From the NCBI GenBank assembly GCA_018650845.1, contig JABIFF010000021.1, forward strand, positions 80,163 through 121,759: a DNA stretch of 41,597 bases, read 5' to 3'. The notes under the pieces were generated by a model. That model did not search any database. It worked only from the letters and a program-made list of their open reading frames with translations, and was not told the DNA's origin. Within the stretch, counting starts at the first letter, position 1; every line of letters starts with the position of its first letter. The translations under genes were made by a program, and so were the position numbers. Positions 1 through 41,597 of the stretch are shown piece after piece. This stretch comes from Chloroflexota bacterium. GTDB lineage: Bacteria > Chloroflexota > Dehalococcoidia > Lucifugimonadales > Lucifugimonadaceae.

Positions 1-732
1 TTCGCCGTCTTCGCAACAGCCTGCGACGGTTTCTACACCGACTCACTCCCCACACCCGACATCGCACAACCCACACCTGCCAATGTGAAATCAGGCGACC
101 CCGCGGTTGTCATCGAGGAAACTGCCCGCGAACTAATGGCGGCACGGCTCGGTATCGCTGCTACGGAACCGGCAAAAATACTGTTCGAGCACGCAACGTG
201 GACCGAACGAAATCCAGGCTGCTACCCAGCCCCGGCATCCATCACCGGCGCATATCTCATCCCCGGCTACCGACTGCTCATGCAGCACGATGGCACCTTC
301 TACGAGTACAACGCAGACCAAGGGCTCGGCACTGGCGCCCTCTGCGAATCAACATTCCAGCTCATTCCAGCAGAACCCGCCTACACAATCGTGGTTCCTA
401 AAGCATCCGAATCGACTGACTACAACGTTGTACATGTCGTGCGATCTGAAGAAGACGTTGCCGAATTCAACTCGGCTTTCCCCGACATCGCACTAATCGG
501 AGTAGATGAAATCGACTTCCCTGAAGAAGTACTCGTCGGCGGCTGGGTCGAAGCAAGCCCGAACCCCGACGTCGTTCGGGCGTACCGATCCGCCGAAGGG
601 AGTTCGATCGTCATCGAAGTTGCCATTCCGGAAGAATTTGAAGAAGAAGCGTCCGACGATTGGACGCAAATATGGGCGCTTGTCGACACAACTGAGCCCG
701 ATTCAACGTATGAATTTGCTGTGGCCGAATAG
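1..732 (+). CDS. Putative lipoprotein, 5' end outside the window
   Basis: The reading frame is open from base 1. The GTG at 85 is not the true start: upstream codons in the same frame read FAVFATAC followed by a Thr/Pro-containing stretch, which looks like the end of a lipoprotein signal peptide with lipobox ATAC. The visible 243 residues would then be a lipid-anchored extracytoplasmic protein. Near the N-terminus there is a W...NPGCYPAP...G(Y)xLLMQHDGTFYEYNAD segment, and a matching W...LGCPEPG...YEYHTNAD-type segment occurs in the next gene, so the two are probably diverged paralogues. The C-terminal third is acidic. The function is unknown; only the surface location and the relation to its neighbour can be inferred. 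Confidence 0.7.
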   Translation, partial: FAVFATACDGFYTDSLPTPDIAQPTPANVKSGDPAVVIEETARELMAARLGIAATEPAKILFEHATWTERNPGCYPAPASITGAYLIPGYRLLMQHDGTFYEYNADQGLGTGALCESTFQLIPAEPAYTIVVPKASESTDYNVVHVVRSEEDVAEFNSAFPDIALIGVDEIDFPEEVLVGGWVEASPNPDVVRAYRSAEGSSIVIEVAIPEEFEEEASDDWTQIWALVDTTEPDSTYEFAVAE

Positions 733-783
733 CACTCAACCCCAACCTCAAACCACCATCACCAAACCAACGAAAGCACGTAA

Positions 784-1671
784 GTGAATATCCCGTTCCG
801 AACCGTCCTCACGCTGATAGCTGCGATCACACTGATGGCCGTAGTCGCCGCATGCTCATCTGACGACAAAACAAAAGAAGAGCCAACCTCTACCACCCAG
901 CCCACTGCGAACCCAACTGCGCGCCCCACCACCACACCGGTACCTACAGCAACCAGCACACCTGGCCCCACACCAACACCTGCGCCTACCTCAACACCGG
1001 AACCAACGCCAACACCCACAGCAACTCCAGAACCGCCAGAATCTCACGTCGAGGAAATGGGCAGACTCTTCGCCGAAAAAGGCTTCGACTTCACAACGCT
1101 ATCTCTATCTTCAGTCGGAGCAGCACAGTGGTCGACAGCAGCACTAGGCTGCCCAGAACCCGGCACTTACTACGACATATCTGAATCGCCCTACACAGGC
1201 CTCATATACAAAATCACCAACGGCAGCATCGATTGGGAGTACCACACCAACGCAGACGATTCAGTAACCGTTAGATGTAGCGAAGTTACACCCTCGAACG
1301 CCACTCTGATGAATCTTGCCCAACAGGCAAATCTTGCCGAAGCCACGAAACTCACCCTCATGCGCAGAGATTTCAAAACTGGCGAGTTCGTAGTTCGTCG
1401 AGAAATGACCCCGCACGACATGGCACTACTCGCCGAAATCTTCGCCCAAGACAGCGGCCTTTCCTACGCACCACCATGCGAATCAGTCTTCCGCCTAGAT
1501 TTCGAAACAAGTCGAGGCGTAAGCCAGATCGAATTCATCTGCAGGGACAACTATCAAGCGTTCGATCTGTACTGGAATGAACTTCATGGAAACGGTCCGA
1601 TAATCGGAAAAATCATCGGCCCTTACCTCACTGGCGACCCTATACCGCAACTGCCTACCGCAGCACCGTAA
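784..1671 (+). CDS. Thr/Pro-rich lipoprotein with W-GCP domain
   Basis: This 295-residue protein starts with GTG at 784, 51 bp after the previous gene. It has a hydrophobic signal ending in the lipobox VAAC (about residue 24), then a low-complexity Thr/Pro linker (about residues 30-82) typical of surface lipoproteins, then a globular domain. That domain contains W..AALGCPEPGTYY and WEYHTNADDSVTVRC, with paired cysteines likely to form a disulfide outside the cell. The same pattern is recognisable in the upstream partial lipoprotein. No catalytic motif is visible and no function is assigned. The two genes are probably cotranscribed. Confidence 0.75.
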   Translation: MNIPFRTVLTLIAAITLMAVVAACSSDDKTKEEPTSTTQPTANPTARPTTTPVPTATSTPGPTPTPAPTSTPEPTPTPTATPEPPESHVEEMGRLFAEKGFDFTTLSLSSVGAAQWSTAALGCPEPGTYYDISESPYTGLIYKITNGSIDWEYHTNADDSVTVRCSEVTPSNATLMNLAQQANLAEATKLTLMRRDFKTGEFVVRREMTPHDMALLAEIFAQDSGLSYAPPCESVFRLDFETSRGVSQIEFICRDNYQAFDLYWNELHGNGPIIGKIIGPYLTGDPIPQLPTAAP

Positions 1672-1694
1672 GACACCAGAACCGACGCACCTAA

Positions 1695-2729
1695 ATGAGC
1701 GACGAACTAGCCAACAGGCGACTAAAAGCGGGCAAGCTACCGCCCGACCTGCTTGCCAGTTTTATTGGTGATCTCGACACCAAAGACAAACGCTTGCTGC
1801 TCGGCCCCGGTGTAGGTGAAGACGCCGCCTTCGTGTCGTTCGGCAGCTCCACACTCATAGCGAAATCCGACCCAATCACGTTCGCCACCGATCGAATCGG
1901 CTGGTACGCAATACAAGTCAACGCCAACGATATCGCAGCGTGCGGCGGCACCCCAAAGTGGTTTCTAGGGACGCTACTACTACCCGAAAACGAACCTGCC
2001 TCGACTGCTCGTGACATCTTCGCCCAACTCAACGAAGCAGCCACTGAACTAGGCATCACCTTAATAGGCGGTCACACCGAAATTACGGTCGGACTTCCTC
2101 GACCGATCATTGCCGGCACCATGCTCGGCGAAGCAGCCCCTTCAGAAACAGTAAAAACCTCAACAGCAATGATCGGTGACGACATCATCCTCACATCCGG
2201 CATTGCAATCGAAGGCACAGCCATCATCGCTCGTGAAAGCAAGCAAGAACTTCTCGCAGCAGGCCTATCGGAAGAAGAAGTTAGTAAAGCCGCTAAATTC
2301 CTCGATACACCAGGAATCTCGGTAGTAAAAGCCGCCAAAATCGCCACATCTACTGGTCACGTCACTGCAATGCACGACCCCACAGAAGGCGGAATAGCCG
2401 GGGCGCTCGACGAACTTGCCCGCGCATCGAAAACTGGCGTTTCGATAAATTCTGAACAACTAAATATCTACTCTGAAACAACCAAAATCTGCGAAGCGCT
2501 AGGCCTTGATCCATGGGGACTCATCGCATCAGGCGCACTCCTAATCACAGCAAACAAAGCCGGTTCGAAAGAAATTATCGAAGCACTCAACGAAGCCGAA
2601 ATACACGCCACCGTAATCGGATCGATCACCTCACCTGAATTAGGCCTCACTCGACAAACCAACGGAACCGCCGAACCGCTCCCCGTGTTCGAGCGAGACG
2701 AAATAGCCCGCCTCTACTCTCAGTCGTAA
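1695..2729 (+). CDS. AIR synthase-related (HypE/ThiL-like) protein
   Basis: The 344-residue protein has the two-domain PurM/HypE/SelD architecture. An ATP-binding glycine segment GPGVGEDAAF lies at about 37-46, NANDIAACGGTP at about 76-87, GGHTEI at about 125-130 and MHDPTEGG at about 226-233. Genuine HypE ends in a cysteine that carries the carbamoyl/cyano group in [NiFe]-hydrogenase maturation. This protein ends ...IARLYSQS with no terminal Cys, and there are no hyp genes nearby, so it is probably an 'AIR synthase-related' ATP-dependent enzyme of unknown substrate. It starts at an ATG 23 bp after the lipoprotein gene. The fold call is firm; the substrate is unknown. Confidence 0.85.
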   Translation: MSDELANRRLKAGKLPPDLLASFIGDLDTKDKRLLLGPGVGEDAAFVSFGSSTLIAKSDPITFATDRIGWYAIQVNANDIAACGGTPKWFLGTLLLPENEPASTARDIFAQLNEAATELGITLIGGHTEITVGLPRPIIAGTMLGEAAPSETVKTSTAMIGDDIILTSGIAIEGTAIIARESKQELLAAGLSEEEVSKAAKFLDTPGISVVKAAKIATSTGHVTAMHDPTEGGIAGALDELARASKTGVSINSEQLNIYSETTKICEALGLDPWGLIASGALLITANKAGSKEIIEALNEAEIHATVIGSITSPELGLTRQTNGTAEPLPVFERDEIARLYSQS

Positions 2730-2866
2730 CTCGGCACGAAACAACAATTCGCGTATGTTCCTCTATCGCCCTAACTTTCATCAAACAATTAGAATGGAAT
2801 AACGAACACGCTTTAGCGTGCCATCTCAACCTAGAAACGCCGGGCCTCAACGAGTCAAAACGATCT

Positions 2867-5083
2867 ATGACTACGATTCAACAGATCGGATCCGCCAAAG
2901 ATTTAATGCATTCGGTACACAAGTACCTACCGGCAGATCGCGCCTCCGCAGTTGAAGATTCCCTCACCTACGCAATTAACGCCCACGATGGACAAGAGCG
3001 TGATTCTGGTGAACCGTTCGTCGTACACCCAATCGCAACCGCTATCCGACTCGCCGACATGCGACTCGATACAACCACGATCCAGGCGGCCCTTCTTCAC
3101 GATGTAATCGAAGACTGTGGAATTAGTTTTCAGGAACTCGAAACTGAATTCGGCACCGATGTCGCCAAACTCGTCGACGGTGTAACAAAACTCAAACGCC
3201 TCGACATGATCTCCGAAAACAGCGCAATGCTGAAGCAGATCGCAACTCCCGAGGCAACCAGAGCAGCATCGCTACGCAAAATGCTCGTCGCCATGGCAGA
3301 AGACGTCCGAGTAGTTCTCATCAAACTCTCCGACCGCCTGCACAACATGCAAACGCTCGGACACCTACCAGTCCCGAAGCAGCAGCGAATATCTCGAGAA
3401 ACCCTCGATATATATTCACCGCTAGCCCATCGCCTCGGCATGTACGACATCAAGTGGCAACTAGAAGATCAAGCCTTCCGCTTCCTAATGCCTCGCCAGT
3501 ACAAGTCAATCTCTCGACTCGTAAGTCGAAAGCGCGCCGAACGCGAGATTTATACAGAAGCTGCTGTAAAAGCCATCAAAGGCCCACTCGATAAAGCCAA
3601 CATCCAGTGCAAAGTCGATGGCCGAGTAAAGCACCTCTACAGCACCTACAACAAACTCCAGCGATACGAACGTATGGGTCGAAAATTCGACGAAATATAC
3701 GACCTCATCGCAATACGAGTCGTCACCGATGATCTTGGCGATTGCTACGCCGCTCTCGGTGTAGTCCACTCAAAATGGCGCCCTGTACCCGGACAGTTCG
3801 ATGATTACATCGCCAGTCCAAAAGAAAATATGTACCAGTCGCTCCACACCTCAGTGCGTGGACCCGGCAACTACCCCATCGAAGTACAAATTCGTACTCA
3901 AGAAATGCACGAAATAGCCGAAGAGGGTGTCGCATCCCACTGGATGTACAAAGAGGGCGAAGAAGGCGAAGACGGCGCTCCAAAGGTCGACAATTTCGAA
4001 ACGAAAATGTCGTGGCTTCGTCAACTGCTCGACTGGCAGCGTGAGCTATCAGGCGACGACGAATATCTTGCTACAGTCCGTACCGACATCCTGCAAGACC
4101 AAGTATTCGTCTACACACCGCAAGGCGACGTAAAAGATCTTCCAGCTGGCGCAACCCCAATCGATTTCGCCTACCGCATTCACACCGATCTCGGTCACAA
4201 CACAGTCGGTGCAGTCGTAAACGGCAAGCTAACCGCACTCAACACACCCCTCAACAACGGCGATGTTGTTGAAATACGAAAAGCACGAATCCCACGTGGC
4301 CCAAGCCTCGATTGGCTAAACACCGATCTCGGCTACATCATCACAGGTAGCGCCCAAACGAAGGTCAAGCAGTGGTTCCGAAAACAGGAACGACAGAGCA
4401 ACGTTCGCCGCGGTAAAGATCTGCTCAAGAAAGAATTACGCCGACTCGGTCTCAGGTACAACGAAAAAGAAATCGTTGCCAGCCTTGATTACGACAGCTT
4501 TGACGATCTCACTGAAGCGCTCGGAACCGGTCAAATTTCCGTCGCTCGAGTGGCCGATACTCTCAGTCCAGCACCCGATGAAGTGTTCACTCCTGAACTC
4601 AAATCTGGAAAGCCACCTACCGACCAAACAAAAGGTCTCGTCGTTATGGGCGAACCCGGACTACTCACCAGAATCGCTCGGTGCTGCAGCCCTGTTTACG
4701 GCGACGAAATCACCGGATACCTCACCCGCGGTCGAGGTGTAACAGTCCACAGGCACAACTGTCCGATCCTTCGCGACACCGAAGATAACGATCGGCACAT
4801 ACCCGTCGCATGGGGCCACTACGAGACTACTTACGCATCAAGATTGCAAATTAAAGCGTTCGACCGCGTAGGGCTAATTCGCGACATCACAAACGTCGTT
4901 TCATCTGAAAACGTCAATATTCACTCGCTCACATCTGACGAAGACGATAAAACCAATGCCTGTACTGTGTCACTTACGGTGTACACTACTGGGGTAGAGC
5001 AGTTAAGTCGGCTCTTCTCCCGCGTGGAAACGATCCCAGGTGTAGACACTGTCTTCCGGGTCAGCGAAGCGCAGAGTGTGTAG
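2867..5083 (+). CDS. rel: Bifunctional (p)ppGpp synthetase/hydrolase (long RSH)
   Basis: At 738 residues it has the full long-RelA/SpoT layout. The HD hydrolase domain comes first (VVHP about 52-55, LLHDVIEDCG 76-85, EDVRVVLIKLSDRLHNM 145-161), so hydrolysis should be intact. The synthetase domain follows (GRVKHLYSTYNK 252-263, YQSLHTSV 323-330, EVQIRTQEMHE 339-349), then TGS (about 413-473), a Cys-Cys region (ARCCSPVYGDEI about 604-615) and a C-terminal ACT domain (about 659-735). The enzyme makes and degrades the stringent-response alarmone. The position that reads RFKD in classical bifunctional enzymes and EFDD in E. coli RelA reads QFDD here (310-313). No clear Shine-Dalgarno precedes the ATG. 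It is followed by rpsT after 68 bp. Confidence 0.96.
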   Translation: MTTIQQIGSAKDLMHSVHKYLPADRASAVEDSLTYAINAHDGQERDSGEPFVVHPIATAIRLADMRLDTTTIQAALLHDVIEDCGISFQELETEFGTDVAKLVDGVTKLKRLDMISENSAMLKQIATPEATRAASLRKMLVAMAEDVRVVLIKLSDRLHNMQTLGHLPVPKQQRISRETLDIYSPLAHRLGMYDIKWQLEDQAFRFLMPRQYKSISRLVSRKRAEREIYTEAAVKAIKGPLDKANIQCKVDGRVKHLYSTYNKLQRYERMGRKFDEIYDLIAIRVVTDDLGDCYAALGVVHSKWRPVPGQFDDYIASPKENMYQSLHTSVRGPGNYPIEVQIRTQEMHEIAEEGVASHWMYKEGEEGEDGAPKVDNFETKMSWLRQLLDWQRELSGDDEYLATVRTDILQDQVFVYTPQGDVKDLPAGATPIDFAYRIHTDLGHNTVGAVVNGKLTALNTPLNNGDVVEIRKARIPRGPSLDWLNTDLGYIITGSAQTKVKQWFRKQERQSNVRRGKDLLKKELRRLGLRYNEKEIVASLDYDSFDDLTEALGTGQISVARVADTLSPAPDEVFTPELKSGKPPTDQTKGLVVMGEPGLLTRIARCCSPVYGDEITGYLTRGRGVTVHRHNCPILRDTEDNDRHIPVAWGHYETTYASRLQIKAFDRVGLIRDITNVVSSENVNIHSLTSDEDDKTNACTVSLTVYTTGVEQLSRLFSRVETIPGVDTVFRVSEAQSV

Positions 5084-5151
5084 CAATACAAACTCAATAA
5101 TTCGCACAAAATCGTCTTCATAGCTTTTAGAACAGTCACCAAGGAAACTAA

Positions 5152-5409
5152 ATGCCCGCCGCTAAAACTTTGCGCGCACAGAACCGCAAAGCCGATCGAA
5201 ACCGATCGACACGATCATTTACTCGAAGCCGAGTACGCGCCATCGCCGAAGTAATCGAAGATGGTTCAAAGACAGCTGAGTCTGACGAAGCACTGAAGAG
5301 CGCAGTTTCTGCACTCGACAAAGCAGTAACAAAGGGTGTTTTGCACCGCAACACTGCTGCTCGCAAGAAGTCTCGACTCACCAAGCAGTACAACAAGCTT
5401 TCTAGCTAA
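5152..5409 (+). CDS. rpsT: 30S ribosomal protein S20
   Basis: The 85-residue, very basic protein has the S20 hallmarks: an Arg/Lys-rich N-terminus and the C-terminal helix KGVLHRNTAARKKSRLTKQYNKL. It binds 16S rRNA in the small subunit. The start is fixed by a good ribosome binding site, AAGGA at 5141-5145, six bases before the ATG. It sits alone between the stringent-response gene and an unrelated His-rich gene. Confidence 0.96.
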   Translation: MPAAKTLRAQNRKADRNRSTRSFTRSRVRAIAEVIEDGSKTAESDEALKSAVSALDKAVTKGVLHRNTAARKKSRLTKQYNKLSS

Positions 5410-5424
5410 CTCGGGATTAGACCT

Positions 5425-6105
5425 TTGACTCAGGGTCCAGAAAACTCTCCCGAACAACTGCATGACCATGCGGCCGATACACATCGGCCCGGTCCGCCTT
5501 CAGAATCCGAAGACACCCAGTTCAACTGGCGAATCCACCACCCTTTCGAGGGTGTGGAAGATCGTGTCGCGGTTGAAGTAGCACCCTGGAAAGGCCTACT
5601 TCCTCGATGGCGCTTCGTCGTACCAGGCGATTTCGATGGTCCCGCTCGATGGGGCATAGGTCCCGCCGGATCGGGTGAAATCGACGAAGATGTAAAACGT
5701 CCCGCAAAAGACGGTCCTATACAGATGGTGAATGGCCCGCTCGTTGTATGGTTCGGCGGTCATGAGTCACTTTCGACCAAACAGTCCGCCTATATGGTTT
5801 TTGAAGGCCGCCCACCGCACTACGTTGCGTTTGGTCAGGCTGACGCTGTCGCAGGCCCTCCCGGCAATCTCGAAGGCATCTCGTTCGGTGACGATCACCC
5901 GACGCACCCGAACGCCTACATCGATCAGTCGCACAGCCACGATCAAGCAGCTCCGCCGCCGCCTCCTCCAGGATTCGACGCTCACGCCGGACATGATCAC
6001 TCAGGTCACGACCACAGTCACGACACCCAAGACCACTCCGGGCACGATCACTCGGGGCATGACCACAGCCACGACGGCCACGATCACTCCGGTCACCAGC
6101 ACTAG
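5425..6105 (+). CDS. Protein with His-rich C-terminal tail, probable metal binding
   Basis: This 226-residue protein is read from TTG at 5425, with GGGATT at 5413-5418 as the likely ribosome binding site. It starts 15 bp after rpsT. Residues 1-160 form a globular region I do not recognise, rich in Trp, Pro and Gly. Then come a six-proline run and a tail (about 185-226) made of repeated GHDHSGHDHSHD-like units, more than half His and Asp. Such tails bind Ni, Zn, Co or Cu in metallochaperones, so metal storage or delivery is plausible but unproven. There is no signal peptide or membrane segment. The 3' end overlaps the next lipoprotein gene by 47 bp in another frame. Confidence 0.75.
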   Translation: MTQGPENSPEQLHDHAADTHRPGPPSESEDTQFNWRIHHPFEGVEDRVAVEVAPWKGLLPRWRFVVPGDFDGPARWGIGPAGSGEIDEDVKRPAKDGPIQMVNGPLVVWFGGHESLSTKQSAYMVFEGRPPHYVAFGQADAVAGPPGNLEGISFGDDHPTHPNAYIDQSHSHDQAAPPPPPPGFDAHAGHDHSGHDHSHDTQDHSGHDHSGHDHSHDGHDHSGHQH

Positions 6106-6775
6106 ATCTTTCTTACTCGGGTTAGTGCTGATCGCAGCATTTGCAACAAGCGCGTGCGGTTCGGAAAACGTTGTCTCCACTGCACCGCCAGCTGATCTCT
6201 CAACACCCTCAGCTACATCTACACCGGTCGTTGTAATTCAAACAGTCGTCGTCACTGCGACACCAACTGTTGCTGCAAAAAATACAACGCCGCCAACGTC
6301 GACAATAGCGCCACCTGCCACTGCAACGCCTACCGCCGTCGTCGTTCCAACCGCTACTGCCGTGATCTCCACACCGGTAGCAGTCTCGTTACCCACTACT
6401 ACTTCGACTCCAGCTGCGAACACTCCAACTCCAATACCTCCAGCCACACCCACCGCGGCCGCTCCGTCTCCTCCTCAGCTCACACCATCGCCAACAACAA
6501 CCCCGTCGCCAACATTGATTCCACCGGCTACTGAATCGCCGATCTCGACAGCAACGCCCGTTCCACAGCCAACCGCAACTAGCGCATCAATTCCAACTGC
6601 CACCACAATTTCAGGATTTGATCCCTTCGGCGAAGACCGCAACTGCGGAGATTTTTCCGACTGGTCAACCGCCCAAGCATTCTTCATCGCAGCAGGCGGA
6701 CCCAACAACGATCCACATCAACTCGATGGCGATAACGACGGCACAGCCTGCGAATCCCTCCCCGGCGCTCCGTAA
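6059..6775 (+). CDS. Lipoprotein with C-terminal Excalibur calcium-binding domain
   Basis: The 238-residue protein has a signal peptide (SFLLGLVLIAAFA) with lipobox TSAC, then about 140 residues of Thr/Pro/Ala linker, then a C-terminal Excalibur domain. That domain contains DRNCGDFSDW, AQAFFIAAGGPNNDPH and LDGDNDGTACE; the DxDxDG loop binds Ca2+ and the two Cys probably form a disulfide. It is likely a surface-anchored Ca-binding protein. The same frame stays open back to 5732, but everything before 6059 is the out-of-frame reading of the His-rich gene. ATG 6059 is the nearest start that leaves a complete signal peptide. The 47-bp overlap suggests translational coupling. Confidence 0.8.
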   Translation: MTTATTATITPVTSTRSFLLGLVLIAAFATSACGSENVVSTAPPADLSTPSATSTPVVVIQTVVVTATPTVAAKNTTPPTSTIAPPATATPTAVVVPTATAVISTPVAVSLPTTTSTPAANTPTPIPPATPTAAAPSPPQLTPSPTTTPSPTLIPPATESPISTATPVPQPTATSASIPTATTISGFDPFGEDRNCGDFSDWSTAQAFFIAAGGPNNDPHQLDGDNDGTACESLPGAP

Positions 6776-6857
6776 AACCGGCCCACTATCGCCCGAACTG
6801 TCACCCGATGAAAATCGGGGTCAATCGCATACCACCTCACTCACCATTCACCGACCC

Positions 6858-6886
6858 TGTCATCCTGAATTCATTTTCAGGATCTA
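6858..6886 (+). repeat. Dispersed palindromic repeat, family A copy 1
   Basis: The stem ATCCTGAA (6862-6869) pairs with TTCAGGAT (6876-6883) over a 6-base loop and is preceded by CTGTC. Related copies lie at 7841, 17066, 28081 and 31807. In two of them the third stem pair is T-A instead of C-G, so pairing is kept while the sequence changes. Confidence 0.8.
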
Positions 6887-6933
6887 TCGCTCACCTCCCA
6901 CAACTCTCAGCCCAGCCAACGGCACATCACCAT

Positions 6934-6958
6934 CATCCTGAGCCCCGTCGAAGGGTCC
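6934..6958 (+). repeat. Short dispersed repeat of the CCTGAGC..GTCGAAGG type
   Basis: The sequence CATCCTGAGCCCCGTCGAAG matches a REP-like motif that is common in intergenic DNA of many bacteria. It is a single copy here and is recognised from general experience, not from a second copy in this window. Confidence 0.5.
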
Positions 6959-7052
6959 ACCACACCACCCAACATTCCCCAACCAAGCCCACATCCAAAA
7001 GAAAAACAACCCCCGTTTCCGAACTTATGATCGGAACTCGTGACACGTTCAA

Positions 7053-7080
7053 TTGACACGCAACTACGCCGACTGATAAT
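7053..7080 (+). promoter_or_regulatory. Promoter of lexA
   Basis: A consensus -35 TTGACA (7053-7058) is followed after 16 bp by the -10 GATAAT (7075-7080). The expected transcript start is near 7087, about 70 bases before the lexA ATG. It is the best sigma-70-type promoter in the window. Confidence 0.65.
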
Positions 7081-7085
7081 TTTCA

Positions 7086-7097
7086 GAACATTAGTGC
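7086..7097 (+). promoter_or_regulatory. Candidate LexA operator (SOS box)
   Basis: GAAC-ATTA-GTGC differs at one position from the Gram-positive type box GAAC-N4-GTTC. It lies just downstream of the lexA -10 element, where it would block its own transcription. Autoregulation is inferred; the box type used by this lineage is not known to me. Confidence 0.45.
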
Positions 7098-7155
7098 GAA
7101 TACACACGCTCTACCGAGCGGCCGGCCAGCCAAAAATAGTTCAGGAACAGAACAG

Positions 7156-7812
7156 ATGAAAAAACTCTCCGAGAAGCAGGTATTAATACTGTCGTTCATC
7201 GAGGAGTTCATCGACGAACACGACTACCCGCCATCCATCCGTGACATTCAAACCGGATGCGACATCAGTTCGACCTCAGTCGTTTCATACAACCTCGACC
7301 GACTAAAAGAGAGTGGATATCTCAATCGTCACTCTGAAGTTTCACGAGGTCTCAGCCTCTCCAACCAACGAGATAGCGCACCTGAACCACTCGCAATCGA
7401 CACTGTCGCCGTTCCACTACTCGGAACCATCGCCGCCGGCTCGCCATTTCCAATGCCGGAAAACGATACATGGTCCGATCTTTCAGGTTCTGAACTCATC
7501 GACCTTCCTCAGGCAATAACGGGAACTGGCGATGGCGTATACGCCCTCAAAGTCAGAGGCGAATCGATGATCGACGCTCTCATCTCAGATGGCGATCTCG
7601 TGATCATGGAACAGGCGTCTTCCGTTCGAAACGGCCAAATGGCTGCCGTGCGAATCAAGTCCGATAATACAACGACTCTCAAGCACTTCTACTCAGAAGG
7701 CCCGCGAACTCGACTAGAGCCAGCAAACAGCCAAATGGAAGCAATGACCTTCGAATCGAAAGATATCGAAGTAGTCAGCCGAGTAGTAGCCGTCTGGCGC
7801 TACATGGGCTAA
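7156..7812 (+). CDS. lexA: LexA repressor (SOS response)
   Basis: At 218 residues it has the normal LexA length. The N-terminal winged helix-turn-helix (about 1-70) contains YPPSIRDIQTGCDISSTS and SYNLDRLKESGYL. The cleavage site is Ala94-Gly95 in GTIAAGSPF, and the self-cleaving dyad is Ser137 in RGESMIDALI and Lys176 in TLKHFY. It represses DNA-damage genes and cuts itself when RecA is activated. AGGA at 7143-7146 precedes the ATG by 9 bases. It has its own promoter and a candidate operator upstream and no cotranscribed partner. Confidence 0.96.
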   Translation: MKKLSEKQVLILSFIEEFIDEHDYPPSIRDIQTGCDISSTSVVSYNLDRLKESGYLNRHSEVSRGLSLSNQRDSAPEPLAIDTVAVPLLGTIAAGSPFPMPENDTWSDLSGSELIDLPQAITGTGDGVYALKVRGESMIDALISDGDLVIMEQASSVRNGQMAAVRIKSDNTTTLKHFYSEGPRTRLEPANSQMEAMTFESKDIEVVSRVVAVWRYMG

Positions 7813-7840
7813 TTGCTCAATCAAACAACAGCTCTCCTCC

Positions 7841-7872
7841 GTCATCCTGAATTCACTTTCAGGTTCTATCTC
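7841..7872 (+). repeat. Dispersed palindromic repeat, family A copy 2
   Basis: GTCATCCTGAATTCACTTTC is followed by AGGTTCTATC. The stem CCTGAA (7846-7851) pairs with TTCAGG (7858-7863). It lies right after lexA and closely resembles copy 1, including the trailing CTATC. Confidence 0.75.
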
Positions 7873-8035
7873 ACGAACTAAACAACCCCTGCCAATTGGC
7901 GAATCTGGCGCGAACACTCAAGAAAACCTCACGCCCACGATAGGCGTAAGAAAACTCTCGGCGTATACTTGAAGTTGAACCCCGGTTCACTACAACAAGC
8001 CCCATATCAATTCGGGGCAACTCGGAGCTTTATCT

Positions 8036-8236
8036 GTGTTCCAGAACTTTGGCATCTGGCAAATCGCCCTCATACTCGTAATCGTCTTGCTTCTCTTCGG
8101 AGTAGGCAAATTGCCGTCCGTCGGCAAAGGAATGGGACAGGCGATCAACGAGTTCAAGTCCGCCGTCGACACCAAGGACGAAGAGTCCGACTCTGACACT
8201 GGCGACGACAAGAGCGACGAAGCTAAATCTAGCTAG
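8036..8236 (+). CDS. tatA: Sec-independent translocase subunit TatA
   Basis: The 66-residue protein has one N-terminal membrane helix (WQIALILVIVLLLF), the conserved FGVGKLP hinge, an amphipathic helix and an acidic Lys/Asp/Ser tail. TatA multimers form the pore of the twin-arginine export system. The start is GTG at 8036, with CGGAG at 8023-8027. A TATACT at 7964-7969 could be its -10 element. It faces tatB-tatC, which lie on the opposite strand and converge on it. Confidence 0.93.
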   Translation: MFQNFGIWQIALILVIVLLLFGVGKLPSVGKGMGQAINEFKSAVDTKDEESDSDTGDDKSDEAKSS

Positions 8237-8283
8237 TCAGCCCTGGGGACTCAACCAGCCAGCCCAACCCGCACGAAATCACC

Positions 8284-8307
8284 AGAGCGCTAACAAACCA
8301 GCGCTCT
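8284..8307. terminator. Bidirectional-type hairpin between tatA and tatC
   Basis: A perfect 8-bp stem, AGAGCGCT (8284-8291) with AGCGCTCT (8300-8307), has an 8-base loop. It lies between the convergent tatA and tatC genes and overlaps two bases of the tatC stop codon. Only a short weak T run (ATTCTT) follows on the + strand, so termination is likely but not certain. Confidence 0.5.
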
Positions 8308-9034
8308 ATTCTTCGCGTCCCCGCTCGGCCATCCGAACCAGCAGCATCCCTATCTCGAAAAGCAGCATCACAGGGATCGCAACAATCACCTGAGAAACCG
8401 GGTCCGTAGGCGTCACAGCCGCACCGAAAACAAACGAGATCAAAATCATCCAACGGCGCTTCGTCTTAAGCCAGCCCGAAGTCAAAATTCCGATCTTCGC
8501 CAGCAAGAACATCACGATCGGCAGTTCGAAAATCGTGCCGAGCCAGAAGATAATCCCAACCGTCATCGAAACGATTGAAGCCGCCGTGATAGTCGGCACA
8601 GCCAAACTGCCCTGGAACTGCAACATGAACTCGAACAATCGAGGAATCAGAATCAGGTAGGCGAACGAAGCACCGATGGCAAATGAAATCAGTGAGCCCG
8701 GAATCAAAAAATAAATGTACTTCCGCTCGTTCGACTTCAACCCCGGCTGAAAGAATCTCGACATCTCCCACAAGAAGTAAGGCAGCGCAGCGGTCAAACC
8801 AACCATCACCGCCAGCTTCGCAGCAGCCACCCACGCCTCAGTAAGAGTCAGCTGAATGATATCTCCACCAGCCGCCTCGATTAGCTCACGCGCCTTCGCT
8901 GTGAACTCATTAAAAATCCAGCGGAAGTTGAACACCGCAGCAGCGATAAAAATCACCGCAACTATCGCTACCCGAAAAAGACGACGTTTCAGCTCGTTCA
9001 GATGAGAGAGAACCGACATGGCGTTGTCGTTCAC
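8306..9034 (-). CDS. tatC: Sec-independent translocase subunit TatC
   Basis: The 242-residue protein has six membrane helices. TatC signatures include SHLNELKRRLFR near the N-terminus, the periplasmic LTLTEAWVAAAKLA, FFQPGLKSNERKY, and FGAAVTPTDPVSQ before the last helices. It binds the twin-arginine signal peptide. The GTG start overlaps the tatB stop by 4 bp (GTGA), so translation is coupled; an ATG six codons in is an alternative start. It is the last gene of the reverse operon rlmD-like, maf, tatB, tatC. Confidence 0.95.
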   Translation of the reverse strand: MNDNAMSVLSHLNELKRRLFRVAIVAVIFIAAAVFNFRWIFNEFTAKARELIEAAGGDIIQLTLTEAWVAAAKLAVMVGLTAALPYFLWEMSRFFQPGLKSNERKYIYFLIPGSLISFAIGASFAYLILIPRLFEFMLQFQGSLAVPTITAASIVSMTVGIIFWLGTIFELPIVMFLLAKIGILTSGWLKTKRRWMILISFVFGAAVTPTDPVSQVIVAIPVMLLFEIGMLLVRMAERGREE

Positions 9035-9555
9035 GACGTCACCTCATCGCTCTTGTCCGAGGCACTTTCCTCGGTATCAAGCGTCTCAGATGCACCCGAA
9101 GCCTCAGGTGGTCCAGCCTTCTTAGCAAGACCATCACCGGCATCATCGCCAGACCCGTCAGACTTCGCTCCCGAAATATTCAAATCAGGAATCGAATCTC
9201 GCACGTCAGAATCGACCTGAATAGGTGGCCGACTGAAATTCCAATCGCGCGGTATCGATTTATCGACTACCGCATTTGCACGGCGAATATCATCGGCTAC
9301 CTGATCAATCTTGAGATCATCCTCAAGCGTCTTCACCGTATCTTTGATCCCGTCAGCATCGATCTGCTCTTTGAGATCTTCAAGATCAATCGCCTCGGTA
9401 ATCAGCGTCTGCAGAGTGTCTCGCTGTCGCTTTAGATCGCTGTAAATCTTGCGACCGTCCCGAATGCCCTGAAGCATTCGCTTCGGACCAAGTACGAACA
9501 GCGCGATTGCACCGATAAGAACAACTTCGAGACCACCCATGCCAAAGAAGCTCAT
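9031..9555 (-). CDS. tatB: Sec-independent translocase subunit TatB
   Basis: The 174-residue protein begins MSFFGMGGLEVVLIGAIALFV and then LGPKRM, the typical TatA/B helix-hinge. A long charged amphipathic and coiled region (about 25-90) and a disordered acidic tail follow. Its length, and its place directly before tatC, fit TatB (the receptor partner of TatC) better than TatA; a separate TatA lies on the other strand. It overlaps maf and tatC by 4 bp each. Confidence 0.85.
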   Translation of the reverse strand: MSFFGMGGLEVVLIGAIALFVLGPKRMLQGIRDGRKIYSDLKRQRDTLQTLITEAIDLEDLKEQIDADGIKDTVKTLEDDLKIDQVADDIRRANAVVDKSIPRDWNFSRPPIQVDSDVRDSIPDLNISGAKSDGSGDDAGDGLAKKAGPPEASGASETLDTEESASDKSDEVTS

Positions 9556-10214
9556 TGCTGTCGTTCCATTTCTAGTGGCGAAACGGAAGCAGACGCGCTA
9601 TGACCGGCGCATTCAATTGCACCAGAAATCTCGAATCCAGAACGAACTATAAGTTCACTCGTTGCACACATAGGCAGCCCAACAACGTTCAAATAACACT
9701 CATCGTAACTCGCAACCGGTGCGAAAGAACGATCCTGAATCCCGTAACCACCAGCTTTATCGAACGGTGAACCGGAAGAAACGTACTTCGCAATATCGGC
9801 TGCTTCCAGACTACGGAACTTCACCCAAGTACTCACGTAATTTGTGTGAGTTTCTCCAGCAGGATTTATTACAGCAACCCCAGTAACCACTTCATGCTGA
9901 CGATTATTCAAGCGTTCGAGCATCGCTACGGCCTGTTCAGCAGACTCCGGCTTACCCAAAACCTCATCCTCAAACACCACAATCGTATCGGCACCTAGCA
10001 CGTAACGATTCGGCAACGCTGAAGCTACTGAACGAGCCTTCGCCAGCGCCAACCCCTGCACACCATCTCGTAAGTTGTCGTTCCCCGCAAGAATCGAATC
10101 CTCATCGACATCAGCCGGCACTATTTCAAGTTCAAATCCAGCCTCAGACAAAATCTCAGCCCGCCGCGGCGAACCGCTGGCCAGAACTAAGTTTGTATCT
10201 GATGAAATCGCCAA
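9552..10214 (-). CDS. maf: Maf-family nucleoside triphosphate pyrophosphatase
   Basis: At 220 residues it carries the Maf motifs LASGSPRRAEIL (about 10-21), YVLGADTIV, LGKPES and FDKAGGYGIQD. Maf proteins hydrolyse non-canonical or modified nucleotides (dTTP/UTP or m7GTP type) to monophosphates and are linked to septum arrest. The subfamily cannot be decided here. The start is TTG at 10214, with AGGA inside the end of the upstream gene, 9 bases away. A C-terminal extension of about 25 residues goes beyond the usual Maf length. Confidence 0.92.
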   Translation of the reverse strand: MAISSDTNLVLASGSPRRAEILSEAGFELEIVPADVDEDSILAGNDNLRDGVQGLALAKARSVASALPNRYVLGADTIVVFEDEVLGKPESAEQAVAMLERLNNRQHEVVTGVAVINPAGETHTNYVSTWVKFRSLEAADIAKYVSSGSPFDKAGGYGIQDRSFAPVASYDECYLNVVGLPMCATSELIVRSGFEISGAIECAGHSASASVSPLEMERQQ

Positions 10215-10219
10215 GAAAT

Positions 10220-11485
10220 CTAATCCTGCGATTCCTGAAGAGTAAGCATGCTGATCGTCTCAACGTGACGAGTCTGAGGAAACATATCTACGGGTCGAAG
10301 AATCTCCAACTTGTACATTCCGCCCTGACACAGCAAATCCAAATCACGCCCCATCGCTGCTGGCTCGCATGAAACCATCAAAACCTTCTTAGGCTTCAAC
10401 TTCTTCACCGAATCCAATACGTCCGGATGACAACCAACCCGAGGCGGATCAAGAAGCAGTACGTCAACATCATCCACCAAAGGCCAATCCGCCATCACAT
10501 CTTCGGTCTTACCTTCGATGAACTCAACGTTCGTGACGCCATTCATATTCTGTCCAGCATCTTCAATAGCCGATGCCGATTCCTCGATACCAACTACCTT
10601 TTTCACATACGGCGACATCAGCACTGCGAACACACCAACACCACAGTACGCGTCGACCATCACCTCGGAACCTTGAAGATCTAGAAGCTCACGAACTTCA
10701 TCGACGGCGCGTGAAAGCTGCCCCGTATTCACTTGGAAGAACGATGATGCCGCTACCGTGAAGCAAGAACCACGAACCTCTTCTTCGTAGTGCTGCACAC
10801 CCGTCGCCAGATCTAGACCTGGAATCAACATCTTGGGCTGAACGAGCATCGAATCGGTATTCACCCCAACTCGAATCGACATCTGCGTCTGCCCCTCCAT
10901 CTTGTCTTGAACAAGGGCAATCGTGTCGTTCACCTTCTGATCCATCAGAAGGCATTCTTCGATGCGAACAAACTGGCGAGTCACAGCGTTCTTATACCCA
11001 ACCTGCCCCGCATCTTCGTATTTGCCGATCGTGAAACGGCCGTGATTACGATATCGAAGCCGCTTCTCACTCTCGACAGTCAGGTCGACTTCGAGCCCGG
11101 CAAGCGTTTCGTACTTATCGATCTCTCGCTGAACTCGTTCACGCTTTAATTGCAGTTGATGCCCATACGAAACATGCTGCCACTGACACCCGCTGCACTC
11201 AAGAAAATACTTGCACTCGGGCTCAACACGTTCAGCAGCCGGCTTCAAAACCTGCGCCACCTTTGCAGCGATTCGTTCTGGAAACTTCTTCTGAACTTCA
11301 GCAATCACAACCTCGCCCGGAAGTCCGCCCGAAACAACAACCGGAGCACCATCGATCTCCGTGACCGTATCGCCGGCATCGTTAATTTCGCCAAGAGTAA
11401 TCTCGAAATTATCGCCGGGATTCAGATCAACATGCTCTGTCAGATCCGGGCCGTTATACCGTTGTCGTCGCTTACGTTTCGCCAT
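10220..11485 (-). CDS. TrmA/RlmD-family RNA (uracil-C5)-methyltransferase
   Basis: The 421-residue protein has a basic N-terminus, a TRAM RNA-binding domain (about 15-75), an iron-sulfur cysteine set (C91, C97, C100, C178), the SAM-binding DAYCGVGVF (278-286), DPPRVGC (346-352), the nucleophile Cys373 in VSCEP, and the general base Glu409 in RHVETI. It makes 5-methyluridine in rRNA or tRNA. Which RNA (RlmD, RlmC or TrmFO-independent tRNA type) cannot be read from sequence alone. It is the first gene of the reverse maf-tatB-tatC run; the gap to maf is 5 bp. Confidence 0.92.
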   Translation of the reverse strand: MAKRKRRQRYNGPDLTEHVDLNPGDNFEITLGEINDAGDTVTEIDGAPVVVSGGLPGEVVIAEVQKKFPERIAAKVAQVLKPAAERVEPECKYFLECSGCQWQHVSYGHQLQLKRERVQREIDKYETLAGLEVDLTVESEKRLRYRNHGRFTIGKYEDAGQVGYKNAVTRQFVRIEECLLMDQKVNDTIALVQDKMEGQTQMSIRVGVNTDSMLVQPKMLIPGLDLATGVQHYEEEVRGSCFTVAASSFFQVNTGQLSRAVDEVRELLDLQGSEVMVDAYCGVGVFAVLMSPYVKKVVGIEESASAIEDAGQNMNGVTNVEFIEGKTEDVMADWPLVDDVDVLLLDPPRVGCHPDVLDSVKKLKPKKVLMVSCEPAAMGRDLDLLCQGGMYKLEILRPVDMFPQTRHVETISMLTLQESQD

Positions 11486-11693
11486 TCAGAAATTCTTACC
11501 CAGTACTTGTTTCAATGCCGGTTTCAAACTGAAATATCGCAGTTGAAAAAACACCCTGTCTGTTATTCTGAACTAGTTACTGGGTTTATGTGACACCGTA
11601 TGCATCGTCAGATGCGTCGCCAGATGCAAATAACGAGCAAGTAGAACCGAAATCACATGTTGATTTTGGCCAAATGGAAACAATCTAAAAACA

Positions 11694-12626
11694 TTGGTTT
11701 CTAAGTCAGAACAAACAGGATCTCCTACCGTAGAACGTCGCTTACCCGACTGGTTCAAGGTCAAAGCACCAGGTGGCGAAAGCTTTCTTGAAATTCGCAA
11801 GAAGATCAAAGGCGCCAGCTTAAACACGGTCTGTGAAGAAGCAGCATGCCCAAACATTGGCGAATGCTGGGACCGCGGAACCGCTACATTCATGATCCTC
11901 GGCGACACCTGCACCCGAGCCTGCTCGTACTGCAACGTAAAAACCGGCTGGCCCGGAACAACCGACCCTGCAGAACCTATCCGAGTAGCTTCCACTGTGA
12001 AACAGATGGAACTCAGCTACGCCGTAATCACATCCGTCGACCGAGACGATCTACCCGACTACGGATCTGGAATATTCTCAGAAACCATCTCGCAAGTTCG
12101 ACGAACCACTCCCGATTGCAAAATCGAAGTGCTAATTCCCGATTTCGAAGGTGAACTCGAATCACTCGAACGAGTTGTGAACGCAGGACCGCACGTCCTC
12201 AACCACAACATCGAAACCACCCGACGCGTCTTCAAGAAAGTGCGACCCAGAGGCAACTACGACCTCTCGCTCGAACTTCTGAAGCGGGTAAAAGAGATCA
12301 ATCCGTTCATGCCTTCTAAATCAGGAATGATGGTCGGACTCGGTGAAACCAAACCCGAAATCCTCGACACAATGCAGGATCTTCGCGACGTCGGAACTGA
12401 TCTACTAACGATCGGCCAATACTTGCGCCCTTCGAAGCGACACCACCCGATCATCCGTTTCTACCGACCTGAAGAGTTCAAAGAACTCGAATTGGCAGGA
12501 CTCGAAATGGGATTCAAGCACGTCGCATCCGGTCCGCTAGTACGAAGTTCGTATCACGCCGACGATCAGCACAACGCTGCCATCGACAAAATCCTCGACT
12601 CCGCAAACACCCAAACTAAAAGTTAA
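11694..12626 (+). CDS. lipA: Lipoyl synthase (radical SAM)
   Basis: The 310-residue protein has both LipA cluster motifs: the auxiliary cluster C47-x4-C52-x5-C58 (CEEAACPNIGEC) and the radical-SAM C73-x3-C77-x2-C80 (CTRACSYC). The C-terminal RSSYHAD supplies the conserved Ser. It inserts two sulfurs into octanoyl chains on E2/GcvH proteins. The only usable start is TTG 11694: a stop lies in frame at 11661 and no ATG follows before conserved sequence. GGA at 11676 is rather far for a ribosome site. It is followed 3 bp later by rsmI. Confidence 0.95.
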   Translation: MVSKSEQTGSPTVERRLPDWFKVKAPGGESFLEIRKKIKGASLNTVCEEAACPNIGECWDRGTATFMILGDTCTRACSYCNVKTGWPGTTDPAEPIRVASTVKQMELSYAVITSVDRDDLPDYGSGIFSETISQVRRTTPDCKIEVLIPDFEGELESLERVVNAGPHVLNHNIETTRRVFKKVRPRGNYDLSLELLKRVKEINPFMPSKSGMMVGLGETKPEILDTMQDLRDVGTDLLTIGQYLRPSKRHHPIIRFYRPEEFKELELAGLEMGFKHVASGPLVRSSYHADDQHNAAIDKILDSANTQTKS

Positions 12627-12629
12627 ACA

Positions 12630-13448
12630 GTGTCGACCCTCTACGTCGTCGCCACCCCAATCGGAAATCTCTCCGACCTCACAACACGCGCCGTCGAAAC
12701 ACTCTCAGCCGTATCGACTGTCGCTGCTGAAGACACACGAGTCACACGCAAGCTCCTCAATCACCTCGGCATATCTCCTCAACTAGAAAGCCTTCACGCA
12801 CACACCACTCCTGAACGACTCGCAGCACTTATAGAAAAACTCAACAACGGCGATATGGCAGTCGTAAGTGATGCAGGAACACCAGGAATCAGTGACCCCG
12901 GATCAGCGCTCGTTGCCGCAGCCATCGAAGCCGGGCACGAAGCAATCCCACTACCCGGCCCATCCGCAATAGTCGCTGCACTCTCAGTAACAGGCTGGTC
13001 GTTCGATCGATTCCTCTTCCTAGGATTCCTACCTCGCAAGAAGAACGAACAACTCGCAACACTCGAAAGCGCAGCCAGCGAACCCGGTCCCGTAGTCGCT
13101 TACGAATCACCTCACCGAATCAAAGCCACCCTCGCCAACATCGAAAAACAATTTCCTGAACGACAACTCGTCATCTGCCGAGAACTAACAAAGCTCTACG
13201 AAGAAACGTTCCGAGGCACCGCTACTCAAGCCTTAACCCACTTCAAAGAGCCACGAGGCGAGTTCGTCCTAGTGATCGAAGGCGCTGGCGACATACCCAA
13301 AACAGAAATCACTGACGAAGAGATCACAAAAACTCTCGAAAACCTCAAAGCTGAAGGCATTCAGGGTCGAACTCTGGTCGAACAGACAGTTGAACTCACC
13401 GGAGCACCGAAAAAACGCGTCTACCGCCTCTCACTAAGCAGCAAATAA
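12630..13448 (+). CDS. rsmI: 16S rRNA (cytidine1402-2'-O)-methyltransferase
   Basis: The 272-residue protein is a tetrapyrrole-methylase-fold enzyme with all RsmI landmarks: VVATPIGNLSDLT, AAEDTRVTRKLLNHL, VVSDAGTPGISDPG, PLPGPSAIVAAL, FLFLGFLPRK and VICRELTKLYEE. It methylates C1402 in the ribosomal decoding centre. The start is GTG 12630, three bases after the lipA stop, so the two are cotranscribed. Confidence 0.95.
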   Translation: MSTLYVVATPIGNLSDLTTRAVETLSAVSTVAAEDTRVTRKLLNHLGISPQLESLHAHTTPERLAALIEKLNNGDMAVVSDAGTPGISDPGSALVAAAIEAGHEAIPLPGPSAIVAALSVTGWSFDRFLFLGFLPRKKNEQLATLESAASEPGPVVAYESPHRIKATLANIEKQFPERQLVICRELTKLYEETFRGTATQALTHFKEPRGEFVLVIEGAGDIPKTEITDEEITKTLENLKAEGIQGRTLVEQTVELTGAPKKRVYRLSLSSK

Positions 13449-13521
13449 CGCCTGCCAGATAGTAAAAAACACTCCCTCAGGAATCATCACAAAAACACCC
13501 TGATTCCAACTCGTCCATAGC

Positions 13522-13527
13522 TATAAT
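13522..13527 (+). promoter_or_regulatory. Likely -10 element for metG
   Basis: A perfect TATAAT hexamer lies in the 174-bp gap before metG. No convincing -35 is seen 16-18 bp upstream. The predicted leader would be about 90 bases, and I see no T-box motifs in it. Confidence 0.4.
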
Positions 13528-13622
13528 GAATCTCTGCCAAAATCGCTCTCGGCACCCGTAAAGTCGGCAGTCCCAAAATACCTGCCCACCCAATCCCACT
13601 AGTCGTAAACCGGAAATCTCAC

Positions 13623-15302
13623 TTGTCCCGCAAAATTCTTGTCGCCGTCGCTTGGCCGTATGTAAACGGCGAACCCCACCTCGGTCACATCGCGGGCATG
13701 AACGTTCCAGCCGACATTTTCGCTCGATTCCACCGAATCATTGGCAACGAAGTCGCCATGGTTTCCGGCTCCGATATGCACGGCACTCCGATGATGCTCC
13801 GAGCCGAAGAAGAAGGCACCACGCCGGAAGCAGTAGCAGGACGATTCCACGAAATCTGGGCAAAGTCTCATGCCGACATGGGCTTCTCGTTCGATCTGTA
13901 CACCCACACTCACACCGATCAACACCGTGATGTGGTTCACGATCTTTTCAACACGATCAAAGAGAAGGGCTTTCTGGTTGAAGAAACACAGTCAATGCCA
14001 TTCTCCGAATCGCAACAGCGTTACCTATCCGATCGATTCGTCGAAGGCACATGCCCCCACTGCGATTTCGAAAGCGCACGTGGCGACCAGTGCGATAACT
14101 GTGGCCGAACACTCGACGCCGAAGATCTGATCGACATCCGTTCAAAACGTGATGGTTCGCAACTTATATTCAAAGACACCACACACCAGATGTTCACTCT
14201 CGGCTCGTTCCAAGAGCAACTCGAAGAGTGGGTCGCCAGCAGAACTGACTGGCGACAAAACGTCCGAAACCAAACCCTCGGAATGCTCCGTGAAGGACTA
14301 CGCAGTCGCGCAATGACACGCGACATCGACTGGGGTGTCACAGTCCCTCTCGAAGGCTACGAAAACAAGCGTTTTTACGTTTGGTTCGAAGCCGTCATGG
14401 GCTACCTCTCCGCCACCAAAGCATGGGCAGAAAACCAGGGAACTCCCGACGAGTGGAAAAAGTTCTGGGTCGACCCCGATGGCGAAACCTACTACTTCCA
14501 GGGCAAAGACAACGTCCCGTTCCACACCATCATCTGGCCTGCGATTCTCATGGGCTACGGCGGACTTAACCTCCCGACAGATGTGGTCGCAAACGAATAT
14601 CTAAATCTAGGCGGAGCCGACTTCTCAAAAAGCCGCGGCAACGCTGTCTGGGTCCCCGACTTCCTCTCGAGATACGAAGCCGACCCTCTTCGCTACTACC
14701 TAGCATCGATCATGCCCGAATCATCTGACTCTGAATTCACTTGGGCCGGATTCCACGCTGCAAACAACAACGAACTCGTCGCCACGTTCGGCAACTTCGT
14801 GCATCGCGTCCTCACAATCACAACTCGTAACTTCGACGACGCAGTGCCAACGCCCGGCGACCTCGACAATGACGACAAAGCTGCTCTCGAAGCTTGCGAT
14901 GTCGCACTCAAAGAAGTCGCCGAAGCAGTCGAAGCCCGCCGATTCCGAGACGGTCTCCGAGCAGCAATGCGCCTAGCGCGCCACGGCAATCAATACGTCG
15001 ATGCCAAAGAACCGTGGAAGGTCGTAAAAACTGACAAAGAAGCCGCAGGTACTGCGCTTTGGGTCGGACTCAACGTAATTTCTACGCTCAGAACTGTCTT
15101 CTACCCATACCTTCCAACATCTGCTGAGAAGATTCACAGTATGCTGTTCAGCGCGGATGCTGAAGACTCAAACGTATTGGCCGATGGCTGGAAACGAAGA
15201 GAAATCGTTCCCGGAGCACCAATCGAGAAGCCAACGCCCTTGTTCCGCAAGCTCGATGACTCGATAATTGAAGAAGAAAACGCACGACTCTCTGGCGAAT
15301 AG
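13623..15302 (+). CDS. metG: Methionyl-tRNA synthetase
   Basis: At 559 residues it is a class I synthetase: PYVNGEPHLGH (12-22, HIGH motif), a zinc knuckle C144-x2-C147-x9-C157-x2-C160, WFEAVMGYLSA, YFQGKDNVPFH and the KMSKS-type loop FSKSRGN (334-340), where KM is replaced by DF. The anticodon-binding helical domain is present. No C-terminal tRNA-binding (EMAP-like) extension follows. It charges tRNA-Met. The start is TTG 13623 and no other start precedes the conserved KILVAVAWPYVNG. Confidence 0.95.
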   Translation: MSRKILVAVAWPYVNGEPHLGHIAGMNVPADIFARFHRIIGNEVAMVSGSDMHGTPMMLRAEEEGTTPEAVAGRFHEIWAKSHADMGFSFDLYTHTHTDQHRDVVHDLFNTIKEKGFLVEETQSMPFSESQQRYLSDRFVEGTCPHCDFESARGDQCDNCGRTLDAEDLIDIRSKRDGSQLIFKDTTHQMFTLGSFQEQLEEWVASRTDWRQNVRNQTLGMLREGLRSRAMTRDIDWGVTVPLEGYENKRFYVWFEAVMGYLSATKAWAENQGTPDEWKKFWVDPDGETYYFQGKDNVPFHTIIWPAILMGYGGLNLPTDVVANEYLNLGGADFSKSRGNAVWVPDFLSRYEADPLRYYLASIMPESSDSEFTWAGFHAANNNELVATFGNFVHRVLTITTRNFDDAVPTPGDLDNDDKAALEACDVALKEVAEAVEARRFRDGLRAAMRLARHGNQYVDAKEPWKVVKTDKEAAGTALWVGLNVISTLRTVFYPYLPTSAEKIHSMLFSADAEDSNVLADGWKRREIVPGAPIEKPTPLFRKLDDSIIEEENARLSGE

Positions 15303-15335
15303 AGTCAACGAACTCAGGACCGTCTTAGAAAATTC

Positions 15336-16340
15336 ATGGTTGAAGCAATCACACAAGAAAGCATTTACGAACCGGTCGCCGACGACCTGCAATCCGTGAT
15401 TGCCGAAATTGCAACGATCGCCGACCGTGCTCCTGAGAATGCGCCCGAACAAGCAGCCGATCTCGATGCCCAGCTCGGTCACGTACTAGCCACCCCCGGC
15501 AAACGTGTTCGCCCAGCACTAACCCTCCTCGCCTCACGCCTTTTCGGTGAAGGCCGTGGCGAAATGCCAATCAAAATGGCAACCGCTGTCGAATTACTGC
15601 ATATCGCAACCCTCGTTCACGACGATACCGTCGATCATGCGGACACCCGACGTGGCCACCAAACCGCCAGCAAGCTTTGGGGCCGCAACGTTGCTGTCCT
15701 CATCGGCGACTTCGTGTTCGCAACATCAGCAATGTACGTCTGCGACACCAACAATGTTCGATTAGTTCGACGCTTTGCCGAAACGATCACCGAACTTGCC
15801 CGCGGCGAACTGAACGAAATCTACACAGCCTGGCAACCCGGCGTTCCACTCACCGATTACAACCAACGCATCTACGACAAAACCGCCTCACTCTTCTGCA
15901 CAGCAGCTGAAAGCGGAGCAGTGCTTGGCGGCGGCGATGAAGCATCAGTCAAGAACGTTCGGGACTACGGCTACAACATCGGTATGGCGTATCAGGTCTA
16001 CGACGACCTGCTCGACTACAGCTCAACGAGCGAAGAGCTAGGCAAGCCAGCAGGACACGATCTCGGCGAAGGAATTCTCACCCTCCCTGCGATCATCGCA
16101 GCAGAAAATGGTGCGTCCGAAGAAATCCTCGCCCTGCTAAACGCTCCCGAAGAAGCCCGAGACGATCTACTGCCGGCCGCAGTTGAAGCAATCAAGCAAA
16201 CCGGCGCACTCGATGAAACTCTCAAAGTAGCCACCGACTACATCGACGCGGCAGTACGTTCGCTCGATGGAATCCCAGCTTCCGAATCACTCGATTCGCT
16301 ACTGTCCCTCGCCGAGTACGTTCAGACTCGCAACTACTAG
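15336..16340 (+). CDS. Long-chain trans-polyprenyl diphosphate synthase
   Basis: The 334-residue prenyl transferase has GKRVRPAL (55-62), the first Asp-rich motif DDTVD (96-100) followed by RRG, and the second motif YQVYDDLLDYS. The residue five positions before the first motif is a small Ala (A91), which in this family allows long products (C30 or more), so the likely role is the quinone side chain rather than FPP or GGPP. Exact chain length cannot be read from sequence. It starts 33 bp after metG and is followed 6 bp later by nth. Confidence 0.9.
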   Translation: MVEAITQESIYEPVADDLQSVIAEIATIADRAPENAPEQAADLDAQLGHVLATPGKRVRPALTLLASRLFGEGRGEMPIKMATAVELLHIATLVHDDTVDHADTRRGHQTASKLWGRNVAVLIGDFVFATSAMYVCDTNNVRLVRRFAETITELARGELNEIYTAWQPGVPLTDYNQRIYDKTASLFCTAAESGAVLGGGDEASVKNVRDYGYNIGMAYQVYDDLLDYSSTSEELGKPAGHDLGEGILTLPAIIAAENGASEEILALLNAPEEARDDLLPAAVEAIKQTGALDETLKVATDYIDAAVRSLDGIPASESLDSLLSLAEYVQTRNY

Positions 16341-16346
16341 GCGACC

Positions 16347-17054
16347 ATGCCTTCACGGTCACCCAAACGATCCAACGCGGCAAATAAGCGCGAACCAACT
16401 CTCGCGCCCGAACTCGTAAAAGTACGACTCGAATCCGTCTACGGACCAATCGAGTGGCGACCTCGAATGATCGCCATCGACGAGCTGATCTTCACCGTTC
16501 TCACGCAGAACACTTCCGACCTCAACGCCGAACGCGCCTACGACACCCTTCGCAAATCCCTCCCCACTTGGGGACAAGTGATTGAAGCCGAAACAGAAAG
16601 AGTCGCCGAACTAATCAAACACGGCGGACTCTCGAATCAGAAGTCAGTACGCATACAGAAAATCCTCGTTGAAATCTTAAAACGCATCGGTCACTTTGAT
16701 CTCGAATTTCTAGCAGCTAAGCCGCTAGAAGAAACTCGTGAATGGTTCACATCCCTACCCGGCGTCGGACCCAAAACCGCAGCTGTCGTAATGGCGTTCT
16801 CGCTTCGAATGCCAGCCTTCCCGGTCGACACTCACATCCACCGAGTATCAAAACGACTGGGCCTAATCGAAGCAAAAACAACCGCCGACCAAGCACACCC
16901 GATCATGGAAGAAATGATCCCAGAAGACGACCGCTACGACATGCACGTTCTTCTAATCACCCACGGCCGCCAAATCTGCAAAGCCCGCACCGCCCAATGC
17001 CCCCGCTGTCCCCTAAACAAAGAATGCCCAGCGAGTACAGCTAACGAGACATAA
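16347..17054 (+). CDS. nth: Endonuclease III (DNA glycosylase/AP lyase)
   Basis: The 235-residue protein has the HhH-GPD core LPGVGPKTAAVV (137-148) with catalytic Lys143, and PVDTHIHRV (159-167) with catalytic Asp161. The [4Fe-4S] loop has the exact spacing C211-x6-C218-x2-C221-x5-C227. It removes oxidised pyrimidines and nicks the abasic site. A basic N-terminal extension of about 20 residues is present. It starts 6 bp after the prenyl synthase gene and ends the forward run begun by lipA. Confidence 0.94.
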   Translation: MPSRSPKRSNAANKREPTLAPELVKVRLESVYGPIEWRPRMIAIDELIFTVLTQNTSDLNAERAYDTLRKSLPTWGQVIEAETERVAELIKHGGLSNQKSVRIQKILVEILKRIGHFDLEFLAAKPLEETREWFTSLPGVGPKTAAVVMAFSLRMPAFPVDTHIHRVSKRLGLIEAKTTADQAHPIMEEMIPEDDRYDMHVLLITHGRQICKARTAQCPRCPLNKECPASTANET

Positions 17055-17065
17055 ACCTTGCCCGT

Positions 17066-17092
17066 TGTCATTCTGAACTCGATTCAGAATCA
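17066..17092 (+). repeat. Dispersed palindromic repeat, family A copy 3
   Basis: ATTCTGAA (17070-17077) pairs perfectly with TTCAGAAT (17083-17090), preceded by GTTGTC. Compared with copy 1, the third base pair is T-A instead of C-G. It sits directly after nth in a 228-bp gap that otherwise shows only a weak possible tRNA promoter (TTTACA at 17207). Confidence 0.8.
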
Positions 17093-17282
17093 GCCAACAA
17101 ACGCTCCCACCCATCGACCTCGCAACAATCGCCCCCACGCCTCGAATACATACCCAGTAAAAAAACACCAATCCAGCCAAAATTGGTAGCCTCCACAAAT
17201 CGCCGTTTTACAAACTCTGCGGTATGCTGATATTTAGTGCTTAAAACGTGCGGCGCCTAGAAGCGACCCACTCACCACGCAC

Positions 17283-17357
17283 GGCCTCGTCGTCCAGCGG
17301 TTAGGACACAGCCCTTTCAAGGCTGAGACCGGAGTTCGATTCTCCGCGGGGCTACCA
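17283..17357 (+). tRNA. tRNA-Glu (anticodon UUC)
   Basis: A full cloverleaf of 75 nt includes the encoded CCA. Acceptor stem GGCCTCG/CGGGGCT has a G-U first pair; the D stem is GTCC/GGAC; the anticodon stem CAGCC/GGCTG has loop CTTTCAA (anticodon TTC); the T stem CGGAG/CTCCG has loop TTCGATT. The discriminator is A. The gene is followed 10 bases later by a strong terminator. Confidence 0.95.
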
Positions 17358-17367
17358 TCTGAAACTT

Positions 17368-17400
17368 AAAAAGACCTCGCATCATGCGGGGTCTTTTTTT
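17368..17400 (+). terminator. Rho-independent terminator of tRNA-Glu
   Basis: GACCTCGCA pairs with TGCGGGGTC over a TCA loop (one G-U pair). An A run precedes it and seven T's follow. This is the clearest intrinsic terminator in the window. Confidence 0.9.
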
Positions 17401-17537
17401 ATGCCTAAATCCTCGACAACCACCCCGTTCAGGCATACGATTCCGCCATATAAGTCACCTCAGCGATACTGATGTTTGGTGGCTCTCCAATAACAACCAC
17501 AACCGCACGCCAATATCCACCAACTTCACCAATCCGT

Positions 17538-17660
17538 CCTCCCTCCTTCGGGAGGGAGTTAGAGGGTGGGTAGATTGCAGCTCGGAGCCGAGTCATTTGA
17601 TGACGAGCGCGACTAAACGAGATTGCAGCGGCGACCAAGTCACGACAGTGACGCCCGGAG
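17538..17660 (+). repeat. Composite palindromic repeat, family D copy 1
   Basis: Three hairpins in order: CTCCCTCC-TTCG-GGAGGGAG (17539-17558, with a UUCG tetraloop), GTCAT-TTG-ATGAC (17592-17604) and GTCAC-GACA-GTGAC (17639-17652). Between them lie the family's conserved links AGTTAGAGG, GATTGCAGC and ACGAGCGCGACTAA. The element ends in CGCCCGGAG, 12 bases before the TTG start of the dehydratase gene, so it seems to supply that gene's ribosome binding site. Confidence 0.85.
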
Positions 17661-17672
17661 CAAATCAAGCCC

Positions 17673-18845
17673 TTGAAAATCACCAAAGTCACCCCATGGC
17701 TCGTCGAAGCACCAACCCCGTACCTCGACACCGCCAACGACTCCCACATCCGCAACCGTGAATACGTCTACGTTGAAGTAAACACCGACGAAGGCGTCAC
17801 CGGCTGGGGAGAAATCACCGGAACGTCAGCAGTCTCCAACCGAGCCGTCTGCGCATCCCTCAGGCACGTCAGCGACCTCATAGAGGGCGACGACCCACGA
17901 CTCATCGAAGTCATCTGGAACAAGATCTTCCGATCCTTCACCTACATGGGTTCCCGAGGCGCAACAACCAACATCATCTCAGGTATCGACATCGCTCTCT
18001 GGGACATCCGAGGCAAAGTGCTCGGTCTACCAATCTCCGAACTCTTCGGCGGACCCGTTCGAGAAGGAATCCCCATCTACTGCCACCCTGAAGACGGATC
18101 CTCAGTCGAAGATTCCATTCAGCACGCCAAGGCGATCAAAGCAACCGGCCAAAAGTCGCTCAAAACCGACCCCTGGTTCCCGCACCACACTGAAGAATCA
18201 AACGGCTACCTAACAGGGCAACTAAGCGCCGAAGCCGAGAACCACGGTGTCGAAGTTATTGCCGGCATGCGAGAAGCACTCGGACCTGATTTCGAAATCC
18301 TCATCGACTGCCACGGCCGTTTCGATGCTCCAACAGCTATTCGATTAGCCAAAGCCCTCGAGCCGTACAACATCTTCTGGTTCGAAGAGCCAGTGCCAGT
18401 CGAAAGCACGCACGCCCTGAGGCAAGTACGCGAAAACGTGAACGTCCCAATCTGTGTCGGCGAACGAATTCACACGCGCTGGGAATTCATTCCGATCCTC
18501 GAAAACGAACTTGCCGATTTCATCATGCCCGATGTCACTTGGACCGGCGGAATCTCCGAAATCAAGAAGATCGCAACAATGGCAGAAGCCTACTACGTGC
18601 CGATCTCACCACACGACGCCAGCGGACCTATCAACGTTCTCGCCGGTGCTCACGCAATGGCGTCAGTCCCCAACCACTACCGAGTCGAAACATCACGTGC
18701 CAAGCTCAATGCCTACGACGTGATGATCGACCACCCGCTGGACATCAGAGGCGACAAAATCTATCTCTCAGATCGACCCGGACTCGGAATCGAACTCGAC
18801 AAGGACTACATGCGAGCCAATGCACTCGCCGGTTACCGCGACTAA
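17673..18845 (+). CDS. Mandelate racemase/enolase-superfamily dehydratase
   Basis: The 390-residue protein has the capping domain followed by the TIM barrel. Metal ligands are Asp212 (LIDCHGRFD), Glu238 (WFEEP) and Glu264 (CVGERIH); the catalytic dyad is His314-Asp315 (ISPHDASGP). On the second strand it has Lys164 in SLKTDPW, lacking the second Lys of the racemase KxK motif, which is closer to acid-sugar (galactonate-type) dehydratases. It should abstract the alpha-proton of a sugar acid or other carboxylate; the substrate is unknown. The start is TTG 17673; the only GGAG upstream lies at the edge of repeat D. Confidence 0.88.
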   Translation: MKITKVTPWLVEAPTPYLDTANDSHIRNREYVYVEVNTDEGVTGWGEITGTSAVSNRAVCASLRHVSDLIEGDDPRLIEVIWNKIFRSFTYMGSRGATTNIISGIDIALWDIRGKVLGLPISELFGGPVREGIPIYCHPEDGSSVEDSIQHAKAIKATGQKSLKTDPWFPHHTEESNGYLTGQLSAEAENHGVEVIAGMREALGPDFEILIDCHGRFDAPTAIRLAKALEPYNIFWFEEPVPVESTHALRQVRENVNVPICVGERIHTRWEFIPILENELADFIMPDVTWTGGISEIKKIATMAEAYYVPISPHDASGPINVLAGAHAMASVPNHYRVETSRAKLNAYDVMIDHPLDIRGDKIYLSDRPGLGIELDKDYMRANALAGYRD

Positions 18846-18856
18846 TATAGCCGCCT

Positions 18857-19348
18857 ATGGCTAAACAGCAAACCATAAGAGTCGGGGCAGCAGGAATCAT
18901 CATTCAAGATGACAAAATTCTGCTGGTCAAATTCAACGATGAAAACGGACCGCACTACAACTACCCGGGCGGTGGTCACCATGAAGGCGAAACCCTTCGC
19001 CAAACCGCCGCGCGGGAAGTAAAAGAAGAAACTGACGGCGAAGTAGAAGTAGGACGGCTGTTGGTTATAAGAGAATCAGCGCCGTTCGAAGTCGATTACG
19101 TCTATGGCTCGACCCACTACTTGAAACTATTCTTCGAGTGTCATTTAAAGCCCGGTTCAACGCCTCGACTGCCAGACAAGCCCGATCCGAACGAGATCGC
19201 AGTCGAATGGGTTCCCGTAAACGACTTATCAAGCTATCCGGTAATTCCAGATATCAGCGAAGAGCTGTTTCACGTACTAAATGGCGGCGTTCAAGAGTAT
19301 TTCGAAGATGACGGTGAAGCCGCCAAGCTTCTAAAGGAAAAACAATGA
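18857..19348 (+). CDS. Nudix hydrolase
   Basis: The 163-residue protein has the Nudix box from Gly39: GGHHEGETLRQTAAREVKEE. All metal-binding Glu residues are present, but the last invariant Gly is shifted (EETDG instead of EETG). It would hydrolyse a nucleoside diphosphate linked to another group; the substrate is unknown. It starts 11 bp after the dehydratase gene. Its stop codon overlaps the start of a small CxxC protein gene (ATGA), so the two are translationally coupled. Confidence 0.9.
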   Translation: MAKQQTIRVGAAGIIIQDDKILLVKFNDENGPHYNYPGGGHHEGETLRQTAAREVKEETDGEVEVGRLLVIRESAPFEVDYVYGSTHYLKLFFECHLKPGSTPRLPDKPDPNEIAVEWVPVNDLSSYPVIPDISEELFHVLNGGVQEYFEDDGEAAKLLKEKQ

Positions 19349-19518
19349 CTGAATGCATCCCCGGCGCCAACGACAATCGACACGATTTCTCAATTACGCC
19401 TGTCGACGTTTCAGCCAACGCCACCCTTATATTCAAAACGTGCAGCTACTGCGGCATCTCATACCGCTACGTCGATCAAATCTGGGAAGAAATCGCCAGC
19501 GAAAACATCGACAACTAA
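19345..19518 (+). CDS. Small CxxC protein coupled to the Nudix gene
   Basis: A 57-residue reading frame begins at ATG 19345, overlapping the Nudix stop by 4 bp, with AAAGG at 19334-19338 upstream. It reads MTECIPGANDNRHDF and continues to TCSYCGISYRYVDQIWEEI. The single CxxC pair within a YCGISY context could bind metal as half of a zinc ribbon. After its TAA the same frame stays open to a TAG at 19605 and the codons still look coding (LTDEQFDQPL...DGEIIAIT). The gene may therefore be a truncated longer protein. The function is unknown. Confidence 0.6.
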   Translation: MTECIPGANDNRHDFSITPVDVSANATLIFKTCSYCGISYRYVDQIWEEIASENIDN

Positions 19519-19578
19519 ACGCTGACCGACGAACAATTCGACCAGCCACTCACCACAGAAAAGTCCGTTAAACAAAAA

Positions 19579-19599
19579 GATGGCGAAATAATCGCCATC
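19579..19599 (-). terminator. Intrinsic terminator of the reverse cluster
   Basis: An 8-bp perfect stem, GATGGCGA (19579-19586) with TCGCCATC (19592-19599), has a 5-base loop. Read on the minus strand it is followed by TTTTTGTTT, a proper U-tract, so it should end transcription of the 21278-19641 cluster. Confidence 0.7.
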
Positions 19600-19640
19600 A
19601 CTTAGTTGCCGCCTGTAAGCCAGTCTAACCAGCCACCCCG

Positions 19641-20222
19641 CTAGCCCTCGTTAGCAGCAGCCTCGGCAGCCTGTAGCCACAGCTCCTGAGCATGAACCAG
19701 CTTGTCGGAAGCTTCGTCAGATCGAATCTGATCAGCAACCAGAGTGTCGATAGCATCCTGGAAGAACACGTCAAACAGAATCAACCCATCCTGAGTCGTC
19801 TGCAACGCATCAAGGCCGATACCGTGTGAAACCGCATGCTCTTCAGGCACATCGATCGCCCGCCATCGATTTATCACAGCCTGAGAATCAGAAATCAGTG
19901 CACGTGCAGCCTGCTGACTCGTTGTGTAAAGAATAACGTGCTCGTTCTCAGACGTAACAGACGCCACGTTGAACGTATCAACCATCTCGTTCCAGCCATC
20001 GGTGATGCCATTCTGCATCGTCACAACTTCAATAGCCTGGCGTTCGTAAACCGAAAGTCCATCGCCCTTTTCATAGCTCGTAGCCATGAAAATCGCACCG
20101 ATCAGCATTCCAAACATAAGAGTTGAAATAACCGTCAGAAAAGCTCGCCCGAACCGAGGTTTTGGTTCAGTAACCATTTCTTCAGAATCGGAATCGTGTG
20201 AAATTGTGATGTCCTGCGTCAT
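19641..20222 (-). CDS. Single-pass membrane protein of unknown function
   Basis: The 193-residue protein has a short acidic cytoplasmic N-terminus, one membrane helix (about 28-48, FLTVISTLMFGMLIGAIFMA) and an external helical domain (about 60-190) rich in Ala, Glu and Gln. No enzymatic motif is visible. It is the last of three tightly spaced reverse genes (7-bp gap) headed by a receiver-like protein. A sensor or envelope role is possible, but nothing in the sequence shows it. Confidence 0.7.
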   Translation of the reverse strand: MTQDITISHDSDSEEMVTEPKPRFGRAFLTVISTLMFGMLIGAIFMATSYEKGDGLSVYERQAIEVVTMQNGITDGWNEMVDTFNVASVTSENEHVILYTTSQQAARALISDSQAVINRWRAIDVPEEHAVSHGIGLDALQTTQDGLILFDVFFQDAIDTLVADQIRSDEASDKLVHAQELWLQAAEAAANEG

Positions 20223-20229
20223 ATATCTC

Positions 20230-20595
20230 TTATCTCACTGACACTGTGGTGAGTGCAGATTTCGTGTTTCCATCGGAATCAGTCACCTTAGCGATGAGGG
20301 TGTGGATACTACCTGATCGGGCAGACGAACTGTCCCAAATCGCCCCGTAGTAACCAGAAAGTGGCGAGTACTTAGCCGTAACCAACTTAGAACCATCGAT
20401 CAACACTTCAACTCGAAGATTGCCTACAGTCTCGTGATCACTTATTGCATCGATCAAAACGAAGACATCTCCGCCAACCTTGAAGTTAGCCCCAGGAGTC
20501 ACCATCCGAATACGTGGCGATCGTACCTTTGGCCGAACCGGCGCAACTGCACTATTTCCACGAAGACTTGAAACACGATCTCGAGTGTTGAGCAT
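20230..20595 (-). CDS. Small Ig-like beta-sandwich protein
   Basis: The 121-residue protein has a basic N-terminus (to about 30) followed by one beta-rich domain: VTPGANFKVGGDVFVLIDAISDH, then IDGSKLVTAKYSPLSGYYGAIWDSS, ending HTLIAKVTDSDGNTKSALTTVSV. This matches the pattern of bacterial Ig/FN3-like folds (the 'A..TDSDGN' edge strands). It has no signal peptide. It lies 2 bp after the receiver-like gene and 7 bp before the membrane-protein gene, so it belongs to the same transcript. The function is unknown. Confidence 0.65.
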   Translation of the reverse strand: MLNTRDRVSSLRGNSAVAPVRPKVRSPRIRMVTPGANFKVGGDVFVLIDAISDHETVGNLRVEVLIDGSKLVTAKYSPLSGYYGAIWDSSSARSGSIHTLIAKVTDSDGNTKSALTTVSVR

Positions 20596-20597
20596 TC

Positions 20598-21278
20598 TTA
20601 CACCTCAGCCGATGTGATAGCGATGCCTTCGATTTCGTCGGTGTCTTCCGGCAATTTGAAAGTCTGAACCTGACCGTTCCAACGGAACAGCTGGCCTCGT
20701 GACTCTTTAGCTGCGATTCGGCGTTCCTTTGTTGATCCTTCAAGAATTCGATCAAGAATCGAATCGACTGAGTTCTCAACTACACCAAGCAAATCACGGT
20801 CAATTCGAGGGTCGACAAACGGAATGCCCCATGAAGCACCCTGAATTGCTTTTGCAAGAAGTTCAGGCTTACGTGCGGTAGAGGTAAGAACGTATGACCA
20901 TTCAAGACCGAGTCCAGTAGGAACCATCGCCAATCGCTCCGGATCGGAGTAAGGCGAAACAATTACGATTCCTAGAGTCGGGCTAATCTTTCGAAGCGCA
21001 AACGCAGCGTCGATTCCACCAAGTTCGTAACCAAGGTCGATATCGATAATTGCAACATCAGGTCGGAGGAGAACCGTTCGCTCAACTGCAGTATCACGAT
21101 CCTGTGCGCCACCTGTCATGGCAGTCGTAGGATTCTTGTTCACCGATTCGGCGAGAGTTTCAATGAATCGAGCAGAACGTGCTGCGATCATTACCTTAGT
21201 AGAAGCCTTCGCCAACCGGCCATTTGCCTTAGCTGTGCGAGGGGTTCTGTATGTTCGTCGTCGGAATGTGATTTTCAT
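20598..21278 (-). CDS. Degenerate response-regulator receiver protein
   Basis: The frame is open to 21578, but the start is set at ATG 21278 by a good site (TTGGAGCGACAGATATG), giving 226 residues. After a basic N-terminus, residues about 28-155 follow a receiver fold: RPDVAIIDIDLG with phosphoacceptor-like Asp79, VIVSPYSD, and a final ELLAKAIQGASWG helix. The acidic pair normally near the N-terminus is replaced by Ala-Ala (IAARS), and the conserved Lys is Thr132 (YVLT). There is no HTH output domain; the C-terminus (about 160-226) is unfamiliar. It probably signals by protein contacts without classical phosphorylation. Confidence 0.7.
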   Translation of the reverse strand: MKITFRRRTYRTPRTAKANGRLAKASTKVMIAARSARFIETLAESVNKNPTTAMTGGAQDRDTAVERTVLLRPDVAIIDIDLGYELGGIDAAFALRKISPTLGIVIVSPYSDPERLAMVPTGLGLEWSYVLTSTARKPELLAKAIQGASWGIPFVDPRIDRDLLGVVENSVDSILDRILEGSTKERRIAAKESRGQLFRWNGQVQTFKLPEDTDEIEGIAITSAEV

Positions 21279-21583
21279 ATCTGTCGCTCCAACCGATTTG
21301 TTTACGGTTTTGTCGCACCCCAGTCGCAGTAACGTGTGAGAAAGGTGTGCGGTACAAACAGAATGCGTGTTCCTACCTACCGGCAGTAGTCCTACAGACT
21401 CACTCGGCCGAGCCAACTGGCTCATCGGGGCACGAGTGAACGATGACCCTACAGGCGCGTTTGAACTGGAAACGCACTTAGCGATATCTGAAGGTGTGCA
21501 CCAAAGTGGGTGAAAGTTGTGATTCCGGTGGGCAACAGATGGCGCAAACCAATAACGCCACGATTTAGCACTAGGCAAAATCT
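21279..21583. other. Intergenic region before the reverse cluster
   Basis: These 305 bp hold the upstream region of the receiver-like gene. A hairpin GAGCC-AACT-GGCTC (21410-21423) overlaps the palindrome CTCGGCCGAG. I find no convincing promoter and no small gene. The frame that stays open here is low-quality upstream extension of the receiver gene. Confidence 0.5.
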
Positions 21584-21787
21584 GTCCTCCCCCGTCACGG
21601 GGGAGTTAGAGGGGGAGATTGCAGCTAAAGCCGAGTCATCCGATGACGAGCGCGACTAGCGCCAGATTGCAGCGAGGTCCAAAGTCATCCAATGACGCCC
21701 GGACCAAACGGTCCTCCCCCGTCACGGGGGAGTTAGAGGGGGAGTTTGCAGCTAAAGCCGAGTCGTCCGATGACGAGCGCTGCACTA
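21584..21787 (+). repeat. Composite palindromic repeat, family D, tandem double copy
   Basis: Two near-identical units are spaced 127 bp apart. Each starts with CTCCCCC-GTCAC-GGGGGAG (21587-21605 and 21714-21732) followed by TTAGAGGGGGAG, TTGCAGCTAAAGCCGAG and a GTCAT-CCG-ATGAC-type hairpin (21635-21647; in the second unit GTCGT with a G-U pair, 21762-21774). A third hairpin GTCAT-CCA-ATGAC (21684-21696) followed by GCCCGG links the units. The element ends 20-25 bp from the stop of the dehydrogenase gene. Confidence 0.88.
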
Positions 21788-21809
21788 AAACGCCAAAACG
21801 TCCAGCCCG

Positions 21810-22853
21810 CTAAATATTCACGTGCACTTTAATGCTGCCTGAAGTCTTGTCCCACGCAGCATCAAAACCATCTTGAATATTTTCCAACTCAACCTGATGC
21901 GTAACGATGTCCCGATAAGGAATATCGCCTGAAGCCAACAGATCAATCGCCACTTCATAATCGTGACGACCGTCAATAACGCCGTAGCAAATCACCGACT
22001 GCATACGAATCTCACGAAGCAACGGCTCGAACAGATCAACCTTCATAGGGATCTTCATTCCACCCAAATACAACATGGTGCCCTGGTTCCGAGTCGCCCT
22101 TATAGCCTGCCCAAACGATTCGCTCTGGTGACCACCCACCGATTCCACAACGAAATCAGCACCAAGACCATCCGTAGCATCCAAACAAGCCGCCTCAAAA
22201 GCGCCCTCCTCAGACCCAACCACAATATCCGCACCCATCTTCTTCGCAGCTTCTGCTTGATGAGGGTGTCGTGCCGAAGCAATTACCGTTCGAGCACCAA
22301 ACGCCTTAGCTGCCGCAATAGAAGAAAGACCAATCGTCGCCGAACCAACAACACCCACAACATCGTCCGGCTGCATCCGACCGTAGCGAAGCCCATGCAC
22401 ACTCACCGCCATCGGCTCAACCAAACCGCCATCAATCCAATCCATCCCATCAGGAATTTTGAACAATCCGGCAGGCTTACGAGTCATGTACTGAGCAAAA
22501 CCGCCACCAGTGTCGGGAGCAAGATTCATACAGTGCTTCCACTGACCATACCGACAGAAGTGACAGCTCAAGCACGCACGGCCTGCACCAATCATCTCGA
22601 TTGCAACACGATCACCAACCTTGAGATTCGTCTCGCCCTTCGGCAGTTCTAAAATTTCACCAGCAATCTCGTGACCCGAAGCCATCTCCTGAGCTTCAGT
22701 CCTACTGGTCGTCATGTGCAAATCGGAACCACAAATACCAGTCTGGCGAATACGAATCATCGCCGAGCCCTCGTACATATCCGGCATCGGAACATCTTGA
22801 ACTATGTACTGACCCGTTCCATCATCCAGCGCCGCTCGCATTGTTTCTGCCAT
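21810..22853 (-). CDS. Zinc-dependent medium-chain dehydrogenase
   Basis: The 347-residue MDR protein has a catalytic zinc site of Cys41, His61 and Glu62 (SGHEIAGEI). The structural zinc loop has C94, C97, C100 and C108. The cofactor site reads VVGSATIGLSSIAAAKAFGA (about 168-187); GSATIG replaces the usual GAGPIG. It oxidises an alcohol or polyol with NAD(P). The closest textbook relatives are sorbitol/threonine-type dehydrogenases, but the substrate cannot be fixed. It is divergent from the DHDPS-like gene, 153 bp away, suggesting a shared catabolic function. Confidence 0.9.
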   Translation of the reverse strand: MAETMRAALDDGTGQYIVQDVPMPDMYEGSAMIRIRQTGICGSDLHMTTSRTEAQEMASGHEIAGEILELPKGETNLKVGDRVAIEMIGAGRACLSCHFCRYGQWKHCMNLAPDTGGGFAQYMTRKPAGLFKIPDGMDWIDGGLVEPMAVSVHGLRYGRMQPDDVVGVVGSATIGLSSIAAAKAFGARTVIASARHPHQAEAAKKMGADIVVGSEEGAFEAACLDATDGLGADFVVESVGGHQSESFGQAIRATRNQGTMLYLGGMKIPMKVDLFEPLLREIRMQSVICYGVIDGRHDYEVAIDLLASGDIPYRDIVTHQVELENIQDGFDAAWDKTSGSIKVHVNI

Positions 22854-23006
22854 CGAAATTCCTCTTTGCCAGTCCCGAAAATTGGTGTGAACTCAACTAG
22901 TGGCGCATCTTACCCCACTTCGACACACTCGAACGGGTGTATTCTCGGTGCGTCCGATTATTCGAACCTGCCTACAACAATTCGCTCAGAACCCCAGCCT
23001 GAAAAA

Positions 23007-23942
23007 ATGACACAAAACAAAACATTCCGCGGCGTCTACGCCATCCCCGTAACTCCCTTCAATGAAGATCTATCAATCGACTGGGAATCCCTACGAAAGT
23101 GCATCGAATTCAGCCTTGAAACCGGAGCACACGGAATCGTTCTGCCAGTAAACGCCTCGGAAGGCCCGTTCCTTACTGACGCCGAACGAAAAGAAGTTCT
23201 CAAAACCGGAATCGAAGTCGTCAACGGCACAGTTCCAGTTATCGCAGGAGTCAGCGGAGCATCCACGGCAGTCTCAGTCGAACTTACAAAGAACGCAGCC
23301 GAACTTGGCGCCGACGCCGTAATGGCAATGCCGCCTAACGGAGCCGCTGGAGCCGTTATCTGGGATCACTACTCTGCCATCGCCGAAACCGGACAGCTCC
23401 CTGTTTGGATTCAGAACAACAAGCCACCTGCAGGCCCAGTCGTTCCAACTCCAATGATGGTCAAGCTCCTGAACGAAGTTGAACACGTCGACTATGTAAA
23501 AGAAGAAAGCTACCTCCCGGGCCAGATCATGACTGAGCTGCAGGAGAAGGCCGGAGACGCTGTCAAAGGACTCATGGGCGGAATGGGCGGACGTTTCCTC
23601 GTAGACGAATACCGACGAGGCTCAGCCGGAACAATGCCAGCAGGGCACATCACCGACGCCCACGTAAAACTCTGGGATGCTCTCGATGCTGGTGGAATAG
23701 ATTCAGACGGACTTCAAATCGTCACCGACGAAGCACGAACGCTCTGGGAACGAATGATTCCATCGCTCAACTTTGAATTCCTGTTCGGAGCCAACGCCTA
23801 CAAAGCCGCTTACTTCCGACGCGGAATTATCAAGACCGATCGCACTCGAAACCCTGCGAACAAATACCTCGACAAGCTCGACTACGAAGAACTCGACACC
23901 ATCCTTGACCGAATGGGCGATCTGCTCAGCTGGAAGAAGTAG
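23007..23942 (+). CDS. DHDPS/NAL-superfamily lyase without the usual tyrosine
   Basis: Read from ATG 23007 it is a 311-residue class I aldolase-fold protein (the frame is open back to 22671, but that part is the antisense of the dehydrogenase gene). GVYAIPVTPF opens the barrel and the Schiff-base lysine is Lys165 in YVKEES. The catalytic Tyr of DHDPS (..YNxP) is Gln136 here (VWIQNNKPPAG), and the GTTGE motif reads VNASEG. So it should form a Schiff base with a pyruvate- or keto-acid-type substrate but not be DapA. Its neighbours suggest catabolism of a sugar acid or similar compound. Confidence 0.85.
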   Translation: MTQNKTFRGVYAIPVTPFNEDLSIDWESLRKCIEFSLETGAHGIVLPVNASEGPFLTDAERKEVLKTGIEVVNGTVPVIAGVSGASTAVSVELTKNAAELGADAVMAMPPNGAAGAVIWDHYSAIAETGQLPVWIQNNKPPAGPVVPTPMMVKLLNEVEHVDYVKEESYLPGQIMTELQEKAGDAVKGLMGGMGGRFLVDEYRRGSAGTMPAGHITDAHVKLWDALDAGGIDSDGLQIVTDEARTLWERMIPSLNFEFLFGANAYKAAYFRRGIIKTDRTRNPANKYLDKLDYEELDTILDRMGDLLSWKK

Positions 23943-23956
23943 CCAGTCGGAGCTAA

Positions 23957-23995
23957 ACCTCCCTCTCCTCGGGGAGAGGGCTGGGTGAGGGAGAA
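23957..23995 (+). repeat. Dispersed palindromic repeat (D-like short copy)
   Basis: CCCTCTCC (23961-23968) pairs with GGAGAGGG (23973-23980) over TCGG, followed by CTGGGTGAGGGAGAAA. It corresponds to the first hairpin of family D plus its G-rich follow-on, without the later hairpins. Confidence 0.7.
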
Positions 23996-24018
23996 ATCCC
24001 GGAACGAGATATTCAACG

Positions 24019-24576
24019 ATGCAAGAAAATCCCCAAGACGACACAAGAGACGATCTCATGGATCATCTCAACGACATTGGCGTCGTATCAGTGCTTGCCG
24101 AACGCCACCGACTTGAAGAAAAGGTCGGTAAAAGCCGGGCTAGACGTTCACTCGGTGTAATCGATATTGACGGCGGCACGATCTACTGGGCGAACGTCAT
24201 GAAGGAAGATCTCAGCAAAGATTCTCCCGAACGCTGGTGGGTACATTTTGGAGTCCCCAACGAACATAAAATTCCAAAAGAAGAGTCGGTCAGGATCAAA
24301 ACGAAACGTACGAAAGCGTTTCCAGCATTCGGCAGCAATGCCGAAGTAAAGTGGCAAGGTCAAGATCAAGGTCTTGGACTAGTCAAGGCCCTCACAGCCA
24401 ACGATGAAATCAGTCAATTAGCAACAGATCTGGGCAATATCGAAGTGCGAAGCATGTCTGGCGAATTCCGAGGCTGGAGCATCCAATTCGATCAAAAAGT
24501 CGAACCTACTATCGACCACTGGGAGACCCTCGAAGAACTCGCCGAAATTCTCCTTAGTGCAGCCGAACGCTTCTAG
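24019..24576 (+). CDS. Hypothetical protein
   Basis: This 185-residue protein is soluble with mixed alpha/beta character. It starts at ATG 24019, 24 bp after a repeat. The visible segments LGVIDIDGGTIYWANV, RWWVHFGVP and a C-terminal helix (HWETLEELAEILLSAAERF) do not match a family I know. There is no signal peptide, membrane helix or metal motif. The codon use looks like that of neighbouring genes, so it is a real gene. Confidence 0.65.
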   Translation: MQENPQDDTRDDLMDHLNDIGVVSVLAERHRLEEKVGKSRARRSLGVIDIDGGTIYWANVMKEDLSKDSPERWWVHFGVPNEHKIPKEESVRIKTKRTKAFPAFGSNAEVKWQGQDQGLGLVKALTANDEISQLATDLGNIEVRSMSGEFRGWSIQFDQKVEPTIDHWETLEELAEILLSAAERF

Positions 24577-24611
24577 CTCCCAGCGACACACCTGTAGCTA
24601 ATAAAGGTGAT

Positions 24612-24639
24612 TTGAAGACTCATCATTCGCTGATATAAA
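24612..24639 (+). promoter_or_regulatory. Promoter of the 2H phosphoesterase gene
   Basis: The -35 TTGAAG (24612-24617), a 16-bp spacer and the -10 TATAAA (24634-24639) lie about 44 bases before the ATG. The ribosome site is AAGGAG at 24671-24676. Confidence 0.55.
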
Positions 24640-24682
24640 GTGCACTCCCTGCACGCCTTACGCACAACATAAGGAGCACACC

Positions 24683-25258
24683 ATGACTGACCGAGTTGAC
24701 GAATACGCACTTCCAAACGATAAGTTCGGGTACCGAATATACGGTGTCATGGCTCATCTTCCTGAACCGCAAGCAAGCCAGGTCAGGAAATTTCACAAGC
24801 TGATCGGCGCCGACGATCTAGCTACAAAACCACACTGTTCAATCGACAATTTCTGGGGACCCGACGATCTCGATGTGGTCAAAGCGTCACTAAGAGACGT
24901 CGCATCTCGGAACAAACCGTTCGAGACCAGTATCGATTTCGGCTCAGGTGTAAGAGTCTGGCCATCCGGTTGTGCGTACACCATCAAATCCACCGATGAA
25001 CATCTGGCGATGCAAGCTGATGTCATACAAGCCATGCTTCCAATCACCAAGCGAATCAGACCCCCCGGCAACTACTGGCCACACACGACAATGGTTCTCG
25101 ATGCAAAAACCGAAGAACTCCCGCTGATGGAACCGAATCTCGCGAAGATCGACATGACCGGAACCATGAAGTTCGAAAAAATCTCTCTAATAGGCCGTAT
25201 AGGCCTAGCCCGCGGCGGTGGCTACGAAATCATCGAAGACTACCCGCTACTCGGGTGA
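24683..25258 (+). CDS. 2H phosphoesterase (2'-5' RNA ligase-like)
   Basis: The 191-residue protein has the two His-x-Ser/Thr motifs of the 2H superfamily: PHCSID (about 50-55) and WPHTTMVLD (about 132-140). These build the active site of cyclic phosphodiesterase/2'-5' RNA ligase-type enzymes. The RNA or nucleotide substrate is unknown. It has its own promoter and a strong AAGGAG site six bases before ATG 24683, and is monocistronic: the next gene lies on the other strand and converges. Confidence 0.75.
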   Translation: MTDRVDEYALPNDKFGYRIYGVMAHLPEPQASQVRKFHKLIGADDLATKPHCSIDNFWGPDDLDVVKASLRDVASRNKPFETSIDFGSGVRVWPSGCAYTIKSTDEHLAMQADVIQAMLPITKRIRPPGNYWPHTTMVLDAKTEELPLMEPNLAKIDMTGTMKFEKISLIGRIGLARGGGYEIIEDYPLLG

Positions 25259-25265
25259 TCCAACT

Positions 25266-25451
25266 CTACCGTCGTCGCCAAACCAGCACCATAACCACAA
25301 CCGGAAACAGCACGATAACTGCGCCCAGCAGCAAAACCATCGCACCAGAATCAATCCCCAGCACGTGATTCATCTTCGTGCTCAACCACTCCCAAAGATC
25401 CGGATCAATCGGCTCCGAGTGATGACCAAGCGGCAAAAACAATCGAGCCAT
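25266..25451 (-). CDS. Small single-pass membrane protein
   Basis: The 61-residue protein has a hydrophilic N-terminal half (PLGHHSEPIDPDLWEWL) and one C-terminal membrane helix (AMVLLLGAVIVLFPVVVMVL) ending WRRR. Its ATG follows the MFS stop with no gap (TAGATG), so it is translated by coupling with the transporter. Such tiny proteins can be regulatory or stabilising partners of a carrier; that is inference. The convergent 2H gene ends only 7 bp away. Confidence 0.65.
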   Translation of the reverse strand: MARLFLPLGHHSEPIDPDLWEWLSTKMNHVLGIDSGAMVLLLGAVIVLFPVVVMVLVWRRR

Positions 25452-26816
25452 CTACGCCCCGCCTTGTGAACTCGTACCTACTCCGCCAGAGCCGGAATCC
25501 ACTGCCGCCCCATCAGGCACGGGCGTAACTTGTGAATATCTCACTGAAACCCGCTTCTCGCGAATCGATAGCGAAACAATCCCCGCTACCAGCAAAGTCA
25601 GCGCACCAATCGCAAACGGCACATCGTACGAACCCCACACAGTAAACGCCCAGCCAAACAGCATCACTGCCGCAGCTCCGCCAAGCTGATGCGCCATATT
25701 CGCAAACCCGAATAACGTACCGAGATTCCGGACACCATAAACGTCAGCGGTCAGTGAAGCAGTAAGTGGAACCGTCGCAAGCCACGACATCCCACCAATC
25801 ACCGCAAACGCCCATATTGCCGAAGACCCCGGCAAAACTATCAACGAAATAAACGCAATTCCTCGAACCAGATACACAGCGCCAAGCAAATTTTTTCGCT
25901 GCCAACGATCAGAAAGCAATCCAATAACTAGAACACCGGCTGCATTAATACCGCTCAACACACCGAACGCCAATGCCGCCGTCCCTGTCGAAATATCTTC
26001 GCTGATCGCCCACCGCACAAAATGCACAGAAATCGAAGCAGTAGTAATCCCGCAAACGAAATAAGCAATCGACAACTGCCAAATCGGCTTCGAGCCAAGC
26101 GAATCACGCCACTTCTCAACGAACATCGGACCGACCGATTTCACAACAATCTCGGAATCAGAAATACCTGAAGAATCTTCACCGTCAATCTTGAGCCCCA
26201 TATCTTCGGGACCACTTCGAACGACCACCAAAAGCAACGGCACACCAAGAGCCAGCGCCAAACCGCCTACCAGCCAATATGCCGTCTGCCAGCTAAACTC
26301 GATCAATACGTAGCTCAAGAACGGAACTACGATCAGGCCACCAACCGATCCGCCAGCGATCAATACCGCCATCGCCATCCCGCGTTTTTTCTCGAACCAA
26401 CGAGCTACGATCACTCCAGTAGTTGCCGGAGAAATACCCCCTGATGCGAACGAAATAACAAACCCATAGAGGGCGATCAGACCATAGATGTTGGTGACAT
26501 ACGAAACTCCGATAGTTGCTATCGCCATCACCATCAGCGAGATAACAACGACTCGCCTGCCGCCGTAGACATCAGTCATTCGGCCAACGAATGGCTGCGA
26601 CACACCGTTCACAAGCCAACCGACCGAAGCTGCAATCGAAACTGTGGCAGTCGATATCTGCCAATCCTGTTCCCAGGTCTTTACGAAAACGCCAAAACCC
26701 TGACGAGATCCAATAGCCAAAAACGTAGCGAAAAACAGCGCGGCTATCACGTACCAGCCGTAATAAATACCCTGTTTCTTTTGCGAACTTTTTGAACCAG
26801 CCCGTTCATTACTCAT
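25452..26816 (-). CDS. MFS transporter (monocarboxylate/OFA-like)
   Basis: The 454-residue protein has 12 predicted membrane helices. The N-terminal signature YYGWYVIAALFFATFLAIGSR and GVFVKTWEQDW, the loop GRMTDVYGGRRVV (MFS motif A) and ARWFEKKRGMAMA are typical of monocarboxylate/oxalate-formate-type carriers. It probably imports an organic acid. The ribosome site GGAG, 7 bases before ATG 26816, lies in CCCGGAGCCGATAA, a sequence also found in repeat D at 31690-31703. It is flanked in the same direction by two microproteins and an amidohydrolase. Confidence 0.88.
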   Translation of the reverse strand: MSNERAGSKSSQKKQGIYYGWYVIAALFFATFLAIGSRQGFGVFVKTWEQDWQISTATVSIAASVGWLVNGVSQPFVGRMTDVYGGRRVVVISLMVMAIATIGVSYVTNIYGLIALYGFVISFASGGISPATTGVIVARWFEKKRGMAMAVLIAGGSVGGLIVVPFLSYVLIEFSWQTAYWLVGGLALALGVPLLLVVVRSGPEDMGLKIDGEDSSGISDSEIVVKSVGPMFVEKWRDSLGSKPIWQLSIAYFVCGITTASISVHFVRWAISEDISTGTAALAFGVLSGINAAGVLVIGLLSDRWQRKNLLGAVYLVRGIAFISLIVLPGSSAIWAFAVIGGMSWLATVPLTASLTADVYGVRNLGTLFGFANMAHQLGGAAAVMLFGWAFTVWGSYDVPFAIGALTLLVAGIVSLSIREKRVSVRYSQVTPVPDGAAVDSGSGGVGTSSQGGA

Positions 26817-26861
26817 TTATCGGCTCCGGGTGTGTGCATGCGCTTGGCCTCATCTGCATTT

Positions 26862-26900
26862 ACCCACCCTTTGACTCCCTCTTGGAGTAGGGAGAACCAC
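26862..26900. repeat. Degenerate family D hairpin
   Basis: ACCCACCCTTTGACTCCCTC and what follows resemble the reverse complement of the family D first hairpin and its follow-on. CTCCCT (26875-26880) pairs with AGGGAG (26889-26894). Together with the CGGCTCCGGG at 26821-26830 it suggests a decayed copy upstream of the MFS gene. Confidence 0.5.
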
Positions 26901-26901
26901 A

Positions 26902-27042
26902 CTATTCGTCCAACTCCCGAATCTTCGTCGACCACTCTTCTCGTTCGTCTTCACGCCCCGCATCGTACCCGGCACGCCTGCCCATTCGATAAATAATCGA
27001 TGCAACAACCAATGCCAGTACGAGTACGAATAAGAACTGCAT
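26902..27042 (-). CDS. 46-residue membrane microprotein
   Basis: The frame encodes MQFLFVLVLALVVASIIYRM followed by GRRAGYDAGREDEREEWSTK and a short acidic end. It has one N-terminal membrane helix and a charged cytoplasmic helix. A strong ribosome site (ACGGAGTCGCTTA then ATG, spacing 7) supports translation. It lies between the amidohydrolase (30 bp upstream) and the MFS transporter on the same strand. The function is unknown; a carrier-associated small protein is possible. Confidence 0.6.
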   Translation of the reverse strand: MQFLFVLVLALVVASIIYRMGRRAGYDAGREDEREEWSTKIRELDE

Positions 27043-27072
27043 TAAGCGACTCCGTCCAAACGGAAAACCAAA

Positions 27073-27957
27073 CTAGTCGACACGCATGATCTCTACAGCG
27101 TCACGGTTGATAATTCCCTCAATGTCCTCCGAAGGAATCTGAGGCAAGTGGTGATCCTTGGCGAACTTCTCCAGTCCACGCAAGTGATCGATGTTGTCTT
27201 GCGGACGGGTAACTGGCCAGTCCGAACCAAACAAAATCTTGTCGGTCACTCCCCATTCGTAGAACAGGCGCATGCCCTGCCAGAACGAATACGGACGGTA
27301 GTACTGCGCCGAAACATCGGCCCAAACATTCGGGTGCTTGCGAACAACCGAAAGACAATCGTTCTGCCACGGATGTCCCAAATGCGCCAAAACCATAGTC
27401 AATTTCGGGAACGCCATAGCGATCTTGTCCGAAGTAAGCGGGTGCGCATAAGTCAGCGGAGCCTCGGTCATCGGTGAAGTGCCCTGGTGGAACACAATCG
27501 GAATACCGTCAGCTTCTAACCGCGAAAACATATCGAAAGCTTCAGGCCCTAACGGATCGAAATCCTGATAGTTCGGCCCCAGCTTAATTCCCTTACACCC
27601 TAGATCGCCGACACACCGGTCGTACTCATCTTTCCAGTTCGGGTCGAGCGGGTGCAACGACATAAACGGCACAATCTTGTCGGGAGCGTGCTTCGCAGTC
27701 TCAGCCGCCACGTCGTTGTGGTTCTGTCCTTCAGCCCAACCCTCGGTACGCAGAACACGCTCTTCCGGACGCCACGGTCGAGGAGCAATCCCAAAGATGA
27801 AAGCCTTGTCGACTGGCCCCATGTCACGCAGATAATCGTCGATAGAGTTCGTTAGCTGAACTGTCTCGCCCGAACGCATGGTCGTCTCGATCTGCATCTC
27901 ATCCTGCGGAACTGGCCCCTGATGACTCGGTAAGTGGGTGTGAACGTCAACGATCAT
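27073..27957 (-). CDS. Amidohydrolase-2 family metal-dependent hydrolase/decarboxylase
   Basis: Read from ATG 27957 it has 294 residues; the frame extends upstream, but conserved sequence begins at once with MIVDVHTHLPSH. Metal ligands expected for the COG2159 TIM barrel are present: His6 and His8 (VHTH), His157 (VFHQGT), His192 (LAHLGHP) and Asp246 (GSDWPV). Family members hydrolyse lactones or decarboxylate aromatic or keto acids, so organic-acid catabolism fits the adjacent MFS carrier. GAGAG lies about 8 bases before the start. A small remnant of repeat D (GACGCCCC at about 28004-28020) is upstream. Confidence 0.85.
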   Translation of the reverse strand: MIVDVHTHLPSHQGPVPQDEMQIETTMRSGETVQLTNSIDDYLRDMGPVDKAFIFGIAPRPWRPEERVLRTEGWAEGQNHNDVAAETAKHAPDKIVPFMSLHPLDPNWKDEYDRCVGDLGCKGIKLGPNYQDFDPLGPEAFDMFSRLEADGIPIVFHQGTSPMTEAPLTYAHPLTSDKIAMAFPKLTMVLAHLGHPWQNDCLSVVRKHPNVWADVSAQYYRPYSFWQGMRLFYEWGVTDKILFGSDWPVTRPQDNIDHLRGLEKFAKDHHLPQIPSEDIEGIINRDAVEIMRVD

Positions 27958-28080
27958 TGAATTTATCTCTCTGGAAACTGCAATCAACATCGCCCGCATA
28001 GGGTGGGGCGTCGATGGACGCAAATACTACGCCTGAAAACGCTTTGATAAAACTTCACACGCCCTAAATTCACCAGCGTT

Positions 28081-28106
28081 GTCATTCTGAACTAGATTCA
28101 GAATCA
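28081..28106 (+). repeat. Dispersed palindromic repeat, family A copy 4
   Basis: GTC then ATTCTGAA (28084-28091) pairs with TTCAGAAT (28097-28104) over CTAGA. It is nearly identical to copy 3 after nth and lies between the divergent amidohydrolase and MFS genes. Confidence 0.8.
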
Positions 28107-28141
28107 CGCTCAATGGCCAACAACGTTTCATGTAGGGCACG

Positions 28142-28147
28142 TATAAA
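28142..28147 (+). promoter_or_regulatory. -10 element suggesting a leaderless transcript
   Basis: TATAAA ends 8 bases before the GTG start of the next gene and no Shine-Dalgarno lies between. The expected transcript start would fall on or next to the start codon. The -35 match is poor. Confidence 0.35.
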
Positions 28148-28155
28148 GTTCTCCC

Positions 28156-29511
28156 GTGACAACACCCGCCCACACTAACCAGCCTGAATTCCGCCGATGG
28201 CGAAACCGCGTGCTCTTCAGCTACTCGGCGTTCTATCTGTTCGTCTACATGGGTCGATTCAACCACTGGCCAGCCGGCCCAGTCATGCGGGAACAACTCG
28301 ACTTCTCCCATGTCGAACTCGGCATCATCAACGCCTGCCTACTCTGGGGATTCGCGCTCGGCGGTATGACCCACGGCAGAATCGCCGAAACCTACGGATA
28401 TAGATTCTGGCTAGTCGCTGGAACTCTCGCATCTGTCGCACTCAACTGGGTCACCAGCTTCGGAACCGGTTTGTGGACCATCGCAATACCGTGGGGACTC
28501 AACGGATTCGCTAACGCAACAGTCTGGGCACCCGGAATCGGAATGCTCGCCCAATGGTGGCATCGAAGCCAACGCGGGCGAGTGATGGGACTCGTAGGCG
28601 TAGCCGCAGGATCGGCGATGCTGATGATGTGGCTAATAACCGGCTGGACCGTCGCTGAATTCGGCTGGCGAGCTGCATTCCGCTACCCGCCATTACTAAT
28701 GATCCCCGCAGCAGTAGCACTGTTCTTCCTCGTCAGAGATCGCCCTTCCGACGTCAAGCTCGAAAATCTCGATCAACGCGGCACGATGCATTCCTCAGCC
28801 ACTTCCCTCCCGGACCGGGAGGGATCGAGGGAGGGAGATTTGGGACCCAAGGACGAAAGTCCGCCCGGTCCTTCACGCCTGACAGAGTCACGAGCGCGAC
28901 TAACGAAAGAAGACGCCCCACACGGCCCATTCACCGCCTACAAAATCCTCTACACAAACTGGCGATTCGTAGCGACATCTCACGTAAAGGGACTCGAAAA
29001 CGTAGTCCGATACGGGCTCACAACATGGGCGCCCCTCTACTACTTCGAAGAAGCCGGACTTTCCATCGAAACGACAGCCCTCGTAACCGTGGCACTGCCA
29101 GTCGGATATCTCACAGCACCAATGGTTTCAGGCTGGATATCCGACGTACTACTCAATGGACGACGCTCCCCCATGATCGCCGCATCCGCGCTGATTTCAG
29201 CCGCAGCGTTAATCGGACTCGCCATCGTCCCGGCTGAAAATGTTTACGCTGGAGCGGGGTTACTCTTCATCGGCGCATTCGCCATGAGCCTCTCGATGAC
29301 ATCGACTCTCGTAGTCGATATGGCCGGCCCGCGATACGCAGCCACAGCAAGCGGAATCCTCGACGGCCACGGCTACGTCTACGCCGGCGCCCAAGCAATA
29401 ATCTTCGCCCTAGTACTCGACACTACAGGCGCCCCATGGCACCTCGTATTCCTAGGAATGGCAGGAGCAAGAATCCTCTCCGCCCTAATCGCCTGGCGAG
29501 TAAAGTTTTAG
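28156..29511 (+). CDS. MFS transporter (OPA/phosphate-ester antiporter-like) with repeat-derived loop
   Basis: The 451-residue protein has 12 predicted helices. The start YSAFYLFVYMGRFNHWPAGP and the MTHGRIAETYGYR loop resemble the organophosphate:phosphate antiporter (GlpT/UhpT-like) branch. The substrate is unknown. The central cytoplasmic loop between helices 6 and 7 (about residues 206-255) is unusually long and hydrophilic. About 40 residues of it (SLPDREGSREGD ... TESRARLTK) are encoded by an in-frame copy of intergenic repeat D. The start is GTG 28156. Divergent from the amidohydrolase. Confidence 0.85.
   Translation: MTTPAHTNQPEFRRWRNRVLFSYSAFYLFVYMGRFNHWPAGPVMREQLDFSHVELGIINACLLWGFALGGMTHGRIAETYGYRFWLVAGTLASVALNWVTSFGTGLWTIAIPWGLNGFANATVWAPGIGMLAQWWHRSQRGRVMGLVGVAAGSAMLMMWLITGWTVAEFGWRAAFRYPPLLMIPAAVALFFLVRDRPSDVKLENLDQRGTMHSSATSLPDREGSREGDLGPKDESPPGPSRLTESRARLTKEDAPHGPFTAYKILYTNWRFVATSHVKGLENVVRYGLTTWAPLYYFEEAGLSIETTALVTVALPVGYLTAPMVSGWISDVLLNGRRSPMIAASALISAAALIGLAIVPAENVYAGAGLLFIGAFAMSLSMTSTLVVDMAGPRYAATASGILDGHGYVYAGAQAIIFALVLDTTGAPWHLVFLGMAGARILSALIAWRVKF
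28801..28913 (+). repeat. Family D palindromic repeat inside an MFS coding region
   Basis: Hairpin CCCTCCC-GGACC-GGGAGGG (28805-28823), then GAGGGAGGGAGATT, hairpin GGAC-GAAA-GTCC (28851-28862, GNRA loop) followed by GCCCGG, then GAGTCACGAGCGCGACTAAC (28885-28904) and TAACGAAAGAAGA (28901-28913). All these parts occur in the intergenic D copies. The last 13 bases recur in inverted orientation at 31634-31646. The frame stays open throughout. Confidence 0.85.
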
Positions 29512-29520
29512 AACGACTCG

Positions 29521-30138
29521 CTACTCTCTCAGCCGCGAATCAACCAGCTCCGAAAGCGCCTTCGCTGCCTCAAGATCGCCAGCAGTTCTATCGAGAACCA
29601 CCGCTACTTCAATAACGTAGTCACCGCTGATTCGCATCAATGCGCCGAAGCCCGTTTGAAATGCACCCTCTCCATACTCAGGAAGAGTCCCATTTGGATC
29701 ATTGTCCAAGCTGAACCCCTCGACCAACTTGTGATTATCCATAGTGCCGGGAGCCGATATCGGCATCATCACCACATTTACTATCGCATCCGAAAGACCA
29801 AGATCGCTATGGTCTGGAACATCTCGACTACCGCCTGAAGTCCATCCACAATGCAAATTGTCGCCGCTCACCGCGCCAGTCGCCACTACTGGCTGCTCAG
29901 CATTACCAACTCCAACAATCGAAGAGATCTCAGCGTTGGAAACTATTCCGCAGGAAATATCTCCAAGCGAAATATCCGCATTTGAAGTCTCCACCGCCGT
30001 GCTCTCTGAACCAGAATGGGAATCAGACTGAACAACGACCACAGTTTCACCGGAACAAGCAACGAGTGCTATCGCCATAAATACCGAAAAAACGAGAATC
30101 GCCGAATGCGCTCGACGCCTACCTAGTGACCAGCCCAT
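29521..30138 (-). CDS. Putative lipoprotein
   Basis: Read from ATG 30138, supported by GGAG 8 bases upstream, it has 205 residues (the frame extends 13 codons further without a site). The signal peptide AILVFSVFMAIALVAC ends in the lipobox LVAC. The mature part has a Ser-rich linker, then a domain with ISCGIVSNAEISSIVG and LHCGWTS. This C...C-W pattern is vaguely like DUF3558-type lipoproteins, but I cannot assign it. It converges on the MFS gene with a 9-bp gap. The function is unknown. Confidence 0.7.
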   Translation of the reverse strand: MGWSLGRRRAHSAILVFSVFMAIALVACSGETVVVVQSDSHSGSESTAVETSNADISLGDISCGIVSNAEISSIVGVGNAEQPVVATGAVSGDNLHCGWTSGGSRDVPDHSDLGLSDAIVNVVMMPISAPGTMDNHKLVEGFSLDNDPNGTLPEYGEGAFQTGFGALMRISGDYVIEVAVVLDRTAGDLEAAKALSELVDSRLRE

Positions 30139-30232
30139 ATAAATTTCTCCGTGCTGAATATGCTTAATCGGGCGCACTATAACCCATCCACAAATTGCCC
30201 ATAAAAAACAAGGTGATCACAGCACCGGTCGC

Positions 30233-30862
30233 CTAATCCCGCAACACTCTAAACCCGATCTCGTTGCCAAGGCTCTTCTTCATCGACATCTTGATCATCA
30301 GCAAGCACAACGGCTCAAGCAGACGTGAAATCTCAAGCTTGCCAGCATCGATCACATCGAACCCAAGCTCAGCAATCAGCGAACCAGCAACGCCCTTCGC
30401 ATCCTTGTCATCTCCACAAATCGGAATTGAAATCTCTCGATCGTCCAACTTCCGACCATCGAGCAATCGAGCATCAACGATGTTCAACGCCTTAACAACG
30501 TGAGCACCGACGGCCCATCGAGCCACCTGCTCACCACCCGAATCATCATGTCCTAACCCAAGAGAAAGGCCTTTCACGAACGGGTTCGTGGCATCTAACA
30601 AAACCCGACCCGAAAGATTGCCGAGCGCAGCTAAAGAAACCTCAGCCGCACTCCACGGAACTGCCAGCACAATCACATCGGCACCAGCAACCGAATCAGC
30701 AAGACCCGAAGCCGAAACACCGTTTCCGATTTCAGAAACCAGCGAAACAACCCGTTCTGACTCAGGCGACCGCGACCCAATCACAACCGAGTGACCTAAG
30801 CCTGACCACGATCTAGCCACCCCAGCTCCAACACTCCCACTTCCGATAACAGCAATACGCAT
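30233..30862 (-). CDS. F420-dependent NADP oxidoreductase-like protein
   Basis: The 209-residue protein has a Rossmann fold with MRIAVIGSGSVGAGVARSW at the N-terminus, VVIGSRSPES (the arginine/serine pocket suits NADP), VIVLAVPW and VLLDATNP. This is the NADP-binding domain of the F420:NADP oxidoreductase (Fno)/Npd family. Many relatives do not use F420, so the electron partner is unsure. It is 3 bp after the SDR gene on the same strand and therefore cotranscribed. Confidence 0.8.
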   Translation of the reverse strand: MRIAVIGSGSVGAGVARSWSGLGHSVVIGSRSPESERVVSLVSEIGNGVSASGLADSVAGADVIVLAVPWSAAEVSLAALGNLSGRVLLDATNPFVKGLSLGLGHDDSGGEQVARWAVGAHVVKALNIVDARLLDGRKLDDREISIPICGDDKDAKGVAGSLIAELGFDVIDAGKLEISRLLEPLCLLMIKMSMKKSLGNEIGFRVLRD

Positions 30863-30865
30863 CGG

Positions 30866-31630
30866 CTAGTTCTCAATCTCAAGGTGCGATTGCGGAACCC
30901 AACCAAGCAGAGTTTTTGCCTTCGTCAGGTTGTGCTCTTTTTCGTTTTCGTCACCCGCAATGAACACCGCATCGAAACGACCATGCCCAATCTGAACATT
31001 CTCCAAAGCTGCAAGATACGCCCGAGCAAGATCAGCCTCGTCAGTAACAAACAACGGATTCGATCCATCAGGTCGATCAGTTATCGGACGTGCACGCTCT
31101 TCCAAATAAGCTTCACGACCGCGTGGACCAGTGATTCGTAAAGCAGTCACATTCATGTCAAACCACGAAGCGAAGTACGCACATATCCTCTCGCCAAACC
31201 CTTTGCTCAACCCGTAAGCACTAGGCGTGTCCAGAGGAAGTTCGTCTTCGTTCTTGTAGTAATCACGCGACCTGTGATGAACGCTCATCGAACTCGTGTA
31301 AACACCCTTCTTCAAACCCGCACCCTGAGCCAACCACAGGAACGTGTGAAGACCAAGGCAGTTGACTTCATAGTTCTCTCGAATGACCTTCAAATCCTGG
31401 TCTGTTACCGATCCGCCCTGCGGACTCAGCATCACCAACCAGATGAAAGCGTCGACGCCTTCGACAGCCTTAGCAATCGCATCAGGGTCCGTCACAGAGC
31501 CTCGAACGAACTCGACGCCTTCGTGCTTCGGCTCTGCCAAATCAAGCACACGAACGTCGTGCTCTTTCTGAAGATAAGGAGTGATAAATGAGCCGACCAT
31601 CCCAGATCCGCCCGCAAGTAATATTTTCAA
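30866..31630 (-). CDS. NAD(P)-dependent epimerase/dehydratase (extended SDR)
   Basis: The 254-residue protein has GGSGMVGS (7-14), the Asp-containing strand RVLDLAEP for NAD binding, VDAFIWLVML and the catalytic set Ser (YTSSMSVHH) with Tyr-x3-Lys (AYGLSKG). It is shorter than typical sugar epimerases and could be a sugar-acid (uronate) dehydrogenase or an epimerase. Upstream of its ATG lies a family D repeat whose TAACGAAAGAAGA end provides the only purine-rich stretch near the start. First gene of a pair with the NADP oxidoreductase. Confidence 0.85.
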   Translation of the reverse strand: MKILLAGGSGMVGSFITPYLQKEHDVRVLDLAEPKHEGVEFVRGSVTDPDAIAKAVEGVDAFIWLVMLSPQGGSVTDQDLKVIRENYEVNCLGLHTFLWLAQGAGLKKGVYTSSMSVHHRSRDYYKNEDELPLDTPSAYGLSKGFGERICAYFASWFDMNVTALRITGPRGREAYLEERARPITDRPDGSNPLFVTDEADLARAYLAALENVQIGHGRFDAVFIAGDENEKEHNLTKAKTLLGWVPQSHLEIEN

Positions 31631-31633
31631 GTT

Positions 31634-31777
31634 TCTTCTTTCGTTACGTGCCGGGCGTCATCGAATGACTTGGGCACAGGGCAGCTATCGTATCGGCTCC
31701 GGGCGTCACTTACGTGACTTGGGAGCATGCGACACATAGCCACCCTCTAACTCCCTCCCGCTCTGGGGAGGGACAAC
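31634..31777 (-). repeat. Composite palindromic repeat, family D, inverted copy
   Basis: Read on the minus strand it carries TCCCTCCC/GGGAGGGA (31752-31773), then hairpins GTCAC-TTAC-GTGAC (31705-31718) and GTCAT-CGA-ATGAC (31657-31669), and ends in TAACGAAAGAAGA (31646-31634), three bases from the SDR start codon. Positions 31648-31677 are the exact reverse complement of 41263-41292 (30 of 30 bases). Confidence 0.88.
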
Positions 31778-31806
31778 CAACTAACAATCCATCCAAATAC
31801 CGGCAC

Positions 31807-31833
31807 TGTCATGCTGAACTTGATTCAGTATCA
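31807..31833 (+). repeat. Dispersed palindromic repeat, family A copy 5 (imperfect)
   Basis: TGTC then ATGCTGAA (31811-31818) pairs with TTCAGTAT (31824-31831) with one G-T mismatch. It adjoins the inverted D copy and lies near the end of the aldo-keto reductase gene. Confidence 0.7.
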
Positions 31834-31880
31834 CGTTCTGCAACACCAATTCGACGACTCAAACTCCAACCCGTTTTCCG

Positions 31881-32897
31881 CTACTCCAAATCCTCAGCAA
31901 CATCGCTCGGAGCCCCATCCAGCACCGCCCGCATTCCATAAGAAACATCATCAAGTTTCGTCAAAGCATCAGCAGGCAACTTCAGCTCCAACGCACCCGC
32001 AACATCCTTCATCTGCTCGACAGTGTCTGCGCCTGAAATTGCCACAGTCACTTCTGGATGCGACATAACCCAAGCCATAGCAACCTGCGGCATCGAAGCA
32101 CCTAAATCGGCAGCAACCTCGCCAACGGCAGCAATCACCTTGCCAGCCCGGCCTTGCATATATTTCGCAATAGTTCCCTTGCGTTTCGAACCCCAAAGCG
32201 TGCTTTCGTCTGGCACTTCATCCGGCTTGTAAGTTCCGCTCAAAAGCCCAACACCAAGCGGACTGTACGCCATGACTCCAACACCCGATTCACGAACCAT
32301 AGGGAACAACTCATCCTCCTGTGTTCGATTCATCAGTGAGTACGGATTCTGCACAGCAATCAACGGCTGAGCGTTAATTCGCTTCTGAACATCCAGAGCC
32401 TGCATCACCTGCCAAGCTTGGAAATTACTCACACCCACGTATCGAGTCTTGCCCTGCTGAACCAACGTTTCCATCGCACGGAATTGTTCTTCAAACAGGC
32501 TCATATCGTCGACACCATGGAAGATGTAAACGTCGACATGGTCGGTATCCAACCGAGTCAGTGAACGCTCGATCTCTCGCATGATGTGATATCGAGAAGG
32601 CCCCTCATCATTCGGCCCGTCTCCAATAGGACTAAACACCTTCGACGTAATAACAACGTCGTCCCGTCGTCCCTTCAGTGCCTTGCCCAGCACCTGTTCT
32701 GAACTACCAATGTTTCGACGGTCGTCCATCCATCCATAGACATTCGCGCAATCGATCAGGTTGATCCCAGAATCAAGCGCCGTGTGAATGACCCTCTCGC
32801 CTTCATCACGATCGAACTGCCCGCGAAAGCCAAGCCCAAGTGCCAGCGGCGAAACTTTCACCCCGGCAGTGCCGAAGTTCACGTATTCAATACCCAA
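31881..32897 (-). CDS. Aldo-keto reductase
   Basis: The 338-residue TIM-barrel NADPH reductase has the catalytic tetrad Asp49 and Tyr54 (NLIDCANVYG), Lys86 (ITSKV) and His127 (YIFHGVD). GLGFRGQFDRDEGERVI and YVGVSNFQAWQ are typical of the YajO/Tas-like (AKR11/12) group. The substrate is unknown; an aldehyde or keto sugar is likely. The start is TTG 32897, with GAGGA seven bases upstream. It is reverse-oriented like the preceding SDR pair, but 250 bp of repeats separate them. Confidence 0.92.
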   Translation of the reverse strand: MGIEYVNFGTAGVKVSPLALGLGFRGQFDRDEGERVIHTALDSGINLIDCANVYGWMDDRRNIGSSEQVLGKALKGRRDDVVITSKVFSPIGDGPNDEGPSRYHIMREIERSLTRLDTDHVDVYIFHGVDDMSLFEEQFRAMETLVQQGKTRYVGVSNFQAWQVMQALDVQKRINAQPLIAVQNPYSLMNRTQEDELFPMVRESGVGVMAYSPLGVGLLSGTYKPDEVPDESTLWGSKRKGTIAKYMQGRAGKVIAAVGEVAADLGASMPQVAMAWVMSHPEVTVAISGADTVEQMKDVAGALELKLPADALTKLDDVSYGMRAVLDGAPSDVAEDLE

Positions 32898-33053
32898 TTG
32901 GAATCCTCATGTTGCATCGATTCAAATAAACTCTTGTGCGGTGCTTTTGAATTAGCAGCCGAGCGCAGATTCTAACCTGAATCGAATCCAGTACTTCTCT
33001 CCCTACAACCAATTCAGCCAAATCTTCAACAAACCCGAGAATCGTTCACTCAA

Positions 33054-33821
33054 ATGATCACTGCAACCGATCCAGTTATCGTCGCCAAAGACATTCATAA
33101 AAAGTACGATGACATCACCGCCGTTAACGGAATTTCGTTCGAGGTGCGTCGGGGTGAAGTCTTCGGAATGCTCGGACCCAACGGCGCAGGAAAAACAACC
33201 ACCGTCGAAATTCTTGAAGGAATGCGTGATGCCGATTCTGGCGATGCAATCATCAATGGCATCAACGTAAAAGACGATCCCACTGCAGTAAAAGCGATCA
33301 TCGGAGTTCAGCTTCAGCAGAACGCCTTCTTCGACAAACTAAAACTCTCAGAAATCGTCGATCTCTACGCCAAGCTTTATCTCGCCAAAGTCGACCCCGT
33401 AGAAATCCTTTCGAGAGTTGGACTCGACAATCGCAAAAACGCCCAATATGCAGAACTCTCAGGTGGACAAAAACAACGCCTATCGATTGCCGTAGCTCTC
33501 GTAAACGATCCCGTTGTCCTATTCCTCGACGAACCCACAACGGGTCTCGATCCTCAGGCCAGACGCCAACTTTGGGAACTCGTGCGGAAAATCCAAAAAG
33601 ATGGCGCAACGATCATGCTTACCACCCACTACATGGAAGAAGCTGAAGAGCTTTGCGACCGTATCGCTGTAGTCGAAAACGGCGAAATCGTTGCCCTTGA
33701 TACTCCCGACGCCCTAATCGACCAGCTACTCGAAACAGGATTCAAACCTGAAAAGCGAGTACGTGAAGCAACACTCGATGACGTGTTCTTGAACCTAACC
33801 GGCCACGATCTTCGAGACTAA
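33054..33821 (+). CDS. ABC-2 type exporter, ATP-binding protein
   Basis: The 255-residue ATPase has Walker A GPNGAGKTTT (41-50), a Q-loop in VQLQQNAFF, signature LSGGQKQR (135-142), Walker B VLFLDEPTTGLDP (155-167) and H-loop TTHYMEEAEE. It is of the drug/daunorubicin-exporter (DrrA-like) or lipid-exporter class. It forms an operon with the permease 16 bp downstream. The cargo is unknown. No clear ribosome site precedes the ATG. Confidence 0.93.
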   Translation: MITATDPVIVAKDIHKKYDDITAVNGISFEVRRGEVFGMLGPNGAGKTTTVEILEGMRDADSGDAIINGINVKDDPTAVKAIIGVQLQQNAFFDKLKLSEIVDLYAKLYLAKVDPVEILSRVGLDNRKNAQYAELSGGQKQRLSIAVALVNDPVVLFLDEPTTGLDPQARRQLWELVRKIQKDGATIMLTTHYMEEAEELCDRIAVVENGEIVALDTPDALIDQLLETGFKPEKRVREATLDDVFLNLTGHDLRD

Positions 33822-33837
33822 GGCGAGTATATAAATA

Positions 33838-34950
33838 ATGAAAATCTACCTCGCACTCACCGTCGCCTCGCTGAAAATGTACTTCAGGAACAAGCAAGCC
33901 TTGTTCTGGGCACTTTTCTTCCCGCTACTCATCATGATCATCTTCGGAATCATGAATTTTGATAAGTACAACTCACCGAACGTCGGAATTTACGACGCAG
34001 CCGATAACCCTGCATCTCAAGCACTAATTCAGGCACTTAGAGGAACCAGCGACCAGAGGCTCCTAAGCACGACTACCACAACGCTTGAAGATGCTCATCA
34101 CGAACTCGAATTCGGCAGCAGTCGTGGTGTAATTGAAATCCCCGCAAACTACGGCGTGTCTGGTGAGTTCGCAGAAATCAAAGTCACCTACGACGAACGA
34201 TTCCAGCAAGAACGAGCGGTTATCGCCACCATTCTTGGACAAGTAACCAACGCCGTATTCAAAGAAATAAATCAAGTACCAGACGAATACCGGGTCGAAA
34301 ATTCCATTGGAATAACCGAATCGGTAATCACAGGTCAGGGGCAAGGTTTCAAAGCATGGCTAATCCCCGGCATCGCAGCCATGGCGATCATGCAGACCGG
34401 ACTCTTCACGGTCGTGTTCACACTCGTCCGCTTCAAATCGCAAGGCGTACTACGCCGGCTCAAAGCAACACCAATCGGTGCCTCACACTTCCTCGCTGGC
34501 CAACTAACCACCAAAGCAATCGTCGTAGTTCTACAAACCTACGTTCTCGTGATCGTAGGAGCGATAGTGCTCGGGGTGAGTGTCGGAAACGGCAGAATCG
34601 GCGCTTGGTTCGATCTAACGATCCTCGCTTTGCTTGGCGGAGCATTATTTATCGCAATAGGCTTGGCAGTCTCAGGATGGGCCAAGAATGAAGAAACAGC
34701 CGCTCCCGTTGCAAACATCATCTCAATGCCAATGATGTTCCTCTCTGGAGTCTTCTTCCCACTATCCGTGATGCCCGACTGGCTCACACAGTGGTCACAA
34801 TACCTGCCGCTTACTTATCTGGCAGATGGCATGCGAGCGATCACAGTAGAAGGTGCATCGATCACAACGTTAGGCAGTGAACTACTCGGACTCGGCATCT
34901 GGATAGTAATCAGCTTCATAGTCGCAACGAAAATGTTCCGCTGGGAATAA
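33838..34950 (+). CDS. ABC-2 type exporter, permease protein
   Basis: The 370-residue protein has one N-terminal helix (ALFWALFFPLLIMIIFGIM), a large extracellular domain (about 45-165) and five C-terminal helices from about 175. LRRLKATPIGASHFLAGQ is the coupling segment that contacts the ATPase, and the MFLSGVFFPLSVMPDWL region is characteristic of ABC-2 permeases. It pairs with the ATPase just upstream as an exporter of drugs, lipids or polymers; the cargo is not evident. Confidence 0.92.
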   Translation: MKIYLALTVASLKMYFRNKQALFWALFFPLLIMIIFGIMNFDKYNSPNVGIYDAADNPASQALIQALRGTSDQRLLSTTTTTLEDAHHELEFGSSRGVIEIPANYGVSGEFAEIKVTYDERFQQERAVIATILGQVTNAVFKEINQVPDEYRVENSIGITESVITGQGQGFKAWLIPGIAAMAIMQTGLFTVVFTLVRFKSQGVLRRLKATPIGASHFLAGQLTTKAIVVVLQTYVLVIVGAIVLGVSVGNGRIGAWFDLTILALLGGALFIAIGLAVSGWAKNEETAAPVANIISMPMMFLSGVFFPLSVMPDWLTQWSQYLPLTYLADGMRAITVEGASITTLGSELLGLGIWIVISFIVATKMFRWE

Positions 34951-35072
34951 CCAACCGACTCAGAGTCTCGAAAAAGTACAAACGTCACAGCGGGTCAGTT
35001 ATGCTTCTGACCGATTCGCCCAGTGCGACTCAAAACGTACAACCAAAAACATACATCTCAAAATTAAAGAAA

Positions 35073-35118
35073 GTGAGCCCCTCAGTCCGGTGCACGGTTC
35101 CTGACTAAAAGGCTCACT
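35073..35118 (+). other. Long hairpin between the ABC exporter and the MerR gene
   Basis: AGTGAGCC (35073-35080) pairs perfectly with GGCTCACT (35111-35118). Inside, AGTC (35085-35088) can pair with GACT (35103-35106), and a GTGCAC palindrome lies at the tip. No T run follows. It could be a terminator of the ABC operon, an operator for the MerR-type regulator downstream, or a structured leader. Confidence 0.45.
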
Positions 35119-35177
35119 CCCTTATAACTGCTACGCCCACACCCCCGCATCGGTTTCCATAGTTCCACCTAGTTCTT

Positions 35178-35906
35178 ATGACCAGTTCAGGAAATACAGA
35201 AAACCTCGACAACGCCGCTTCAAACAGCGGCGATCTTGCTGTTGGCGAACTTTCGAAGCGCACTGGCGTGACAACTGCAACGATTAACTACTACGTCCGA
35301 ATCGGCGTACTGCCTCCACCGCGAAAAACCAGCCAAACTCGGGCTCTTTATCCAGCTGATTTCGAAAATCGGATCAACAAGATCAAAGAACTTCAGGCGG
35401 CAGGGCTTAATCTCAAGGGAATAAAGCAGGTCGTCAACGGCGATCCATCGTCGCCGCTCGCGTCGGCTATGCCAGCAGATCGCCCCGGAGCTACAACTGC
35501 TCAATCAACGTCTAGCGGCCCGATATCAATTTCTGAATTTCTCAGCCAAAGCGGACTCGATGACGACCTGTACGACAGTCTAGTTTCAGCAAATCTGATC
35601 AGACGACCAAGAACTGGACCCGATGGAGCGCCGGCTCACGACAGGCGTGATCTTTCAGCCGCTCGAGCCTTCGCCAGACTTACCGCAGCAGGAATCGAAT
35701 ACCCGCTTCTAGAACGACACGCCGAGTACAACCCACTCTCGAAAGCTGAAGCACTATTCCTAGCGGAACATCTCAGCTCAGCCACGCGGGTGACTCCATC
35801 AACTCAACCGGTGAACCTTGTCGCAGCGTTCGACGCTATTCGCCGATATCTACGCAGCCTGCAACTCGACGAAGCCTACCCCGACTGGCGAAACCCACAG
35901 TCGTAG
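35178..35906 (+). CDS. MerR-family transcriptional regulator
   Basis: The 242-residue protein has an N-terminal tail (about 1-18) then the MerR winged helix-turn-helix: LAVGELSKRTGVTTATINYYVRIGVLPPP (about 19-47), ending in a linker helix (ENRINKIKELQAAGLNLKGIKQV). The C-terminal half (about 120-242) is an unfamiliar helical effector domain that contains no Cys pair typical of metal sensors. It may control the ABC exporter just upstream; the promoter side and hairpin are suggestive only. Confidence 0.85.
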   Translation: MTSSGNTENLDNAASNSGDLAVGELSKRTGVTTATINYYVRIGVLPPPRKTSQTRALYPADFENRINKIKELQAAGLNLKGIKQVVNGDPSSPLASAMPADRPGATTAQSTSSGPISISEFLSQSGLDDDLYDSLVSANLIRRPRTGPDGAPAHDRRDLSAARAFARLTAAGIEYPLLERHAEYNPLSKAEALFLAEHLSSATRVTPSTQPVNLVAAFDAIRRYLRSLQLDEAYPDWRNPQS

Positions 35907-35923
35907 ATAGCGGCGAGACGGAG

Positions 35924-35961
35924 TGTCATTGCGCGGAGTCCGAAAGGATGACGTGGCAATC
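35924..35961 (+). repeat. Dispersed repeat of the GTCATTGC...GCAATC type
   Basis: TGTCATTGCGCGGAGTCCG continues to ...GACGTGGCAATC. The ends ATTGC (35928-35932) and GCAAT (35956-35960) pair. This resembles a REP-like intergenic motif seen in many bacterial genomes. Single copy here. Confidence 0.6.
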
Positions 35962-36048
35962 AACGGCTCTTAGCAACGCTGAATAGTGACCCAACCCAAC
36001 ACATCCAAAGTCACCACATTGCGCCCGCTGTAACCGTGCCACTGGCAC

Positions 36049-36474
36049 CTACTTACGCTGAGCCTTCACGTAATCGATAACTGAACCTAAACCGTCAGGC
36101 GGAGCCCCAAGCTTAACCGCCTCGGCAACATCAGCTTCCGATTTCTCATCCTCACCGATAGCAGCATGCGCAACAGCGCGATTGCCGTACATATCGGCCT
36201 GCCCCGGCTTCAACTCAATCGCCTTGGTGAAATTGTTGATCGCCTGTTCGAAATCGGCCATCGAAAGATACGCAACGCCTAAATTGAACTGAATCTCGTG
36301 ATTCTCAGGATCCAACCAAGCCGCTTCTTCGAAATCCGCCGCAGCTTTATCAGGAATGCCCAACTGAGCATTTTTCAATCCACGATTAAAGAAGTCAGAT
36401 GCAGTTTTAGGCGGAAAATCGATATCAGCCTTACCAACGTTGTTCGCCGAATCCTCTGGCGTCGTCAAATTCAA
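36049..36474 (-). CDS. Tetratricopeptide-repeat protein
   Basis: The 141-residue protein has about three TPR units (about 25-125): FFNRGLKNAQLGIPDKAAADFEEAAWLDP, IQFNLGVAYLSMADFEQAINNFTKAIELKP and MYGNRAVAHAAIGEDEKSEADVAEAVKLG. These form a protein-binding scaffold. There is no signal peptide. The start is TTG 36474, with GGGAG only three bases away; the second TTG (36468) has better spacing and may be the real start. The partner is unknown. Confidence 0.82.
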   Translation of the reverse strand: MNLTTPEDSANNVGKADIDFPPKTASDFFNRGLKNAQLGIPDKAAADFEEAAWLDPENHEIQFNLGVAYLSMADFEQAINNFTKAIELKPGQADMYGNRAVAHAAIGEDEKSEADVAEAVKLGAPPDGLGSVIDYVKAQRK

Positions 36475-36612
36475 GATCTCCCAATCGATCAGTGAAATAG
36501 AGTGAGCTAATTGCTCAAATCATCGAACTCCAATCAATCCTAACCGACACCAACCTCAATATCGTGTTAGAAATACCGCACTCGTAAATCACCTAAGCAC
36601 AAAGAGAACAAC

Positions 36613-37539
36613 TTGAGAATTGCCCTCATCGGACAATCCGCATTCGGTAAATCAGTGCTCGAAGCACTTATCGAAAAAGGCGAAGATGAAATCGTCGGCG
36701 TATTCGCACCTCCCACCAAAGAGGGGCGATCGCCAGACCCAATCTCGACCGCAGCCGCCGAACTCAACGTCCCTGTTTTCGAATTCAATCGACTCCGTGA
36801 TCAAGATGCCGTCGACCAGTTCAAGGCACTCGAACCCGAACTTTGCGTCATGGCATTTGTAACCGACATCGTCCCAATGTCGATGATCAACTTCCCATCC
36901 CTCGGCACAATCCAGTACCACCCATCACTGCTCCCGCTCCACCGCGGACCAAGCTCTATCAACTGGCCGATCATTCAGGGTAAAACCGAAACAGGGCTAA
37001 CCATTTTCTGGCCAGACGACGGACTCGACACCGGTCCTGTCTTAATGCAAAAGAAAGTTGAAATAGCACCTGAAGCCACACTCGGCAGCGTCTACTTCAA
37101 CAAGCTCTACCCGCTCGGTGTCCAAGCAATGATCGAATCAGTCGACCTAGTTCGATCTGGCGATGCCCCGAAAATCGTGCAAGACGAATCGCAAGCAACC
37201 TACGAAAGTTGGTGCAAAGCCAGCGATGTAGTAGTCGATTGGTCAGCCGGAGTCGAAACAGTGTTCAACTTAATCAGAGGTTCCGATCCTCAGCCCGGAG
37301 CAAACACAACCCACAACGGCGAAAAACTCTTCCTCTACGACGCTGCACATTCCTCCTACGGATCAGCAGGGCACAATGCCGGAGCCGTAATCGAAATCGG
37401 TGTCGAGAAGATCATCGTCGCGTCCACCGACGGCTCAGTCGCCATCGGCCGAGTCAAAGCCGCGGGCGGCAAGAAAATCGGTGCAGCCGAATGGGCAGAT
37501 TCAACCAACCTTAAGGTCGGCGATACTTTCGGCAGCTAG
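36613..37539 (+). CDS. 10-formyltetrahydrofolate hydrolase-like formyltransferase
   Basis: The 308-residue protein has the formyltransferase fold plus the Fmt C-terminal OB-like domain. The active site reads IQYHPSLLPLHRGPSSINW and IFWPDDGLDTGPVLMQKK, with His103 and Asp139. Their 36-residue spacing and the YHPSLLP/FWxDDGLDTG wording match the N-terminal hydrolase domain of eukaryotic-type 10-formyl-THF dehydrogenase better than methionyl-tRNA formyltransferase (VHASLLPRWRG). No ALDH domain is fused. It is probably a folate one-carbon enzyme. The start is TTG 36613. Confidence 0.78.
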   Translation: MRIALIGQSAFGKSVLEALIEKGEDEIVGVFAPPTKEGRSPDPISTAAAELNVPVFEFNRLRDQDAVDQFKALEPELCVMAFVTDIVPMSMINFPSLGTIQYHPSLLPLHRGPSSINWPIIQGKTETGLTIFWPDDGLDTGPVLMQKKVEIAPEATLGSVYFNKLYPLGVQAMIESVDLVRSGDAPKIVQDESQATYESWCKASDVVVDWSAGVETVFNLIRGSDPQPGANTTHNGEKLFLYDAAHSSYGSAGHNAGAVIEIGVEKIIVASTDGSVAIGRVKAAGGKKIGAAEWADSTNLKVGDTFGS

Positions 37540-38484
37540 TCGATAACTAGTAGGCGATGAGTCGCCGTCAATAAACCCAACAATCAGATCGTTCACAATC
37601 TCAGGATTATCGAGCAACGGCACGTGCCGCGCATTGTCGATAACGTGCAAACTCGAATTGCGAACCAACCGAGCCAGTCGATACCCGTGCTCAACAGGAA
37701 ACAGTGGATCGAACTCGCCCCACACAGCTAACACTGGCTGGCGAATCGACAGCAACTCTTCGTCGCTAAAAATCGATTTCTGACCGCCAAAATCCGTAAG
37801 CACTGAAATGCTAGTTCGCATCCCTTTCGCATGTCCCTCGGTCAGCGTCACATCGTACGCGTACTGCTTATAAGCCTCGGCATCTGTGAACTCGGTATCA
37901 ACAACTTCCATCGTTTTGAAATAGTTGTCCTGTCCCCAACGATTCGGCCTAACGACCAATCGACCTAAAACCGGAACGTTCGACAATTTGTATATAAGCG
38001 GAAACTGCTTACCCAAGCCTGATGAACCGATCACTACCAACTTGTTAATTCGTAAAGGCTCTCTCAAAGCCATAGTCAGTGCGATCTGCGCTCCAAGCGA
38101 TAACCCCACAACATCCACATTCACAAGATCAAGCGCATCCATAAACTCAGTGATGTACTTGGCAGTCGAATCCACAAACGGTGCCTCATAGGCAATCTGG
38201 CTCGAAAGTCCAAACAGGGGATGATCCGGAACAATCACCCTATGCGATTTAGCCAGCACCTCGATCTGTCTGAACCAAATCGCCGAACCCGCACCACCAC
38301 CGTGCAACAAAATAACTGGCGGCCCTTCGCCATAGTCCAAATAGTGAATTCGTCGACCAGCTGCCTCAACGAAATTTCCGCGATACTCGAGTCCGGCTCG
38401 TTTCAGCAACACCGACATACTGCCCATGATTTGCCGTTGAGTATCATCAAGTTCCGGATATTCAGTCATCGACACACGCTTCAT
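37501..38484 (-). CDS. Alpha/beta hydrolase
   Basis: The 327-residue protein has the oxyanion segment VILLHGGGAGSAIWF (57-71), nucleophile Ser129 in GLSLGAQ, the acid Asp in VWGEFDPLFP (about 261-270) and the His in NARHVPLLDNP. GGGAGS is typical of C-C bond hydrolases and esterases of the MhpC/BphD type, so a meta-cleavage-type hydrolase or esterase is possible. The substrate is unknown. Its 3' end overlaps the convergent formyltransferase-like gene by 39 bp. Confidence 0.88.
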   Translation of the reverse strand: MKRVSMTEYPELDDTQRQIMGSMSVLLKRAGLEYRGNFVEAAGRRIHYLDYGEGPPVILLHGGGAGSAIWFRQIEVLAKSHRVIVPDHPLFGLSSQIAYEAPFVDSTAKYITEFMDALDLVNVDVVGLSLGAQIALTMALREPLRINKLVVIGSSGLGKQFPLIYKLSNVPVLGRLVVRPNRWGQDNYFKTMEVVDTEFTDAEAYKQYAYDVTLTEGHAKGMRTSISVLTDFGGQKSIFSDEELLSIRQPVLAVWGEFDPLFPVEHGYRLARLVRNSSLHVIDNARHVPLLDNPEIVNDLIVGFIDGDSSPTSYRLAAESIADLKVG

Positions 38485-38577
38485 GATTATTTTTCGTTAC
38501 TGCAGCGCAAAAAAGTAAAAAATCTCGATTGAATCCGAGTATAAACAACCAATCGCACCTACAATCGTCGTCGAACT

Positions 38578-41040
38578 ATGAGCACGATCAACGAAAACAT
38601 CGATAATTACCAGCCCGACACCGATCAGTCCGAAGCGGAATCGCGCGGAATATCTGAACTACAGATGCAAGCATGGGAGCTTCTCGAATTCACAAATGTT
38701 CGAGAACTTCTTGCTAACCGCACCCGCTTCTTCATGTCGCGTGAAATGGCACTCAACGCACGACCACTAATCGACATCGAAGACGTTGAACGACTCCAAG
38801 ACGAAACTGCGCAAGCAACATTAATGCTCGGCACTGTCGGCGACATAGGACTCGTAGGAGCACGTGATCCACGCGAACTCCTCCATCGCGCATCTATCGA
38901 CGGCAAACTCACCGGCGAAGAAATAGTTTCCGTACTTCACCTTCTCGACTCAATCTGGGCAGCTCGAAATACCGTCATATCGATGAAGGGTCGAGCATCA
39001 CTTCTCGAAGACATAGCCAGCGACATCCCCGATCTACGAGAACTCGGCAAAGAAGTCTTCAAGTCCATCTCCGATCAAGGCGAAGTTCTAAATTCGGCTA
39101 CACCTAAACTCGCAAAACTTCGATCCAACGTAAGCAAATCGTTCCAACGAGTAATGCGTGCAATGGAACGAATCTCCAACAGTCCAGCAGTTCGTGGGTC
39201 GCTTCAGTCGGGAGCCATCGCAACCCGAGGCGAACGACTCGTTCTCGAAGTTCGAGCCGACGCTCGAGAATCCGTTCCCGGAATCGTCCACGATGTCTCA
39301 GGCAGCGGAGCAACCCTGTTCGTCGAACCATTCAAAGCTGTAGAACTATGTAACGAATGGCGAGAAACCGCCGCCGAAGCACAACGAGAAGAAGAACGCA
39401 TTCTTCGTCGACTATCTCGACTAATCGGCGATCGTGAAGAAGAAGCGATCATCGCCGTCGAAGCAGCTGCAGCCCTCGATTACATTACCGCTCGTGCTCG
39501 TCTCGGCGGGGCAATGAAAGCACGACGAATCGAAACCATGCCCGCCGGTTCCGACAACGTCACAAATCTCGTCGGTGCACGCCACCCACTTCTCGGCAGC
39601 GACGCCGTTCCCATCACCATCAACATCGGTCCCGGCTTCCGTGGACTCGTTATCACCGGACCCAACACCGGCGGCAAGACAGTCGCAATCAAAACAATCG
39701 GCCTGTTCGCCCTCATGCACCAGTCCGGAATGCAGCTCCCCGTAAGCGACGGCGAAATGGCGATCTTCGATGCGGTATACGCCGACATCGGTGACTCACA
39801 ATCGATCGAACGCTCCGTCTCGACATTCTCATCTCACATGGGTCGAGTAATAGAAATACTTCTCGAAGCGACAGCAAACTCGTTGATCCTCTTCGATGAA
39901 CTCGGCACCGGAACCGACCCTGAAGAGGGTTCTGCGCTGGCCAGGGCGGTACTGGCGCACGCAACCGAAAACGACATGCCGATAGCCATCACTTCGCACT
40001 ACCGCACAGTAGCCGAATACGCCGCCGAATCGGAAGATCTCGCAAACGCTTCTGTCGAATTAAATCCCGACACGATGATGCCGACCTATCAAGTGGTGAT
40101 GGGAATCCCAGGCAGAAGTTACGCCATCCACGTTGCTCGTCACCTTGGTATGCCAAGCCATGTTCTCGACGATGCGCAAGCGATGATGGATCCCACACGC
40201 GCTGAAGCAGAAACAATTTTGCAGCAGTTGCAACGTGAACGTGATGAGGCAATCCGAATACGAGCCGAGGCCGAACAAGCCAAAGTCGAAGCAGAGCAAG
40301 CACGCAAAGACCTTCAACACAAGCTATCGACCGTAACTCGTGCGCAAGAAGACATGATCGAAAAATCTCGCATGGAACTCAGGCGAGAAACCGAAAAGAT
40401 CCAAAAGTCGCTACGCAAGGTCGTTAGCAAGGCGAAGAACGACAACGATCTCGATGTTGCCAAGCGCGCAATCGGCAGAATTCGCAATCAATTTTCCGAT
40501 CCGACATGGCTTCCAGTCGCACCACCACCAGATGCCGCAAAGCCTGATGAAGATGATGAACCCCGACCGCTTCAGGCCGGTGATGAAGTCGAAATCATAG
40601 GTCTCAACGTTCAAGCTTCGATCATCGAAATAAGCAAAGGTGGCACTGTCGAGCTAATGATGGGCAACTCCCGCATAGAGCTCAATGAGCGTCAATTAAG
40701 GCTCACAAAAGCCGCCGCACCGGTCGATCCAAAACGATCACCAAACGAAATACCTAACGTAACGATCAACACGATTTCTGCAGGCGAATCAGCCAACACT
40801 TCTGGCGAACTAGATGTCAGAGGATCACGAGTTCACGAATCAGACGAACTCGTTCGACAGTTCATCGATGATTCATCAATTCAAGGCCTATCAAGCGTTC
40901 GAATCATCCACGGTGACGGAACTGGAGCACTTCGAGAAGCCATCCGACTCCTACTCTCCAAGCACCCGCTAGTCGCATCCTTCAGCGCAGCCCCCCGCAA
41001 TCGAGGCGGCAACGGCGCAACCATAGTCGACCTCAGCTAA
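38578..41040 (+). CDS. mutS2: Endonuclease MutS2
   Basis: The 820-residue protein has the MutS2 layout: core helices without mismatch domain I, the ATPase with Walker A GPNTGGKT (361-368), Walker B LILFDELGTGTDPEEGSALA (Asp440), a long coiled coil (about 540-630), a KOW-like segment and a C-terminal Smr nuclease domain with LDVRGSRV (745-752) and HGDGTG (778-783). Such proteins suppress recombination and act on collided ribosomes in Bacillus. The N-terminal 25 residues are an extra acidic stretch. TATAAA at 38540-38545 is a possible -10; no ribosome site is visible. Confidence 0.95.
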   Translation: MSTINENIDNYQPDTDQSEAESRGISELQMQAWELLEFTNVRELLANRTRFFMSREMALNARPLIDIEDVERLQDETAQATLMLGTVGDIGLVGARDPRELLHRASIDGKLTGEEIVSVLHLLDSIWAARNTVISMKGRASLLEDIASDIPDLRELGKEVFKSISDQGEVLNSATPKLAKLRSNVSKSFQRVMRAMERISNSPAVRGSLQSGAIATRGERLVLEVRADARESVPGIVHDVSGSGATLFVEPFKAVELCNEWRETAAEAQREEERILRRLSRLIGDREEEAIIAVEAAAALDYITARARLGGAMKARRIETMPAGSDNVTNLVGARHPLLGSDAVPITINIGPGFRGLVITGPNTGGKTVAIKTIGLFALMHQSGMQLPVSDGEMAIFDAVYADIGDSQSIERSVSTFSSHMGRVIEILLEATANSLILFDELGTGTDPEEGSALARAVLAHATENDMPIAITSHYRTVAEYAAESEDLANASVELNPDTMMPTYQVVMGIPGRSYAIHVARHLGMPSHVLDDAQAMMDPTRAEAETILQQLQRERDEAIRIRAEAEQAKVEAEQARKDLQHKLSTVTRAQEDMIEKSRMELRRETEKIQKSLRKVVSKAKNDNDLDVAKRAIGRIRNQFSDPTWLPVAPPPDAAKPDEDDEPRPLQAGDEVEIIGLNVQASIIEISKGGTVELMMGNSRIELNERQLRLTKAAAPVDPKRSPNEIPNVTINTISAGESANTSGELDVRGSRVHESDELVRQFIDDSSIQGLSSVRIIHGDGTGALREAIRLLLSKHPLVASFSAAPRNRGGNGATIVDLS

Positions 41041-41072
41041 CTCACCCCTTGCCTATTCTCCCTCGGAAAAGT

Positions 41073-41292
41073 GCAAGGATGATGTCCCAAGTCCTTGAAC
41101 GACGCCCGGATCTATCGGTCCTCCCCCGGATAGGGGGAGTTAGAGGGGGAGATTGCAGCTAAAGCCGAGTTACGCCAGTAACGAGCGCGACTAACGAGAG
41201 GGGGAGATTGCGACGCGGAGCCGAGTCATTCGATGACGAGCGCGACTAACGCCATATAACGCGTGCCCAAGTCATTCGATGACGCCCGGCAC
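41073..41292 (+). repeat. Composite palindromic repeat, family D, multi-unit copy
   Basis: In order: CAAGGA/TCCTTG (41074-41097), GCCCGG, CTCCCCC-GGATA-GGGGGAG (41121-41139), TTGCAGCTAAAGCCGAG, hairpin GTTAC-GCCA-GTAAC (41169-41182), ACGAGCGCGACTAACGAGA, a second GGGGGAGATTG, hairpin GTCAT-TCG-ATGAC (41225-41237), the same links again, and GTCAT-TCG-ATGAC (41271-41283) ending GCCCGGCAC. It follows MutS2 directly and has the most units of any copy here. Confidence 0.88.
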
Positions 41293-41318
41293 TAATCACG
41301 CCCTAACGCCAGACGCGC

Positions 41319-41351
41319 AAATGCCCTTCTCGCCGGGTGAGAAGGGCATTT
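41319..41351. terminator. 13-bp perfect hairpin, probable terminator
   Basis: AAATGCCCTTCTC (41319-41331) pairs perfectly with GAGAAGGGCATTT (41339-41351) over a 7-base GCCGGGT loop. The A and T ends give a short U-rich finish on either strand. It is the longest perfect stem in the window and may end transcription from MutS2 or protect what follows. Confidence 0.6.
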
Positions 41352-41597
41352 GAATCTTCGGGCCACCCGCTCAGTGCCTACTGAGGGGGGAAAGCCTGAT
41401 GCGCTGTACGGCTGGCCTGAAGATGGCCTGTGTTCAAGAGGTTTCCGGCCGGGGAATACTCTCGAATGCACTACATAAGGGCTTGTGTAACTTTCCTGAT
41501 TTTTTTAGTTCAGGTTCATTACGTTCCGGAGGCCAGGCGGGATTGCACGCTGAACTGTCAGCGGCGCACCGAGCTGTGGAGTGAGTTCTAGGACGAA
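41352..41597 (+). other. Structured, G-rich noncoding sequence, unidentified
   Basis: From 41352 to the window end no typical gene is seen. On the + strand the composition shifts to G-rich with AGGGGGGAAAGCC and GGCCGGGGAATAC runs, unlike the C-rich sense strands of forward genes here. Hairpin CTCAGT-GCCT-ACTGAG (41370-41385) and GGCC-TGAAGAT-GGCC are visible. It does not match tmRNA, SRP RNA, RNase P or 6S motifs that I know. A 61-codon frame (41399-41584) has no protein-like character. It may be a noncoding RNA or the leader of a gene beyond the edge. Confidence 0.35.

Follow-up and report, generated by a model that had tools for sequence, protein, structure and literature searches.

The transporter gene and its in-frame repeat

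The window, i.e. the whole stretch of 41,597 nucleotides analysed, belongs to a draft assembly of 2.48 Mb (G000) and contains an MFS (OPA/GlpT-like) transporter gene together with several copies of a palindromic repeat, family D, one of which lies in frame within the transporter (Table 1). Judged by the MFS protein, the closest named relative is Candidatus Lucifugimonas marina JH1073 (92% identity); its genome (G041) belongs to the same genus and is closed, in one contig of 3,094,136 bases. Passages of PMC10444878 place Ca. L. marina in the SAR202 clade of Chloroflexota and describe a genus of marine bacteria for which a closed genome and cultured strains exist.

The in-frame copy has the module order A-C-B. 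Module A consists of CCCTCCC (28805-28811), GGGAGGG (28817-28823) and the purine strand GAGGGAGGGAGATT (28827-28840); in module C the outer arms GGACC (28843-28847) and GGTCC (28867-28871) enclose the inner hairpin GGAC-GAAA-GTCC (28851-28862), followed by GCCCGG (28863-28868); the module B region includes CACGAGCGCGACTAAC at 28889-28904. All the modules that the original prediction had named in this loop are present at 28803-28905 and score above background, rather than no better than shuffled sequence. The frame is open throughout, as had been proposed, with 218 open codons before and 201 after the copy in G000; the insert is, however, nearer to 34 residues (about 217-250) than to the 40 expected.

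The modules are those of the intergenic family. A covariance model, R1, trained on 25 aligned D copies from outside the MFS gene and never shown the MFS copy, finds 28803-28905 with 29.7 bits and an E value of 4.3e-4 over the 2.48-Mb genome; the runner-up in the 1.8-kb region reaches 10.6 bits, on the opposite strand and partly overlapping the MFS copy. At 29.7 bits the copy is degenerate. Module B is 96% identical over 26 nt to a G000 copy located outside long ORFs; the A-C part has 88% identity over 66 nt with a copy from the congener G054, likewise outside long ORFs, in which the inner hairpin of module C recurs. Folding of the insert alone gives no significant stability (z -1.62, with 12 of 200 shuffles equally stable).

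Table 1. Positions of the transporter gene, the repeat copies and associated features (window coordinates unless a genome or locus is named).
Feature	Position	Strand	Evidence or remark
tRNA gene	17283-17354		Rfam; directly before the full A-B-C D copy at 17538
Intergenic D, full A-B-C	17538..17661	+	R1 82.2 bits over 17538-17618
Intergenic D, A-B	21585..21661	+	R1 92.9 bits; C module next at 21664-21696
Second, tandem intergenic D copy	21712..21788	+	R1 78.2 bits
MFS (OPA/GlpT-like) transporter gene	28156..29511	+	GTG start, 451 aa, Pfam MFS_1 4e-48
In-frame D copy, modules A-C-B	28803..28905	+	about residues 217-250; R1 match
Module A, CCCTCCC/GGGAGGG hairpin and purine strand GAGGGAGGGAGATT	28805..28840	+	sequence, family consensus alignment
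Module C, outer GGACC/GGTCC, inner GGAC-GAAA-GTCC, GCCCGG	28843..28871	+	sequence
Module B, TGAC-AGA-GTCA hairpin and CGAGCGCGACTAACG	28880..28905	+	96% over 26 nt to G000:C21:14808-14833
Intergenic D, A-C-C	31648..31771	-	R1 38.3 bits (31691-31771), 17.0 bits (31657-31689)
Intergenic D array, A-B, B, C	41119..41292	+	R1 87.0, 41.3 and 15.4 bits; C by sequence
Further short palindromes	17063-17092, 28077-28106, 31804-31833; 6859-6888, 7841-7870
Antisense D copy in phosphotransferase	G000:C12:35448-35524 (L053:591-1787:-)	antisense	R1 90.0 bits, in frame
Second hairpin family	L221, L224, L223 (cobyric acid synthase), L003:9234, L151:1609		inside and outside genes

Family D in the genome and in the genus

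Family D copies are assembled from hairpin modules as mosaics, with A followed by B and/or C. In module A a C/T-rich hairpin is accompanied by a third purine strand, module B elsewhere in the window reads GAGTCA..TGACGAGCGCGACTAACG, and module C is made of an outer stem, CAAG, an inner stem and CGCCCGG. The third purine strand of module A tends to track the hairpin arms (GGAGGGAG..GAGGGTGGG and GGAAGGAG..GAGGAAGGG; window 17538-17571, 21589-21618 and 28805-28840, and the training alignment), so that the pyrimidine arm could pair with either purine strand or make a triplex. Further short palindromes, GTCATTCTGAACT..ATTCAGAATCA and GTCATCCTGAATTC..TTCAGGAT, are frequently found close to D copies. 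Rfam models, applied at gathering cut-offs over the window, return the tRNA alone.

Among 111 distinct C modules in the fetched loci, 46 have the form N3-CC, and 40 of these form all three variable outer pairs, with a mean of 2.87 of 3 compared with 1.80 when partners are shuffled (shuffle maximum 2.15); the test omits the 65 modules without this form, 48 of which have unpaired flanks (GCGAC/AGC), and leaves the kinship of copies uncontrolled. Since the outer-stem partners covary, the N3-CC class appears to propagate as a hairpin, and the MFS copy still looks hairpin-like.

Over G000, R1 yields at least 90 matches at E<=1 and at least 71 at E<=0.01, the MFS copy included, and 51 of the latter reach 50 bits or more; over G041 it yields at least 103 at E<=0.01; all these counts are minima, because at most 150 first-look candidates were scored per genome (in G000, 150 of about 800). 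Matches are present in 14 genomes of the genus. The five of the 19 without a match at E<=0.01 are G042, G043, G046, G047 and G048, with completeness of 79-86%.

Alignment of orthologous intergenic slots reveals that D copies differ between species. The gap of the tandem pair at 21585 and 21712 has a single copy in the Ca. L. marina locus (L003), and the L003 slot that matches the window copy at 31.7 kb is occupied by a different hairpin, belonging to a second family described below. The window copy at about 17537-17664 is 82% identical over 130 nt to an in-gene copy of Ca. L. marina in an alcohol dehydrogenase (ADH). Presence/absence variation, as in MITEs, is found at intergenic slots, in the MFS loop, at the ADH site and in a phosphotransferase; when filled and empty slots are aligned, the edges are too diverged to read any duplication.

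The loop in orthologous transporters

MFS orthologues, searched in 76 genomes of the family with a cut-off of E<=1e-100, are found in 15, 14 of which belong to the genus. At nine orthologous loci gene order near the transporter is mostly collinear with the window, L009 and L010 being rearranged downstream. Thirteen orthologue loops are readable (L129 and L130 are not), and four of them contain D sequence: G000 and G041 have the same A-C-B insert, G057 has two tandem A-B copies and G049 a rearranged D. The loop of G045 contains a different palindrome (HHEPVEG), with kin sequences elsewhere in the genus, and the other eight have no recognisable repeat. Over the window and 12 orthologous loci, R1 matches within MFS genes are confined to this loop, with 29.7 bits in the window, 21.0 in L003, 34.1 and 25.2 in L008 and 22.6 in L009. 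The copy of Ca. L. marina falls below the genome-wide cut of E<=0.01; its 21.0 bits correspond to E 0.0048 in the small search. A DNA search with the tandem insert of G057 gives three matches in the G057 genome, itself among them. An unrelated palindrome (..EPVEG/ELVEG/ERVEG..) is seen in the same MFS loop at L011:6676 and in P0051, P0087, P0096 and P0097.

Five congeners (G055, G058, G052, G056, G051) have 45-49 residues between the anchors, compared with 77 in the window, and the R1 matches in their genomes range from at least 25 to at least 138 (25, 31, 39, 85 and 138). Because these D-bearing congeners lack the insert, sequence comparison makes it very likely that the MFS copy is an in-frame insertion, common to the window and Ca. 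L. marina. The expectation of a clean absence in orthologues was borne out as to absence and not as to cleanness: the insert edges are not base-perfect and no target duplication is readable, since the flanking loop residues have diverged. None of the eight repeat-less loops (0/8) has the loop sequence of the transporter in the window, so the original prediction was not refuted on this point. The proposal of a repeat inserted in frame is thereby supported, transposition itself being deduced.

Distant proteins (P0102-P0121, with 52-58% identity, among 121 aligned) also have short loops, and for this reason absence of the insert is likely to be the ancestral state. A tree built without the loop includes 113 of the 121 rows, leaving out P0002 (identical to P0001), rows above P0115 and short rows. 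Loop types were set on it by regular expressions on the protein sequence, so that remnants may be present in P0037 and P0098, which received the label 'none'. At least 10 changes of the D label are required on this tree, three of them forced by strongly supported branches. Near relatives of P0001 have loops with D like that of P0001 itself (P0003), with D of a different type (P0031), with another palindrome (P0051) or with nothing (P0017). Part of this variation may reflect loss or recombination, and not new insertion.

An AlphaFold2 model of the transporter, built from 64 sequences, has a mean pLDDT of 87, with residues 210-227 and 236-252 below 50; this stretch sits between a long helix ending at 192 and a helix starting at 260. 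The nearest solved structures include SLC37A4 and GlpT (1pw4). In OPA-family carriers the segment between helices 6 and 7 joins the two halves of the protein on the cytoplasmic side. The insert is predicted to be a disordered loop between these helices, and the OPA-type MFS fold, together with the prediction, indicates that the loop would be cytoplasmic.

Copies in other conserved genes

Open frames were measured around 90 G000 matches, and the 71 at E<=0.01 were rechecked. The genome-wide covariance search for coding matches that had been suggested thus places two of these 71 in frame inside conserved genes, the MFS copy and an antisense copy in a phosphotransferase. The latter, one of the 25 training copies of R1, lies 70 codons from one end of an ORF of 399 codons; Pfam APH (1.9e-11) matches after the insert, and a weak likeness to an aminoglycoside kinase of known structure is found on both sides of it. 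An orthologue located beside ADH in G041 (63% identity, in the part available) is without the D stretch, as is a paralogue with 30% identity. The remaining G000 matches fall outside long ORFs, sit at the edge of a gene, or lie in ORFs; none of the latter that were scanned has a Pfam domain.

In G041 all 104 candidates (103 R1 matches and the MFS copy) were examined, and four of the 103, together with the MFS copy, lie inside four conserved genes. The three further genes with D in frame code for cobyric acid synthase, ADH and RadA. Two G000 and six G041 ORFs that are open through D have no Pfam match and were not counted as in-gene; a phosphoribosyltransferase ORF of G000 (L101) was likewise not counted, as D lies ahead of the domain and possibly also ahead of the genuine start.

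Cobyric acid synthase (an NCBIfam equivalog) has orthologues in 5 of the 19 genomes, G041 included, and in G041 carries two tandem D copies at about residues 450-503 of P0142. No such D pair is present in the readable loops of G053, G057 and G050 (G049 is unreadable there). The second hairpin family (TTCTCCC..GGGAGAAGG; TTCTCCC..GGGAGAAGGCTAGGTTGAGG) is also found in frame in this enzyme, in different loops in G041 and G050. A protein search with the cobyric acid synthase insert returned a single protein, which shares the Pfam domains and is 98% identical in that region, and a region-limited search with P0007 200-290 was swamped by matches to the MFS flanks; for these reasons protein searches could not list further hosts.

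For the zinc-dependent ADH, whose best NCBIfam match, below cut-off, is TIGR00692 (L-threonine 3-dehydrogenase), the alignment comprises the 11 genomes with a match of at least 73% identity, of 19 with any match. D inserts are found in G041, G051, G052 and G057, and the site is empty in the other seven, G000 included. The G041 insert (A-B-C) is 87% identical over 132 nt to a G000 copy outside long ORFs, while that of G051 is a near-canonical A-C copy (86.2 bits); thus, inserts with common flanks differ in the repeat subtype they contain. Before the insertion point the ADH of G051 (L243) is nearly identical to that of G056 (L245), and the insert and the downstream part are G041-like, which suggests that recombination spreads the ADH insert between species.

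RadA (equivalog) of G041 has a D copy that runs against the gene, within the linker preceding the ATPase domain (54.3 bits; 86% identity over 63 nt to other copies), and RadA of G055 has a stretch that looks like a decayed D relative. Of the five host proteins the transporter was the one modelled, and the model predicts that its insert would occupy an exposed, structure-tolerant position.

Reading frames and sequence change

Module B is read in phase 2 in MFS (G000 and G041), in phase 1 in the second cobyric acid synthase copy and in phase 0 in ADH (G041, G052, G057). The tandem MFS copies of G057 are in phases 0 and 2; the B motif of the first has three substitutions, like background sites, and this copy was identified by R1 (25.2 bits). 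For module C each of the three phases is represented, and D runs antisense to the gene in RadA as well as in the phosphotransferase. Because no forward frame is left unused and two genes carry D antisense, the inserted peptide is unlikely to be a selected product. For copies of at least 30 bits and more than 60 nt (68 in G000 and 92 in G041, in-gene copies included), the mean number of open forward frames, out of three, is 0.87 and 0.85, respectively, with 1.38 and 1.10 in reverse; with some 0.85-0.87 forward frames open per copy, an insertion that leaves the frame open is therefore not rare.

Between G000 and G041 the insert has a pS of 0.175 and a pN of 0.095, compared with 0.41-0.48 and 0.02-0.03 in the two halves of MFS; pN/pS is thus about 0.5 in the insert and about 0.05-0.07 outside. 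The lower pS is significant by a Fisher test (p 0.008) on rounded synonymous counts from two sequences. In the outer stem of module C two pairs have changed on both sides (GGACC/GGTCC to GAGCC/GGCTC). Selection, gene conversion and recent arrival all fit a hairpin-like in-gene copy in two sequences.

Strand orientation

The orientation of D is bound to the replichore. In G041, 66 of the 70 copies located from 3.0 Mb through zero to 1.73 Mb are on the minus strand, and 27 of the 34 in the remainder are on the plus strand. Orientation follows the local GC skew, calculated with D masked, both in G041 (Fisher 2.8e-11; 2.3e-5 on 45 clusters) and in G000 (1.4e-4; 0.0026 on 38 clusters). The in-gene copies of G041 keep the rule, including the RadA copy opposed to its gene. 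Copies are segregated by strand along the G041 chromosome at 548-797 kb and 2.09-2.92 Mb; they are also crowded in a stretch of about 250 kb, where most sampled loci have a GC skew of +0.13 to +0.33.

A Y1 (RAYT) transposase (PF01797) was found in 0 of 19 genus genomes by a search that is positive in 5 of 14 control genomes. The strand bias suggests insertion at single-stranded lagging-strand DNA, and it offers a hint of the mechanism by which the repeats could spread when no transposase is evident.

Comparison with known repeats

Palindromes that code in frame are already known; Rickettsia provides the best documentation, and further cases come from Wolbachia, enterobacteria and genomes with REPs. 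Passages of PMC2229807 and PMC3767692 describe the Rickettsia palindromic elements (RPEs) as repeats of about 100-150 bp, both intergenic and in frame in conserved genes, at exposed positions, with different repeat groups sometimes at nearby sites in orthologues. Like RPEs and the Wolbachia palindromic elements, D was found here both between genes and in frame inside ORFs; differently from them, it belongs to another phylum and to seawater-cultivated rather than intracellular organisms, and it has a modular A/B/C build, a replication-strand orientation and unrelated repeats sharing one loop. D appears to work like RPEs, a parallel drawn on behaviour and not on sequence similarity.

REPs are presented in parts of PMC3733652 as short hairpins, mainly intergenic and at times in coding regions, with loops and linkers proposed as tolerant sites; some CGTC REPs are tabulated there without a Y1 transposase. 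GTAG- and CGTC-tagged REPs and REPIN/RAYT systems resemble D in being short hairpins, mostly intergenic and in some cases coding, but the Y1 transposase of REP/RAYT systems was found in none of the 19 congeneric genomes. By eye, no unpaired GTAG tag is recognised in D, and part of the CGTC seen on the minus strand in modules B and C is taken up by inner-stem pairing. The enterobacterial elements RU-1, RU-2 and RU-3, small mobile repeats with open frames fused to known proteins such as L-threonine 3-dehydrogenase according to passages of PMC2759123, share with D the open frames in known proteins; however, the RU-1 case in that enzyme is, in those passages, a C-terminal addition, whereas D is internal, in frame, and has empty orthologous sites. 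Elements of IS200/IS605 type, which target the lagging-strand template as stated in part of PMC6006769, have a replication-strand orientation as D does; unlike them, D is a mosaic devoid of genes, and the search of the 19 genomes yielded no Y1 transposase.

The listings of the open-access literature searched included no SAR202 report of such repeats, and in the cultivation paper (PMC10444878) the words 'repeat' and 'palindrom' are absent from the text covered by a word search. The SAR202 case is an independent instance of protein-coding palindromic repeats; what it adds to those known is the recurrence of different repeats in one loop, the use of all frames and both strands, and the replication-strand orientation.

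Origin of the insert

It is very probable that 28803-28905 is an intergenic D copy that was inserted in the MFS frame and is tolerated as a loop, with no selected peptide. The insertion most likely took place before the split from Ca. L. marina, and the prediction is that translation of the copy gives a disordered loop connecting helices 6 and 7. Most D insertions into genes would presumably be lost, while a protein would tolerate an insertion that preserves the frame within a surface loop or linker; this would explain the copies in MFS, the phosphotransferase, cobyric acid synthase, ADH and RadA. Loops would thus be tolerant landing sites, where repeats arrive, are exchanged and decay.

A GC-rich, low-complexity loop that resembles D by chance has a practically negligible probability and was rejected: its fold energy is unexceptional, but the blind genome-wide E value, the identities to copies outside long ORFs and the R1 matches in the MFS loops of four orthologues, that of the window included, stand against coincidence. 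Co-option of the peptide for a useful role in the transporter, e.g. in regulation or partner binding, was also rejected as highly improbable. The frame is kept in two species, and similar peptides (LPDREG...KDESP.G) occur in MFS of P0003 and P0030; however, D is read in all forward frames and antisense in two genes, the G057 tandem copies are read in two frames within a single loop, the insert has a high pN/pS and predicted disorder, and the repeat type differs among close relatives.

An insert kept for a role as nucleic acid, in which mRNA hairpins located between the two halves of six helices would delay translation or make the transcript more stable, is unlikely. The lower pS of the insert, with its higher pN, and the two outer pairs of module C changed on both sides agree with it, but they come from a comparison of two sequences, in which gene conversion or insertion after the split gives the same pattern; moreover, five congeners keep the frame intact without the hairpins, and the D-like RadA stretch of G055 looks decayed. 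Somewhat more credible, although still doubtful, is that the loop insertions are not independent landings and derive from one ancient, vertically inherited insertion, later lost or overwritten in many lineages. P0030, outside the tree cluster of the window, has the A-C peptide too, and the strongly supported branches force only three D-label changes; against this are the different architectures (A-C-B, two tandem A-B, rearranged D), the unrelated palindrome that fills the same loop in G045 and P0051, and the different ADH subtypes within the flank-sharing inserts of G041 and G051.

Beyond the preferred reading of an inserted and tolerated D copy, a broader proposal is tentative: the fast-evolving loops of SAR202 core proteins may be built and refreshed, to a sizeable extent, by several unrelated intergenic hairpins that some enzyme would place strand-specifically at the replication fork, the hairpin persisting and being exchanged as DNA and any open frame being read. 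If so, protein loops would evolve as a by-product of repeat turnover. In passages of the Rickettsia study (PMC3767692), both hotspots and a single insertion that later diverged are left as explanations of shared sites. Since unrelated repeats share one loop and orthologues with empty sites exist, the hotspot question, together with the effect of an insert on an enzyme, is now directly testable in this genus.
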